Source of the DNA: Thermodesulfovibrionia bacterium
Lineage (GTDB): Bacteria; Nitrospirota; Thermodesulfovibrionia; UBA6902
Assembly (NCBI GenBank): GCA_020057065.1
Contig: JAGVGM010000349.1
Location: 1-64,000, forward strand
Length of the DNA: 64,000 nt
Reading direction: 5' to 3'
Part shown: positions 1 through 64,000 of the stretch, piece after piece
Position numbering within the stretch: the first letter of the stretch is position 1
How the letters are laid out: each line of letters opens with the position of its first letter
Program-made: the position numbers and the translations under genes
Notes under the pieces: generated by a model
Databases searched by the model: none
What the model saw: only the letters and a program-made list of their open reading frames with translations
What the model was told of the DNA's origin: nothing

Positions 1-2091
1 GGATGGAGTGACTGGGGCGTATGCTCGGCAGAATGCGGAGGCGGCACACAGGCAAGGACGTGTACTAATCCTGCTCCTGCGAATGGTGGCGCTGATTGTA
101 TAGGTTCAAATCAGCAGGCATGCAATGAACAGGCATGTCCTGTGGTGTGTTTGACCAATAATGATTGCGATAATGACTTTTATTGTCAAAAAGATGAAGG
201 TAGCTGCAACAGTACCGGAGTGTGCATTGGAAAATCTACAGATTGTCCAATAAGTAGCGATCCTGTATGCGGATGTGATGGAGTGACCTATCTGAATCTA
301 TGTTACGCTGAGGCTGCAGGTATTTCTATAGCTAAAAGCGGCGAGTGTAATACTAAACCGGTTGCTGATGCAGGTTCTGATAAAAATGTAATAACCGGAC
401 AGCCGGTTACCCTGGATGGCAGTAACAGTTTTGATCCTGATCAGGACTTAATAACATTCTTATGGTCATTCATGGAAGTGCCTGCCGGAAGCGGTATCAA
501 TGATTTATCACTTTCTGATCCGGCAAGTCCTCAGCCGATGTTTACTCCGGATATTAATGGAACGTACAGATTGAAGCTGATCGTAAATGACGGGGCGCTT
601 GACAGTGACCCGGATGAAGTAGAAATTATTTCCAGTATGCCTAATGTAGCGCCAAATGCCGACACAGGCACTGACCAGAATGCATTCACCGGAACAGCCG
701 TGTATCTCGATGGCAGTGAGAGCAGTGACCCTGATAACGGGCCGCAGCCATTGTCTTATCTGTGGAGCTTTTTTGATATGCCATCGGGAAGTAATTTAAG
801 TGACAATGATATAGCTGACAGAAATAAGGCTATAGCGAACTTTGTCCCGGATGCTGACGGGACATATGTTCTCAGACTTACAGTGAGCGACGGTGACGCT
901 TCATCAAGTGATGACACAGCGGTCAAAGCCTCTGCTCGCAATGTGGCTCCAAATGCAAATGCCGGGGCTGATATTGAGATACTGTTAGGCCAGACTGCTG
1001 TCCTTGACGGTTCGGCAAGCAATGATCCTGATAACGGGCCCGGTGCGCTTAGTTATCTTTGGAGTTTTGTCGCAGTGGGAGGCGGCAGTTCTTTGACCAA
1101 TGGAGACATTGTTTCTCCTGATACGGCAACACCTTCCTTTACACCGGATGCAGCCGGAACCTATGTGCTGGAATTAAAGGTAAACGACGGCGAGGCTTCG
1201 GCTTATGATAATGTTTCAGTGACAGCAAAAGATGATTGCCCGAATGATCCGAACAAGACAGAGCCTGGAATATGCGGCTGCGGTGTGGCAGATACAGATT
1301 CTGATAATGACGGTATAGCAGACTGTCAGGATGCATGTCCTGATACCCCTGCCAATGAAACAGCGGATGAGAATGGATGTTCTGCAAGGCAGATCGATAA
1401 TGACAAAGATGGATACACAGAAATTCAGGGCGACTGCGATGACAATAATGAAGGGATCAATCCTGCTGCCTCTGACAATAATTGTAACGGAGTTGACGAA
1501 AATTGCAATGGAACATCTGACGAAGATTATGTATCAACACAGAATACCTGCGGAACAGGAGCTTGTCAGTCATCAGGCCAGTTGCTCTGTCAGGCCGGTG
1601 TTATAATTGATACCTGCGAGCCCGGCGCTCCTCAGCAGGAAGGACCAATTAACAGTCCTACCTGCAGTGACACCATAGACAATGACTGCGATGGTCTCAC
1701 TGATAATAAAGACTCAGATTGTATGTCTGATATACAATTACCTGACCTTACAGGCAAATGGACTTTTCTGACATCAAAGAAACTTGAAACCAGGCATAAC
1801 ATTCGCTGGATCGTGCATGGAAAACTTAGAGTTACAAATCAGGGCAACAAACATGCAGTATCTTTTATGATCAAATATTATTTTGTGCCTCTTGGGGATG
1901 GAAGTCCTAAACTTCTCAAAAAGAGAGTTATCAAAAAACTTCACGCAGGTGATTCTGCCAATATAGTTTTCAATGACACGTTTATGAATAATTCATCAGA
2001 AGCTGGCTATATACTTGCTGTAATTGATGCTGGTAACGATGTAGTTGAAAGCAATGAAGACAACAATGATGTTTTAAGTGACTTGTTTTAA
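1..2091 (+). CDS. Secreted multidomain protein, 5'-truncated by the window: TSP1-like, Kazal-like, PKD-like x3, TSP3/MopE-type repeats, C-terminal CARDB-like domain
   Basis: Frame 1 is open from base 1 ([21 protein letters not shown] = TSP1-like), upstream of the listed start at 142; Kazal-like [23 protein letters not shown]-like repeats [47 protein letters not shown]. Confidence 0.85.
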
Positions 2092-2153
2092 GTGATAGTG
2101 CAGAGGAAAGAACTGGCAAGTCCGGTTAGGCTATTGCAGTATTAGCCAAGACG

Positions 2154-2193
2154 ATCCTCCTGGTGGCTTGAGGGTATGAGCCATCAGGAGGAT
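2154..2193. terminator. Strong hairpin downstream of the first CDS (possible terminator, no clear U-tract)
   Basis: ATCCTCCTGGTGGCT ... AGCCATCAGGAGGAT, 15-bp stem with one G:U-type mismatch. Confidence 0.5.
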
Positions 2194-2431
2194 AACATTT
2201 AGTGCTCATTGATCAGGGTTTCTTTTAAATGATTTTTGTCATTGACACGAAAATCCCCCTCTTTGGCAAAGAGGGGCCAAGGGAGATTTTTTGAATAATG
2301 TCATTCCCGCTTGTCGGGAATAGAGTCCCTTTTATCTTTTAGGTCTGTGGTTAACACCTATTGAGAGTGATTAGATGAGCTTCGGAAAATATAGACAGCG
2401 CTTTTCAGCGCTGCGGGTGGGAAAAAGATTA

Positions 2432-2677
2432 CTATTTGAAGATATCGTAGTTGTAAATTTGATTATGATGTCCAATGAAACGGAGTTCCGAGAGGGATTC
2501 TCTTTTTGTAACACGTCCCTTTTTATGGTCTTCCTCCGAGAGATCAAGAAGTCTGAAGAATTCCTTTCTGTAAATGCCGGCTGCATCACAGAAAGTTTCA
2601 AAAGTCTCTTTGTTTATTTCCATGTAAATGCTTGTAGGAGTTTTTTTTGTTATTGTTGCTTTAAGTTTTGGTTTCAT
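2432..2677 (-). pseudogene. Antitoxin::RelE-like toxin deletion fusion
   Basis: N-terminal part matches the 30963-31169 antitoxin; after SLSEL it continues as RFIGHHNQIYNYDIFK, the C-terminus of the RelE-like ORF at 30726-30962. Confidence 0.75.
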
Positions 2678-2962
2678 AAGAGTGATGCCTCTTTTTCAAA
2701 TATGGTTAGACTTAATATAGCATAAATTCGCAGAGCTGTAAAAGCCTTGCGAATCCCCCCTCTTTGGAAAAGAGGCAAGGGGAAATTTTAAGAATAGGCC
2801 TTTTCGTGAGGGCCAATGGTGAGAAATATTATGGTGTTTGAATCTGATTCTTTACATATTTCCGGAGAGCAGTTTACAAACTTCCGGAACTTTCTTGCGC
2901 GGCATTCGCAGACTGAGAAGATGACTTTGACCCCTTTTTAAAAAGGTGGAGGCAAAAAGGAC

Positions 2963-3379
2963 TTACTTGGAAATGAGTTTCAGACATTTATCAGCGGTTA
3001 AAACTTTAAAGGGCAAATTGGGATTGCGGCTCAGGAAGTGCCGGTTCTCGGTGACGAGTACATCAGCGCCTACCCATTCGGCGTATGCCGCGATAAAGGC
3101 ATCAGCAGTTTTAAGCCCTTTGCGTTCGTATTTGAAAGCTATCTCAAAAGGTACAAAAAAATCTTCATCAATAGAGGCTGCTTCATTGATGAAGATTATG
3201 AATTCACAGAGAGATACTGGAAGTAAATTGCGTTTTACTTCTTCGAATATTGTTCGGGGAATATGGATGGTATACGCGTGTTTTGATTCAAACAGTTTTT
3301 CCAGTAACCTTAAAGATGAATCCGCCTTTGCCGGACCAAAGGCAAATATATATTCATTGGAATCAACGACGAGCCGCAA
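2963..3379 (-). CDS. PIN-domain (VapC-like) putative toxin
   Basis: VVDSNEYIFAF..., ADAFIAAYAEWVGADVLVTENRHF acidic PIN-like motifs; TTG start overlapping the upstream small ORF. Confidence 0.7.
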   Translation of the reverse strand: MRLVVDSNEYIFAFGPAKADSSLRLLEKLFESKHAYTIHIPRTIFEEVKRNLLPVSLCEFIIFINEAASIDEDFFVPFEIAFKYERKGLKTADAFIAAYAEWVGADVLVTENRHFLSRNPNLPFKVLTADKCLKLISK

Positions 3380-3536
3380 GTTTTTCTTCCCAGATTTCTT
3401 CCCTTGTTTTACGAAGTTGCTTGATGACTTCTTCTTTACTCATCGTAAAAATAGGGGAAGGATTTTTTGCGATGCTTTTTCTAAGCTTTTCAAGAAGCTT
3501 TTTTGCTCGTTTGGGATCAGCTTTTTTACTTTTCAT
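3363..3536 (-). CDS. Small putative antitoxin partner of the PIN protein (not in the ORF track)
   Basis: 57 codons MKSKKADPKRAKKLLEKLRKSIAKNPSPIFTMSKEEVIKQLRKTREEIWEEKLAARR; overlaps the toxin start by 17 nt; homologous to 31693-31857. Confidence 0.65.
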   Translation of the reverse strand: MKSKKADPKRAKKLLEKLRKSIAKNPSPIFTMSKEEVIKQLRKTREEIWEEKLAARR

Positions 3537-3587
3537 AATTTATCACCTCAATTTAAATTTACAGGAGAATTGAGATATTGTCAAACA

Positions 3588-3791
3588 TTAATTCCCCTCT
3601 ATCAAGAGGGGGCAGGGGTGTGTTCCAATGAGTTCTCCGACGAGAAGCTCACTTTTGCAGTTTGTGTATGGGGCTATTGACAAGAGTTGTATCTTTTTAA
3701 GAAGAAGTTTTTTGAGATGGCGGTATTTTTTCGCCTGTTTAAGAAATTCAGGAGTGAAATATGGTTTATAAATTTTCAAATACCTCGTCAA
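3588..3791 (-). pseudogene. RelE/ParE-like toxin, C-terminus apparently replaced by a dispersed repeat
   Basis: FTPEFLKQAKKYRHLKKLLLKKI RelE-like start; ends ...IGTHPCPLLIEGN within the repeat CCCCTCTATCAAGAGGGGGCAGGGGTGTG, also found near 31922. Confidence 0.55.
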
Positions 3792-3984
3792 GGGACAGCA
3801 AATTAGTCTTATGGCGCAATTGCTGCTTTGCCCGTTTGATGGACTGTGTTAATTCCTTGCTCGACATTATTTTTAAGGTCTCAGTTATGCGTTTCCAGTC
3901 TTCAAGGCTTACCACTACAGATTTTGGTTTGCCTTCCGGCGAGGTTATGTATTCAACTTTTGGCAGTTCAAGTGCTTTTAACAT
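3766..3984 (-). CDS. Phd/YefM-type antitoxin
   Basis: VEYITSPEGKPKSVVVSLEDWKRITETLKIMSS; overlaps the downstream toxin-like ORF. Confidence 0.65.
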   Translation of the reverse strand: MLKALELPKVEYITSPEGKPKSVVVSLEDWKRITETLKIMSSKELTQSIKRAKQQLRHKTNLLSLDEVFENL

Positions 3985-4120
3985 AATTAAATCTCCTTTT
4001 ACTAAAATTTAGCATAAGGATATTCAGGCTGTCAAAGAAGTGGAAACGGTTGTCATTCCCACAAGCTTGTCCCCGAAGGCAGTAATCGGGGAACGGGAAT
4101 ATTTACGTAATGAATTCAAA

Positions 4121-4342
4121 CTATATTAAACGATTGAGATGTGAGACATTTCTCATTTGAAGAATATCATCGCTGAGTTTGTGAGGAGGCTTCATATAGC
4201 TATCAAGTATTTTGCAGGCATCAGTAACAGACGCCTTTTTTATATGGAGGGAAGCCTTTAACTCAGCTAACTTTATTTTGTATTCAATGAATGAAGAAAA
4301 AGGGAGAAAAGAATGATCCAGGGTTTTTTTAGCAGTTTTCAT
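4121..4342 (-). CDS. Small hypothetical protein
   Basis: 73-aa ORF with an SD-like GAGGTAATG just upstream. Confidence 0.35.
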   Translation of the reverse strand: MKTAKKTLDHSFLPFSSFIEYKIKLAELKASLHIKKASVTDACKILDSYMKPPHKLSDDILQMRNVSHLNRLI

Positions 4343-4475
4343 AACATTACCTCTTTTTTAAAAGATTTTAGTTGTGTGCAAGATAACTTAAATTTAATGG
4401 AACAGTGCAATGATTGTCAAATTTATTAAGGAACTGGATTCCGCTGCTTTGACACTATACTTTAAGTGGATTAGC

Positions 4476-6989
4476 ATGAAAAGGGAAATCACAATTTTCG
4501 TTGGTGTATTATTTTTCTTGGCTGCATCAACCGTTTTTGCCTCAGGGACGATCCAGCTTCCCCAGACCGGGCAGACCAAATGTTATGACACCGCGGGAAC
4601 AGAGATCGATTGCGCCGGTACCGGGCAGGATGGTGAGATACGAGCCGGTGTCGCATGGCCTAACCCCAGATATCAGACAACATACTGCAACAACTTAGGC
4701 CCCTGTGCGGACCAGACCTCCGACTGTGACAACAGCCAGATTTCAGATATCATTACCGATAATCTTACAGGGTTGATATGGCCGCGATACCAGTTGATCA
4801 TCAGCGGCATTGGATCGCTTAGTTGGGACTCAGCTATTGACGCGGCCAATAACCTGAACGTATGCGGCTACACGGATTGGATAATCCCGAACATCAATGA
4901 ACTTGAAAGCAGATTAGACGCGGGTGCGCTGGCTGGCACTGGAGGCGGTGGATTATGGTCGTCTTCCAAAAATAATACAAAGGCTGTCCAGTCTATGTGG
5001 ACTGCTAATCTCAATACGGGCCAGGTGGGGCGTTACACACGGATCGGCAGTGCATGGCCTGCTTTGCCGGTGCGTATAACGCGCGTAGCAGCTCCGGCAG
5101 AAGTATGGAAGACCGGGCATACTGTCAGCTATAAAGCAGGAGACGACGGGGATGTGAAAGCAGGCGTTGCATGGCCGGCGCCGAGATTCATCTACAACGG
5201 AAACGGAATAGTTACAGATGAGCTTACAGGCCTGGTTTGGCTCAAGGACGGCAACTGCATGAAGACAAAATATCCCGGATATGATAACGATGCCACTGCC
5301 GGAGACGGCAAGGTCACATGGCAGCATGGCCTGGATTTTATAAAGGACATAAACAACGGACTATACCCCGGCTGCGACGGAGGATACCATGATTGGCGGA
5401 TGCCGAACAGAAAGGAGATAAGAAGCCTGATCGATTACTCAAGAGGCCTTCCTGCTTTACCATCAGGTAATCCCTTCATAAATGCATCATTCAATGTATA
5501 TTGGACCTCAACTACAGCGGGTGACCGGAACAAGGCATTTGTGATTGATATGCTTGAAGGGTATTTGTATACTTTAGAAGAATCGACTTTCGTGCAAACT
5601 ACAAAAGACAAAAGCTATGCAGTCTGGCCGGTGCGCACAGGCCCGGCGGTTACGTTAGTCGATTATGATTATTATTGTGATAATGACGCTGATGGATATT
5701 TCAGCAAAGTGATTTCCGGCACCTGCGGAGGCAGCGGCTGTGAGCCTGCCGGCTGCCAGTTAACTCCGGGAGATGACTGTAATAACACCGATGCGGGTAT
5801 ACATCCCGGCGCGGAAGATAAGAACTGCAATGGCATCGATGAAAACTGCTCAGGACGGGCAGATGAAGATTATCCTGCTGTGTATACCTCTTGCGGGACA
5901 GGTATGTGTGCAGCAGGTGGCTGGGTAATTTGCTATCAGGGTGCAGTTGTTGAACAGCAGTGCGTTCCCGGGACGCCGCAGGTCGAGGGTCCAATAGGAG
6001 ATATCACATGTGAAGACCAATATGATAACGACTGTGATGGATTGTATGACACAGGCGACCCTGATTGTAATGCTGATATTGACTCTGATGGTATCCCAAG
6101 TGACGGCGACGGCAGCGGTATTGCAGGCGATTCCCCATGCTCAGTATGGAACAGTACTAACTGTGACGATAACTGTATGTATGTGCCGAACACCGATCAG
6201 GCAGACTCAGACTTTGACGCAGTTGGAGATGCGTGCGACAACTGTCCCGGTTACTCCAGTTGGAACCAGACTGACACAGACAATGACGGTATCGGCGATG
6301 TATGCGATACAGATGCAGACAATGACGGTCTGACAAATAGCGAGGAAACAGCTCTTGGTACAGACCCGTTGAAAGCTGATACAGACGGAGATGGATACAC
6401 TGACAAAGTAGAAGTTGACGCAGGCAGTAACCCTCTCAATCCATTATCCAAACCAATAAGTATTCCCATCAATCTTAAGAAAGGCTTCAACCTTATCAGC
6501 TCTCCTGCAAATACAAATATAAATGCCTTCACATACTTAAGTGTAATAGACGCCAACGGGACAAAGGTGGAGAAGATAGAGAGATATAACAGGACAGGTG
6601 GGATCGTGCAGACAGCATTTTTTAATGAAAATGGAATTGCAAGCGGAGATAACTTTCCGCTGATCGCAGGTGAGGGGCTTGTAATTTATCTGAAAGAAGA
6701 TATGGATATAGGACTCTCACAGAATAACTGCCCTGCATTTAATCTAAAGACAAGTGTTAACTGGGCAGGCACACCATGCCAGACAGCGAATGCATCAGCC
6801 TTCACATTGCTCAAGGCAATAGGTGATGAGACATTTGTTTCAAGCATTCAAAGGTACAATACCGGCACAGGCAAATTTGAAACAGCAGGTTATCTTAACG
6901 GTCAACCTGTTGGAGTTGACTTCCAGATCAAGGCAGGGGAGGGATATTTTATTTACATGAAGCAGGAGGTGACGGGGTTTCAGCCATGA
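4476..6989 (+). CDS. Secreted protein: signal peptide, two DUF1566 (Lcl-like) domains, MopE/TSP3 repeats, shared C-terminal module
   Basis: MKREITIFVGVLFFLAASTVFA signal peptide (preferred over the listed start 4410); TDNLTGLIW...WRMPNRKEIRSLIDYS...YWTSTT...WPVR; ends [17 protein letters not shown]. Confidence 0.9.
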   Translation: MKREITIFVGVLFFLAASTVFASGTIQLPQTGQTKCYDTAGTEIDCAGTGQDGEIRAGVAWPNPRYQTTYCNNLGPCADQTSDCDNSQISDIITDNLTGLIWPRYQLIISGIGSLSWDSAIDAANNLNVCGYTDWIIPNINELESRLDAGALAGTGGGGLWSSSKNNTKAVQSMWTANLNTGQVGRYTRIGSAWPALPVRITRVAAPAEVWKTGHTVSYKAGDDGDVKAGVAWPAPRFIYNGNGIVTDELTGLVWLKDGNCMKTKYPGYDNDATAGDGKVTWQHGLDFIKDINNGLYPGCDGGYHDWRMPNRKEIRSLIDYSRGLPALPSGNPFINASFNVYWTSTTAGDRNKAFVIDMLEGYLYTLEESTFVQTTKDKSYAVWPVRTGPAVTLVDYDYYCDNDADGYFSKVISGTCGGSGCEPAGCQLTPGDDCNNTDAGIHPGAEDKNCNGIDENCSGRADEDYPAVYTSCGTGMCAAGGWVICYQGAVVEQQCVPGTPQVEGPIGDITCEDQYDNDCDGLYDTGDPDCNADIDSDGIPSDGDGSGIAGDSPCSVWNSTNCDDNCMYVPNTDQADSDFDAVGDACDNCPGYSSWNQTDTDNDGIGDVCDTDADNDGLTNSEETALGTDPLKADTDGDGYTDKVEVDAGSNPLNPLSKPISIPINLKKGFNLISSPANTNINAFTYLSVIDANGTKVEKIERYNRTGGIVQTAFFNENGIASGDNFPLIAGEGLVIYLKEDMDIGLSQNNCPAFNLKTSVNWAGTPCQTANASAFTLLKAIGDETFVSSIQRYNTGTGKFETAGYLNGQPVGVDFQIKAGEGYFIYMKQEVTGFQP

Positions 6990-6998
6990 GAATTCAAA

Positions 6999-7075
6999 AA
7001 AGACAGTTACGAGTTGCGAGTTGCGGGAAAGATGCAGGATGTAACAAGGTTGAAGCCGTAGCGATGAAGCGCGGA
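6999..7075 (+). repeat. 3'-spacer composite with heptamers and a tail scar
   Basis: GTTACGAGTTGCGAGTTGCGGG then CAGGATGTAACAAGGTTGAAGCCGTAG. Confidence 0.8.
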
Positions 7076-7265
7076 AGCGGGGAAGGTGTATGGAAAATGG
7101 GGTAAGGGGTATGGGAGCAACAGTGGCACAGAGCATAAGCTCAGAAGTTAGAAAAACAGAAACTGATATAAAAAGGCAAGTGAGTTTAAATAATTATGAG
7201 ATTTGGTTCTGATATATTCGAGAAATAAAAATGTAAACAATTAAATCTAAGGAGGAGGTAAGAAA

Positions 7266-8219
7266 ATGAAAACAAATACTTGGAAGAGAGGAATGGTTTT
7301 GATCTCAGTTGTAGCCGCGATAGTAATGGCTATGGCTGGAATAAGCATTGCAGCCACTATCTGTGTCAACAAGACAGGAGAAGGAGGTTGTTATACAGCT
7401 ATTCAATCTGCAATTAATGCCGCAACTTATGGTGATACAGTTAAAGTAGCACAGGGTTCTTATTCCGGAAATTTAACAATCAGCGGGAAGAATATTAAAT
7501 TGATTGGCGGTGACCCCTCAAGCACAACAATACAAGGGACAAGCAGTGTGATTACAATAAGCGGTGTGTATAGTAGCGGTTCAAACGAGGTGGAAATTGC
7601 AGGTTTTAGTATTATAGGAGGAGCCAATTATGGCATTTATCTTAATTCTGATTCAGTAAAAGCAAAAATACATAACAATTTAATTGTAAACAATACAATA
7701 GGTATTTATGCAACCTTGGATTCTCAAGCTGATATATATAATAATGTTATTGCTTATAATTCAGGCGATGGAATAGATACAACGTCAGGCGGTACTTCAA
7801 GCCCAATACTTACAGTATCTAACAACATAATTACAAGTAACGTTGGTTTCGGGATAGATGATAATTATGGGATAGTTACTGCTTTCAATAATAATTTATG
7901 TTGTAATACAGGTGGTACTTCTGACGGTATTGCAAGTGTAACCGGCACGATCACTGACCCCCCCGATTTTTTAAATGCAGGCAGCGGTAATTATCGTCTC
8001 GCTACGCTTTCCCCCAGTATAAATAAAGGACGCCCCATTGCGGCAGACAACGACCCGGATGGCACTCGCAACGATCAGGGCGCTTATGGCGGGCCGTTTG
8101 CCGCTGCCTTCTGGCCCTATCCCACAGGTGGGCCTGTTATCACAGAACTTTCAGTAACGCCAAGCTCTGTGCCTCAGGGCGGTACTATTACTATCAGGGC
8201 AACAGGAGAGATACGGTAA
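7266..8219 (+). CDS. Secreted right-handed beta-helix protein, probably truncated
   Basis: Signal peptide; CVNKTGEGGCYTAIQSAINAATYGDTVKVAQGSYSGNLTI; ends abruptly inside SVTPSSVPQGGTITIRATG. Confidence 0.75.
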   Translation: MKTNTWKRGMVLISVVAAIVMAMAGISIAATICVNKTGEGGCYTAIQSAINAATYGDTVKVAQGSYSGNLTISGKNIKLIGGDPSSTTIQGTSSVITISGVYSSGSNEVEIAGFSIIGGANYGIYLNSDSVKAKIHNNLIVNNTIGIYATLDSQADIYNNVIAYNSGDGIDTTSGGTSSPILTVSNNIITSNVGFGIDDNYGIVTAFNNNLCCNTGGTSDGIASVTGTITDPPDFLNAGSGNYRLATLSPSINKGRPIAADNDPDGTRNDQGAYGGPFAAAFWPYPTGGPVITELSVTPSSVPQGGTITIRATGEIR

Positions 8220-8278
8220 CAAATAATTAAATATACCGAATCTGGTTTTCCAATTCTTCTGGAGAATAGGTCTGAATT

Positions 8279-11200
8279 ATGTCTAATAAATTATTGACAG
8301 TTTTACTATTTACATTAATTCTGTATGGATTATGCTCTGCTGTTAATGCAGACACTATAAATCTTGCGGAATACTTCATTGACAATGACCCCGGTGAAGG
8401 GAATGGCATCCGCATTGATATTCCAATTGACGGCGGCTTTGACGGTTCAATAGAGACCGTTGAATTTTCCGTTAATACAACAGAACTCAGCGTTGGTTAT
8501 CATACTGTCTATGTCCGGATGAGAAACTTCGACGGCACATGGGGTGTTGCAAGACCATTGACAAACGATGTCTATATCCCTTCCCCATATAACTTTGAGG
8601 TTGAAGGGACAAAAACAATTTCGGCAGCAGAGTATTTTATTGACAGCGACCCTGGTGAAGGAAATGGAAAGCCTTTACCTCTAATTACAGGTGAGAATGA
8701 TATATTTGAGCTTTCTTCTGTTAGTACGTTAAATATTCCGGCGGGATTACACAATCTCTATGTGCGGGCAAAGGATAGTGACGGCAAATGGGGAATTCTG
8801 AGGCAATATACTTTTGAAGTGAGTTCACCTGATATAATCGCCGGCGCAGAATATTTTGTGGATAGTGATCCCGGTAATGATTGGAGTAAGATTGGCACAT
8901 CTCTTTTATCACTTGATGGATTGTTTGACAGTAAATTGGAGACGGCAGAAGGTTCTTCTACAACTCTTACTACAGGAATACATACCATATACGTCAGAAT
9001 GAAAGACATATATGGACGATATTCTCAGAAGCCTGTGAGCCAGGGGGTTGGGATTGGCGTACCTGTTATTTCCAATCTGATAACTCCTGTACAATCCGGC
9101 AATGGTGACGGGAAAGTTCCCCTCTCTGTAACGATCGCTGATTACAACGGAAGTCCTGTTAAAGTTAAAGTGGAATATTCAGTGAATGACGGAAGCCTAT
9201 GGAATAAAGCAACAATTGATGAAACCAGTCTGATTGCTTCTTATGGAACCCCTGTTGTCAACAATACAACTGATTATCAAATAGACAATGTCCCCACAAA
9301 CTCAGGACCAAATCAGTTGAATTTTAACTGGCTGTCGGGCTCTGACCTTTCAGGGGAAGAATATCCATCGGTGATAATACGATTCATCTTAGATAATGGC
9401 ATTAATCCGGTTTCTGCATTGATCTCTGACCCTTTATCTATCGATAATAAATCGCCTCTTGTTCCTGTGTTAATTCCTTATAGCCCTGAACCTGCATGTG
9501 ACGCAACTCCTTTGCTGGCATGGAATGCAGTCCGGGAAGCTGTTAAATATCATATTCAGATTTCGCATGGTCCTGATTTTACTTCTTTGGACACTGACCT
9601 TGTAAATATTGCTGCCAATTATTTTGTGCAATCCGTTAATCTGACTTCCGGAGTTATTTACTGGAAAGTATCTGCAATTGATGCAAAAGGAAATGAAAGT
9701 GTATTTTCATCTCCTGATTCATTTACATTAAATGCCGATATAACTGCCCCGACTGTATCCATAACCTATGGTTTATCACCTGCAACTGAGGGACAATTCC
9801 TGATAAGAGCTGTTTTCAGCGAATCCATCCAGAGTGTGCCGTTAATATCAATTGACCAACCCGGCGCTGTTGATATTGCAAATGTTCCGATGAGCGGCAG
9901 CGGGAATATGTGGACATATATGTATCAGATCCATAAGGCAGATGGCAGTGAATATATAGACGGAAGCGCTGTTGTAACTTTCACAAACGGATTTGATTGT
10001 GGCGGGAATACTAATCAGCCTGCGTTCAACAATACCTTTACGATTGATACTACTGCTCCATCCGGAACAATAATCGGTGCGGAATACTTTATCGACAATG
10101 ACCCAGGAGAAGGGGCGGGGATATTTATTACCGTGCCTGATGATGGAGCTTATAACAGTACAAAAGAAAGCGTTACCTTTGAAATTGATACGACCTATTT
10201 AGGCATCGGCAGTCACACCGTCTATCTCAGATTCAAGAATTCTGACGGCACATGGGGTGTTGCGAGACCTTTAGCGAATGACATCGTTGCAGCATCACCG
10301 CCCAATTTTAGTATTACAGGCGATTTGTATATTTCCTCGGCGGAATATTTTATAGATGAAGATCCGGGGGAAGGGAATGGTTATCCTGTACCGGTTATAG
10401 ATAACGACTTTGACGAATCTGTGGAAGATGTAGAGCTGACCGATATTGACACGTCTTATCTTGAAGCAGGTATTCATACCTTGTTTATGCGAATGAAGGA
10501 TTCAAATGGTAATTGGGGAATAGTAAGGCAATACCCCTTTGAAGTCAGTGCGCCTAATAAAATAACAGGTGCAGAATATTTTGTGGATAACGATCCCGGT
10601 AATGATTGGAGCAAGGCTGGTACGGCCCTTACACCTGTTGACGGCATGTTTAACAGCATGTCAGAAACAGCAGAAGGCAGCACTACTACACTTACTACAG
10701 GACAGCACACAATTTATGTCCGGATGAAGGATCTTTATGGCCGCTACTCAACAAGAGCATCCAGTCATGCAGTTGGAGTTGGCGGACCTGCTTTCTCTTT
10801 TAAATCCCAGCCGCAACAGCCTTTTGGGTCAAATGGTGATATACCCATAACCGTTATTGTAGAGGACTATGCAGGCGGTGATACCTATCAGATGCGTGCA
10901 GAGTATTCTTTTGATGGCAGCACATGGTTTAAGGCAACAATAAAGCCTGGAAGTCTGACAGCAACTCAGGGGAATCCTGTCTTAAATAATAGCGCAGAGT
11001 ACCAGATAGGAAGTAGTGGTGGTTATATACAGACCAGTAGTGGTACAAACCAAATTGGATTTATATGGAGTTCAGCAGTTGAGCTTGCAGGACTGGAGAC
11101 GAACGTTCAACTCCGTGTAACACTCCGGGACGGGACAGTTATAAAGGCTCAGATTCAGAGCGGAATATTTTCCCTTGACAACAATGCCCCACCGACACCC

Positions 11201-14200
11201 GTCTTAATTCCTGTTTCACCTGACCCGACGTATGACCCAACGCCTTTTTTTAACTGGGCAGGCAGCTTTGATGCTGTAACATATGATTTTCAGCTTGATG
11301 ACAATTCAGACCTTAGCTCGCCTGTAATCAACCAATCCTTGATAGTGGATAACTCTTATATACCATCTGTTCCTGTTACAAATGGGCTTTATTACTGGCA
11401 TGTAAGGGCGGTAGACGATATCGGGAATAGCAGTGGATGGTCAAGTGCAGACAGCTTTACAGCTCAATTAAAAGGCACTAAACCCATTCCGACACTCAGC
11501 TATAGTGAAAATCCTGCACAGGCGGGTACTCTGGTCATTACAGCTACGTTCGACCAGGATATTGTTACCATCCCTCAAATATCAATTGATCAGCCGGGGT
11601 TAATTGATGTCAGTCCTTCAAATATGACAGGTTCAGACAGGATTTGGACGTATAATTATTATGTCTATCCATCAGATGGAAGTAATTATGCCGACGGCAC
11701 AGCAGTTGAAACTATCGCGAATGCAAAGAACTTTGAAGGTATTGAAAATGGCCCTGCTCTTAATAATACCTTTATCATTGATACAAGCAAAGCAGGATTA
11801 AAGATTATAAACAGGGCAGAATATTTTATTGACAAAGACCCGGGTGAAGGGCAAGGTCTTTCCATTGATATTCCAATAGATGGAATATTTGACAGCGCAA
11901 AAGAGACGGTTGAGTTTTTTGCAGACACCACAGAACTCAGCATTGGTTATCACACTGTCTATCTTCGTATGTGCAATTCTGACGGCACATGGGGTGTTGC
12001 AAGACCTTTAGCGAATGATGTTTATATTCCGGCTCCGTATAACCTTGAAGTAACCGGAATAAAAACTATTCAAGCAGCCGAATATTTTATTGACAGCGAT
12101 CCTGGTGAAGGAAATGGGAAGTCTTTACCTGCACAGGATGGTTTAATGGACAGCGGTATAGAAGTTATGGAGGTCGGCTCTATTGATACATCCAATCTTT
12201 CAAAAGGACTGCATACCCTTTATGTTCGAGCCAAAGATAGCGATGGTAAATGGGGGGGGGCACGGGAATATATTTTTGAAGTGGGAGAAGCGGACAGGAT
12301 AACGAAGGCTGAGTATTATGTGGACAATAGCTCACCGATACAACTTATACCTGAGGATGGATTGTTTGATGAAGGAACAGAAACAGCATCAGGAGTAATT
12401 GATACTACTGCATTTACAATTGGTCCGCACAATTTGTGTGTACGGTTTTACAATTCTACAGGCTTAGATAATAATGAATGTACAATCTTTTCAGTGTTCG
12501 ATCCAACAGGCGATTCAGACAACGACGGAATGCCTAACGGCTGGGAGATAGCGAACGGTCTTGACCCTGCTAACCCGGCCGATGCTTCTTACGACAAAGA
12601 TTCTGACGGGTTAACTAATCTTGAGGAGTATCAAAACAATACGAACCCGAATAATCCTGACACTGATGGTGACGGTATGCAGGATGGCTGGGAAATTAAT
12701 AATGGGCTTGATCCACGCAACCCCGGGGATACGAACGGTGACCCGGATAATGATGGCCTGACAAACATAGATGAATATCGCTATCAGACAGAGCCAAATA
12801 ATCCCGACACTGATAATGATGGAATGACTGACGGGGATGAAATTAAATATGGAAGTGATCCACTCATCCCGGACAGTCTGGGGTTAACTGTACAAAATAA
12901 AAATGTTCTTGTCTCTCTTCAGGGCAATAATCGCATTATTGTTGGGATTCAAAACGCTATAGGCAGGAAGAAGGAAGTACAGATTTCTCTTGATGGACTC
13001 AATGCTTCCTGGTACACCATTGAGGAAAAATATCGCAGCTTTGAACTCATTCCTTTTGAATATAAGGAGATATATATTCAACTTCGTCTTCCGCTGAATT
13101 GCGATATCCTGATAGGGCAATATCCTTTTACAGTCAAAGCAGACTGGCTGACGAGGAAAAAGTCAGGAGAAATAGATCGTCAGGGAACGGTAAGCGATAG
13201 CGGTATGTTGAATGTTACGCCGAATCCTAATGTTTACCGCCTCGCTATCCCGGATGAGACCGTATTTGCCGGGAATACTATATTCACTGCCTGGAGAACC
13301 GATATTCCTGCTACAAGCTATCTTTATTACAGAAAACTCGGTGATACGGATTTCATCCAGGTTCCGGCAGGGACGGATGAACTGGAGCATAGGGTTATGG
13401 TCCCCGATCTCGAATATTTTACATATTATGAAGTTTATACTGAAAATTACTCTGCCTGTAATGGATTTACAGGATCCGAAATTCAGATGACCAAGACAGG
13501 AAAGGCGGTTAAATTTGTAAATAATGTTAATGAATTCTGGATCGACAGGGACTATAACCAGCAGGTTGAGCTAACTATAACGAATACGGACATGATCCCG
13601 CATAATTTCCAGTTGTCCATAGCCAACCCTTATGATGATATAGTTGTTGGATTTGTTGGAGATGGCAGCAACGGCCGTGAAGCAACCCTGCAGCCGGGTG
13701 AATCAACAATTGTACAGCTTGTAATAAACGCACCTGATGCGCAGAAGACCCAGTACGATCTGTATCTGAAAATGGTTTCTGATGAAGGGGAATTTGACTC
13801 GTTTGTTGATTATTCTTATGCCATTGTTCATGTAAGACCGTTCGTGCGCAATCTTGATATTCAGCCTGTTCAGTCAGACCCGGGAATGATGACAAGCAGA
13901 TTCAGACTTATTAATTATGGTGATACGTTATCGGATATTAAGGTATATATTGATGAATACAATAGGGGAAAAACAATACTTAATCCAGCGATCAATTACA
14001 TAAGATTGAAAAATGGCGAATTCATTGAATTTGATATTAAGTCCGGGGAATATGTAAGCGGTACTGTTTACGTGAGATCAGGGGACTACGTGGTCTCTGC
14101 GCCTTTTGAAATAGGATGTCCTTCAGGCACAAGTCTGAATACATATACCATAAATGATGTTGGGATTATGGCTGAAATCAAAGACTGGTACTGCACAAAC

Positions 14201-17200
14201 AAAATGCATATTGATTTGCCGTTTGCTGTTCCGACGGGATTTGACAAATCAGATATTGCAGAAGCAGCGCTCGAAGTGAATTTTTCATTGCCCATGACGC
14301 GTGATAAATATGACCCTCATACAGTGAAGTTCTCAATTAACGGATATGAGATTGAAACAATGGAGAATACCATCCCTGAGGGCAATTATATTTTCCGTTT
14401 CCCGGCTTCTTTTATTAACCTCGGGTTTGATGGTCCGGCACAGAATATACTCTCGGTAGATGTTGAAGGTATTGGTGAAGGGCAGTATATAGTAGTGACC
14501 GACTTCAAGGTTTATCTGAACGTCAATCAGATGAGTGTAAATCTTTGTGTGCCGCCGCTAATAAAACTGCCGAAAAAATTACCAAAGCCTGAAACAAAGA
14601 TTGCGAATGTAGAACCCAACAAAAAGTTTAGACCGGGTGATACAGTCAATATAACTTTTGAACTTAACAATAATGATAATCCTAATAATGAATATGGAGG
14701 TAATCATTCAGGACGTTTAACAGTATTGATTGAGAATAATTCATATAACGGTGTAATTTCACCTGTTCCATATGCTTGGAACATAACTGTTCCACTAGGC
14801 AATAAGAAATTTCCTCAGGATTTTAAGGGTCAAGTAAGTATTGAAAATCTTATCTATGCAATCCCTGACAATGCTGATGATATTGAGTATAAAATTAAAG
14901 TCACTTTTGAAAATATTACAATGAACTCAACTGATGCAGGATCAAGCGAATTCCGGGTTCGGACCCCTTTGATTATTGTGCATGGGATAATGGGGAGTAA
15001 ACTGGAAAGAATCGATAGTAGTATAGACAGAGTTGTTTGGGGAGGCTTACTCGATTTCCTATTAGCAAGAGCTTCTTCAGTTTTTGGAAGTCTTTTTGAT
15101 TATCTGGAATATTCTTTTGATTATCTAAGGTTCTATGAAAATGGAACTCCAGTATATCCTAATATAAAGGCTACTCGGGCTATTACAAAAATGCTAAAAA
15201 TAGAAAGTATAGATATGGCAGTTGGAGTCGATACCTTTGATGGTTTGCATGATGAACTTCTGTCGCAGATATACATTTATCATCCAATAGGGGATGAAGA
15301 GGATTTTGATATTGATAATTTAAACCTCAGTGTAGATTACCCAGAAGATGTTTTTTATTTTGTTTATGATTGGAGACAAGATAACACGATAAGCGCTGAA
15401 ATTTTAAAACGATTTATTGAAAAAATCACAAATAAGCAATTAACCGGAAAAAGCAACTCTAAAGTTAATATCGTTGCACATAGTATGGGAGGGTTAGTTG
15501 TTAAATCACTTATGTCTAATAATGCATTCCCTGGGATTAACGAGAAAATTAACAAAGTCATATTTGTTGGTACCCCCCACGTAGGTGCAGTTAAAGCGTT
15601 TTCTGGCATCAAATACGGAGATAATGATTTTCAGATTCAAGAGGATCGATATAAAGGAATCACTAAGAATTTACCAAGTGGCTATCAGCTCTTGCCGTCA
15701 GAAAGATATTTTGATAATGGAAATTATCCAGAAGGTTTCTATGATATAGATGGTAAAGTTATAACTTATACTTCAAATCCTACTTTTCAACAGGATGTGG
15801 CCAAGTTTGGCAATGAAAGTCTATTTGAACAAGCTGTAACATTTCATCAATTGTTAGATGATGACTCATATCTATATGAAGATAATACTTATTCTATTGT
15901 TGGATGTAAGAAGCCAACAAGTACTTTTATACAGGAAACAACAGATCCTTATTCGATTGATTACTTTAAGGGTGATGGTGACGAAACTGTTCCGTTAAAA
16001 AGCGCCCTTACTGTTAATGCCCATAAGAAATATATTGCTCAATATGCTGAGCATTCCAATCTCCCAAGCCACAATGGTGTTAAAAGATTAATTAGATCAT
16101 TATTGAAAGGTTATGAAAATCGTCTTCCATCAGGAGTGAATGAATATAGTCCTGATTTCTGCGGATTGGATGACGGCATAAGAATTTTATTGCCTTCCTT
16201 TAACATCGGTTTTAAAATCCCACCTGTTTATTGGCCGAAAGTGAGCTTGCCAACAGGTGACTTCTCAGTATACACGGGCAATAAAGTTTATTTGGGTATT
16301 CTCGGCTCTGATTACCGAATAACCAACGAAGGGGTTGAAATATTTATACCTGAAGGCTCTGCGTACACACTTGAATTTCGTGGTGTTGATAAAGAATATC
16401 TTGATATAAAGTTTCAGTTAATGAGAGCGGGTGGTGTAATAAAGACCTATGTTTTTTCAAATATATCTTTAGACATTGAAGGCTGTGGTAAAGTCGTTTT
16501 TGACTTGACGAATATAATGACTGATCCGGTGCTCGAACTTGACTATACATGTGATGGCGTAACTGATAATACACTCCCACCATCAGACATCCTTGATGAA
16601 TCTCAGAGCAAAGACATGACCGCTCCTATAACGGCTGCAAATATTACAGGGACATTAGGACTGAATGATTGGTACGTATCAAATGTATCTATTGATCTAA
16701 CCGCAACGGACAACGCCAGCGGAAGCGGGATACTTAAGACTAAATATAGACTGCAGGATGACATGGGCTACAAAGATTACAACGGGACAATAGAAATCAG
16801 CCAACCCGGCAATTACACACTTACCTACTATTCTATAGACAGGAACTTGAATAAAGAGATAGAAAAAGTTGTTGAATTCAAAATTGACAATATTCCGCCT
16901 CAAATAACGAGCGTTAAAGATGAGGGCTATTATAGTTTGGACAAAACCAGACTCTCGGCTACTGTGACAGGGCAGTGGTTTTCCGGCCTGAAGGATGTAT
17001 GTTATTCGGCAGGGACTGCTGCCGGATCAACAGATATTGCGGATTGGACATGTTCAGGCGCAGATCTTGATGTTTCTATAGCAGGATTGTATCTGCCAGA
17101 CGCATGCAGTCAGAAATATTTTATAAATATCCGGGGAACAAACAATGCAGGAGTGCAGAGCAGTATTGTTTCTTCTAACGGAATAACGGTACTTGAGCCA

Positions 17201-17830
17201 ACAGTTGATGGCGACGGCGATGGTTTTGACAATCAGAACGAAACAGGGGCCGGAAGCGATCCATGTAACAACGCTTCATATCCTGCCTCAACTAATATTG
17301 TTCTCAGGAAAGGATTCAACCTCCTCAGTTTCCCTACTGAGACACTGTATTATGAAAATGTATATAACTTAATGGAAGCACTTGGCGGAGGCAGTGTCAT
17401 TGATCGTTTTCTAATATTCAATTCAGCAGATAAGAACTATGCTGAAGCCGGTTATGACGGAGCTTTGAAGTTCTATGGAACTAATATAATGCTCCCGGCA
17501 GGAGAGGGACTTCCCGGTCTGATCGTTTATGCAAAACAGGACTCAGCGTTTACGTTTACATCAAAATACTGTCCAACCTGGGATCTTAGGGCAGGGACAA
17601 ATTTAGTCGGCACTCCATGCGCATCAGCGAATTTAACAGCATTCGATCTGTTTAACAGTCTCGGTGGCAAAGATTATGTCTCAAGCATCCAGCGCTTCAA
17701 CACCGATAGAGGCAAATTCGAGACCGCAGGCCACATCAATAGTCAGCCTGCAGGCATGAACTTCCCGATCAAGGCAGGGGAGGGATATTTTATTTATATG
17801 AAAAAGGATGTGACGGGGTTTAAGCCATGA
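8279..17830 (+). CDS. Giant secreted protein (3183 aa): AEYFIDxDPGEGNG repeats, Fn3/Ig-like, TSP3-like repeats, embedded LCAT-like alpha/beta hydrolase, shared C-terminal module
   Basis: TPLIIVHGIMGSKLERIDSSIDRVVWGG, VNIVAHSMGGLVVKSL, GDGDETVPLKSAL, H in AEHSNLPSHNGVK; ends [17 protein letters not shown]. Confidence 0.9.
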   Translation: MSNKLLTVLLFTLILYGLCSAVNADTINLAEYFIDNDPGEGNGIRIDIPIDGGFDGSIETVEFSVNTTELSVGYHTVYVRMRNFDGTWGVARPLTNDVYIPSPYNFEVEGTKTISAAEYFIDSDPGEGNGKPLPLITGENDIFELSSVSTLNIPAGLHNLYVRAKDSDGKWGILRQYTFEVSSPDIIAGAEYFVDSDPGNDWSKIGTSLLSLDGLFDSKLETAEGSSTTLTTGIHTIYVRMKDIYGRYSQKPVSQGVGIGVPVISNLITPVQSGNGDGKVPLSVTIADYNGSPVKVKVEYSVNDGSLWNKATIDETSLIASYGTPVVNNTTDYQIDNVPTNSGPNQLNFNWLSGSDLSGEEYPSVIIRFILDNGINPVSALISDPLSIDNKSPLVPVLIPYSPEPACDATPLLAWNAVREAVKYHIQISHGPDFTSLDTDLVNIAANYFVQSVNLTSGVIYWKVSAIDAKGNESVFSSPDSFTLNADITAPTVSITYGLSPATEGQFLIRAVFSESIQSVPLISIDQPGAVDIANVPMSGSGNMWTYMYQIHKADGSEYIDGSAVVTFTNGFDCGGNTNQPAFNNTFTIDTTAPSGTIIGAEYFIDNDPGEGAGIFITVPDDGAYNSTKESVTFEIDTTYLGIGSHTVYLRFKNSDGTWGVARPLANDIVAASPPNFSITGDLYISSAEYFIDEDPGEGNGYPVPVIDNDFDESVEDVELTDIDTSYLEAGIHTLFMRMKDSNGNWGIVRQYPFEVSAPNKITGAEYFVDNDPGNDWSKAGTALTPVDGMFNSMSETAEGSTTTLTTGQHTIYVRMKDLYGRYSTRASSHAVGVGGPAFSFKSQPQQPFGSNGDIPITVIVEDYAGGDTYQMRAEYSFDGSTWFKATIKPGSLTATQGNPVLNNSAEYQIGSSGGYIQTSSGTNQIGFIWSSAVELAGLETNVQLRVTLRDGTVIKAQIQSGIFSLDNNAPPTPVLIPVSPDPTYDPTPFFNWAGSFDAVTYDFQLDDNSDLSSPVINQSLIVDNSYIPSVPVTNGLYYWHVRAVDDIGNSSGWSSADSFTAQLKGTKPIPTLSYSENPAQAGTLVITATFDQDIVTIPQISIDQPGLIDVSPSNMTGSDRIWTYNYYVYPSDGSNYADGTAVETIANAKNFEGIENGPALNNTFIIDTSKAGLKIINRAEYFIDKDPGEGQGLSIDIPIDGIFDSAKETVEFFADTTELSIGYHTVYLRMCNSDGTWGVARPLANDVYIPAPYNLEVTGIKTIQAAEYFIDSDPGEGNGKSLPAQDGLMDSGIEVMEVGSIDTSNLSKGLHTLYVRAKDSDGKWGGAREYIFEVGEADRITKAEYYVDNSSPIQLIPEDGLFDEGTETASGVIDTTAFTIGPHNLCVRFYNSTGLDNNECTIFSVFDPTGDSDNDGMPNGWEIANGLDPANPADASYDKDSDGLTNLEEYQNNTNPNNPDTDGDGMQDGWEINNGLDPRNPGDTNGDPDNDGLTNIDEYRYQTEPNNPDTDNDGMTDGDEIKYGSDPLIPDSLGLTVQNKNVLVSLQGNNRIIVGIQNAIGRKKEVQISLDGLNASWYTIEEKYRSFELIPFEYKEIYIQLRLPLNCDILIGQYPFTVKADWLTRKKSGEIDRQGTVSDSGMLNVTPNPNVYRLAIPDETVFAGNTIFTAWRTDIPATSYLYYRKLGDTDFIQVPAGTDELEHRVMVPDLEYFTYYEVYTENYSACNGFTGSEIQMTKTGKAVKFVNNVNEFWIDRDYNQQVELTITNTDMIPHNFQLSIANPYDDIVVGFVGDGSNGREATLQPGESTIVQLVINAPDAQKTQYDLYLKMVSDEGEFDSFVDYSYAIVHVRPFVRNLDIQPVQSDPGMMTSRFRLINYGDTLSDIKVYIDEYNRGKTILNPAINYIRLKNGEFIEFDIKSGEYVSGTVYVRSGDYVVSAPFEIGCPSGTSLNTYTINDVGIMAEIKDWYCTNKMHIDLPFAVPTGFDKSDIAEAALEVNFSLPMTRDKYDPHTVKFSINGYEIETMENTIPEGNYIFRFPASFINLGFDGPAQNILSVDVEGIGEGQYIVVTDFKVYLNVNQMSVNLCVPPLIKLPKKLPKPETKIANVEPNKKFRPGDTVNITFELNNNDNPNNEYGGNHSGRLTVLIENNSYNGVISPVPYAWNITVPLGNKKFPQDFKGQVSIENLIYAIPDNADDIEYKIKVTFENITMNSTDAGSSEFRVRTPLIIVHGIMGSKLERIDSSIDRVVWGGLLDFLLARASSVFGSLFDYLEYSFDYLRFYENGTPVYPNIKATRAITKMLKIESIDMAVGVDTFDGLHDELLSQIYIYHPIGDEEDFDIDNLNLSVDYPEDVFYFVYDWRQDNTISAEILKRFIEKITNKQLTGKSNSKVNIVAHSMGGLVVKSLMSNNAFPGINEKINKVIFVGTPHVGAVKAFSGIKYGDNDFQIQEDRYKGITKNLPSGYQLLPSERYFDNGNYPEGFYDIDGKVITYTSNPTFQQDVAKFGNESLFEQAVTFHQLLDDDSYLYEDNTYSIVGCKKPTSTFIQETTDPYSIDYFKGDGDETVPLKSALTVNAHKKYIAQYAEHSNLPSHNGVKRLIRSLLKGYENRLPSGVNEYSPDFCGLDDGIRILLPSFNIGFKIPPVYWPKVSLPTGDFSVYTGNKVYLGILGSDYRITNEGVEIFIPEGSAYTLEFRGVDKEYLDIKFQLMRAGGVIKTYVFSNISLDIEGCGKVVFDLTNIMTDPVLELDYTCDGVTDNTLPPSDILDESQSKDMTAPITAANITGTLGLNDWYVSNVSIDLTATDNASGSGILKTKYRLQDDMGYKDYNGTIEISQPGNYTLTYYSIDRNLNKEIEKVVEFKIDNIPPQITSVKDEGYYSLDKTRLSATVTGQWFSGLKDVCYSAGTAAGSTDIADWTCSGADLDVSIAGLYLPDACSQKYFINIRGTNNAGVQSSIVSSNGITVLEPTVDGDGDGFDNQNETGAGSDPCNNASYPASTNIVLRKGFNLLSFPTETLYYENVYNLMEALGGGSVIDRFLIFNSADKNYAEAGYDGALKFYGTNIMLPAGEGLPGLIVYAKQDSAFTFTSKYCPTWDLRAGTNLVGTPCASANLTAFDLFNSLGGKDYVSSIQRFNTDRGKFETAGHINSQPAGMNFPIKAGEGYFIYMKKDVTGFKP
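12252..12260 (+). repeat. Poly-G (G9) homopolymer inside the giant CDS
   Basis: GGTAAATGGGGGGGGGCACGG, coding for KWGGAR. Confidence 0.85.
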
Positions 17831-17921
17831 GAATTTATAAAAGACAGTTGCGGGTTGCGGGTTACGAGTTACGGGAAAAGATGCAGGATGCAAGAGTTTG
17901 GCAAGAAAATACTCAGATATT

Positions 17922-17986
17922 GTCATTCCCGCTTGTCGGGAATCTTCTCTTAAAACCAAGAAAGATTCCGGACAAGCCGGAATGAC
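17922..17986. repeat. Dispersed imperfect palindromic element
   Basis: GTCATTCCCGCTTGTCGGGAATC...GATTCCGGACAAGCCGGAATGAC. Confidence 0.75.
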
Positions 17987-18125
17987 ATTTTTGGGTCAAT
18001 GACGGGTAAATGTAAAATTATTTATTGAGTTTTTGCTGATCGCTGATAGCTGACTGCTGAGAGCTATCTCTTCTGAAGAGAGGCATTGTCGTTAGCTCAA
18101 TCGAAAGGGAGGACGAGGCAAAAGA

Positions 18126-21100
18126 ATGAAGAAAGAGAGAAGATTACTTGCAGTAGCGGTATTCTGGTTCTTTTTAAGTATCTTTATCTTTTTTACATCA
18201 TCAGGCTCGGCGCAGACACCTACGCCCATTTTGGGTTTTGCAGATTTGCACAATCATCAGTTCGCTAACCTGGGCTTCGGCGGCGGAATGCTGGTGGGTG
18301 CGCCGTTCAGCAACACACCCGGCGGGATTGCTGATGCCTTACCATATTGCTCAGATTTCCACGGTTTGTTCGGTGAGAATGATCCGTTTGAATGGGCTGA
18401 GGGTTTGGGGTTAACGCATCGTGTCGGCGGATGGCCTCAGTTTGACGGATGGCCGCGCTGGAATTCGATCACCCATCAGCAGGTCTACTATGAGTGGCTG
18501 AAGCGCGCCTTTGACGGCGGACTTAAATTGATGGTCATGCTTGCCGTCAGCAACAAGACGTTGTGTGAAATAGTCTACTCCCCCGAACCCGGATTTACCT
18601 GTAACGACATGGATGCGGCAGATCGTCAGATTGACGCGGCTTATGCCCTGCAAAACTACATTGACTTTCTGTCGGGAGGCTCCGGCATGGGCTGGTACAG
18701 GATAGTGACTTCATCTGCCGAAGCGCGGCAGGTCATCAACAGCGGCAAGATGGCTGTGGTGCTGGGGATCGAGGTTGACACTTTATTTAACTGCGGGGAA
18801 AACAGCGGCTGCACAGATTTATATGTAGCCGGCGAGCTGGATCGGTACTACCGGAAGGGCGTACGCCATGTCTTTCCTGTTCATTTAATCAATAATGGTT
18901 TTGGAGGCGCGGCGCTTTATGAAGACATGTTCAACGTTCTCAACAAGATAGAGACCGGAGAATACTTTTGGCCGTATGACTGCTCGGCAGACGGATATAA
19001 TTTTAAGCTTGGTTCACTATTTCCATCTCTTTCATGGTTAGGCGACCATGACCCGGTTCCCTTCTATTATTCTTTATTGGAAAGCGCGAATAGTAATGTA
19101 GCCCACTGTAATAGCAAAGGGAAGGAGCCGCTCGGCGATTCTCTGATCAAGATGCTGATGGACCGGAAGATGATCATAGATATTGATCACATGGACCGCC
19201 GGCTAACAAGTGAAACACTGAGACTTGCCGAGGAGAAGGACTACCCGGTAGTTTCAGGACACACAGGTCTTCTTGGAATATCTTCAGGCGCTAAAAGAAC
19301 GGAAGCTCAAAAGGACGATGCTACGCTGGAGCGTATTCGTAACCTCGGAGGGCTTGTGGGCACTATCCTTCATCAGGGCAAACGTGATCAAATTGCCGAG
19401 GCGCCCGGTTCCCCGGTGGCGCATGATTGCGGTAGCTCATCGCGTTCGTGGGTACAGTCTTATCTCTATGCCGTGCAAAAGATGGGCGGAGCTGTTGCAT
19501 TAGGATCTGACTTCAACGGCGGAGTAAAACAGCCGGCGCCGCGCTTTGGCCCCGATGCCTGTGACGGCGATAGATCCGGGCCGCAGGATTCGGGATCGCG
19601 GGTGTTATACCCGTTAGTGACTGAGACAGCCGTTGTGATGGATAAGAGTCAGATGGGAGGCAGGCCTTACATTAATATTTTCAATCCTGAGGTCCCGCCT
19701 CGGGTGTTTGACATTAACGTGGACGGGCTGGCGCATGTCGGTATGCTGCCCGATTTTATCGCAGACCTGAAGGAGCTGGGCTTAAGCTCTCAAGACCTCG
19801 CGCCTTTGTTCGGGTCGGCAGAAGCCTATGTTCATTTATGGGAAAAGATCGAGGCGCCAAATCTTAAAGTAGAATCGCTGAGCAACCCTTCTTCTCTGCA
19901 GGTCGGCTGGGGTTTTAAAATAACTGATATTACCTCCAACATAGGCGCATCAGCAACAGGGGCCAGCTCGATTACCCGGTTTTACCTTTCCACAAATGAA
20001 TTTTTCACAAATGACGACATATTTATAGCCCAACGCACCGTGCCTGCCCTTAATCCCGGAAACGGCTCGGAAGCAGTTACATCGGCGATAATCCCTCCTG
20101 TCCAAGCCCCGACGGCGCTCTACCTTATTGCCTGTGCCGACGCAGCAGGGGCTGTCTTTGAGTCGAATGAAAAGGACAATTGCGCTGCTTTGAGTGTAAT
20201 TCAGATCAGGCCTAATGCAGCAAAACAATGCTTTGAAGACAATGACAGCGATGGGTACAATATTTATGCCCCTGACTGGAATGAGTATGATTGCTATTAC
20301 ATTTTTGGTATTGACTGCAATGACAGCAATGCATCTATACATCCCGGGGTTACTGAGTTTTATTGCGACGGTCTGGACAATGACTGTAACGGCATAGTTG
20401 ACGACGTGTTATATCCAACCCCTTACTATAGGGATCTGGACGGAGATGGTTATGGCAATCCCGCGGTGACAAGCAATTCATGCCTGCTACTGGATGGATA
20501 TGTAAGCGATAATACGGATTGTAATGACTATCCCAAGAGCGGTGGCTACGGTATAAATCCCGGAGCGCCGGAGATCTGTAATAACGGTGTTGATGATGAT
20601 TGTGATGGAACGATTGATGAGGTAAATGTATATTATATGGACACAGACAGCGACGGCTATGGTAATTCCAATTTTCAGACAACAGCGTGTTCTCAGCCCG
20701 CCGGGTATGTAACGAATAATACGGACTGTGACGACGGTAGAGCGTCTATACATCCCTTTTCACTTGAAATATGCGACGGCAGAGACAATGACTGTGACGG
20801 GATAATAGATGAAGGCTTTGATATAGACGGTGACGGCTGGACCATATGCGCACTGGACTGCAATGACGATAACAGGTTTATCAATCCCGGAGCTGCTGAA
20901 ATATGCGACGGCGTGGATAACAACTGTAACGTTTCCATTGATGAAGGTGTTCAGAATACTTACTACAAGGACATTGATGGAGACGGTTATGGGAATCCCA
21001 ATAACCCAATTCCGGCCTGTTCCCAGACGGCCGGTTATGTAACAAATAATGCAGACTGCAATGACGATAACTCAGCGGTCCATCCCGGAGTCGCTGAACT

Positions 21101-22262
21101 ATGCGACGGCGTGGACAACAACTGTAACGGTTCCATTGATGAGGGACTTGATAAAGACAAAGATGGCTGGACTATATGCAGCGGGGACTGCAATGACAAA
21201 GACGCAGGCATATACCCCGGAGCGCCGGAGAACTGCAGGAATGAGGTTGATGATAACTGCAATGGAACGATCGATGAGGCGAATATTTACTACCTGGATG
21301 AAGATGAAGACGGTTACGGCATTCAAGATAAAACGACCGAGGCCTGCGAACAGCCTGCCGGTTATGCGGCACGCAGCACAGACTGCAATGACGCCGATAA
21401 AGCAATTAATCCCGGAAGAGCGGAGACCTGTAATGACGTTGATGACAATTGCGATGGGACCGTTGATGAAGGCTTTGATGAAGATGCTGATACAGTAGCT
21501 GATTGCTTTGACAACTGCCCGAAAACAAAAAATGCAGACCAGACAGATTACGACGGTGACGGCGCCGGTGACGCCTGCGACTCTGATGACGACAATGACG
21601 GCATCCCGGATGCCTGGGAAATTAAGTACGATTTTAATCCCAGGAATAAATCAGATGCCGCAGAGGACCCTGACAATGACGGCTTCAGTAATCTGCTGGA
21701 ATATCAGTGGAACACGGACCCGAGGTCCCCTGAATCAAAACCCATGATCGTAATATTTAATCTTGAAGAAGGATTTAATCTGATCAGTTATTCAGGGAAG
21801 GACGAGCCTCCGATCACAGCCTTCGATTTCATAAAGATGCTTGGCAGTTCTCAGGAGATCGAGAGCGTGATGAGATTCGATGTCACATCCGGAAGTTATA
21901 TGGAAGTGAAGTACAACGCTTCGGGTGAGCTTGAAGGAAAGGATTATGAACTTGTAAACGGAGAAGGTTATATTGTCTATTCAAAGGTTCAAAAGACAGT
22001 TGTTCTGGCTTTCAACAACAAATGTTCAGTAACAGGACTGAGTAAAGGAGTGAATCTGGTAGGCGCTCCATGTGTTTCTGTAAAAATGACTGCATATCAG
22101 ATAATTCAAAAACTTGGTGATGATATGGGCGTCTACAGTTTCCAGCGTTTCAACGCTGAAACAGGCAAGTTCGAGACCGCAGATTATCTCAACGGTCAGC
22201 CTGCAGGAATGGACTTCCCGATAAAAAATGGCGAGGGATATTTTGTTTACATGAAGCAGTAG
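18126..22262 (+). CDS. Secreted protein: renal-dipeptidase/amidohydrolase-like domain, CARDB-like domain, about seven MopE-type repeats, TSP3, shared C-terminal module (terminal motif lost)
   Basis: FADLHNHQFANLGFGGG, IDIDHMDRRLTSETLRLAEEKDYPVVSGHTG, LGSDFNGG; repeats [31 protein letters not shown]; ends GEGYFVYMKQ at TAG. Confidence 0.85.
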   Translation: MKKERRLLAVAVFWFFLSIFIFFTSSGSAQTPTPILGFADLHNHQFANLGFGGGMLVGAPFSNTPGGIADALPYCSDFHGLFGENDPFEWAEGLGLTHRVGGWPQFDGWPRWNSITHQQVYYEWLKRAFDGGLKLMVMLAVSNKTLCEIVYSPEPGFTCNDMDAADRQIDAAYALQNYIDFLSGGSGMGWYRIVTSSAEARQVINSGKMAVVLGIEVDTLFNCGENSGCTDLYVAGELDRYYRKGVRHVFPVHLINNGFGGAALYEDMFNVLNKIETGEYFWPYDCSADGYNFKLGSLFPSLSWLGDHDPVPFYYSLLESANSNVAHCNSKGKEPLGDSLIKMLMDRKMIIDIDHMDRRLTSETLRLAEEKDYPVVSGHTGLLGISSGAKRTEAQKDDATLERIRNLGGLVGTILHQGKRDQIAEAPGSPVAHDCGSSSRSWVQSYLYAVQKMGGAVALGSDFNGGVKQPAPRFGPDACDGDRSGPQDSGSRVLYPLVTETAVVMDKSQMGGRPYINIFNPEVPPRVFDINVDGLAHVGMLPDFIADLKELGLSSQDLAPLFGSAEAYVHLWEKIEAPNLKVESLSNPSSLQVGWGFKITDITSNIGASATGASSITRFYLSTNEFFTNDDIFIAQRTVPALNPGNGSEAVTSAIIPPVQAPTALYLIACADAAGAVFESNEKDNCAALSVIQIRPNAAKQCFEDNDSDGYNIYAPDWNEYDCYYIFGIDCNDSNASIHPGVTEFYCDGLDNDCNGIVDDVLYPTPYYRDLDGDGYGNPAVTSNSCLLLDGYVSDNTDCNDYPKSGGYGINPGAPEICNNGVDDDCDGTIDEVNVYYMDTDSDGYGNSNFQTTACSQPAGYVTNNTDCDDGRASIHPFSLEICDGRDNDCDGIIDEGFDIDGDGWTICALDCNDDNRFINPGAAEICDGVDNNCNVSIDEGVQNTYYKDIDGDGYGNPNNPIPACSQTAGYVTNNADCNDDNSAVHPGVAELCDGVDNNCNGSIDEGLDKDKDGWTICSGDCNDKDAGIYPGAPENCRNEVDDNCNGTIDEANIYYLDEDEDGYGIQDKTTEACEQPAGYAARSTDCNDADKAINPGRAETCNDVDDNCDGTVDEGFDEDADTVADCFDNCPKTKNADQTDYDGDGAGDACDSDDDNDGIPDAWEIKYDFNPRNKSDAAEDPDNDGFSNLLEYQWNTDPRSPESKPMIVIFNLEEGFNLISYSGKDEPPITAFDFIKMLGSSQEIESVMRFDVTSGSYMEVKYNASGELEGKDYELVNGEGYIVYSKVQKTVVLAFNNKCSVTGLSKGVNLVGAPCVSVKMTAYQIIQKLGDDMGVYSFQRFNAETGKFETADYLNGQPAGMDFPIKNGEGYFVYMKQ

Positions 22263-22362
22263 ATGACTGGCTTTTAGCAGTGAGAATTCATAAAAGACAG
22301 TTGCGGGTTGAGGGATAAGAAGCAGGATGTGACTGGGTTTAAGCCATGATATAGGAGGAGCA

Positions 22363-23598
22363 ATGAAAAAACATTATTCTTTTTTCATCGGACTTATATT
22401 AATTATTTTGGCTGGAGGGTATGTAGATATCTTATATGCCCAGGAACTGGCTTGTTCTATAAATTCTGACTGTAAGGACGCTTATTATTGCGCGAGGTCT
22501 GACGGCAGTTGTGCAGGCAACGGCGTTTGTGTTTCAAAACCGGTTGTGTGCCCGGATATATATGCTCCTGTCTGCGGCTGTGACGGAGTTACTTATGGTA
22601 ATAAATGTGAAGCCGCCGCAGTTGGTGTATCAGTCGCTCATGAGGGTGAATGTCCGTCTGCCGGTTACTATTGTGATATGGATAAAGACGGATTCATCAG
22701 CAGAACGCCGTATGTGTTTATATGCTCACCTTTTATCTGCGGCCCGCCGGGATGCCGGACCTTTCCGGGCAATGATTGTGATGATAGTAATGCGGATATA
22801 AATCCTGAAGCAAAAGAAATTTGCGACACTGTTGACAATAACTGTGATGGACTGATCGATCCCGGATGCGAATGCCGGGACAATTCCGGGTGCGATCCGG
22901 AATTTTATTGTGCAAAGAAAACTGGTGAGTGTGACAGCGCGGGAATGTGCATTGACAGACCGAAGGTGTGCCCGTTGTTTTTCAGGCCGGTGTGCGGATG
23001 CGACGGAAGGACATATGGAAATCAGTGTGAGGCGGCCGCAGCCGGCGTATCTGTGGCCAATGAAGGGGCGTGTAAAGAGAGGCAGTGTTTTGACGGCATT
23101 GATAATGATAGTGATGGGTTCCCTGATTGTGAAGACAGTGACTGCAATGGCGCCACCGGAGGCGTATGCAAGACCGGACTTCCGGGTGTCTGCGGGGAAG
23201 GGATCCTGACCTGTATGGACGGTAAGATGATCTGCGCCCCTTTGATCAGACCGGGTGAAAAGAAAGAGATATGTAACGGGCTTGACGATGACTGCGATGG
23301 AGAAGTGGATGAAATTGATCCGGTTGTTTTATGTCCTGTCGTCATCCCGGACCTGCATGCGGGCTTCAATCTTGTGGGAGGGATATGCACGTCAAGAAAC
23401 ATAACAGCCTTTCAACTCCTTGAGGCCTTGGGAGGTGAGGACTTTGTTTCCAGTATCATGAGATACGACCCTGGAAAGGGGGCTTTTGAAACAGCAGGGT
23501 ATTCAGAAGGAAAGCCCGCAGGCGTGAACTTTCAGGTCAAGGCAGGGGAAGGGTATTTTATCTATATGAAAAAGGATGTAACGGGTTTCAATCCCTGA
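22363..23598 (+). CDS. Secreted protein with two Kazal-like domains, MopE-type repeats and a single-copy C-terminal module
   Basis: [20 protein letters not shown] and CPLFFRPVCGCDGRTYGNQC; ends [17 protein letters not shown]. Confidence 0.9.
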   Translation: MKKHYSFFIGLILIILAGGYVDILYAQELACSINSDCKDAYYCARSDGSCAGNGVCVSKPVVCPDIYAPVCGCDGVTYGNKCEAAAVGVSVAHEGECPSAGYYCDMDKDGFISRTPYVFICSPFICGPPGCRTFPGNDCDDSNADINPEAKEICDTVDNNCDGLIDPGCECRDNSGCDPEFYCAKKTGECDSAGMCIDRPKVCPLFFRPVCGCDGRTYGNQCEAAAAGVSVANEGACKERQCFDGIDNDSDGFPDCEDSDCNGATGGVCKTGLPGVCGEGILTCMDGKMICAPLIRPGEKKEICNGLDDDCDGEVDEIDPVVLCPVVIPDLHAGFNLVGGICTSRNITAFQLLEALGGEDFVSSIMRYDPGKGAFETAGYSEGKPAGVNFQVKAGEGYFIYMKKDVTGFNP

Positions 23599-23987
23599 GA
23601 AATAATTATTTTGCTGATCGCTGATAGCTGACTGCTGAGAGCTGTTTCTTGATATGAAAAAGGAGGTGAGCGGCTTTCAGCCATAGCGATGAAGCGCGGA
23701 ACTTGATAAGCGCAGAAGTCAGGAAAGATCGTAAGCGTGAAAGACTTAAACTGACCAATGCTTTTTTTGTTTTGCTGATCGCTGATCGCTGTCTCTTAAT
23801 ATGAAGCAGGAAAGGTTTGAATTTAAGCATTGGTGAATTAAGTTTCAGATGACAAATAATAAAGTGGGCAAACAAATTGTTTGGTGAGGCGATCCAGAAG
23901 TGGAATGATACAAGATTAAGAGATTATGGAAAATGATTATAACAGAAAATATTTCTTTAAGTATTTTTTTCTTTTCGAGAAAGGGGT

Positions 23988-26900
23988 TTGTCCGTGACAT
24001 TTAAATTGCAAATACAAATCAGCAATCAGACAGAAGCAATTCTTCTTAAAAAAGCGCCTCAGAATAATTTTTCAGGCTTCATTATAGCTCTCATAATGAT
24101 TCTTTTTATGCTCGCTATTTCAGTGACACCTGCATCTGCAAATGGAGCGCCGCCGGTGAATGTGACAATCGTCAGCTTTGATACTCTTGAAGCAGGTCAG
24201 CAGATGACGGTCTATATTGTGCTGGAGTCATTGAGAGGTATTCAGGATGTAAGTTTTGAATTGATCACTACTGAGGGATGGACATTTGCCGGAGGACAGT
24301 CTGATTGGACAGGCAAGGTCACTGCCGGACAGCCGGTGCAGTTTAAAGCGTATTTTATTCCGTCGGTCTCTGACCCTCAACCTCTCATCGGGAGGACAAG
24401 TGTACCGGGACAGGCTGTTACTGAGTGGAAGATGGACATGAGCAGGCTTGGAGGGAAGACGCCAGAAAAAAGTTATCAGCACGATAGACCTCAGGATTTG
24501 AAAGGCGGATCTCTTCCGTCTGAACCGGTTCTCCGTCCTGAATGGGAGAAGCGGCTCCCGGTGCCGGAACCTATGAAGCCGGTTGAACCGAGTTTCCCTG
24601 AGGATCTTAAAACCCCTCAATCATCCAGAGTCGCCCCAATGTCAGTTCAAGGCAGTGTTCTGCCGCAAGCGGGTGCTTCATTCGTTACCAAGGTGGATGT
24701 TACTGTCAAAGGCCGGTTCGTATATGAAGACGACAATAATAATTGGATCGGCATCAGGAACGCGACTGTCGAAGTGTTTGACTATGACTGGCCTGACGAG
24801 AGTGATCCATGCGGCTACGGCACAACGGATATCGATGGTAACTTCAATATATCCGGAAGCTGCGGCGACCCTGATATCGGTATATGCCCGGGCCCGACCT
24901 GCATACGGAATTACCCCGACATTTATGTGGTAGTCAGCGCTTCTTCGAGCGCGGCTGAGGTTAGGCGTGCTAACTTTTTTTCCGGGACTTACTCAGGGTC
25001 GACCTCGGTTAAGAATGAGTTTCAAGGGGGTACTATTAACTACGATGATTTTTATGGAGACTACTCTTTAGGTAATCAAGGTGCCTGGCAACAGTTCAAT
25101 CTTGCGGGAGAGTCCTGGCAGTTCATGACTGATAAGGGCTTTCAGCCGCCTCATGTGATCGTACGCTGGCCCAGTGAGTTCTGCGGTACCGGCTGCTATG
25201 TACCCGCCAATATCCTATACCCGAATGCAACTATCAGGATCCCGAATGCAGATACATGGTTCGAGGCCACTCTGATGCATGAATATGGACATCACGTTCT
25301 ATATAATTTTGCTGAAAGCCCGATTCCGGATTATAACAACGGCATATGTGATAACGGCATTTTTTCGTTCCCAGATGCATTTGGTCATTGTATGTGGGCG
25401 CCAGAGAAAGGTTCTGCCTCCTGGACTGAAGGCTGGCCGGATTTTTTCTCGCGGGTTCTTACTACTACTTATAATCACGATGATCACTATGAAATTGAGA
25501 GTCATTACTATTCAGATACAAACAAGACATTTCCAGACTGTCAGTCAAGTCAGTACTGGGGGCAGGAGGACCATATAGAAGGATTTGTCGCCGCCATTTT
25601 ATGGGACCTTTATGACGATGTTAATGATGATCAGCATTGGGACGACGACGGAAGGCGGGACAATATCTCACTGGGATGGGAATATCAATGGGACGTGATC
25701 CGTAATTATGAACCCAGAGGAGCGGGGACGTCTCCGGTCACTATCCATGAGTTCTGGAACGGCATGAAGGCAAAATACGGCGGTCTGCCTTATGGCGGAT
25801 TTATCAATAGGGTATCGGAGGTCTTCCGTGAACACCACATTGACAAGCCGCTTCCGGACCTTGTCATAGAGAATATTACTATTGATCCCGAATCTCCGGG
25901 CAGGAACCAGAATGTCAATGTAACGATCACTGTCAGGAATCAGGGGAATGCCAGGTCTACAAACTATATAGTTGACCTTTATCAGGACAGGCAATATCCG
26001 CCGGTTACAATGCAAAGAGGAGATCAATTCTGCTGGCATGATCTCTTGGAGGAAGGGGAAACAGGAACCTGTACGATCACTACCAATTTCCTTCAGGTGA
26101 AAAGTTATACAATGTGGGCGCAGGTGGACCCTGAAAGAGATCAACCTGAATTAGACGAGTACAACAATGTTTATGGACCTGTCCCAGTCGAAGTCATCAA
26201 TAAGCCGGACCTTGTTATTTTAAGCGTGGTCACCAGTCCAACTGAACCTGAGACTAACCAGAACGTGAGTGTGACTGTAACGGTAAAGAACCAGGGCCTC
26301 GCGTCATCAGGATCCTTCTTTGTTGATATTTACAAGAATGCTTCAACTCCGCCTGCACCGTGGGTATATGGTGATGTCTGGTGCAATATAAACGGACTTG
26401 CAGCCGGGGCAACTACTACCTGCACTCAAACAGTAAGCTATTCTGCTGTAGGTACATACAATATGTATGCCCAGGTTGATTCTGAAAACTCAGTTGCAGA
26501 GACCAACGAGAACAACAATGTATCAGGGCCGGGATCCATTACAATCAAAAACAAGCCCGACCTTGTTATTCAGAGTATTACTACCAATCCGCCAAGTCCC
26601 AGTCCATGGTGGGATGTGAGTGTGACTGTAACGGTAAAGAATCAGGGACTCGCAGATGCAGTCAAATTCGCTGTGGATTTCTATAAAGACCGTACTGCAC
26701 CGCCGTCTCCGGGAATGTACGGAGATTTCCGGTGCGAGGTGGCGCTGTTAGCTCCAGGCGCCGCCACTACTTGTGGAGGCATTGTTAACTATGCTGCGTT
26801 TGGAGTCTTCAATATGTACGCGCAGGCTGATACTGAAAACACCGACATAGAAAAAAATGAGAGCAATAATATGTTTGGCCCTCAGACAATTGTTGTCCCT

Positions 26901-29900
26901 GTCCCGGTTACAGTAACAACCGCACCGGCAGGCAGGCAGATCACAGTTGACGGAGTGAGTTACACAGCGCCTCAGGTATTTAAATGGGGATCAGGGTCAT
27001 CACACACGATTGGAGTATCATCACTGCAGAGCGGGAGCGCGGGGACACAGTATGTTTACGCCACATGGAGCGATGGAGGGGCGCAGTCACACACAATAAA
27101 AACGCCGTCTTCCGCAGTGACCTATACTGCAAACTTCACGACACAGTATCAGTTGATCACAAATGCAAGTCCGTCAGCAGGCGGAAGCGTTGACCCAAAC
27201 TGTCCGTCAGGCTGCTGGTATAACAGCGGTGCACTGGTATCAGTAACTGCTAAAGCAAACCCCGGTTATTCCTTTGCAAACTGGTCAGGCGCATGCACAG
27301 GAAGCGGGGCCTGTAGTGTTACAATGAATGGGGCAAAGTCAGTTACGGCAAACACAGTGGTAAACATGCCCGACCTTGTTATTCAAAGCATTACTACTGA
27401 TCTGGTAACTCCCAATGCAGGCGAGAACGTGAGTGTGACAGTAACTGTCAAGAACCAGGGCCTCGGGGCCTCAGGTTCCTTCTTTGTTGATATTTACAAG
27501 AATCCTTCAACTCCTCCTGTACCATGGATATATGGTGATGTCTGGTGCAACGCAACCAATGGACTTGCAGCCGGTGAAATCTATACCTGCACTCAAACAG
27601 TAAGCTATTCTGCTGTGGGCATATACAATATGTATGCACTGGTTGATTCTGAACAAACAATAGCAGAATCCAACGAGAACAACAATGTATCAGGGCCGAA
27701 ATCCATTACAGTTGTAAATATGCCGGACCTTGTTGTTCAGAGTATTACTACCGATCCGTCAAGTCCCAATGCAGGTGAACCCGTGAGTGTGACTGTAACT
27801 GTCAAGAACCAGGGTAATGTGTCATCAGGATCCTTCTTTGTTGATATTTACAAGAATGCTTCAACACCGCCTGTACCATGGGTATATGGTGACGCCTGGT
27901 GTAATCCGGGCGGACTTGCAGCCGGAGCAACCTATACCTGCACTCTGACAGTAAGCTATTCTGCTGAGGGTACATATAATATGTACGCCCAGGTTGATTC
28001 TGAAAACACCATTGTAGAGTCCAATGAGAACAACAATGTATCAGGGCCGAAAGCAATTGTCGACATGCCCGACCTTGTTATTCAGAGTATTACCACAAAT
28101 CCCGTAAATCCCGACGCCGGGCAGAATGTAACTGTAACAGTGACAGTGAAAAATCAGGGCACTGAGCCATCAGGGCAGTTTTTTATTGATGTTTATAAAG
28201 CGTTACCAGCAGGTGCAACTCCAAATCCTCCCGGAGACAGTGAGGACTTCTATTGCAGCATTGCCGGTCTGTCTGCAGGTGCATCTGATTCCTCCTGTGC
28301 CGGAAATGTGATTTATTCTAATCCCGGTACGTATAACATGTGGGCTTATGTGGATACTACCAATAATGTATCTGAATCCAATGAGGACAATAATGTGATG
28401 GGTCCTCAGGCAATTGTTGTCAGTGTCCCGATAACAGTCACAACCTCACCGGCAGGCAGGCAGATCACTGTTGACGGAGTGAGTTACACAGCACCTCAGA
28501 TATTTAAATGGGAAGCAGGTTCGTTACATGCGATCGGAGTATCATCACCGCAGAGCGGAGGCGCAGGGACACAGTATGATTACACCTCGTGGAGCGACGC
28601 AGGAGCGCAGTCACACACAATAACAACTCCGTCTTCCGCAACGGCCTATACTGCGAACTTCACGACACAGTATCAGCTGACTGCAAATGCAAGCCCATCA
28701 GCAGGCGGAAGCGTAAGCCCGAACTGTCCGTCAGGCTGCTGGTATAACAGCGGTGCCCTGGTATCAGTAATTGCTGCATCAAACGCCGGTTATGCCTTTG
28801 CAAACTGGTCAGGCGCCTGCACAGGAAACGGAACCTGCAGCGTTACAATGGATGCGGCAAAGTCAGTTTCGGCAAACTTTGTATTAACACCATCAATAAC
28901 AGTCACAACCTCACCGGCAGGCCGGCAGATCACTGTTGACGGAGTAAATTACATAGCGACTCAGACATTTATCTGGACAGCAGGTTCATCACATACTATC
29001 GGAGTATCATCACCGCAGGTCCGGGAAGGGACAGGATATTTTTACGCCTCATGGAGCGACGCAGGAGCGCAGTCACACACAATAATAACACCTTCTTCCG
29101 CAACGGCCTATACTGCGAACTTCACGATACGGTATCAGTTAACTACAAATGCAAGCCCTTCAGCAGGCGGAAGCGTCAGCCCGATCTGTCCATCAGGTTG
29201 CTGGAATGACAGCGGCGCCTTGGTATCAGTAACTGCTGCATCAAAAGCCGGTTATGCCTTTGCAAACTGGTCAGGCGCATGCACAGGAAACGGGGCATGC
29301 AGTGTTACAATGAGTGCGGCAAAGTCCGTTACGGCAAACTTCTGCGCATTGAGCACCTATTACAGTGATTCAGATAAAGATGGATACGGCAATTCTTCAG
29401 TCTCAACGCAGGCATGCACAAAGCCGTTGGGATATGTGACGAACAATTCGGACTGTGATGATGCCAATTCAGCGATCAAGCCCGAGGCAACAGAGATATG
29501 CGACGGCGTTGACAATGACTGCAACACTTCAACCTCTGACGGCTCAGGAGAGAACTGGTATTATGGGTCCTGTGACGGCGCTGATCAGGACCTTTGCAAT
29601 GAAGGCACATACCAGTGCAGCAATGGACAGAAGATATGCTCTGATAATACAGGGAACAATGTGGAACTCTGTGACGGTGTGGACAATGACTGCAATGGGC
29701 TTACAGATGAAGGTTTTGCGGATTCAGACAGCGACAAGATAGGCGATGCCTGTGACAACTGTCCGAACACTGCCAACCCCGACCAACTCGACACAGACGC
29801 TGACGGCATCGGCGACGCCTGCGATCCCGATGATGACAATGACGGCATTCCTGATTATTGGGAACTTCAGTATGGTTTAGACCCCAAGAAAAGTTTAGAT

Positions 29901-30527
29901 GCAGCAGAGGACCCTGACAAGGACGGGTTCACTAATCTGCAGGAATACCAGTGGAACACGGACCCGAATGACCCTGCATCAAAACCAATGACCGTAAAAA
30001 TCAATATTGAAAAGGGATTTAACCTGATCAGTTATTCAAGAAAGAGTATTCCCGCTATCAGTGCCTTTGATTTCATAAAGATGCTTGGCAGTTCACAGGA
30101 GCTTGAGAGCATGTTGAAATTCGACAGTACCTCCGGACGGTATAAGGAAGTAAGGTACAATGCTTTGGGTGAACCTGAAGGGGACGACTTTGAACTTGTA
30201 AACGGAGAAGGCTATATTGTCTACTCAAAGGTTCAAAAGACAGTTGAACTGATCTTCAGCAATGAGTGTTCAGTAGCGGGGCTGAAGACAGGAGTGAATT
30301 TGTTAGGCTCTTCATGCTTTTCTGTAAACATGACAGCATATCAGCTTCTCCAGAATATCGGTAATGACACAGTCGTCTCCGGTATACAGCGATATAACAC
30401 TGAGACTGGCAAATTCGAGACCGCAGGCTATCTTAACGGCCAGCCTGCAGGCGTGAACTTCCTGATAAAAGCAGGCGAGGGGTATTTTATCTATATGAAA
30501 AAGGATGTGAGCGGCTTTAAGCCGTGA
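23988..30527 (+). CDS. Secreted putative metalloprotease with tandem CARDB repeats, bacterial-repeat ([12 protein letters not shown]) domains, MopE/TSP3 and the shared C-terminal module
   Basis: [13 protein letters not shown] zinc motif; [31 protein letters not shown] repeats; [12 protein letters not shown]...[18 protein letters not shown] repeats; ends [17 protein letters not shown]. Confidence 0.9.
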
Positions 30528-30707
30528 GAATTTAGAAAAGACAGTTGCGAGTTACTAGTTGCGAGTAACGGGAAAAGATACAGGATGTGACGGGGTTTAA
30601 GCCGTAGAGATGAAGCGAGGAAGTTGGTAAGCGCGGAAGCGTGAAAGACTTAAACTGACCGATGCATTATATTTTACTGACCGCTGATAGCTGACTGCTG
30701 AGAGCGG
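30528..30707 (+). repeat. 3'-spacer composite with heptamers and a tail scar
   Basis: GAATTTAGAAAAGACAGTTGCGAGTTACTAGTTGCGAG...CAGGATGTGACGGGGTTTAAGCCGTAG...GAAAGACTTAAACTGACCGATGC...GCTGATAGCTGACTGCTGAGAGC. Confidence 0.85.
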
Positions 30708-30725
30708 GCAGGAAAGAGATTTGTA

Positions 30726-30962
30726 CTATTTAAAGATATCGTAGTTGTAAATTTGATTGTGATGTCCAATGAAACGGAGTTCGGCATGATTGGTTTCAAT
30801 AAACTTAAATACGATTCGGTAGGATATATCTATCCGGAAGCTCCAGACCTGATGTCCTTTGGGGTGAAGTTTTTCAATTCACTTTCTTACAGCCTTTTTC
30901 TGAATGGGTTTGGGGATCTTTTTAAAAAGGTTATCAAAGGTCCTGGTGGTGGAAATTTCCAT
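30726..30962 (-). pseudogene. RelE-like mRNA interferase with an in-frame TGA
   Basis: MEISTTRTFDNLFKKIPKPIQKKAVRK*IEKLHPKGHQVWSFRIDISYRIVFKFIETNHAELRFIGHHNQIYNYDIFK; TGA at 30879-30881; ATG directly abuts the antitoxin TAA. Confidence 0.75.
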
Positions 30963-31169
30963 TTATTGATCAAGAAGCTCAGAGAGGGATTCTCTTTTTG
31001 TAACACGTCCCTTTTTATGGTCTTCCTCCGAGAGATCAAGAAGTCTGAGGAATTCCTTTCTGTAAATGCCGGCTGCATCACAGAAAGTTTCAAAAGTCTC
31101 TTTGTTTATTTCCATGTAAATGCTTTTAGGAGTTTTTTTTGTTATTGTTGCTTTAAGTTTTGGTTTCAT
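30963..31169 (-). CDS. Putative antitoxin upstream of the RelE-like pseudogene
   Basis: 68 aa MKPKLKATITKKTPKSIYMEINKETFETFCDAAGIYRKEF...; near-identical to the N-terminus of 2432-2677. Confidence 0.65.
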   Translation of the reverse strand: MKPKLKATITKKTPKSIYMEINKETFETFCDAAGIYRKEFLRLLDLSEEDHKKGRVTKRESLSELLDQ

Positions 31170-31295
31170 AAGAGTGATGCCTCTTTTTCAAATATGGTTA
31201 AACTTAATATAGCATAAATTCGCAGAGCTGTGAAAGCCTTGCGTATTCCCCCCTCTTTGGAAAATAGGGGTCAGGGGAGATTTTTTAAACAGGGA

Positions 31296-31709
31296 TTACG
31301 AAATGAGTTTCAGACATTTATTGGCGGTTAAAACTTTAAATGGCAAATTGGGATTGCGGCTCAGGAAGTGCCGGTTCTCAGTGACGAGTACATCAGCGCC
31401 TACCCATTCAGTGTATGCCGCAATGAGCGCATCAGCTTCTTTAAAGCCTTCGGCTTCATATTTTGCGCCTAATTCAAAAGGAATTAGAAAGTCTTCGTCC
31501 ACTTTGGTAAAGGTGTTAGCGAAGTTGATGAAATTCTGGAAATCTTTGGGAGATAAATTATCCCTTACTTCTTCTATAATCGTCCGGCATATAGAAACAA
31601 AATATAGGGGAAAACTGTCAACGAGATGTTTTAATAGTGATTTGCAGCTTTCTTTTTTGGAAAGCCCCATAGCAAAGATATATTCATTAGCATCAAGGAC
31701 GAAGTGCAA
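31296..31709 (-). CDS. PIN-domain (VapC-like) putative toxin, second copy
   Basis: FVLDANEYIFAMG...; C-terminal third almost identical to 2963-3379. Confidence 0.7.
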   Translation of the reverse strand: MHFVLDANEYIFAMGLSKKESCKSLLKHLVDSFPLYFVSICRTIIEEVRDNLSPKDFQNFINFANTFTKVDEDFLIPFELGAKYEAEGFKEADALIAAYTEWVGADVLVTENRHFLSRNPNLPFKVLTANKCLKLIS

Positions 31710-31857
31710 GCTTCTTCTCCCACAATTTTTTTCTTGTCTTGCGCAATTTATTGATAACTTCCTCTTCGCTCATGCCCTCAAATGGGGACGGTTTTCTGGC
31801 TATACTTTCGCACAATTCATTCCAAAGTTTTTTTACTTCTGCTTTTTTGGTTTTCAT
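31693..31857 (-). CDS. Small putative antitoxin partner (not in the ORF track)
   Basis: MKTKKAEVKKLWNELCESIARKPSPFEGMSEEEVINKLRKTRKKLWEKKLALRP; overlaps the PIN start. Confidence 0.65.
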   Translation of the reverse strand: MKTKKAEVKKLWNELCESIARKPSPFEGMSEEEVINKLRKTRKKLWEKKLALRP

Positions 31858-32084
31858 GATTTATCACCTCTATTTAAAGATTACTATGAGGTACTGGAGA
31901 TGTCAAGGCAAAGGAGTGATTCCCCTCTATCAAGAGGGGGCAGGGGTGTGTTCCCTTCTTTGGAAAAGACCAACAGTAGGTGCCTTAAGCAGGGGCAAGG
32001 GGAGATTTTTGAAGAACCATAAAAGAAGGCAAATGAGCCTGAATAATTATAAAACCCAGCTTTGATGTATAAAGGAGGATTACC

Positions 32085-35000
32085 ATGAAAAAAAATATTT
32101 TGATCCTGCATGAGAAAAAGGTTTTTATTAAATTATTTTATCTGTGGATGTGCGCTGCACTGCTGATCGGTTCTTCAATAGCGGAGGCTGGAAGTTATCA
32201 AAATACTGTTGATTTCAATGCACAGCAGGGCAGGAGTAACGTCAACACCATATGGAAACATTGTTTCACCATTCCTCAAAATGAAGTTATCAGTTCCGCA
32301 ACGCTTCAAGTTAGGTCCATGGTTTGGAGTTGGCCTACTGGCGGGATAATCGGAGAGTATGTAAGTGATTCGACAACATTTTACATAGATGCAGCGCATC
32401 GTGTTGTAAATTATTCACTGGGGTCCAGCGGTACCCATCCGGTGACCGGCAATTTCTACGTAATCAGCCGTGACCTCACGAATGTACAGGTTGAATGGCT
32501 GAAGGACGATAAATGTCTTGATGTAGAGTTGTTTACCAGTTTTGGGGGAACCTACTATTTGGACTACTCAATTCTGTCTGTCATCACTGCTGTTGATGCG
32601 GACGGCGATGGATATCCCTCAACGGTGGATTGCAATGATAAAGACAATACAATTTACCCCGGTGCGCCGGAGATATGTGACGGGAAGGCGAATGACTGTA
32701 ACAAACCTACAGCGCCTGACGGCTCAGGGGAGAGTTGGTACGGTGCAGCCTGTGACGGGCCTGATAAAGACCTCTGTACTGAGGGAAAGTATTCATGTAC
32801 AAATGCGGCGCAGGTCTGTTCGGATACATCGGGAGATAATATAGATATCTGCGATGGACTGGACAATGACTGTAACCCGACTACTGCTGACGGCTACGGG
32901 GAGAGCTGGTACGGCGTGGCCTGTGACGGGACTGACAGTGATCTCTGTAGCGAAGGCACCTATGTATGCACGAGCGGTTTACAGCTCTGTACTGATACGA
33001 CAGGGAACAATATAGATATCTGCGACGGCATTGATAATGACTGCGATCCAGGTTCACCTGACGGCTCAGAGGAAAGTTGGTACCGTTCATTCTGTGACGG
33101 GCCTGACAGTGATCTCTGTAACGAAGGGGCTTATCTTTGCCCAAACGGTTCACAGGTTTGTAATGATACGACTGGCAATAATGCAGAAGTTTGCGATGGC
33201 GAGGACAATGACTGCAACGGGGAAACAGATGAAGGGTTTGACTCGGATGCAGACGGAAAGGCCGACTGTTTAGATAATTGCCCGACAATCGCAAATGCTG
33301 ATCAGAAGGACACTGATAAGGACGGGGTCGGCAATGCATGCGATAATTGTCCGGCTTATGCCAATCCGGATCAGACGGATTCCAACAGTGACGGCATAGG
33401 CGACGCATGTACAGCTACAGGAATGCAGATACAGATATTAAAAACAATAATCAATACGAGCGCCGGCGACAAATGGAAGATAGACGTGAATGTTATCGAT
33501 CCCTCCGGAGTGCGTTTGATCCAGATATGGGTAAATAACAATAAGGAAGCGAGCTGTTACAATACGCCTTCATGTACGGATACAACCCCTGCGTTACTGG
33601 GCGAACCTTCCATTGGCGCTACAGCGATCAATGGAGACGGTATGTTCGGTGCGGAAGGGATAGTGCCCGAAGAGGCCTTCGGCATAGACTGGATGTTCGA
33701 GGACGACGACGGCGACGGATTTATGAATTATGAGGACAACTGCAGGTATTTGGCCAACCCCGGGCAGTTTGATTATGACGCAGACGGCGTTGGCGATGAC
33801 TGTGATCAGTGTGATGCGTTTCTGGCATGCGGTGCTGTTCCGCATGTGCCGGCATCGCCGGAGTATGTGTGTTTAGGCGGTGATTACGGCCTTGAGAACG
33901 GGGGGATATATTATTATGAGGCCCTTTATGATCTGGTAGATTTTAATGGATGCGGCTGTTATGACACTGACGGAGGAGCGAATTTTGCATTAAGGGGAAG
34001 AATATATCAGGAAGGTATTGATACCCTTATCATAGATTTTATGGGAAGGGAATCCTGCCGGAGCACCAGCGAATGTCAGTTCATGTATGATGATACATGT
34101 GTTAATGCCTCAACCGTCCGTGAATATTTCTGCGGAAGCGCCGGGATAGAGAGCCGGGATTTTGATTGTGACCTCGGATGTTTTCAGGGGGCTTGTGACA
34201 TAGATACAGATGGAGACGGCCTGATTAACAGACAGGATAACTGCCCCGGAATTGCAAACCCTGATCAATGGGACGGGGATGGAGATGGAATAGGGACTAT
34301 ATGTGATAATTGCCCTGGTAACGCAAACGCCAATCAACTGGATGGTGATGACGATGGCATGGGCAATGTCTGTGACAACTGTCCTGAAGATTCAAACGCT
34401 GACCAGGCAGATGTCAATGTTGATAACACTGGCGATGCATGTGATTGCTTTGATTTGCTTCAGGGGCCGAACGAAACAGGGGTGGATTGCGGCGGCGACT
34501 GCGGTGCATGTATTGCGTGCTCATGGTGCGGAGGAAGTGTTAGTCCCATAAGGATAAAGGGTGAGCCCAATGCGGGTCAGATAGATGTCGTATTCGTCGC
34601 ACACGATAATTTTGCCGGAGACATGGTTACATTCAATACCCAGGTGCTGAACACTATCCGCTCTGCATACTTCACAATGGATACGCTGTCGGTAGATCCC
34701 GTTCCTGCGGATTACAAGGACAGATACAACTTCTATCAGTATACCGGAGGTGTTGCCGACAGGATGGGCTGCAACGCCGAGCTTCCGGGGATATCAGAAC
34801 ACAATGACTTTCTGGCCTGGTGCGTCCCGCTTTGTATATTTGCCGGCCCATTCGGATGCTTCTGCTGGGCTGATGAGCCGGAGACCTTCTGGGACCGTGC
34901 GCCGTTCACAGACTCTGCGGCGATACTGTCTGCCAACGCGACAGGCGGGTGTACGGACAGACTCGGACCGCCAAGCAGATGGATCGGAGACGCGGGCGAT

Positions 35001-36569
35001 ATGGATGAATCGATCCATGAGTCAATGCATTCGGTCTTCAGCCTCGTGGATGAATATTGCGGGAATACATTATATACACAGAACGATCCGCTGCCGAATG
35101 TCTGGAGCTCGCTGGATAACTGTCAGGATGATGCTTTGGCCGCGGGATGGACCCTGGGAAACTGCCGTCAGATTGCAAGCGGAGGCTGTTCAAAGAGCTA
35201 TTACCGGTATGACCCGGATGTCCCGAATCAGGATGTTATGACATGTAACTGTGCAGGATATAACTTCTATGAGGCCGACGTCAGAAAGATCAACTACGTC
35301 TATGACAACTGGCCCGTAAGCGACACGAAAGGGGTGTTGATTTATTTCAACATGAATAACGGTGTGATCACTGCACTGTTATCGAAGGTTGTTGACAGCC
35401 ATCCGGACCTCGGCCTGCAGTATCCGTCCTTTATGGGCGAGATGCTGTCCTCAGGCGGTCAGGTACTGAAGAGCTTCGGGATATGGGACCCGAGGATACA
35501 GATCGGTGATGACGCAGAGATCAAAGAAAATGTTAATTTTGAGGTGATCATTCCGTTCTCCAATGCCCTGAAGACATTTTTGATAAAGAAGACTGATACA
35601 GGGGAAGTACTGGTCACTGTCGATCTGACCGCAACATTGAGCAATTATTGCTTCAGCACGAATTATCAGAGCGATGAATGCCAGACCGTGCTCGATCTCG
35701 ATGGAGACAGTGTTCCGGGTATGGCGGACAACTGTCCACCTGTTGCAAATTCGGACCAGAAGGATTCAGACAGCGACAAGCTTGGCGATGCCTGTGACAA
35801 CTGTCCGAATACTGCCAATTCAGACCAACTCGATACAGATGCTGACGGCCTCGGTGATGCCTGCGATCCTGATGACGACAATGACGGCATTCCCGATAAC
35901 TGGGAACTTCAATATGGATTAGACCCTAAGAAAAGCTCAGATGGAACAGAGGACCCTGACAATGATGGATTCAACAATCTCCAGGAATACCAGTGGAACA
36001 CGGATCCTAAAGACCCTGAATCGAAACCAATGAATGTAACGATCGATCTTGGAACAGGATTTAATCTGATCAGTTATTCAGGGAAAAACAATCCACCGGT
36101 CAAGGCTTTTGAATTCATAAAGATGCTTGGCAGTTCACAGGAGATTGAGAGCGTGATGAGATTTGACAACACATCTGGAAGTTATAAAGAAGTAAGGTAC
36201 AATGCTTCGGGTACGCCTGAAGGAGACAACGTCGAATTGATAAACGGAGAAGGATATATTGTCTACTCAAAGGCTGCAAAGACAGTTGATCTTATTTTCA
36301 GCGATCAGTGTTCAGTGACAGGGCTGAAGAGTGGGGTGAATTTGATAGGGCCGCCGTGTGTTTCTGTGAGCATGACAGCATATCAGCTTCTTCAGCAGAT
36401 CGGTGATGATATATTTGTCTCAAGCGTACAGCGTTTTAATGCAGAGATCGGAAAGTTCGAGACCGCAGGTTATCTCAGCGGTCAGCCTGCCGGCGTGGAC
36501 TTCCAGATTAAAGCAGGGGAGGGGTATTTTATTTATATGAAGCAGGATGTGGGCGGCTTTCAGCCGTGA
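32085..36569 (+). CDS. Secreted M64-like (IgA-peptidase-type) metallopeptidase with MopE/TSP3 repeats and the shared C-terminal module
   Basis: [11 protein letters not shown]..., [17 protein letters not shown]; ends [17 protein letters not shown]. Confidence 0.88.
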
Positions 36570-36865
36570 GAATTCATAAAAGACAGTTGCGAGTTACGAG
36601 TTGCGGGTTGCGGGAAAAGACGCCAGATCAAGATGTGACGGGGTTTAAGCCGTATGATTTTCTTATTGACAACTGTTGAAGATAGCTGGTTTACTAATGA
36701 AGCAGAAATAAAGAGACTTGAGATCGGTCTGGACAAAACAAAAAAAGAAATTGCAAAGTTTGAGGAAAAGTATTCCATGAATATGTCGCTAACTGATTAT
36801 CTCCGGTCTTTCTCTATTGGCACATGAGTTTTATAAACTTAAATCTTGCAAGTGAGGTGTAAGGC

Positions 36866-37054
36866 ATGGAAATTTTAAAATCAAAACTGGAAGGTCTTTT
36901 AAAGGAGCTTCCTGAAAAAGTGGATATCGAAGATGTTATTTACCGGATATATCTTTTACAGAAAATTGAGGAAGGGGAGATAGATATTAAAGAAGGCAGA
37001 ACCCTTTCTCATAAAGAAGCGCTTGAAAGGCTGTCGAAGAAATGGCAGCACTAA
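36866..37054 (+). CDS. Putative antitoxin (RelB-like position)
   Basis: 62-aa ORF overlapping the ParE-like toxin by 13 nt. Confidence 0.65.
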   Translation: MEILKSKLEGLLKELPEKVDIEDVIYRIYLLQKIEEGEIDIKEGRTLSHKEALERLSKKWQH

Positions 37055-37347
37055 TTTGGTCTGAAAGAGCGATATCCGATATTGAGAACATTTACGATTA
37101 CATTACACATGATTCACCCATGTATGCCCGGTTGACATCAGAGAGTATTGTTGAATCTGTTGAAAGATTGCAGAGCTTTCCTGAATCAGGACGCCATCTG
37201 CCGGAATTTTCACAGTTGCCTTACAAGGAGGTAATAATCGGCAATTACCGGGTAATTTACAAACATGATTCAGGAACGAATGAAGTAAAGATTATTACAG
37301 TTGTACACGGCAGCCGTCTTTTAACAAAAGTGATTCTTTCAGAATAA
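37042..37347 (+). CDS. ParE/RelE-family toxin
   Basis: MAALIWSERAISDIENIYDYI...ESGRHLPEF...YKEVIIGNYRVIYKH...VVHGSR. Confidence 0.85.
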   Translation: MAALIWSERAISDIENIYDYITHDSPMYARLTSESIVESVERLQSFPESGRHLPEFSQLPYKEVIIGNYRVIYKHDSGTNEVKIITVVHGSRLLTKVILSE

Positions 37348-37677
37348 ACGATTATTCTTAGGGTAATGTCAAAAGTTTTATGAAAAAAGACAAGAAAACA
37401 TGAAACCACAGAAAAAGAATTTCACCACAGAGCACACAGAGAAAAAGATTTTTAAATTTAAACACTCTGTGAACTCAGTGGTTTCTTTTAACTCATTGAT
37501 ATTTATTAACGGTCTTAAAATAATAACGATATTATTTATAAAATCCCACCTAACCTCCCTTTGCCAAAGGGAGGCGAGGGGAGTTTTCATCATAAAATTT
37601 GAAAACGGCCGTTTTTAAGGATATTTTTATTGAGAATGTCATTGCGGTTCTGATAATATTAGACTAATGGAGGGAAT

Positions 37678-37992
37678 ATGATAACAAGTTCCAAATTACA
37701 TCTATACGTTGAAAGTAGCGAGGGGATATGCGGAGGAGAGCCTGTGCTTACCGGAACAAGAATTCCTGTTAAGATAGTTATAGGCTGGTTTAAGAGGGGC
37801 AAAGAAGTAGATGAAATAGTTGCTATGTATCCAAATATCAACCATGCAATGGTATATGACGCCCTTTCCTACTATTATGATCACAAAGAGGAAGTTGATA
37901 AATTACTGAAGGAAAATACTATTGAATATCAATTGAAGCGCACCGAGGGCGAGGGTTGGAGAAGCCAAAGCTATATCTTGACGAAGACATAA
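37678..37992 (+). CDS. DUF433 (antitoxin-like) protein
   Basis: ICGGEPVLTGTRIPVKIVIGWFKRGKEVDEIVAMYP, classical DUF433. Confidence 0.85.
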   Translation: MITSSKLHLYVESSEGICGGEPVLTGTRIPVKIVIGWFKRGKEVDEIVAMYPNINHAMVYDALSYYYDHKEEVDKLLKENTIEYQLKRTEGEGWRSQSYILTKT

Positions 37993-38297
37993 CGGATTTA
38001 CTTGCAAGAGTCTTGCGCACAATGGGATATGATGTGGTAAGCGCTCATGAAGTCAAAATGCAAAGCAGGTTTGATGAGGAACAAGTTAGTTATGCAATAA
38101 AAGATAAAAGGGCTATGTTGACCTGCAATATCTCACATTTCACAAATCTTGCCCGGAAATGCTATGAGAATAAAATATCACATTTCGGAATAATTGTGAC
38201 ACCTCAATTAGATTTTAAGGAAATGTTAAAACGGACAATTAACTTGTTAGACAATAATTCTTCCGACGATCTGAAAGACAGATATATCTGGCTGTAG
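37956..38297 (+). CDS. DUF5615 PIN-like protein
   Basis: KLYLDEDITDLLARVLRTMGYDVVSAHE; overlaps the DUF433 3' end. Confidence 0.85.
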   Translation: MEKPKLYLDEDITDLLARVLRTMGYDVVSAHEVKMQSRFDEEQVSYAIKDKRAMLTCNISHFTNLARKCYENKISHFGIIVTPQLDFKEMLKRTINLLDNNSSDDLKDRYIWL

Positions 38298-38334
38298 AGC
38301 TTCTTGTAAAAGTCCCTGCAAAATGACTTGGGCC

Positions 38335-38416
38335 GTCATACCCGTGAAAACGGGTATCCAGAAGCCGTTGTTTTTCAAAGAAATTGGATTCCCGCTCAAC
38401 AGACTGCGGGAATGAC
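38335..38416. repeat. Dispersed palindromic element
   Basis: GTCATACCCGTGAAAACGGGTATCC...GGATTCCCGCTC...GCGGGAATGAC. Confidence 0.7.
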
Positions 38417-38466
38417 TCTAATGTATTTTTACTTTTAACCTCATTAGTAATACAAGGAGGTCTCAC

Positions 38467-41400
38467 ATGTTTAAACGCATTTCGATTCTTGGTGTCACAG
38501 TAATATTTCTATTCCTTTTTGCTTATAGTGTTTTCGCAGCCGGTGTCATCCAGCTTCCCCAGACAGGGCAGACGAAGTGTTATAACTCATCTGGTACAGA
38601 GATTGCCTGTGCAGGCACGGGACAGGATGGGGAGATACGGGCAGGGGTGCTATGGCCGAATCCGAGATTTACAGTAGGGACAGGCGCTGAGTCTGATTGT
38701 GTTACAGATAATCTTACAGGTCTTATGTGGCCTAAGAATGGGAATCTTCTGAATCGCGGAGAGAGCTGGAATGTCGCCATTGATTATGCCAATAATTTAA
38801 CCCTGTGCGGTTACTCAGACTGGCGGCTTCCAAATATAACAGAACATAGAAGCCTTATTGACTACTCAAGATATAATCCTGCCTTACCGGCAGGGTATCC
38901 TTTCACCAATTTGCAGTCCGTCGGCTACTGGTCGTCTACTGCCTACGCAGGCTACACGGGCTACACAAACGGCGCGTGGATCGTCGATATGTGGTATGGC
39001 TACGTGGGCTACGACGATAAGGGCAACGGCGACTACTATGTCTGGCCGGTACGTTCAGGACAGGTGGGTGGGTCCTTTAGTTATTCGAAAATTTGGAAGA
39101 CCGGGCAGACCGTAAGCTATCGTTCGGGCGATGATGGCGATTTAGAAATGGGCGTTGCATGGCCCAATCCGAGGTTTACGGTAGGGACTGGCGCTGAAGT
39201 TGATTGCATTACAGATAATCTTACAGGACTTATGTGGTCTCGAAACGCAAACTTTGCAGGATCTATGAATGGGAATGCGGCTCTTAACTATGCCAACAAT
39301 TTAACCTTGTGCGGATATTCAGACTGGCGTCTTCCAAATATAACAGAACATAGAAGCCTTATTGACTACTCAAGATATAATCCTGTCTTACCGGCAGGGT
39401 ATCCTTTCACCAATGTGCAGTCCAGTTATTACTGGTCGTCTACTACCATCGCGTACTACACAAGCCTCGCGTGGCTCGTCGATATGGCGCTTGGCGACGA
39501 TGCTGGCGGCAATATCTACTACGCCAGCGGCTCTGTCTGGCCGGTCCGCGGCGGACAAGTTGCATCATCATGTATCGATAATGACAGTGACGGATACGGT
39601 AATCCCGGCAATGCATCCTGTAGGAGTGGAAGTGCAACCGACTGCAATGATAATAACAACGCTATTTATCCGGGCGCTCCTGAGATGTGTGCTGACGGCA
39701 TTGATAATGATTGCGACAGCTTGATTGATCTTTCTGATACAGACTGCGCTCTTTATGATGGTGATAAAGATGGAATAGCTGATATTAATGACAATTGCAC
39801 AGGATTGGCAAATCCTGATCAACTGGATACCGATGGCGACAAACAGGGAGATGCCTGTGATACCGATGATGATAATGACGGGGTTCTTGATATCTCGGAT
39901 AATTGCCCCCTTATTGCAAATATAAATCAGACTGATGCGGATAACGATGGACTTGGCGATATTTGTGAACCACTTTCTATTTGTATTACTGACCCGGATT
40001 GTGATGATGATGGTTTGCCTGACGGATGGGAGGTGTTGGGTCATAACGGATTAGATCTGAAAAAAATGGGGGCAAGTCCTATCAGAAAAGATATCTTTAT
40101 TGAGATCGACTGGATGGAGGATGAAACCCACAGTCATAAACCTTATTCCAAAGCGTTGGAGATGGTAGAAGCTGCATTCAACAATGCGCCTGTTAAAAAT
40201 CCGGATGAGAGCAGTGGGATAACACCCCATATTGATTTGAGTAACAAAGTAGATCATATCGATACTATTACTTTTGATAAAGCGACTGGTGAAAATAAAG
40301 ATTTCTATGATATTAAAAATAATAAAGACAATTTTGAATCAGAAAAACGCAGAGATGTATATCATTATGCTCTTTTTGCTCATCAGTTGACAGGTGGGGG
40401 TTGTACATCAGGTTTTGCTGAACTCTGGGGGAATGACCTCATGGTTTCACTTGGTGGAATCATAGTTGGTGAAAATAAACCATGCTGGGGGGATACACCT
40501 ACTAACTTTCAGTCTGTAGGATCTATTAATGAGCAGGCAGGAACTTTGATGCATGAGCTTGGACATAACCTTGGTTTGCGGCATGGAGGGAATGAAGATG
40601 AAGACTCCGATCCCGGACAGGATGGCAAGCCGGGGGTAGCAAGTAAGGATGATGATAACAATGGAGTTATAGATGATCCGCATGAATTATGTCCTAAGAT
40701 AGTTAGATATGGGGATGATATTTGTACAGGGGATCGTACTGAACCCGGACCTGATGGCAAGCCTGGGGTAGCTGATTTTGATGACAATTATAATGGAGAA
40801 AAAGATGATCTACAAGAATTATGCCCCAGGGGAATTATATTCGGGGATGATATTTGTTCTGGATATGGTGTGGATGAAAAACCCGGAAGAGCTTTAATAG
40901 ATGATGATGATGATGGAGTTATTGATAATGATAGTGAATTTTGTCCAGTTGACGTTAATAATAACTTGGTGATTTATGGTGATGATATTTGTGAAGGTGC
41001 TAAGGCAACAAAACCAAATCACCTTAGCGTAATGAACTATTCATTTCAAATGCCGACGTTCGGACTGCAGCGGCTTGATTATTCACGTAAAAAACTCCTT
41101 GATCTTAATGAAAGGAGGCTTAATGAATTCTTGGGTATTGGGGTAAACGACAGTACAAAATATAGCTGTAATGGAAATATCTCAAATCCTGATCCCAAAG
41201 AAATTTATACCGATTGGAATTGTGATGGAATTTTTCAAATGCAGACACGGGTAGAGGCAAATATCAATAATTTATCATATGGTAGAAATAAGCCCTATTT
41301 TAGCCTTATTTTTAGCAATAAATTGAGAAGCATAAATGAGTGGGAAAATATCTTTCTTAACTTTAGAGACTCAGGTCAGTTTGAAGACGGCGTGCATACA

Positions 41401-42357
41401 ATGGTTATCGAGAATGAGTTGACAGCAGAACAGGCAGCCTTGATCCCAGCTATCACGCTTCCTGCTGAAGTGTGTGACGGCCTTGATAATGACGATAATG
41501 GATCGATAGATGAAGGATATGACGCTGATGGTGATGGAATCGTTGACTGCTTTGATAATTGTCCGTTCTATGTTAATCCGGATCAGGAAGACTCTGATAA
41601 GGATGGCTTTGGTGACCTTTGCGATAAAGATATGGATAATGATCTGCTGGACGATTCTTATGAACAGGGCCATGCAGGTATGGACCCATCAAACCCTGAT
41701 ACGGATGGGGATGGTATTTTAGACGGTGAAGAGGATGCGGATGGAGACGGGTTTACAAATACAGAGGAGCAAATGGCAGGGACAGACCCTGTAAATAATA
41801 ATACTTTCCCGAAATTGCTGGATGTTACTATAGATCTTCAGAAAGGGTTTAACTCTATTAACTTACCCATAGATTCGGAGCGGCTGCCTTTTCTGGTCCC
41901 GTCTATCTACCTGTTAGGTTCACGCGATGAGATTGAAAAGGTAATGATATTTAACCGCCTAACCGGAAAATTTAACGAGGCAAGCTTTAACGATCAGGGT
42001 TACCCTGTTGGAGATATTATCTCAATTGAGAAAGACAAAGGTTTGCTGGTTTACGCAAAGAACCCAAAAACAGTTGCATATTCAGTGCTGATAGCATGCC
42101 CTTCCTATGATCTTAAAACCGGCTTCAACCATGTCGGTTTTCCATGTGCTTCTTCAGACATGACCGCGTATCAGTTATTGGATAAGATAGGTGGTAAAGA
42201 CTTCGTCTCCAGTATACAGCGATATAACACTGACACCGGCAAGTTTGAGACCGCGGGTTATCTGAACGGTCAGCCTGCTGGTGTGAACTTCCAGATAAAG
42301 GCAGGGGAGGGATATTTTATTTACATGAAGCAGGAGGTGAGCGGCTTTCAGCCGTGA
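38467..42357 (+). CDS. Secreted protein: two tandem DUF1566/Lcl-like domains with putative DGR variable regions, TSP3-type repeats, metzincin-like protease domain, shared C-terminal module
   Basis: Signal peptide; WRLPNITEHRSLIDYSRYNP...YWSST...VDM...WPVR twice; TLMHELGHNLGLRHGG; downstream LSVMNYSF possible Met-turn; ends [17 protein letters not shown]. Confidence 0.9.
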   Translation: MFKRISILGVTVIFLFLFAYSVFAAGVIQLPQTGQTKCYNSSGTEIACAGTGQDGEIRAGVLWPNPRFTVGTGAESDCVTDNLTGLMWPKNGNLLNRGESWNVAIDYANNLTLCGYSDWRLPNITEHRSLIDYSRYNPALPAGYPFTNLQSVGYWSSTAYAGYTGYTNGAWIVDMWYGYVGYDDKGNGDYYVWPVRSGQVGGSFSYSKIWKTGQTVSYRSGDDGDLEMGVAWPNPRFTVGTGAEVDCITDNLTGLMWSRNANFAGSMNGNAALNYANNLTLCGYSDWRLPNITEHRSLIDYSRYNPVLPAGYPFTNVQSSYYWSSTTIAYYTSLAWLVDMALGDDAGGNIYYASGSVWPVRGGQVASSCIDNDSDGYGNPGNASCRSGSATDCNDNNNAIYPGAPEMCADGIDNDCDSLIDLSDTDCALYDGDKDGIADINDNCTGLANPDQLDTDGDKQGDACDTDDDNDGVLDISDNCPLIANINQTDADNDGLGDICEPLSICITDPDCDDDGLPDGWEVLGHNGLDLKKMGASPIRKDIFIEIDWMEDETHSHKPYSKALEMVEAAFNNAPVKNPDESSGITPHIDLSNKVDHIDTITFDKATGENKDFYDIKNNKDNFESEKRRDVYHYALFAHQLTGGGCTSGFAELWGNDLMVSLGGIIVGENKPCWGDTPTNFQSVGSINEQAGTLMHELGHNLGLRHGGNEDEDSDPGQDGKPGVASKDDDNNGVIDDPHELCPKIVRYGDDICTGDRTEPGPDGKPGVADFDDNYNGEKDDLQELCPRGIIFGDDICSGYGVDEKPGRALIDDDDDGVIDNDSEFCPVDVNNNLVIYGDDICEGAKATKPNHLSVMNYSFQMPTFGLQRLDYSRKKLLDLNERRLNEFLGIGVNDSTKYSCNGNISNPDPKEIYTDWNCDGIFQMQTRVEANINNLSYGRNKPYFSLIFSNKLRSINEWENIFLNFRDSGQFEDGVHTMVIENELTAEQAALIPAITLPAEVCDGLDNDDNGSIDEGYDADGDGIVDCFDNCPFYVNPDQEDSDKDGFGDLCDKDMDNDLLDDSYEQGHAGMDPSNPDTDGDGILDGEEDADGDGFTNTEEQMAGTDPVNNNTFPKLLDVTIDLQKGFNSINLPIDSERLPFLVPSIYLLGSRDEIEKVMIFNRLTGKFNEASFNDQGYPVGDIISIEKDKGLLVYAKNPKTVAYSVLIACPSYDLKTGFNHVGFPCASSDMTAYQLLDKIGGKDFVSSIQRYNTDTGKFETAGYLNGQPAGVNFQIKAGEGYFIYMKQEVSGFQP
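38941..39039 (+). other. Putative DGR variable region A (33 codons)
   Basis: NNC/NNT/NNG-rich codons AYAGYTGYTNGAWIVDMWYGYVGYDDKGNGDYY between invariant YWSST and VWPVR; see finding. Confidence 0.7.
39445..39534 (+). other. Putative DGR variable region B (30 codons)
   Basis: TIAYYTSLAWLVDMALGDDAGGNIYYASGS between invariant YWSST and VWPVR; third codon positions match region A at 27/30. Confidence 0.7.
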
Positions 42358-42527
42358 GAATTCATAAAAGACAGTTGCGAGTTACGAGTTGCGAGTTGCG
42401 GGAAAAGATGCAGGATGAGCCATAGCGATAAAGCGCGGAAGTCGGTAAGCGCGGAAGCGGGAAAGACTTAAACTGACCAATGCTTTTTTTATTTTGCTGA
42501 TTGCTGATAGCTGAACGCTGAGAGCTA
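42358..42527 (+). repeat. 3'-spacer composite with heptamers
   Basis: GAATTCATAAAAGACAGTTGCGAGTTACGAGTTGCGAGTTGCGGG...GAAAGACTTAAACTGACCAATGC...GCTGATTGCTGATAGCTGAACGCTGAGAGCT. Confidence 0.85.
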
Positions 42528-42655
42528 ACTGCTTTCAGCATAAAATATAGCTTGAATCATAACAGGAAATGACCACAGGATATAAGTTATATTAAATAAG
42601 CTTACATTATTCTGTCCCCCGTTACGGGATAAATCCTCAATCAGGAGGCTTCGCC

Positions 42656-45600
42656 ATGAAGAACACAGCCTTGTATAAGTTAATGTATGTGATTTTTATT
42701 CTTTTGACTGTAGCCGCTCTTTCATATCCATCAGCGCTTATTGCGCAGGGTTTTGACTGCTCGACAATGAACTGCGATGATCGGGATGCATGCACTGCTG
42801 ATTCATGCGATATTGAGATCGGATGTGTGAACACCTACACTTGCAGCGCCCCCCGCATTAAAGGCGCTCCGGTGACAAATGCGACTGTCGGGACCCTGTA
42901 TCAGTATTCTCCGCAGGTGCTTAATCCATCAGGGAATCAGTTGACATATACCCTCGATCTTCCGGCCGGGATGATCGGTGGCTTTACCGGTGAGACACTT
43001 GTTATGAGGTGGCTGCCGATCCTCAGCGAAGTTGGTATCCGTCATGTCTCAATTCGTGTTGAGGACAATGTTACTGCTGAATTCGACACACAGGAATATG
43101 ACATTACGGTAACGTCCACTGACCCGGTTTGTCCAGGGGGCAGGACGGATACTGACAGTGACGGGATAAGTGATGTCTGCGACAACTGCCCTTCGGTATC
43201 CAACTCAACCCAGAAGGACTCGGACAGGGACGGAGTGGGCAACTCGTGCGATAATTGTCCTGACTCTCCCAATCCCGGCCAGTCGGATGAGGATGGCGAC
43301 GGGATCGGTGATGCCTGTGATGAGGTTGAAGTCACGCTCACGCCTTCTAACCCTGCTCCTGACGACTTTATTATTATTGATGCTGCATACGGGGCAAATG
43401 TGCCGCCTAATCCCTTTATACAGATACTTTTAAACAGAGCTCTTGTTAAGGAATGCTCTGGTACCACGTGCAGGTACTCCGGAGGCCCCTTTAGAGACGG
43501 ATTCAGTTATCAGGTGCGTTACAAAAATACCAACGAAGTGTTTGTGGAAGTTCCTGAAAAGTTCATATCCTGCATAGTTGACTGTGACAGCGACGGTATC
43601 CTGAATCAGGATGATAACTGTCCCAAAGTCGTCAATCCTGACCAGAAGGATTCGGACTCGCAGTTGAAGTGTCAGATACTCGGCGGCGTTGTTCAGTGTG
43701 ATATTTTACAGGGTGACGGAGCCGGTGATGCCTGTGACAACTGTCCTTCAAAATATAATTCTGACCAGAAGGATTCGGACAATGACGGTATCGGTGATGA
43801 ATGCGATAACTGTAAATTAGCAGCGAATCCTGCCCAGGCTGATACTGACGGTGATAAGGTGGGGGATAATTGTGATAACTGTATTTATGACTCTAACTCC
43901 GGCCAGCTAAACAGCGATAATGATCCAATGGGTAATGCCTGTGACGATGACGATGACAATGACGGATGCCCCGATGCAAAGGACCCTAAACCAGCAATTT
44001 TCAGCCCGGATAATGACGCGGATGGTTTGGCCTCAGACTGCGACAACTGCCCGGTCAATTTCAATCCTGATCAGGACGATACCATTATCTCTTATGATGG
44101 AGTGGGTGACGCCTGCGACTGTTATGACGTTTTTAAGGGGCCGAATGAGACAGGGGTCGATTGCGGCGGGGTCTGTTCCTCCTGCGTTCCATGTACATGG
44201 TGTGGCAGCAGTGTCGAACCTGTGCGCATTAAGGGCAAGCCCAACAGCGGAAAGATAGATATTGTCTTTGTCCCCCATGAAGACATCAAGGACTTTATGT
44301 TCGGATTTGACAGTCAGGTCCTGAGCACTATCCGTGAAGGATATTTCACCATGGACCAGATGTCTGTGGATCCGATCTCGGCAGGCTATAAAGACAAGTT
44401 CAATTTCTATAAATATAAGGCAGGGTATGGCACTGATTACGGCTGCACCCATAAAGTGCCGGGTTATTATGCATACCTTAGCTGGCTTTCTCAATGCGGG
44501 ATTTGCGGTATGCCGAATAAACCTTCATGTGATTTTTGTGCACTTATAAAACCTTTATACTTCTGGGAAGTTGCCCCGTTTGCGGATTCCGGAGGAATTC
44601 TTTCACAAACAGGGACAAAAGGATGTGCCAATGCGTTGGGAGCTCCAAGCGACTGGACAGCAAATGCATTCGACCGGGATGTTGAGGTGCATGAGACAAT
44701 GCATTCAGTATTCGGGCTTGTAGATGAGTATTGCGGAAAGACCCTCTATACTCAGCTTAGTAAAAATTCAAATATCTGGAGTACAAAGTCAGGATGTGAG
44801 AGCGAGGCGGCAACCGAGGGGTGGACACTGGGAACCTGCAGAAAAATTGAGAACCCCAATACAGGCTGCTCAAAGAACTGGTGGAGATACGACCCTGACA
44901 CCCCTGACCAGGATGTTATGACGTGCAGCTGTAATACATACCGCTTTTATGAAGCTGACGCAAGGAGAGTTAATTATATATTTAACAATTGGCCGAGCAG
45001 CAACACAAAGGGCGTGCTCATGAATTTCAACATTACGTCTGGAGCAATGACTTTTCTCGGCGCAACTGTTGTTGATGATCATCCAGATATCGGGCTGCAA
45101 TATGCGCATTTTATTGGCGAAGCTATTTCAGCCAGGGGCGGAGTAATTAACATTTTCGGCATCTGGGACCCGCGTATCAAAGTAGGAGATGACGCGCCTG
45201 TTTCTGACAATGAGAACTTCCATATCATAATCCCGTTCTATGACGATCTGAAAAGGTTTAACATAAATGACCCTGAAAGCGGGAACTCTCTCATCACGGT
45301 CGATCTGACGGCATTATTGAGCAGGTACTGCTATAGCACGAACTATGAAAGTCAGGAATGCCAGACCGTGCTCGATCTTGACGGTGACGGCGCCTCAGGC
45401 ATGGAGGACAACTGCCCTGCTGTAGCGAATCCGGACCAGAGAGACAGTGACAGTGACAGGACAGGCGATATTTGTGATAACTGCCGTGATACCTTTAATC
45501 CGGACCAACTGGACACAGATTATGACGGCTACGGTGACGCCTGTGACCCTGATGACGACAATGACGGCATTCCTGATGACTGGGAAATTCAGTACAGGTT

Positions 45601-46246
45601 AGATCCTAAGAATGCTGCAGATGCAACAGGGGACCCTGACAATGACGGCTTCAGTAACTTTCGCGAATATCAATGGAACACCGACCCGAATGATCCTGCA
45701 TCAAAACCAGTAAATGTAATGATCGATCTTAAGCAGGGATTTAATCTGATCAGTTATTCAGGGAAGGGCAATCCCGTGGGCAAGGCCTTTGATCTCATCA
45801 AGATGCTTGGCAGTTCTCAGGAGATAGAGAGCGTGATGAAATTCGGTGCCTCAGGCGATTATAAGGAAGTGAGGTACAATGCTTTAGGTGAGCCTGAAGG
45901 AGACGATTATGAACTTGTGAATGGAGAAGGATATATAGTCTACTCAAAGGTTGCAAAGACAGTTGAACTGATCTTCAGCAATGAGTGTGCAGTAACGGGG
46001 TTAAAAATTGGAGTGAATCTGATAGGCTATCCATGCGTTTCTGTAAACATGACAGTTTATCAACTTCTTCAGAAGATCGGTATTGATACCGTTGTCTCCG
46101 GTATACAGCGATATAACACTGAGACTGGCAAGTTCGAGACTGCGGATTACCTCAGCGGTCTGCCTGCTGGCGTGAACTTTCAGATAAAGGCAGGGGAAGG
46201 GTATTTTATTTATATGAGAAAGGATGTGATGGGCTTTCAGCCGTAA
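42656..46246 (+). CDS. Secreted M64-like metallopeptidase paralogue with TSP3 repeats and the shared C-terminal module
   Basis: IDIVFVPHEDI..., VHETMHSVFGLVDEYCG; ends [17 protein letters not shown]. Confidence 0.88.
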   Translation: MKNTALYKLMYVIFILLTVAALSYPSALIAQGFDCSTMNCDDRDACTADSCDIEIGCVNTYTCSAPRIKGAPVTNATVGTLYQYSPQVLNPSGNQLTYTLDLPAGMIGGFTGETLVMRWLPILSEVGIRHVSIRVEDNVTAEFDTQEYDITVTSTDPVCPGGRTDTDSDGISDVCDNCPSVSNSTQKDSDRDGVGNSCDNCPDSPNPGQSDEDGDGIGDACDEVEVTLTPSNPAPDDFIIIDAAYGANVPPNPFIQILLNRALVKECSGTTCRYSGGPFRDGFSYQVRYKNTNEVFVEVPEKFISCIVDCDSDGILNQDDNCPKVVNPDQKDSDSQLKCQILGGVVQCDILQGDGAGDACDNCPSKYNSDQKDSDNDGIGDECDNCKLAANPAQADTDGDKVGDNCDNCIYDSNSGQLNSDNDPMGNACDDDDDNDGCPDAKDPKPAIFSPDNDADGLASDCDNCPVNFNPDQDDTIISYDGVGDACDCYDVFKGPNETGVDCGGVCSSCVPCTWCGSSVEPVRIKGKPNSGKIDIVFVPHEDIKDFMFGFDSQVLSTIREGYFTMDQMSVDPISAGYKDKFNFYKYKAGYGTDYGCTHKVPGYYAYLSWLSQCGICGMPNKPSCDFCALIKPLYFWEVAPFADSGGILSQTGTKGCANALGAPSDWTANAFDRDVEVHETMHSVFGLVDEYCGKTLYTQLSKNSNIWSTKSGCESEAATEGWTLGTCRKIENPNTGCSKNWWRYDPDTPDQDVMTCSCNTYRFYEADARRVNYIFNNWPSSNTKGVLMNFNITSGAMTFLGATVVDDHPDIGLQYAHFIGEAISARGGVINIFGIWDPRIKVGDDAPVSDNENFHIIIPFYDDLKRFNINDPESGNSLITVDLTALLSRYCYSTNYESQECQTVLDLDGDGASGMEDNCPAVANPDQRDSDSDRTGDICDNCRDTFNPDQLDTDYDGYGDACDPDDDNDGIPDDWEIQYRLDPKNAADATGDPDNDGFSNFREYQWNTDPNDPASKPVNVMIDLKQGFNLISYSGKGNPVGKAFDLIKMLGSSQEIESVMKFGASGDYKEVRYNALGEPEGDDYELVNGEGYIVYSKVAKTVELIFSNECAVTGLKIGVNLIGYPCVSVNMTVYQLLQKIGIDTVVSGIQRYNTETGKFETADYLSGLPAGVNFQIKAGEGYFIYMRKDVMGFQP

Positions 46247-46447
46247 AGTAAAAGCGCGCAAGCTCGGAAGATCGTAAGCGGGGATCATAGTGCCCAAGTG
46301 CACTGATGCTCTGACCCAATTGCAGGTACTGGGCAGAACGTTAATGTAAGTTCAAGCGTGGAGATATTGGATAAGTGTTATAAATCTGTTACAATAGGTG
46401 TTCAGGAAAATGGCAGTACTGGTAAAAAAACAGTAAAAATCAAGCAT

Positions 46448-46521
46448 GCCCCCTTAGCTCAGTCGGATAGAGCACAGGTTTCCTAAACCTGGTGCCGCTG
46501 GTTCGATTCCAGCAGGGGGCA
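46448..46521 (+). tRNA. tRNA-Arg (anticodon CCT)
   Basis: GCCCCCT...GCTC-AGTCGGATA-GAGC...CAGGT-TTCCTAA-ACCTG...GCTGG-TTCGATT-CCAGC-AGGGGGC-A cloverleaf. Confidence 0.95.
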
Positions 46522-46530
46522 CTTTATTTT
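46480..46530 (+). repeat. Left copy of a 51-bp direct repeat (anticodon loop to just past the tRNA 3' end)
   Basis: TTCCTAAACCTGGTGCCGCTGGTTCGATTCCAGCAGGGGGCACTTTATTTT. Confidence 0.95.
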
Positions 46531-46657
46531 CCGAGGCGTTACGACTTCTTCTGTAGAATTTACATTAAGAAAAACTTATGAGTATCGCTGAACAGTTATG
46601 AAGAAAAAGGGATGTATCTACATTGTCAGACTTATGAAAAATGGTGAGCTTAAGGTT

Positions 46658-46849
46658 TTATTTTCCTATGAGGATATCTTCAGCTTTGATCCATATGCTT
46701 TTACCATCACGCCAGATAATGATAGGATTACCAGCCTGCTTATGTTTTAATAAAGCGTCACGAACACCCTGAGTGAGAGCCTTGGTTATTCTTTCCGGGT
46801 TAGTAAATGCTTCAACGATTTTGTCTTTATGTTTTTTTCTGAGAGTCAT
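46658..46849 (-). CDS. Small protein following the zeta toxin-like gene (possible antitoxin/partner)
   Basis: 63-aa ORF overlapping the 3' end of 46827-47426. Confidence 0.6.
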   Translation of the reverse strand: MTLRKKHKDKIVEAFTNPERITKALTQGVRDALLKHKQAGNPIIIWRDGKSIWIKAEDILIGK

Positions 46850-47426
46850 ATTTATTCTTTATATTATGCCAAATAACTGAATCGATTACAACCAATCTAT
46901 GTTCCTGATCCTCATGAGCTACCAATCTTGGTTTTTCACCAGAATTGTCATACAGAACCCAGGTATCAGCAATAGATCTATAAAGTTTAAAAAAATTCTT
47001 TATGCCGGCATGATATCTGCGCTTGACTGTTTCTTCTGGAACATTGTGACCACCCATACGAACCCTGTCCGCAACACGGGCTATGGCGAATTCTTCATTC
47101 GGCAACCACAAAAAAACCATATGGAAATAATAACCTGTTTTACGGAGTTCAGAGATCCATGGGGCAAAAGTCCTACTGGCTAATGTTGTTTCAAAAGCAA
47201 AGTCAACTTGTTTTTTTGAAAGATAATGTATGCGCTCAAGCATTATGCGCCCTGCATGAAATATTGCCCCCTCCGGTTGAAATCCTGACAGACCCTGGGC
47301 GATTAAATCAGCATTAACAAATTCGGTTACTTTAAGAGTCCCTTTCAGAAGAGAAGGGGCAGTTGTCGATTTCCCAGCACCATTAGGGCCAGCAATGACA
47401 ATAAGATTTGGACGTTTAATGGTCAT
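46827..47426 (-). CDS. Zeta toxin-family P-loop kinase
   Basis: LIVIAGPNGAGKSTTAPSLL Walker A, FVNADLIAQGLSGFQPEGAIFHAGRIMLERI, FAFETTLASRTF. Confidence 0.88.
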   Translation of the reverse strand: MTIKRPNLIVIAGPNGAGKSTTAPSLLKGTLKVTEFVNADLIAQGLSGFQPEGAIFHAGRIMLERIHYLSKKQVDFAFETTLASRTFAPWISELRKTGYYFHMVFLWLPNEEFAIARVADRVRMGGHNVPEETVKRRYHAGIKNFFKLYRSIADTWVLYDNSGEKPRLVAHEDQEHRLVVIDSVIWHNIKNKYDSQKKT

Positions 47427-47541
47427 TGTTATTATCCTATCTCTCCACAGTTGAAATTCATTAATTCCTGATGTGGTGTATTTTATCAGCTATAGCTAAG
47501 GAATTTCTATCGACTGCTCTTACCGCTCCTTACTTTCAAAC

Positions 47542-47769
47542 TTACGATCTTAAGATTTTACCGGAAAATAAAGTATCGTCCATAGAATATGCAATTATTG
47601 GCTTTAACCCTCTGCCCCAATCTATACTGCCGATCTCTGAGCGAACGTTTTTCTGAATAAACCGATAAACATTCGGAGCATATTTTCGTATCCAGGAATA
47701 ATTGAATGTATCAGGCCGTTTCTCTATCAGCAGTTCATTTATGGTTTTAAAAGCAGAATTAAAATCCAT
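47542..47769 (-). CDS. Small hypothetical protein inside the tRNA-flanked segment
   Basis: 75-aa ORF MDFNSAFKTINELLIEKRPDTFNYSWIRKYAPNVYRFIQKNV... Confidence 0.5.
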   Translation of the reverse strand: MDFNSAFKTINELLIEKRPDTFNYSWIRKYAPNVYRFIQKNVRSEIGSIDWGRGLKPIIAYSMDDTLFSGKILRS

Positions 47770-47871
47770 TGCATTATCTTAAATAGTAAAACGGAAGCGA
47801 TTTAAAAAGCGTGCTATCAAACATTGTAGTATAAAAGTTTGATAGGTATTTCGTATTTTTGCTATTTTAAA

Positions 47872-47922
47872 TTCCTAAACCTGGTGCCGCTGGTTCGATC
47901 CCAGCAGGGGGCACTTTATTTT
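47872..47922 (+). repeat. Right copy of the 51-bp direct repeat (tRNA-Arg 3' fragment)
   Basis: 50/51 identical to 46480-46530 (GATTCC vs GATCCC). Confidence 0.95.
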
Positions 47923-48114
47923 TTCCGCAGATTCCGGCAAGATCTTTCTCATTATTTTCCCTGCTATATTGATGCGTTAGGCGACTTCCTCAATATAATG
48001 CTGTCAGGCATTAATAAAATTTCCATTGCATCCTGTTTTTTGTTTATGTATCATATGACTGTATTTGCAAACCACACAACTTTGTGATATGTAAAATTTT
48101 AAAAGGGAGCGCTT

Positions 48115-48510
48115 ATGGAAAATTTCTTCTGGGGCATTATAGCTGGTGCAGTAATTGTATTGATCGCATTCCTGATCCCTGCCATTTTGCAGATAACAAG
48201 GACCGTCAGGGCTGCCGAGGATTTTATTAAGACAACACAGGCATCGTTAAATCCGCTTCTGCTTAAGCTGAATGAAACAATTGACAGAACCAATAAGGTG
48301 GCAGCAGGGGTAGAGGAGTCGGTCCATAATGTTCAGCATTTGACGAGGGCAGTTGGAGAGACAGGAGCCCTGATCGATGAATTAAATCACTTTGTAAGGC
48401 AGGTGGGAGTATTTTTATCTGCCGGGACCTCAGGACTTGGCTCGGGCATTAAAGCCGCTTTTGCTATTTTGACCAAAGGGGCCGTTGAGAAGATCACATC
48501 AAAGAAGTGA
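48115..48510 (+). CDS. DUF948 membrane-anchored protein
   Basis: N-terminal TM; ETIDRTNKVAAGVEESVHNVQHLTRAVGETGALIDELN. Confidence 0.75.
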   Translation: MENFFWGIIAGAVIVLIAFLIPAILQITRTVRAAEDFIKTTQASLNPLLLKLNETIDRTNKVAAGVEESVHNVQHLTRAVGETGALIDELNHFVRQVGVFLSAGTSGLGSGIKAAFAILTKGAVEKITSKK

Positions 48511-48548
48511 TATTTACTGAGTAATTTATTAATAAAGCCACATTAGTT

Positions 48549-48624
48549 GTCATTCCCGCAGTCAGTAAGCGGGAATCCGTTCAAGTGCAGAACTGGATGC
48601 CCGATTAAGAACTTCGGGCATGAC
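48549..48624. repeat. Dispersed palindromic element
   Basis: GTCATTCCCGC...GCGGGAATCC...GGATGCCCGA...TCGGGCATGAC. Confidence 0.7.
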
Positions 48625-48690
48625 GGTTCACTGATTGAGTTTATAAACAGGCTGTATTGAAATGCAAACAACTTTTAAAAGGGAGGAAAA

Positions 48691-49002
48691 ATGAACGACG
48701 AAAGAGGATTTTCTGCAGGCAGTGTTATTCTTGCATTTGTTTTAGGAGGTATTGTTGGCGCAGGAGCTGCTCTGCTAATGGCTCCGCAGTCAGGAAGAGA
48801 GACCAGGGAGAAGATAAAGGAATTTGCTGACGAGACCAGAAAGAAAGCAACTGAATATGCAGGACAGGTAAAAGAGAAGGTTTCCTCGGTAGTGGAAGAT
48901 GGCAAGCATTTTGTGGAAGACAAAAAGTCGTTAATCTCCACCGCAATAGACGCTGGTAAAGAAGCGTATCAGAAGGAAAAAGAGAAGCTGTCCAAATCAT
49001 AA
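48691..49002 (+). CDS. YtxH-domain protein
   Basis: SVILAFVLGGIVGAGAALLMAPQSGRETREKIKEFADETRKKATEYA. Confidence 0.85.
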   Translation: MNDERGFSAGSVILAFVLGGIVGAGAALLMAPQSGRETREKIKEFADETRKKATEYAGQVKEKVSSVVEDGKHFVEDKKSLISTAIDAGKEAYQKEKEKLSKS

Positions 49003-49005
49003 TTG

Positions 49006-52000
49006 ATGACAGAAAAGGGAAGAGGAACAGAATTGAGGAGATTCGTAGGACTTGACGCAGGCTCTGTAAGTGTAAAACTTGCTGTTCTTGATGTTAGGGG
49101 AAATATTCTTGAAACGAAGTATGTCAGACACAAAGGCAATCCCCTTCCTGTCGCGTATGAACTTCTAAAAAATGTAACGCGTGTAGGGGCGTTTCGCGAA
49201 ACGCCCCTACTTTCCATCACCGGCTCAGCCGGCAAGGTCATTGCCGGAGCATTCGGCATAAAGCCTGTAAATGAAGTGGTTGCTCTCAGCTATTCAACTA
49301 AAAAGCTTTATCCTGAGGTCAGGACCGCTATAGAGATGGGAGGCGAGGATTCAAAGCTTATCCTTCTTGAAAACGGTGCGATAAAGGAATTTTCGATGAA
49401 CTCTGCATGCGCTGCAGGAACCGGTTCCTTTATTGACCAGCAGGCTGAGAGGCTTTTTCTCAGTATCGAAGAGTTCAGTGAACTTTCACTCAGATCAGAG
49501 AGCCCTCCGCGAATAGCCGGCAGGTGCAGTGTTTTTGCAAAATCGGATATGATCCATCTTCAGCAGATCGCAACACCTGTTGAGGATATTGTTGCGGGAC
49601 TTTGTTTTGCGGTCGCAAGGAACTTCAAGGGGAGTATCTGCAAAAATATGGAGCTGCCTGAGCCTATAAGTTTTCAGGGAGGTGTTGCAGCTAACAAAGG
49701 CGTTGTAAGGGCTTTCAGGGAAATATTCAGTACAGAGAACATCATAATCCCCGAACATTTTGCGCTAATGCCTGCAATAGGCGCTGTTTTGAAAGATATG
49801 GAGGCGGGGATTGAAAATGATTTTGATATCGAAAGACTGAAATTGTTTATTGAGACCCTGAAAGACGAGGAACAAGGGCATAAACCGCTGAGGGCAGTCA
49901 GCAGTCAGCGGTCAGCGGTCAGCAATGTAGGGGCGGGTTTGAAACCCGCCCCTACGTACTCTAAAAACGCATACCTCGGCATTGACATCGGCTCTATCAG
50001 CACGAATCTTGCTGTCATTGATGAAGAAGGAAGGCTGCTTGCAAAGAGATATCTTATGACTGCAGGGCGGCCTATCGAGGCGGTAAAGAAAGGCCTTGAT
50101 GAGATAGGCAGTGAGGTTGGAGATAAGGTACATATTTGCGGGGTTGGGACCACGGGTTCCGGAAGATATATGATAGCGGATTTTGTCGGGGCAGACATTG
50201 TCAAAAATGAGATCACAGCCCAGGCCCGTGCTGCCGTAGAAATTGACCCTCAGGTTGATACTATCTTTGAGATCGGCGGGCAGGATTCTAAATATATCTC
50301 CATAAGGGACGGCATCATTATTGATTTTGAGATGAACAAGGCTTGTGCCGCAGGCACGGGGTCTTTTATTGAGGAGCAGGCTGAGAAACTTGATATATCG
50401 GTAAAAAATGAATTTTCAGAAATTGCATTTCGATCTGAGAAACCCTGCACGCTCGGAGAAAGATGCACTGTCTTTATGGAGAACTCTCTTCTGTCAAAAC
50501 AGCAGAGGGGGGCTGCAAAAGAAGACCTTACGGCAGGACTTGCCTATTCCATAGTCCAGAACTATATAAACCGTGTTGTTGGCGACAGGGCTATCGGCAA
50601 GAGGATATTTTTCCAGGGCGGAGTGGCCTTTAATAAAGCCGTTGTTGCAGCCTTCGAGAATTATCTTAACAGAGAGATCATTGTACCCCCTGATCATGAT
50701 GTCACAGGAGCTATAGGAATGGCGAGAATAGCTAAGAAGCACATGGAAGATCAGCGTTCAGCAATCAGCGTTCAGCAATCAGCAGTAGAGGCAATTCATG
50801 AATTGCCCCTACATGAATCCCCCATTACATCTTTCAAAGGTTTTGATCTTTCAAAAAGAGACTACGAAATAAAGTCATTTCCCTGTAAGGGTTGTGATAA
50901 TTTATGCGAGATAAACAGGGTTCAGGTGGAAGGGGAAAAAGAACCTCTTTACTACGGAAGCAGATGCGAAAAGTATGACATCAAGCGGAAGAAAAATACC
51001 TCCTCGGGCATGCCCGATCTTTTTTCAGAAAGAGAAGAACTGCTTACAAAAACACATAATGAATATTGTAACAAGTTACGAGTTGCGAGTTACGAGTCAA
51101 AGAATAACAACCCATCACCCATTACCCATCACCCGTTAAGGATAAAAATCGGTATCCCGAGGATATTCTTCTTTCATGACTTCCTTCCTTTCTGGAGCAC
51201 GCTTCTGTGGGAGCTTGGTTTTGATGTAGAGCTCTCGGCAAATACCAACAGGCAGATAATAAACAAGGGCGTTGAGAGTATCCTTGCGGAAAGCTGTTTC
51301 CCGCATAAGGTTGCGCATGGACACATAAGGGACCTTATGGAAAAGAACGTTGACGCTGTTTTTCTCCCGAGTTTTATAAATTTCAACTTTGAAAGTGAAG
51401 CGGCCAGCAGTTTTGCCTGTCCTTACGCCCAGACCATGCCGTATATTGCCGGTATAGCTTTTGGTGAGGTCAGATTTATTAAACCGATAATAAACCTTGA
51501 ATATGGCAGGCAAAATCTTGTGAACGAAATCCACAGATCGCTTAAACCATTTCATATAACAAAGGCCTCAATTAAAAAGGCGCTCGAAAAGGCAGAAAAG
51601 GCTCAAAAGGAATTCACATCTGCGGTCAGGAAACGCGGAGCAGAGGTCCTTGCGAATATAAAAGAAAGAACGATCGTGATCATAGGGCGTGCATATAACG
51701 CATTTGACTCCGGCATAAATCTCGAGATACCGAAAAAACTGGCATTCCTCGGAGTATTCTCTATCCCTATGGATTATCTTCCTCTGGAAACTGTTGATAT
51801 CTCCAGTAAATGGACGAATATGTACTGGAGGTCAGGGCAAAATATTTTGAGAGCCGCTGAATTGATAAGGGATGATCCAAAACTGTTTGCACTCTATATA
51901 GGGAATTTTTCATGCGGCCCTGATTCCTTTATACACCACTTTTTTGATGAAACAATGTCAAATAAGCCATTTTTACATATAGAAATAGATGAGCACAGCG

Positions 52001-53355
52001 CTGACGCCGGAGTAATAACAAGATGTGAGGCATTCCTTGACAGCATAGAAGGACAGTGCAGAAGTGCAGAAGTGCAAAAGTGCAAAAGTGCAGAAACAAC
52101 TTCATCACTTCCGCGCTTCCGCGCTTCCGCGCTTAATAAGCGTACCGTTTATATACCGAGGATGTCGGATCATGCATTCGGTCTTGCTGCAGCTTTTGAA
52201 GCGTGTGGTATCCATGCTGAGGTCATGGAGGCGCCTGATATAGATACGGTCGAGATCGGAAGACAGTATGTATCAGGCAAAGAATGTTATCCTTGCGCGA
52301 TCACAACAGGAGATATGGTGAAAAAGGCAATGTCGGATGATTTTGATCCTGACAGGTCTGCATTCTTTATGCCGTCAGGGGCCGGTCCCTGCCGTTTCGG
52401 ACAATATAATGTTTTTCACAGGATGGTCCTTGATGAAGCCGGATTTCCGGAGGTACCGATATTTTCGCCAAATCAGGATGAATCACTATATACGGTCCTC
52501 GGCATGGTTGGAAAGGAGTTTGCAAAACAGGCCTGGAAAGGGATAATTGCGATAGATCTGCTTATAAAGTGTCTTCATGAGACAAGGCCTTATGAGATCA
52601 ACAAGGGGGAGACGGACTGCCTTTATCAGGAATATCTCGTAAAAATCAGTAAGGCATTGAAAAGCAGCAACGGAGCCATGACGAAACTTCTCGATAATAT
52701 TCTTCGCGATTTTTCTTTAATAAGTAAGACGGAAGAAAAGAGACCCCTTGTAGGGATTATCGGAGAAATATTTGTGAGGCATAATTCCTTTGCAAATGAG
52801 AACATCATAAGAAAGATCGAAGCGCTTGGCGGCGAGGTCTGGCTGGCTCCTGTTGAAGAATGGATATATTATTTGAATTATACCGCCCTGCGAAAGACTG
52901 TAATAGGCCTTCGCAATTCTTTCACACAGAAGCTTGCTGAGGATCTTTTGAGGACGGTCCTCACACGATATGTTCAGAAGAGAACAGAGCATAAGTATTC
53001 CAAAACTTTTACGGGTTTCCTGCATACACTTAAAGAACCTTCTACAAACGAGATACTGAAGAATGCATCTCCGTATCTTCATGATTCATTTGAAGGGGAG
53101 GCTGTCCTGAGCATGGGCAAGGCAGTGGATTACGTCAAACGCGGGGCCTCAGGCATAATCAGCGCCATGCCCTTCGGTTGCATGCCCGGCACAATAGTTA
53201 GCGCCCTTTTGAAAGGGCTTAAGCAGAATAAAAACGTACCATGTCTGAGCGTTGCATACGATGGGGTCGAGACCACATGTTCGGGGATCCAGCTTGAGGC
53301 CTTTATGCATCAGGCCAATGAGTGCATGAAGAATAACGAGAGGAAGATCAATTAG
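49006..53355 (+). CDS. Acyl-CoA dehydratase activase-related protein: two BcrAD/BadFG ATPase domains plus DUF2229-like region
   Basis: FVGLDAGSVSVKLAVLD, MGGEDSKLILLENGAIKEFSMNSACAAGTGSFIDQQAERL; second unit LGIDIGSISTNLAVID, GGQDSKYISIRDGIIIDFEMNKACAAGTGSFIEEQAEKL. Confidence 0.92.
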   Translation: MTEKGRGTELRRFVGLDAGSVSVKLAVLDVRGNILETKYVRHKGNPLPVAYELLKNVTRVGAFRETPLLSITGSAGKVIAGAFGIKPVNEVVALSYSTKKLYPEVRTAIEMGGEDSKLILLENGAIKEFSMNSACAAGTGSFIDQQAERLFLSIEEFSELSLRSESPPRIAGRCSVFAKSDMIHLQQIATPVEDIVAGLCFAVARNFKGSICKNMELPEPISFQGGVAANKGVVRAFREIFSTENIIIPEHFALMPAIGAVLKDMEAGIENDFDIERLKLFIETLKDEEQGHKPLRAVSSQRSAVSNVGAGLKPAPTYSKNAYLGIDIGSISTNLAVIDEEGRLLAKRYLMTAGRPIEAVKKGLDEIGSEVGDKVHICGVGTTGSGRYMIADFVGADIVKNEITAQARAAVEIDPQVDTIFEIGGQDSKYISIRDGIIIDFEMNKACAAGTGSFIEEQAEKLDISVKNEFSEIAFRSEKPCTLGERCTVFMENSLLSKQQRGAAKEDLTAGLAYSIVQNYINRVVGDRAIGKRIFFQGGVAFNKAVVAAFENYLNREIIVPPDHDVTGAIGMARIAKKHMEDQRSAISVQQSAVEAIHELPLHESPITSFKGFDLSKRDYEIKSFPCKGCDNLCEINRVQVEGEKEPLYYGSRCEKYDIKRKKNTSSGMPDLFSEREELLTKTHNEYCNKLRVASYESKNNNPSPITHHPLRIKIGIPRIFFFHDFLPFWSTLLWELGFDVELSANTNRQIINKGVESILAESCFPHKVAHGHIRDLMEKNVDAVFLPSFINFNFESEAASSFACPYAQTMPYIAGIAFGEVRFIKPIINLEYGRQNLVNEIHRSLKPFHITKASIKKALEKAEKAQKEFTSAVRKRGAEVLANIKERTIVIIGRAYNAFDSGINLEIPKKLAFLGVFSIPMDYLPLETVDISSKWTNMYWRSGQNILRAAELIRDDPKLFALYIGNFSCGPDSFIHHFFDETMSNKPFLHIEIDEHSADAGVITRCEAFLDSIEGQCRSAEVQKCKSAETTSSLPRFRASALNKRTVYIPRMSDHAFGLAAAFEACGIHAEVMEAPDIDTVEIGRQYVSGKECYPCAITTGDMVKKAMSDDFDPDRSAFFMPSGAGPCRFGQYNVFHRMVLDEAGFPEVPIFSPNQDESLYTVLGMVGKEFAKQAWKGIIAIDLLIKCLHETRPYEINKGETDCLYQEYLVKISKALKSSNGAMTKLLDNILRDFSLISKTEEKRPLVGIIGEIFVRHNSFANENIIRKIEALGGEVWLAPVEEWIYYLNYTALRKTVIGLRNSFTQKLAEDLLRTVLTRYVQKRTEHKYSKTFTGFLHTLKEPSTNEILKNASPYLHDSFEGEAVLSMGKAVDYVKRGASGIISAMPFGCMPGTIVSALLKGLKQNKNVPCLSVAYDGVETTCSGIQLEAFMHQANECMKNNERKIN
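49183..49210. repeat. In-frame perfect 28-bp palindrome inside the activase CDS
   Basis: GTAGGGGCGTTTCGCGAAACGCCCCTAC. Confidence 0.95.
49893..49955. repeat. In-frame 7-bp-period array plus palindrome
   Basis: (GCAGTCA/GCGGTCA)n followed by GTAGGGGCGGGTTTGAAACCCGCCCCTAC. Confidence 0.95.
50751..50812. repeat. In-frame CAGCGTT/CAGCAAT periodic array plus palindrome
   Basis: TCAGCGTTCAGCAATCAGCGTTCAGCAATCAGCA then GTAGAGGCAATTCATGAATTGCCCCTAC. Confidence 0.95.
51074..51138. repeat. In-frame heptamer arrays
   Basis: GTTACGA GTTGCGA GTTACGA and CCCATCA CCCATTA CCCATCA CCCGTTA. Confidence 0.9.
52054..52140. repeat. In-frame AGTGCA(G/A)A and CTTCCGCG arrays
   Basis: CAGTGCAGAAGTGCAGAAGTGCAAAAGTGCAAAAGTGCAG...CTTCCGCGCTTCCGCGCTTCCGCGCTT. 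Confidence 0.9.
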
Positions 53356-53521
53356 TGACTGTCAAGTATATAGGTTTCTGTTTCTCTGTCATTTTCGAGT
53401 CAATAACATAAAAGCGGAACTTATAAACATATTTTAATTGTAACTGTAAATTAATTCCTATGAAATCATTTAAGATATATGGTAAACTGTTTATCTAAAT
53501 TTGAATAAGGAGGTGAATTAT

Positions 53522-53614
53522 TTGGGAAGTGTAGTTAAGTGGCGTAAGAAGAAGATGAGCAAGCATAAACATAAGAAGCTTCTTAAAAAGACTAAACATC
53601 AGAGGAGAAAATAA
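53522..53614 (+). CDS. bS22 / AURKAIP1-COX24-like ribosomal micro-protein (not in the ORF track)
   Basis: TTG start, SD AAGGAGGTG; MGSVVKWRKKKMSKHKHKKLLKKTKHQRRK. Confidence 0.8.
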   Translation: MGSVVKWRKKKMSKHKHKKLLKKTKHQRRK

Positions 53615-53793
53615 GCTTTGTTCTTATTCGTTATTTTACCTTTATCCCATCGATGTTAAAAAAGGCGCAGGCTAAGCTTGTTGCCTTCTCTCCATTTTTA
53701 TCTCTTTCAATCTTATTGAAATCCTGATTCAAGATAACCACAAGTCTAATTACTTGATAATGCCTGTAGCTTCTAACAGGGTAGCTTATTCCT

Positions 53794-53866
53794 GTCATTC
53801 CGGCTTGTCCAGAATCATTCTTTTAATAATATCAGAAGAAAACGATTCCGAACAAGTCGGAATGAC
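53794..53866. repeat. Dispersed palindromic element
   Basis: GTCATTCCGGCTTGTCCAGAATC...GATTCCGAACAAGTCGGAATGAC. Confidence 0.75.
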
Positions 53867-54199
53867 ATCAATTTGTCTTCTAATATTTCTATAAATTATT
53901 TTCTTAAATATACATGTTTAACTGCCTGTGAAATAAGGTTAATTCTGGAGCATAAGAATTTGGCTGTTTTGACATAAAAAATAGCTTGATAGAAAATGTC
54001 CAATGGTATATATTATTCAGAGTAAAAACACATCATCTTGTGATGTGAGTAGAGGAAATTCACTATATTTAGTGTATAGTGCTTCATTTAAAGCTCAAAG
54101 AATAACTTGATTATAAAGGGACAAAATATATAGAGGCATAAGCCTCTTATACAAGGGTAGGGGCGAGAATTAAATTTTTCATAAAAAGGAATTAAAACT

Positions 54200-57100
54200 A
54201 TGCGTGTAGAAAGACTGGAATTGATCGGCTTTAAATCATTTGCAGAAAAGACTATATTTAATTTTCATCCTGGAGTAACCGCTATTGTTGGCCCAAATGG
54301 CTGCGGTAAGAGCAATATTGTCGATGCCTTCAGATGGGTTCTGGGTGAGCAAAGCGCAAAAAGCCTGCGCGGAGACAGTATGGAGGATGTAATATTTCAG
54401 GGTTCAGCAACGAAGAAGACAAAGGGCATGGCAGAGGTCACACTTGTGCTTTCAGATATCGTTAAAAATCCTTCAAACGGTTCTGAGGATGATAATAAAA
54501 CAGTCATGAGCGAGATAGCTGTTACAAGGCGTCTTTACAGGTCGGGAGAAAGCGAGTACCTGATGAACAAGGTCCAGTGCAGGCTCAAGGACATTAAAAA
54601 TGTGCTTCTTGATACAGGTCTTGAACTAAAGGCTTACTCTATTCTCGAACAGGGGAAAATGGATCACATTCTGAATTCAAAGCCCCAGGACAGAAGGTTC
54701 CTGATCGAAGAAATTGCAGGTGTGATGAAATACAAAGTAAGAAGGACTGAGGCATTAAACAAGCTTGAGGCTTCCAAGTCCAATCTGCAGAGGCTGCAGG
54801 ATATTATAGTTGAGGTAAAAAGACAGATAAATGCGGTGGACAGACATGCCAGGAAGGCGGAGAAATACAAGAAATTACTTGAAGAGATAAAAGATATAGA
54901 ATTACGCATTGCAAAAAGGGACCTCGAAGAAATGCAAAATGAAATATCCGGGCTCATTATGTCGGAAGATGCAAGTAAGGCAAGGGAAGCTGAGGTCTTT
55001 GCAAATCTTCATTCAACTGAGGCGTTAATAGAAGAGAAAAAACGATTGTGTGTTGATAATGAAAGGCATCTTAATGAAGTCAAGATGAAACTTTACTCCC
55101 TTGAAAAACAGGTCGCTGAGGATGAGGGTAAGATAGCATTGCTTAAGAGTGACAGCGAAAACCTGAGAGAGAAACACGGATACCTTCTGAAACAGGACGG
55201 CGAGCTTTCCTTACAAAAAGAAACTGCTTTTAATTCTGCACAGGAGAAGGAGGCAGAGATATCGGAGATGAGCGGTGAAATAACGAACCTTGAGACAGTG
55301 CTTGAAGATAAGAACAGGGTGTTCACTGATTCAGACAACGGGATAAAAGGCCAGGAGAACGATGTAGAGGTTCAGAGGAGAAATCTTTTCAATAAGGCAG
55401 AGGAGATCAGCAGTGTAAAGAATGAGATCAGTCATTTGTCATTCAGCATTGAAAATATCTCCCGTAAGACCCAGAAAAGTTCGCAGGACATCAATTCACT
55501 GCAGGACAGCATAGTATCACTGCAAACAGCAATTGATGATACCCGGAAAGAACATCTGAATGTTTCTGCTGAACTGAACGAATCCAGAAAGATAAAGGAA
55601 GTGCTTGCCGACAGATTGAGAGAAAAGAAACAGGAACTTTCGGCAGGCGAAGAAACACTTTACAGGGAGAGGGAAGACCTGGCTGTGATGGGGTCCAGGC
55701 TTGATTCTCTGAGGGAACTGGACCAGATACAGCGGAGTTCTCTCGATGAAAATATAAGGGCTGTGTGTCAGGTAGCAGATATATTTGAAACATCATCTCA
55801 GTACGAGACCGCCATAGAAGCGATCCTTGGAGACAAACTGAATGCGGCAGTCGTCGAAGGCCGGGATATGATCGAAAAGGCCCTGCAATATGTCAGGGAA
55901 CAGAAATCGAAACGAAGCTGTTTTATATCCGTAGACACAAAGAACATATCTGCACTGGAGCCGAAGAACATCACCGGCAGCGGAATTATCGGAGAGGCGA
56001 TCAAATTTGTTACGGTGAGAGACGGGTTCCAGCAAATAGCGGCATCACTGTTAAGCAATGTGGTGCTTGTTGATAAACTGAATACCGCGTTCTCCCTCCG
56101 CGAGTCGGATACAGACCTGGGAAAGTACTATTTTGTCACGCTTGAAGGAGAAGTGCTGGAACCGTCAGGCATTGTCTTTGGCGGCAGAGGAAGAGAGGTC
56201 CTCAGGATAAAGAGGATGATAAAAGAGATGGAGCAGGATATTTCAGTGAAGAAGGAAATGGTCCTGACCGCCGAGGGAAATGTATCGGATCACAAGAAGG
56301 ATATCGTGTCTATAGAAAACGACATCATCTCAACTGATGCAGGAATATCGGGTCAGGAAAAATACTGCCATGCGCTGGAGGTAAAGACAGAGAACCTGAT
56401 TGAGGAGAACGACAGGATCATAAAGAAACATGAATATATATCACTCGAAATAAATGATGATCATGCCGAGAAGAACAATTTAGAGAACCTGCTCGGGATA
56501 AAGAACTCCGAACTCGGAAAGCTCGAAAGAGAAAAACTCGAAATTGAAGGGAAAATAAGTTCTGTCCAGGAGACAATTGCAGGCAGGCGCGAAGCGCTCG
56601 AAACGCTTCGTTCTGAACTGACCGAGATAAAACTCAATCTCACATCGACCAGAGAAAAGATATCTTCAATAAACAGAGAGATCGGAAGACTCAATCATTT
56701 CATTATTGATGTTGAAAAGAAAAAGGAAGAAATGTTCGAGGAACGTTTCAGTATTGAAAAAGACATCGTGGAGAAGGAGCAGGAAGTTGCTGAAAAAGAA
56801 GGTATGATGGCGTCCAAAGTTGTAGTAATAAGTGAGCTGCAAAGCGAGGTATCAAAAGTCAGCGAAATACTCGAGGCAAAAACAGCAGAGCTTGCGATCA
56901 TTGAAAGACAGCAGAGATCGCTTGCCGCTGAACTTGAATCAGTCCGTAACGAACTGAATCACACAGAGATGAAGAAGATGGAATTGACAATGAGACTTAA
57001 TTACCTCAGGGAAGATATCAGGAAAACTTATTCTGTTGAGATTGAAACTGCTGATATTACAAGTGTTGTAACAGCGGAAGAAGTGGAAAATCTTATTCAT

Positions 57101-57721
57101 ATCAAGGAGCGTCTGCAGGAAATAGGCCCTGTGAGCCTCGGCACTCTCGATGAATATGCAGAGCTTAAATTAAGATATGATTTCCTGTCAAAGCAGAGTG
57201 AGGACCTTTTAGCTTCCATTGAAGCTTTACAGGATACGATACAGAAAATAAACAGGACTACACAGGCCAGGTTAAATGAGGCTTTTAATCTGCTCAATGA
57301 GAAATTCCGTGAGGTGTTTACAACGCTTTTTGGAAAGGGAAGGGCCGAACTCCATCTTACGGAAGGGAATATCTTGGATGCAGGTATTGAGATCGTGGCC
57401 CAGCCGCCCGGCAAGAGACTGCAGAATCTCATGCTGCTTTCAGGCGGTGAGAAGGCATTGACAGCTCTTTCACTGCTCTTTGCAGGTTTTATGATAAAGC
57501 CGACGCCTCTGTGCATATTGGACGAGGTGGATGCGCCGCTTGATGAGGCAAATACAGACAGGTTCATTAATCTCTTAAAAGAGCTCTCAAAGGGGATCCA
57601 GTTCATTACAATCACTCATAACAGACGTACCATGGAAGCAGCCAATTATATTTATGGCATAACCATGGAAGAGCCGGGCTCTTCAAAGGTTGTTTCGATG
57701 CATTTTACTGAGACAGTTTAA
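54200..57721 (+). CDS. smc: Chromosome segregation protein SMC
   Basis: [58 protein letters not shown]; coiled coils and hinge; [30 protein letters not shown]. Confidence 0.97.
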
Positions 57722-57895
57722 GCGCAGGAGAAGTCGGAGAATCTTACACTATATAATTACCTTTCAAGTTAAATGTCGGTCAATATTACATAGTTATTTT
57801 TTCAACCACTTGATTTAAAGTATATTCTAAGTTTATTATTCGAGCATGAAATTTGCTTATACTAATGTGTAATTAGAATATGCTCGGTTGAATTT

Positions 57896-58222
57896 ATGGA
57901 AAGAAGACAATCCGCAAGAGTACCGGTTAATTTAAACGCAAAGATTATCTCAGAAGATAAAGTATTCGATGGAATGATAGAAAATATGTCAGAAGACGGT
58001 CTTGAATATTTTATGACCTCTTTTGTTAAAGTCACAAGCAATTTTACTCCCGCCAAATCTATTAAATTGAATTTTCAAATCCCGTCAGGTGAGATGTTGA
58101 ACCTGAATTGCGAATTGATATGGTTTTTGGAAACTTCACCGGACGAAAAACTGTTAGGTATGAAAGTTTTAAATCCACCTCTGACATACAGAAAGATAAT
58201 AAAGCAGTCCAGTTATTCATAA
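57896..58222 (+). CDS. PilZ-domain protein
   Basis: MERRQSARVPVNLNAKIISEDKVFDGMIENMSEDGLEY. Confidence 0.8.
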   Translation: MERRQSARVPVNLNAKIISEDKVFDGMIENMSEDGLEYFMTSFVKVTSNFTPAKSIKLNFQIPSGEMLNLNCELIWFLETSPDEKLLGMKVLNPPLTYRKIIKQSSYS

Positions 58223-58230
58223 AAGGTTCT

Positions 58231-59808
58231 TTATTTTTGTGCAGGTAAATCTATTATAACGTTAGTAAACTTTCCTTCAATGCTTTCTATTTTAATCCTG
58301 CCGCCGTGATCGCTGATTATCCCATGGCTGATGCTCAGCCCCAGTCCCGTTCCCTCACTGGCGGATTTAGTCGTAAAAAAAGGATCAATTACCCTGTCCT
58401 TTATCTCCGCCGGTATTCCGGCGCCCTGATCATGAAAAATTATCCGTACATATTGAGCAGTATTTTCCGTAAAAGCCTCAGCAAATATCTTGATCATTTT
58501 ATCGTTATGTGCTCCCGGATATTTCCGGTTCAATCCATAGCATGCATTACTGATGAGATTCAGAAACACCTGCTCGATATGCTGAGGCTGAGCATTAATG
58601 CGGGGCAGAGAGGGATCAATATTTAATGCGAGCTTTATCCCGTCCTTTTTTAAGAGTGTTTCAGTCAGGGCCAGTGAATCAGACAATATTTCACTGAGGT
58701 GAACAGGTTTTTTTTCATCTTTACTTTCACGGGCAAATGAAAGAAGGCTTCTGACAATCCCTGCGATCCGGTCGCCTTCTTTGATTATACGGTTTGCGAT
58801 CTCATACTCTTTGCTTTCTTTACCGAATTTATTCAGCAGGATCTGCGCATAGTTGATAATGCCGTTTATCGGGTTATTAACCTCATGAGCCACGCCTGCA
58901 GCAAGTCTGCCTACCGAAGCGAGGTGTTCAGCCCGCAGTAGCTCTGAATAAAGCGTTACATTATCGGTAACGTCGATCAGGCTGAGGACCAGCCCGCTGA
59001 TTCTGCCGTCCGCATCTTTGACAGGTTTCAGACTCCAGTCTTGGAATGTCGTTCCCCGTTCAGGATGTTTTGCCGGTCTTGCTCTTGCAAAGTAAGGCTT
59101 GCCGGTTTCGATTACTTTACGGAAAATAGCTACGTTCTCCTCAGTCGGGTACAGGTCAAAGTGATTTTTGCCGGTAAAGAATTCCTGTTCCCTGCCGTCT
59201 GCTTCAGCGTATTTGTTGTTCACCCTGATGAAGTTGAAATCCGTATCCATATACGCAATCAGGACGTGGACGTTAGAGAAAACGTTTTCGAGCAGCTCAT
59301 TGATCTTTTTCCGTTGAGCGCTCTCTTGTAAAAGGGCTGTGTTGCTCTTCTGCAGTTCCGCGGTGCGTTCTTCCACTAATTCCATAAGCAACTCCCGATG
59401 TCTCCTTAATTCTTCTTCTATCTGCTTGCGCTCAATGGCGTACCGCAATGAACGTACAAGCTGGCTGCTCTCTATCCTGTATTTGACCAGATAGTCCTGG
59501 ACGCCGAGCTGCAGGGCTGAAACAGCCGTCTTTTCGTCGTCAAGTCCGGTTAACATTACAACCGGTATCAGAGGCGCAGCCTTTTTTATTTCATGAACCG
59601 AATCAAGTCCGCTGCTGTCCGGGAGACCGATATCCAGAAGGATCACGTCATGAGTATTATTGGACAGGGAATCGAGTCCATCCGAAAGGCTGCAGGAATG
59701 CTCAAGCGAAAAAAGCTGCAACTTCGATTCCGCAAGCATTTCACCTATCAGCCTGGCGTCCCCGGGGTTGTCTTCGATCAGGAGAACATGAATCTCTTTT
59801 TTATGCAT
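58231..59808 (-). CDS. REC-PAS-histidine kinase
   Basis: HVLLIEDNPGDARLIGEML; ASVGRLAAGVAHEVNNPINGIINYAQIL; HATPase DQGAGIPAEIKDRVIDPFFTTKSASEGTGLGLSI. Confidence 0.93.
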   Translation of the reverse strand: MHKKEIHVLLIEDNPGDARLIGEMLAESKLQLFSLEHSCSLSDGLDSLSNNTHDVILLDIGLPDSSGLDSVHEIKKAAPLIPVVMLTGLDDEKTAVSALQLGVQDYLVKYRIESSQLVRSLRYAIERKQIEEELRRHRELLMELVEERTAELQKSNTALLQESAQRKKINELLENVFSNVHVLIAYMDTDFNFIRVNNKYAEADGREQEFFTGKNHFDLYPTEENVAIFRKVIETGKPYFARARPAKHPERGTTFQDWSLKPVKDADGRISGLVLSLIDVTDNVTLYSELLRAEHLASVGRLAAGVAHEVNNPINGIINYAQILLNKFGKESKEYEIANRIIKEGDRIAGIVRSLLSFARESKDEKKPVHLSEILSDSLALTETLLKKDGIKLALNIDPSLPRINAQPQHIEQVFLNLISNACYGLNRKYPGAHNDKMIKIFAEAFTENTAQYVRIIFHDQGAGIPAEIKDRVIDPFFTTKSASEGTGLGLSISHGIISDHGGRIKIESIEGKFTNVIIDLPAQK

Positions 59809-59878
59809 AAATTAAAAAATACAGATCAAAATGTAAAAAAGTACTTTAAGCCTATCGGGCTTAATTTTTCAATTTATC

Positions 59879-61927
59879 TTAACATTTCGGTCTGAGAAAC
59901 TGGATGAATTCTTCTGACGGAAGAGGCCTGCTGAAGTGATATCCCTGGGCTTCGTCGCAGCGGATAGTTTGCAAAAATGCAAGCTGGTTCTCGTTTTCGA
60001 CACCCTCGGCGATCACTTTCAGTCTCAGTCCCCGCGCCAGGTTGACGATGGCATTAGTGATGGTCTTATAATCGGGATCCTCCGGAAAACCGCTGATAAA
60101 TGATCTGTCTATCTTAAGACTCTGAACAGGCAGTTTTTTCAAATAGTGCAATGATGAGTATCCCGTGCCGAAGTCGTCTATGCAGAATCTGACCCCGTCG
60201 TCGGCAAGTTTTCTGAGATATGGTATGGCAAGTTCAACCTCCTGCATTATCGTGCGTTCGGATATCTCGATCCCGAAGTACACGGGAGCAAGACCGGTCT
60301 CCTCTAATATCCGGTATACTGTTCCGGCAAAGTCTTTCTGCAGGAAGTGGCGGGAAGAGAAATTCACCATGACGCTCATAGGTGAATAACCGGCGTCCTG
60401 CCATGCCCTGGCCTGCGCGCATGCAGTGTGCATTACCCATTCATCAACCTGTGTGATCAGTCCGGTCTCTTCGGCCAGGGGGATGAACTGCATCGGCTGC
60501 AGCAAACCCATCTCCGGGTGATGCCATCGCACCAGCGCCTCCGCGCAAAGTATCTGTCCGGTGTCAATGCTTATCTGGGGCTGGTAGTAAACCTCCAGCT
60601 CCCCTGATGTAATGGCCTTGCGCAGGCTGCTAATCATTGTCATCCGTTCAAGAGCCCGGGTATTCATGGCGGGGTTATAAAACTGGAAATTATTCCTGCC
60701 ATGTTTCTTGGCGATATACATTGCGGTATCGGCATTTTTCAGCAATGTTTCCACATCAGCGCCGTCATGAGGGTAGAGACTGATGCCGATACTTGTTGAT
60801 ATATGAAGAGAATGATTGTCGATCATGAACGGCTGCTGGAAGGTTGAAATGATCTTCCCGGCAATAGTAACGATGTCCTCTTCATGATTTGTATGCGGCA
60901 ACAGGATATTGTATTCGTCTCCTCCGATACGGGCAATGGTATCGCTTTCACGCAGACAGCCCTTCAGACGGCGGGGAACCGCCTTAAGCAGCTGGTCTCC
61001 GGCTGCATGCCCAAGGGAATCATTTATTTCCTTGAAGTTGTCGAGGTCCAGATACAGCACTGCCGCCATATGCTGGTTGCGGGACGCCTGGTTCAGCGCA
61101 AGCCTGAGATGGTTTATAAAGAGAAGCCTGTTCGGCAAACCGGTCAGAACATCATGATACGCAAGGTGCTTTATGGTCTCTTCCATCTGCTTGCGTTCCG
61201 TGATATCAACGATCATTCCTGATATTACATCTCCGTTAAGGGTAAAGCTGAGAAGAAGGTTTTTAGTCTTTCCAGTCCTTGTAACCGCTACTATTTCGAA
61301 GTTATTGACATGCCCTGTTTTTTTTAGACGTCCGATTAAATTTTCTCTCTCTTCCGGGGTTTTATAGAGCGACAGTGCCTGGACCGGTATCATTTCTTCA
61401 GGCGTTGCATATTCGAGCATCCTTGCCAGGGCATTATTTACGAAAAGTATTTCACCCTTGAGATTTGCCTTGTATACACCTACAAGGGCATTGTCCACGA
61501 GGTTTTTGTATTTTTCTTCAGATTCAGCAAGCGCATCAAGTATCCGTTTCCGTTCCATGGCGTACCGCAGCGAATGTAGTAGAAGAGTTCTGTCTATCCG
61601 GTCCTTGAGCAGATAATCCTGTATGCCAAGCTGGAGCGCGGAAACAGCCGTCTCTTCATCGTCAAGTCCGGTGAGCATGACTATCGGCATCTTCGGCGCC
61701 ACTCTCTTGATCTCAGGAATAGAGTCGAGCCCGCTGCTGTCAGGCAGGTTCATGTCCAGCAGGATAATGTCAAAAGCGTGTTCCTTAAGTTTTACAAGGC
61801 CGTCAGAAAGTGTGCCGGCGTGATCGAACGAGTACGCCAGTTTCACCTTACCGAGCATCTCCCGAATGAGCCGTACGTCTCCAGGGTTGTCTTCTATTAG
61901 AAGGATATGTGTGTTTTTTCTGTCCAT
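59879..61927 (-). CDS. REC-PAS-GGDEF-EAL c-di-GMP signalling protein
   Basis: ARIGGDEYNILLPH (GGDEY), EALVRWHHPEMGLLQP, DDFGTGYSSLHYLKKLPVQSLKIDRSFI. Confidence 0.95.
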   Translation of the reverse strand: MDRKNTHILLIEDNPGDVRLIREMLGKVKLAYSFDHAGTLSDGLVKLKEHAFDIILLDMNLPDSSGLDSIPEIKRVAPKMPIVMLTGLDDEETAVSALQLGIQDYLLKDRIDRTLLLHSLRYAMERKRILDALAESEEKYKNLVDNALVGVYKANLKGEILFVNNALARMLEYATPEEMIPVQALSLYKTPEERENLIGRLKKTGHVNNFEIVAVTRTGKTKNLLLSFTLNGDVISGMIVDITERKQMEETIKHLAYHDVLTGLPNRLLFINHLRLALNQASRNQHMAAVLYLDLDNFKEINDSLGHAAGDQLLKAVPRRLKGCLRESDTIARIGGDEYNILLPHTNHEEDIVTIAGKIISTFQQPFMIDNHSLHISTSIGISLYPHDGADVETLLKNADTAMYIAKKHGRNNFQFYNPAMNTRALERMTMISSLRKAITSGELEVYYQPQISIDTGQILCAEALVRWHHPEMGLLQPMQFIPLAEETGLITQVDEWVMHTACAQARAWQDAGYSPMSVMVNFSSRHFLQKDFAGTVYRILEETGLAPVYFGIEISERTIMQEVELAIPYLRKLADDGVRFCIDDFGTGYSSLHYLKKLPVQSLKIDRSFISGFPEDPDYKTITNAIVNLARGLRLKVIAEGVENENQLAFLQTIRCDEAQGYHFSRPLPSEEFIQFLRPKC

Positions 61928-61944
61928 GATTATTCACCCCTTGA

Positions 61945-64000
61945 TTATTTTATTGGAATTGTAAATTTAAATGTCGAACCCTTTCCTGGTTCCGACTCAA
62001 CCCATATTCGTCCCCCGTGGCGTTCCACTATCTTCTTGCAGATAGCCAGTCCGATTCCCGTTCCGGGATACTTCTCCTTTGTGTGAAGACGCTTGAATAT
62101 GATGAAAATCCTGTCGAAATGTTTAGGGTCGATGCCGATGCCGTTGTCACGAACCTGAAGGACCCATTCATTTTCTTTCTGTTCAGCAGAAATGTGAACG
62201 CGGGGCGTCTCTTTGCCCCGGAATTTGATAGCGTTGGCAATAAGGTTCTGAAATACCTGTACCATCTGCACTTCGTCCGTATGAACAGACGGCAGGTTTT
62301 CATATTTTATATCGGCATGGTTTCTATCAATGACTTTCTTGAGATTGATGGCTGCTTTATAAAGTGCGGAGTTCAGGTCTGTGAACCCGAAAGGCTCACC
62401 GTGTGTCCCAACGCGCGAGTATGTTAGCAGGTCATGCAGGAGCGTTTGCATGTGGGTTGTTCCATTGACGATAAAGGCAATGAAGTCATCAGCGTTCTGG
62501 TCCAGCTTATCTTTATAGCGTTTGCTGATAAGCTGCACATAGCTTGAGACCATGCGGAGCGGCTCCTGAAGGTCGTGGGATGCGATATAGGCAAATTGTT
62601 CAAGCTCCTGATTGGACCTCGAAAGCTCCTCAATCAGCCTTTCACGTTCTTCCTCTGCCTGCTTGCGCTCGGTAGTATCGCGTATAATGGTGGTGAAAAA
62701 AATCCCTTCCTTTGTTTCCCATCTTGCAAGGGAAAGCTCAAGGGGAAATTCATTGCCGTCTTTTCTCACCCCTGTCGTTTCCAACCTCTTTCCGGAAGTT
62801 GTAAGCACCCCTTTTGAAACCGCGCGGTTCATTCCTTTTTGATGATATTCTTTGAACCGTTCCGGCACTATGAATGCAAAGGGTTTGCCTGTTACTTCTT
62901 CTGCCATATAACCAAAGATGGTTTCGGCTCCGCTGTTCCAGAAAATAATGTTCCCATGACTGTCAGCAGATATGATGGCGTCGCTTGCAGTCTGCGCAAC
63001 CGAGCGGAACTTTTCTTCGTTGTTTTTCAGTAATTCAAACAGCCTGCTGTTATAAAGGGCGATTGACGCAAGTTCGCCGAATGCGGCAGACATCCTGGCG
63101 TCGTTTTCCGTGAAGCCCCCGGGTTTATTCCCAAGGCCGAGAAGCCCGACAGTTTCGCCTTTGATTACTAATGGAGCAAACAAAACATTATCAAGCTTTG
63201 TATGCCCATCAGGCATAAAGCTCATCCACCTGCTGTGAGAAAAATCATTTTCATAAACTGCGTTACCTGTGCGGTAAGCCGTTTCACGCAGTCCCCTGAC
63301 AGGCATTGCGAGAGACGGGTCTACAGTACAGGGAAGCCCGCCGGAATCCAAAAAAAGAACCTCATTCTCCATCCCATCCTTTGATAACAGGGCCACATAT
63401 CCTGCGGTCGCTCCGATTAAGCTCTTGCATGAACTGAAAATGAGCTGTGCGGTTTCTTTGAATTCATGCTGGGTTATCACCGCACGGGATGACTCAAGAA
63501 GCGCTGTAACTTCAGCCTGGCTCTGTCTTGAATCGTTTAGGGCGACCCTGAGTTCCTCGGTCCGCTCTTCAACCCGTCTTTCCAGTTCGTCATGCGAACG
63601 CTTCAGTTCCTCCACAGCCCTCCTGCGTTCACGGCGGACTTCAGCTTCCCGAAGTTCCCGTTCCACAGCAGGAACAAGCCTTGTCAGATTGCCTTTTATA
63701 ATATAATCGTGCGCCCCTGCTGTCATTGCGCCAACTGCAATATCCTCGCCGATCTTGCCCGATACAATTATAAACGGAAGGTCCTGACCGCTCTTCTTGA
63801 GAATGTTCAAGGCCGCAAGGCCGCTGAATCTGGGCAGTACGTAATCAGAAATGATTAAGTCCCATTGGCCTTTTTCAAGAGCTGTTTTCATGGATTCAGG
63901 AGTTTCGATACGTTCTGATACAAGCTCATACCCGCCCCGCTTAAGTTCACGGAGCACCAGAAGTGAGTCGTCTTCTGAATCCTCGACGATTAATATGTGG
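61945..64000 (-). CDS. REC-GAF-PAS-histidine kinase, N-terminus cut by the window edge
   Basis: Frame stays open to base 64000 (HILIVEDSEDDSLLVLRELKRGG); FAYIASHDLQEPLRMVSSYVQLI; GTGIGLAICKKIVERHGGRIWVESEPGKGSTFKF. Confidence 0.9.
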   Translation of the reverse strand, partial: HILIVEDSEDDSLLVLRELKRGGYELVSERIETPESMKTALEKGQWDLIISDYVLPRFSGLAALNILKKSGQDLPFIIVSGKIGEDIAVGAMTAGAHDYIIKGNLTRLVPAVERELREAEVRRERRRAVEELKRSHDELERRVEERTEELRVALNDSRQSQAEVTALLESSRAVITQHEFKETAQLIFSSCKSLIGATAGYVALLSKDGMENEVLFLDSGGLPCTVDPSLAMPVRGLRETAYRTGNAVYENDFSHSRWMSFMPDGHTKLDNVLFAPLVIKGETVGLLGLGNKPGGFTENDARMSAAFGELASIALYNSRLFELLKNNEEKFRSVAQTASDAIISADSHGNIIFWNSGAETIFGYMAEEVTGKPFAFIVPERFKEYHQKGMNRAVSKGVLTTSGKRLETTGVRKDGNEFPLELSLARWETKEGIFFTTIIRDTTERKQAEEERERLIEELSRSNQELEQFAYIASHDLQEPLRMVSSYVQLISKRYKDKLDQNADDFIAFIVNGTTHMQTLLHDLLTYSRVGTHGEPFGFTDLNSALYKAAINLKKVIDRNHADIKYENLPSVHTDEVQMVQVFQNLIANAIKFRGKETPRVHISAEQKENEWVLQVRDNGIGIDPKHFDRIFIIFKRLHTKEKYPGTGIGLAICKKIVERHGGRIWVESEPGKGSTFKFTIPIK

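Follow-up and report, generated by a model that had tools for sequence, protein, structure and literature searches.

Our comparison of one gene across uncultured Nitrospirota shows that repeats of the intergenic type entered the same five loops of a CoA-enzyme activase many separate times without breaking the gene. The gene lies in a 64,000-nt stretch of DNA from a Thermodesulfovibrionia bacterium, referred to here as the window. Repeat traffic throughout the genome, filtered by what the protein tolerates, is the probable explanation. On this reading, mobile or slippage-prone DNA becomes new protein linkers at predictable places, and the activase linkers represent a replicated natural experiment, with many independent arrivals or losses at five shared sites in dozens of species.

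Five repeat segments in the activase gene

The double-headed activase is composed of two BcrAD/BadFG ATPase domains (residues ~15–268 and 325–575), DUF2229 (residues 715–925) and a C-terminal HGD-D-like part. It matches PF01869 twice and PF09989 in Pfam as well as CoA_E_activ in NCBIfam, and its fold is that of the activases 1HUX, 4EHT and 9GAI. With two ASKHA ATPase domains and DUF2229, the protein belongs to the CoA-enzyme activases (BcrAD/BadFG, DUF2229). Its relatives in a protein search derive for the most part from metagenome genomes of Nitrospirota (Thermodesulfovibrionia). The host genome (G000) is a 4.16-Mb assembly of 377 contigs with ~6% contamination.

The original prediction described five segments of intergenic-type repeats inside this gene, which is borne out by our analysis (Table 1). 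The reading frame is uninterrupted over positions 49003–53355, the arrays and palindromes are located where they had been placed, and all of the low-complexity peptides that had been quoted are found in the translation. The palindrome of segment 1 is indeed perfect; that of segment 3 has a single mismatched pair. The domain placement agrees with segments 2–5 being situated at domain joins and segment 1 inside ATPase 1, where it occupies the loop joining helix 1 to the next strand. At the threshold used, shuffled sequence contains no 6–10-mer arrays.

The presence of five repeats in one gene had been called remarkable, and within its genome the gene is extreme. In a 675-kb sample of G000, which comprises 440 genes of ≥150 aa, seven repeat features are scored in the activase and two at most in every other gene (Poisson P = 7 × 10−9 per gene; 3 × 10−6 corrected for 440 genes). 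The same gene has five features in a sample of the congener G004 and four in G005, where it is cut by the end of the sampled region; other genes in these samples again have two at most. What does not stand is the notion of five events in one gene, since the sites are recurrent in half of 86 orthologues.

Table 1. Repeat segments of the activase gene and related features (window positions, unless a locus is named)
Feature	Position	Strand	Remarks
Double-headed CoA-enzyme activase ORF	49003–53355	+	1450 codons; hosts all five repeat segments
Segment 1, 28-nt GTAG...CTAC palindrome (double-foot REP)	49183–49210	.	Perfect, 14+14 nt; encodes VGAFRETPLL
Segment 2, heptamer array GCAGTCA/GCGGTCA	49894–49924	+	Between ATPase 1 and ATPase 2
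Segment 2, 29-nt palindrome	49927–49955	.	Perfect, 14+1+14; encodes VGAGLKPAPT
Segment 3, 7/14-mer array ATCAGCGTTCAGCA	50750–50784	+	After ATPase 2
Segment 3, 28-nt palindrome	50785–50812	.	One mismatched pair (GTAGAGGC/GCCCCTAC); encodes VEAIHELPL
Segment 4, left heptamer array AGTTACG/AGTTGCG	51074–51097	+	Immediately before DUF2229
Segment 4, right array ACCCATC/ACCCATT	51110–51138	+	Weak inverted partner of left array, 4/7
Segment 5, left octamer array AGTGCARA	52055–52095	+	After DUF2229
Segment 5, right octamer array CTTCCGCG	52108–52134	+	Inverted partner of left array, 6/8 matches
Intergenic AGTTGCG/AGTTACG array	36585–36614	+	Same unit as segment 4
Further AGTTGCG/AGTTACG copies	7005–7025, 17847–17873, 42373–42400
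DapF-like gene	L150 14259–15134; L255 13086–14024		Different heptamer arrays, same protein site
TilS-like gene	L150 16462–17916; L255 15390–16838		Different heptamer arrays, same protein site
Acyl-CoA synthetase-like gene	L072, L074, L084		Different heptamer arrays, same protein site

The same five linkers across the class

We compared 86 full-length orthologues from across the class. Every one of them has an intact reading frame, and 43 carry arrays. The five linkers account for 10.4% of the residues and hold 164 of the 173 arrays (binomial P ~10−147, with arrays treated as independent); the remaining nine lie at residue 671, at residue 888 or at the C-terminus. Likewise, in an alignment with 29 relatives, the five segments fall in five variable linkers. 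Array density is 294/Mb in activase genes, 39/Mb in other genes (odds ratio 7.4) and 110/Mb in intergenic DNA. On a quick gene tree of conserved columns only, the least number of presence/absence changes at linkers 1–5 is 8, 14, 16, 14 and 10, respectively, counts in which gain and loss are indistinguishable. Decayed arrays are scored as array-free at the threshold used, which probably applies to L068.

The segments had also been proposed to be clean insertions. At linkers 1 and 3, the repeats are added, since these linkers are short in relatives without arrays: the median length is 13 residues without and 42 residues with arrays for segment 1, and 10 and 32 residues, respectively, for segment 3. 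A near-clean insertion of 111 nt in linker 3 separates the sister species L063 and L083. At linkers 2 and 5, array-free relatives have a non-repeat stretch of similar length (e.g., EFEKRHSVSYYIHKPETSGKVN; SSRKDISVSNPEKPLPSIMKKGTNNK), and the repeats thus replace sequence. In most relatives beyond the genus, linker 2 consists of a non-repeat EFxKRHxVSYYIHKPE... and linker 5 of another such stretch, SSRKDIxV.... Segments 1 and 3 are therefore net additions, and the proposal fails for segments 2 and 5, where orthologues have non-repeat residues at homologous positions, an observation that the original prediction itself took to count against insertion.

Arrays differ between species, even close relatives, and are alike within one genome. 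In the genus and in distant families, the same linkers hold other repeats, such as SQESEVRSQ, PPLPPFTKGGQGGI and NSKLLTLNS. Orthologous proteins can consequently have wholly different linkers, and aligning these residue by residue as though they were homologous would be misleading. A third repeat family, CCCCC...AAGGGGG, is present in linkers 1, 3 and 4 of L021, L061 and L081, where it is read as PPLPPFTKGGQGGI and similar peptides.

The activase core is under strong purifying selection and the linkers much less so. Core dN/dS is 0.03–0.14 in nine pairs; linker dN/dS is 0.24–0.65 in eight computable pairs, with uncertain linker alignments. In the AlphaFold model, confidence falls below 50 at window residues 301–317, 599–603, 699–711 and 1019–1042, inside linkers 2, 3, 4 and 5 (model numbering shifted by +11 or +679), and linker 1 is a helix-strand loop. 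As a replicated experiment, the activase linkers directly map the protein loops that tolerate new sequence, and they offer a way to ask how non-coding repeats turn coding.

Palindromes and the REP-associated transposase

The palindrome GTAGGGGC-N10-16-GCCCCTAC occurs in 70 copies in the 4.16 Mb of G000, all with the GT[AG]G 5′ end and C[TC]AC 3′ end of a double-foot REP; the reversed control occurs in none. We examined 45 copies: 24 lie between genes, 16 within ORFs and 5 at gene edges, and most of those within ORFs encode VGA...PL or VGAG.KPAPT in frame. Identical copies of the segment 2 palindrome stand on either side of a Y1 transposase gene (G000:C346), which carries a third copy in frame. 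Many related transposase genes are built likewise around other palindrome cores, each core being matched between the flanks and the interior. The C346 transposase has a Y---NP motif (EYIINNP), and its score with NCBIfam NF047646 is 69.7 bits (cut-off, 80). Judged from the palindrome ends and from the flanking and in-frame copies, the window palindromes are GTAG double-foot REPs and the transposase is probably of the self-inserted TnpAREP subclass 2.4 type.

In the transposase of L155/L173 (G000:C346), the in-frame REP reads GAGFKPAPT and is located after PNHLHGII and before EYIINNP, that is, between the HuH and Y motifs. The transposases of L174–L177, L179, L180, L201 and others contain a similar in-frame REP. 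Together with L182, L186 and L194, these genes carry the type of their flanking palindrome in frame at the same protein position, and the cores differ from gene to gene. We found no paper with GAGFKPAPT as a literature term.

Double-foot REPs of TnpAREP (RAYT) subclass 2.4, including a self-inserted transposase gene, have been described (PMC6006769). The elements found here share with that subclass the GTAG...CTAC palindrome ends, the many genomic copies and the location of palindromes on either side of a Y1 transposase gene with HuH and Y---NP motifs. They differ in belonging to Nitrospirota, in having three copies in one metabolic gene and in that two of these adjoin heptamer arrays. A self-carried flanking palindrome is thus known for subclass 2.4, if striking in this class, and we set aside our initial candidate of an in-frame REP inside the transposase gene as something new, since it is already described (PMC6006769). 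Intragenic GTAG/CGTC REPs have been surveyed as well (PMC3733652); that survey mentions genes with two insertions and different REPs at about one site in recB of X. campestris and X. oryzae. Similar to the present case, these REPs and Rickettsia palindromic elements lie in essential genes, keep the frame and are presumed to sit in linkers. Unlike the intragenic REPs of PMC3733652, the present case involves five loaded linkers in one gene, mostly tandem arrays, and dozens of species. The earlier comparison with palindromic elements that enter ORFs was apt; the elements themselves are not of the Rickettsia type but GTAG double-foot REPs tied to a REP-associated transposase. The palindromic part of our finding is of a known kind, given that REPs in genes, including the gene of their own transposase, have been published before, and the heptamer and octamer arrays are the newer part.

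It is probable that REP-associated tyrosine transposases copy the palindromes; GTAGGGGCGGGTTTGAAACCCGCCCCTAC would be a candidate single-stranded sequence for cleavage by an enzyme of the C346 type. The segment 1 palindrome differs from its counterparts in the orthologues of G008 and G002 by paired changes only, and its core versions in G000 and G002 are each present once among the copies listed in those genomes. Both observations hint at template-switch correction. The palindrome (49183–49210; L007 1651–1678; L008 1657–1684) is perfectly self-complementary in three species. As a general palindrome rule, paired-only evolution is no more than a lead: segment 3 shows unpaired changes, and orthologous palindromes are too few.

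Array origin, filtering and alternative explanations

Arrays of period 7 and period 8 fill spacers and occur in genes too. Neighbouring arrays within one linker have the same period in 40 of 46 pairs. They are often reverse complements, with ≥5/7 matches in 24 of 41 heptamer pairs (~9/38 when shuffled) and ≥6/8 in all seven octamer pairs. Scoring was by local alignment, since many inverted partners of intergenic arrays escaped a strict unit-consensus test. At p ≤ 0.05, an inverted partner is detected for 31% of the arrays in genes and for 53% of those between genes; direct partners hardly rise above background.

Genic arrays are filtered by strand and frame. A stop is held by 15% of their units on the coding strand and 61% on the other strand, compared with 51% per strand in intergenic arrays, and the net length of linker indels between close relatives is always divisible by three, one example being 21 nt (three heptamers). 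The site rule extends to other array-bearing genes, where 18 of 21 orthologous pairs share the array site (3.9 expected), some of these pairs belonging to one gene family and hence not all being independent. The genes concerned are DapF-like, TilS-like, acyl-CoA synthetase-like and others, names assigned from sequence only; the heptamer arrays at a shared site differ from species to species.

Small palindromic elements in Nostoc are said, in work by Elhai from 2008, to lie beside or within heptamer arrays, mainly in intergenic DNA. For these small dispersed repeats, we know of no report of recurrent enzyme linkers. Like Borg tandem repeats (PMC9879509), the arrays described here are genic DNA repeats that make new, disordered and fast-evolving protein with independent origins. 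Every unit in Borg ORFs has a length that is a multiple of three, and the repeats there are perfect and direct, whereas ours have periods of 7 and 8 nt, are imperfect and often in inverted pairs, and are chromosomal and recurrent at the same sites. Contrary to the Borg unit-of-three rule, 7- and 8-nt repeats can therefore persist in ORFs if they are stop-free on the coding strand. The plentiful intergenic heptamer arrays recall the TAACTGA repeats of Beggiatoaceae and cyanobacteria (PMC4679880). In Beggiatoaceae, however, the repeat is one fixed unit, mostly upstream of start codons and rarely in ORFs, whereas in our genomes the unit changes from one genome to the next and arrays are found at fixed sites inside ORFs.

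Arrays could in principle be born entirely in place, native purine-rich linker codons being the seed and replication slippage the sole process, with nothing copied in. The linker 4 heptamer array of L055/L056 suggests such a birth rather than an insertion, as it shows no net length change relative to array-free relatives and resembles native AACGGTAA codons; an earlier survey, cited in PMC4679880, is also reported to have found heptamers to be the commonest class of repeat in most genomes. As an account of all arrays, pure birth in place is nevertheless rather unlikely. When two linkers of one gene are compared, their units are alike in 24.8% of cases, about threefold the expectation (permutation mean 8.4%; maximum in 500 permutations 16.3%); orthologous linkers of other species are alike in 8.7%, no more than unrelated linkers (8.0%). 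Tandem arrays of the segment 4 unit AGTTRCG have 12 matches in G000 and none in four congeners and one genome of the same family; the unit is thus private to G000 among the six genomes searched, yet present at several loci. The segment 4 copy shares AACAAGTTACGAGTTGCGAGTTACG with the spacer before a pilin-like gene (named by its N-terminal sequence alone), and the two copies also agree in an adjoining AACA and in how the variant units follow one another. Moreover, the 111-nt insertion separates sister species, and slippage cannot make the palindromes. In our reading, some arrays were copied within the genome and others were born in place.

Selection for longer, charged, disordered interdomain linkers, with repeats as the raw material, would fit the top repeat count of the activase among sampled genes of three genomes, its recurrence across the class and a linker dN/dS below 1. 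Such adaptive tuning is improbable, because half of the orthologues lack detected arrays and have mostly shorter linkers but are otherwise intact, peptide content varies freely between species, and unrelated enzymes obey the same site rule. Units of 7 or 8 nt are not divisible by three, so that their gain or loss could shift the frame and act as a switch for the activase; phase variation of Haemophilus HMW1A is driven by heptanucleotide repeats (PMC8262952). We set this contingency-locus model aside as very improbable: the frame is open in every full-length orthologue, with no shift with unit number and no OFF variants among the 86 consensus sequences, linker indels between near relatives have net lengths divisible by three, and a gene has several arrays, each short and imperfect. 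The location of four of the five segments at domain joins and the existence of single-domain activases (PDB 1HUX, 4EHT) could indicate a fusion of once separate genes whose former spacers survive as repeats. Fused array-free orthologues are spread over the tree with short or non-repeat linkers, which already contradicts this idea; since segment 1 also sits inside a domain and the arrays of close relatives differ, we give it hardly any credence and have set it aside. As for an assembly or binning artefact, the fragmented assembly, its contamination and the ending of some contigs at palindromes might raise the suspicion, but many independently assembled genomes have repeats in the same linkers and the ORF is under purifying selection. 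Assembly error, which the original prediction had named as a concern, is thus excluded as a general cause, and the chance of an artefact is practically negligible.

The explanation we favour, genome-wide repeat traffic with a filter at the protein level, would operate as follows. Two kinds of spacer DNA, the GTAG double-foot REPs and the 7- or 8-nt tandem arrays (often inverted pairs), would keep moving and changing, the arrays growing and changing by slippage or template switching and being copied among loci of one genome. Transposition and slippage are here read from consensus metagenome assemblies. Repeat copies would land or arise in genes as well as in spacers, and those breaking a reading frame or a folded domain would be lost. 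Survivors would be those without a stop on the coding strand whose net length is a multiple of three and which lie in a flexible loop. Having five such tolerant loops, the activase would gain, swap and lose repeat segments again and again, and its linkers would now be largely built of spacer DNA. These loops would also explain its lead over other long multi-domain proteins, and the repeat peptides are presumably near-neutral disordered linkers. A more far-reaching version is possible, if short of probable: the inverted 7/8-mer arrays could be a mobile or copied family of their own that overwrites fixed tolerant loops in many enzymes class-wide, with spacer and linker DNA forming one exchanging pool.

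The AGTGCARA unit of segment 5 also recurs at several other places in G000. In the window, the spacers at 7005, 17847, 36585 and 42373 lie behind several large ORFs and consist of near-identical 30-nt leaders followed by AGTTGCG arrays; because they share both leader and array, these spacers look duplicated along with their genes.
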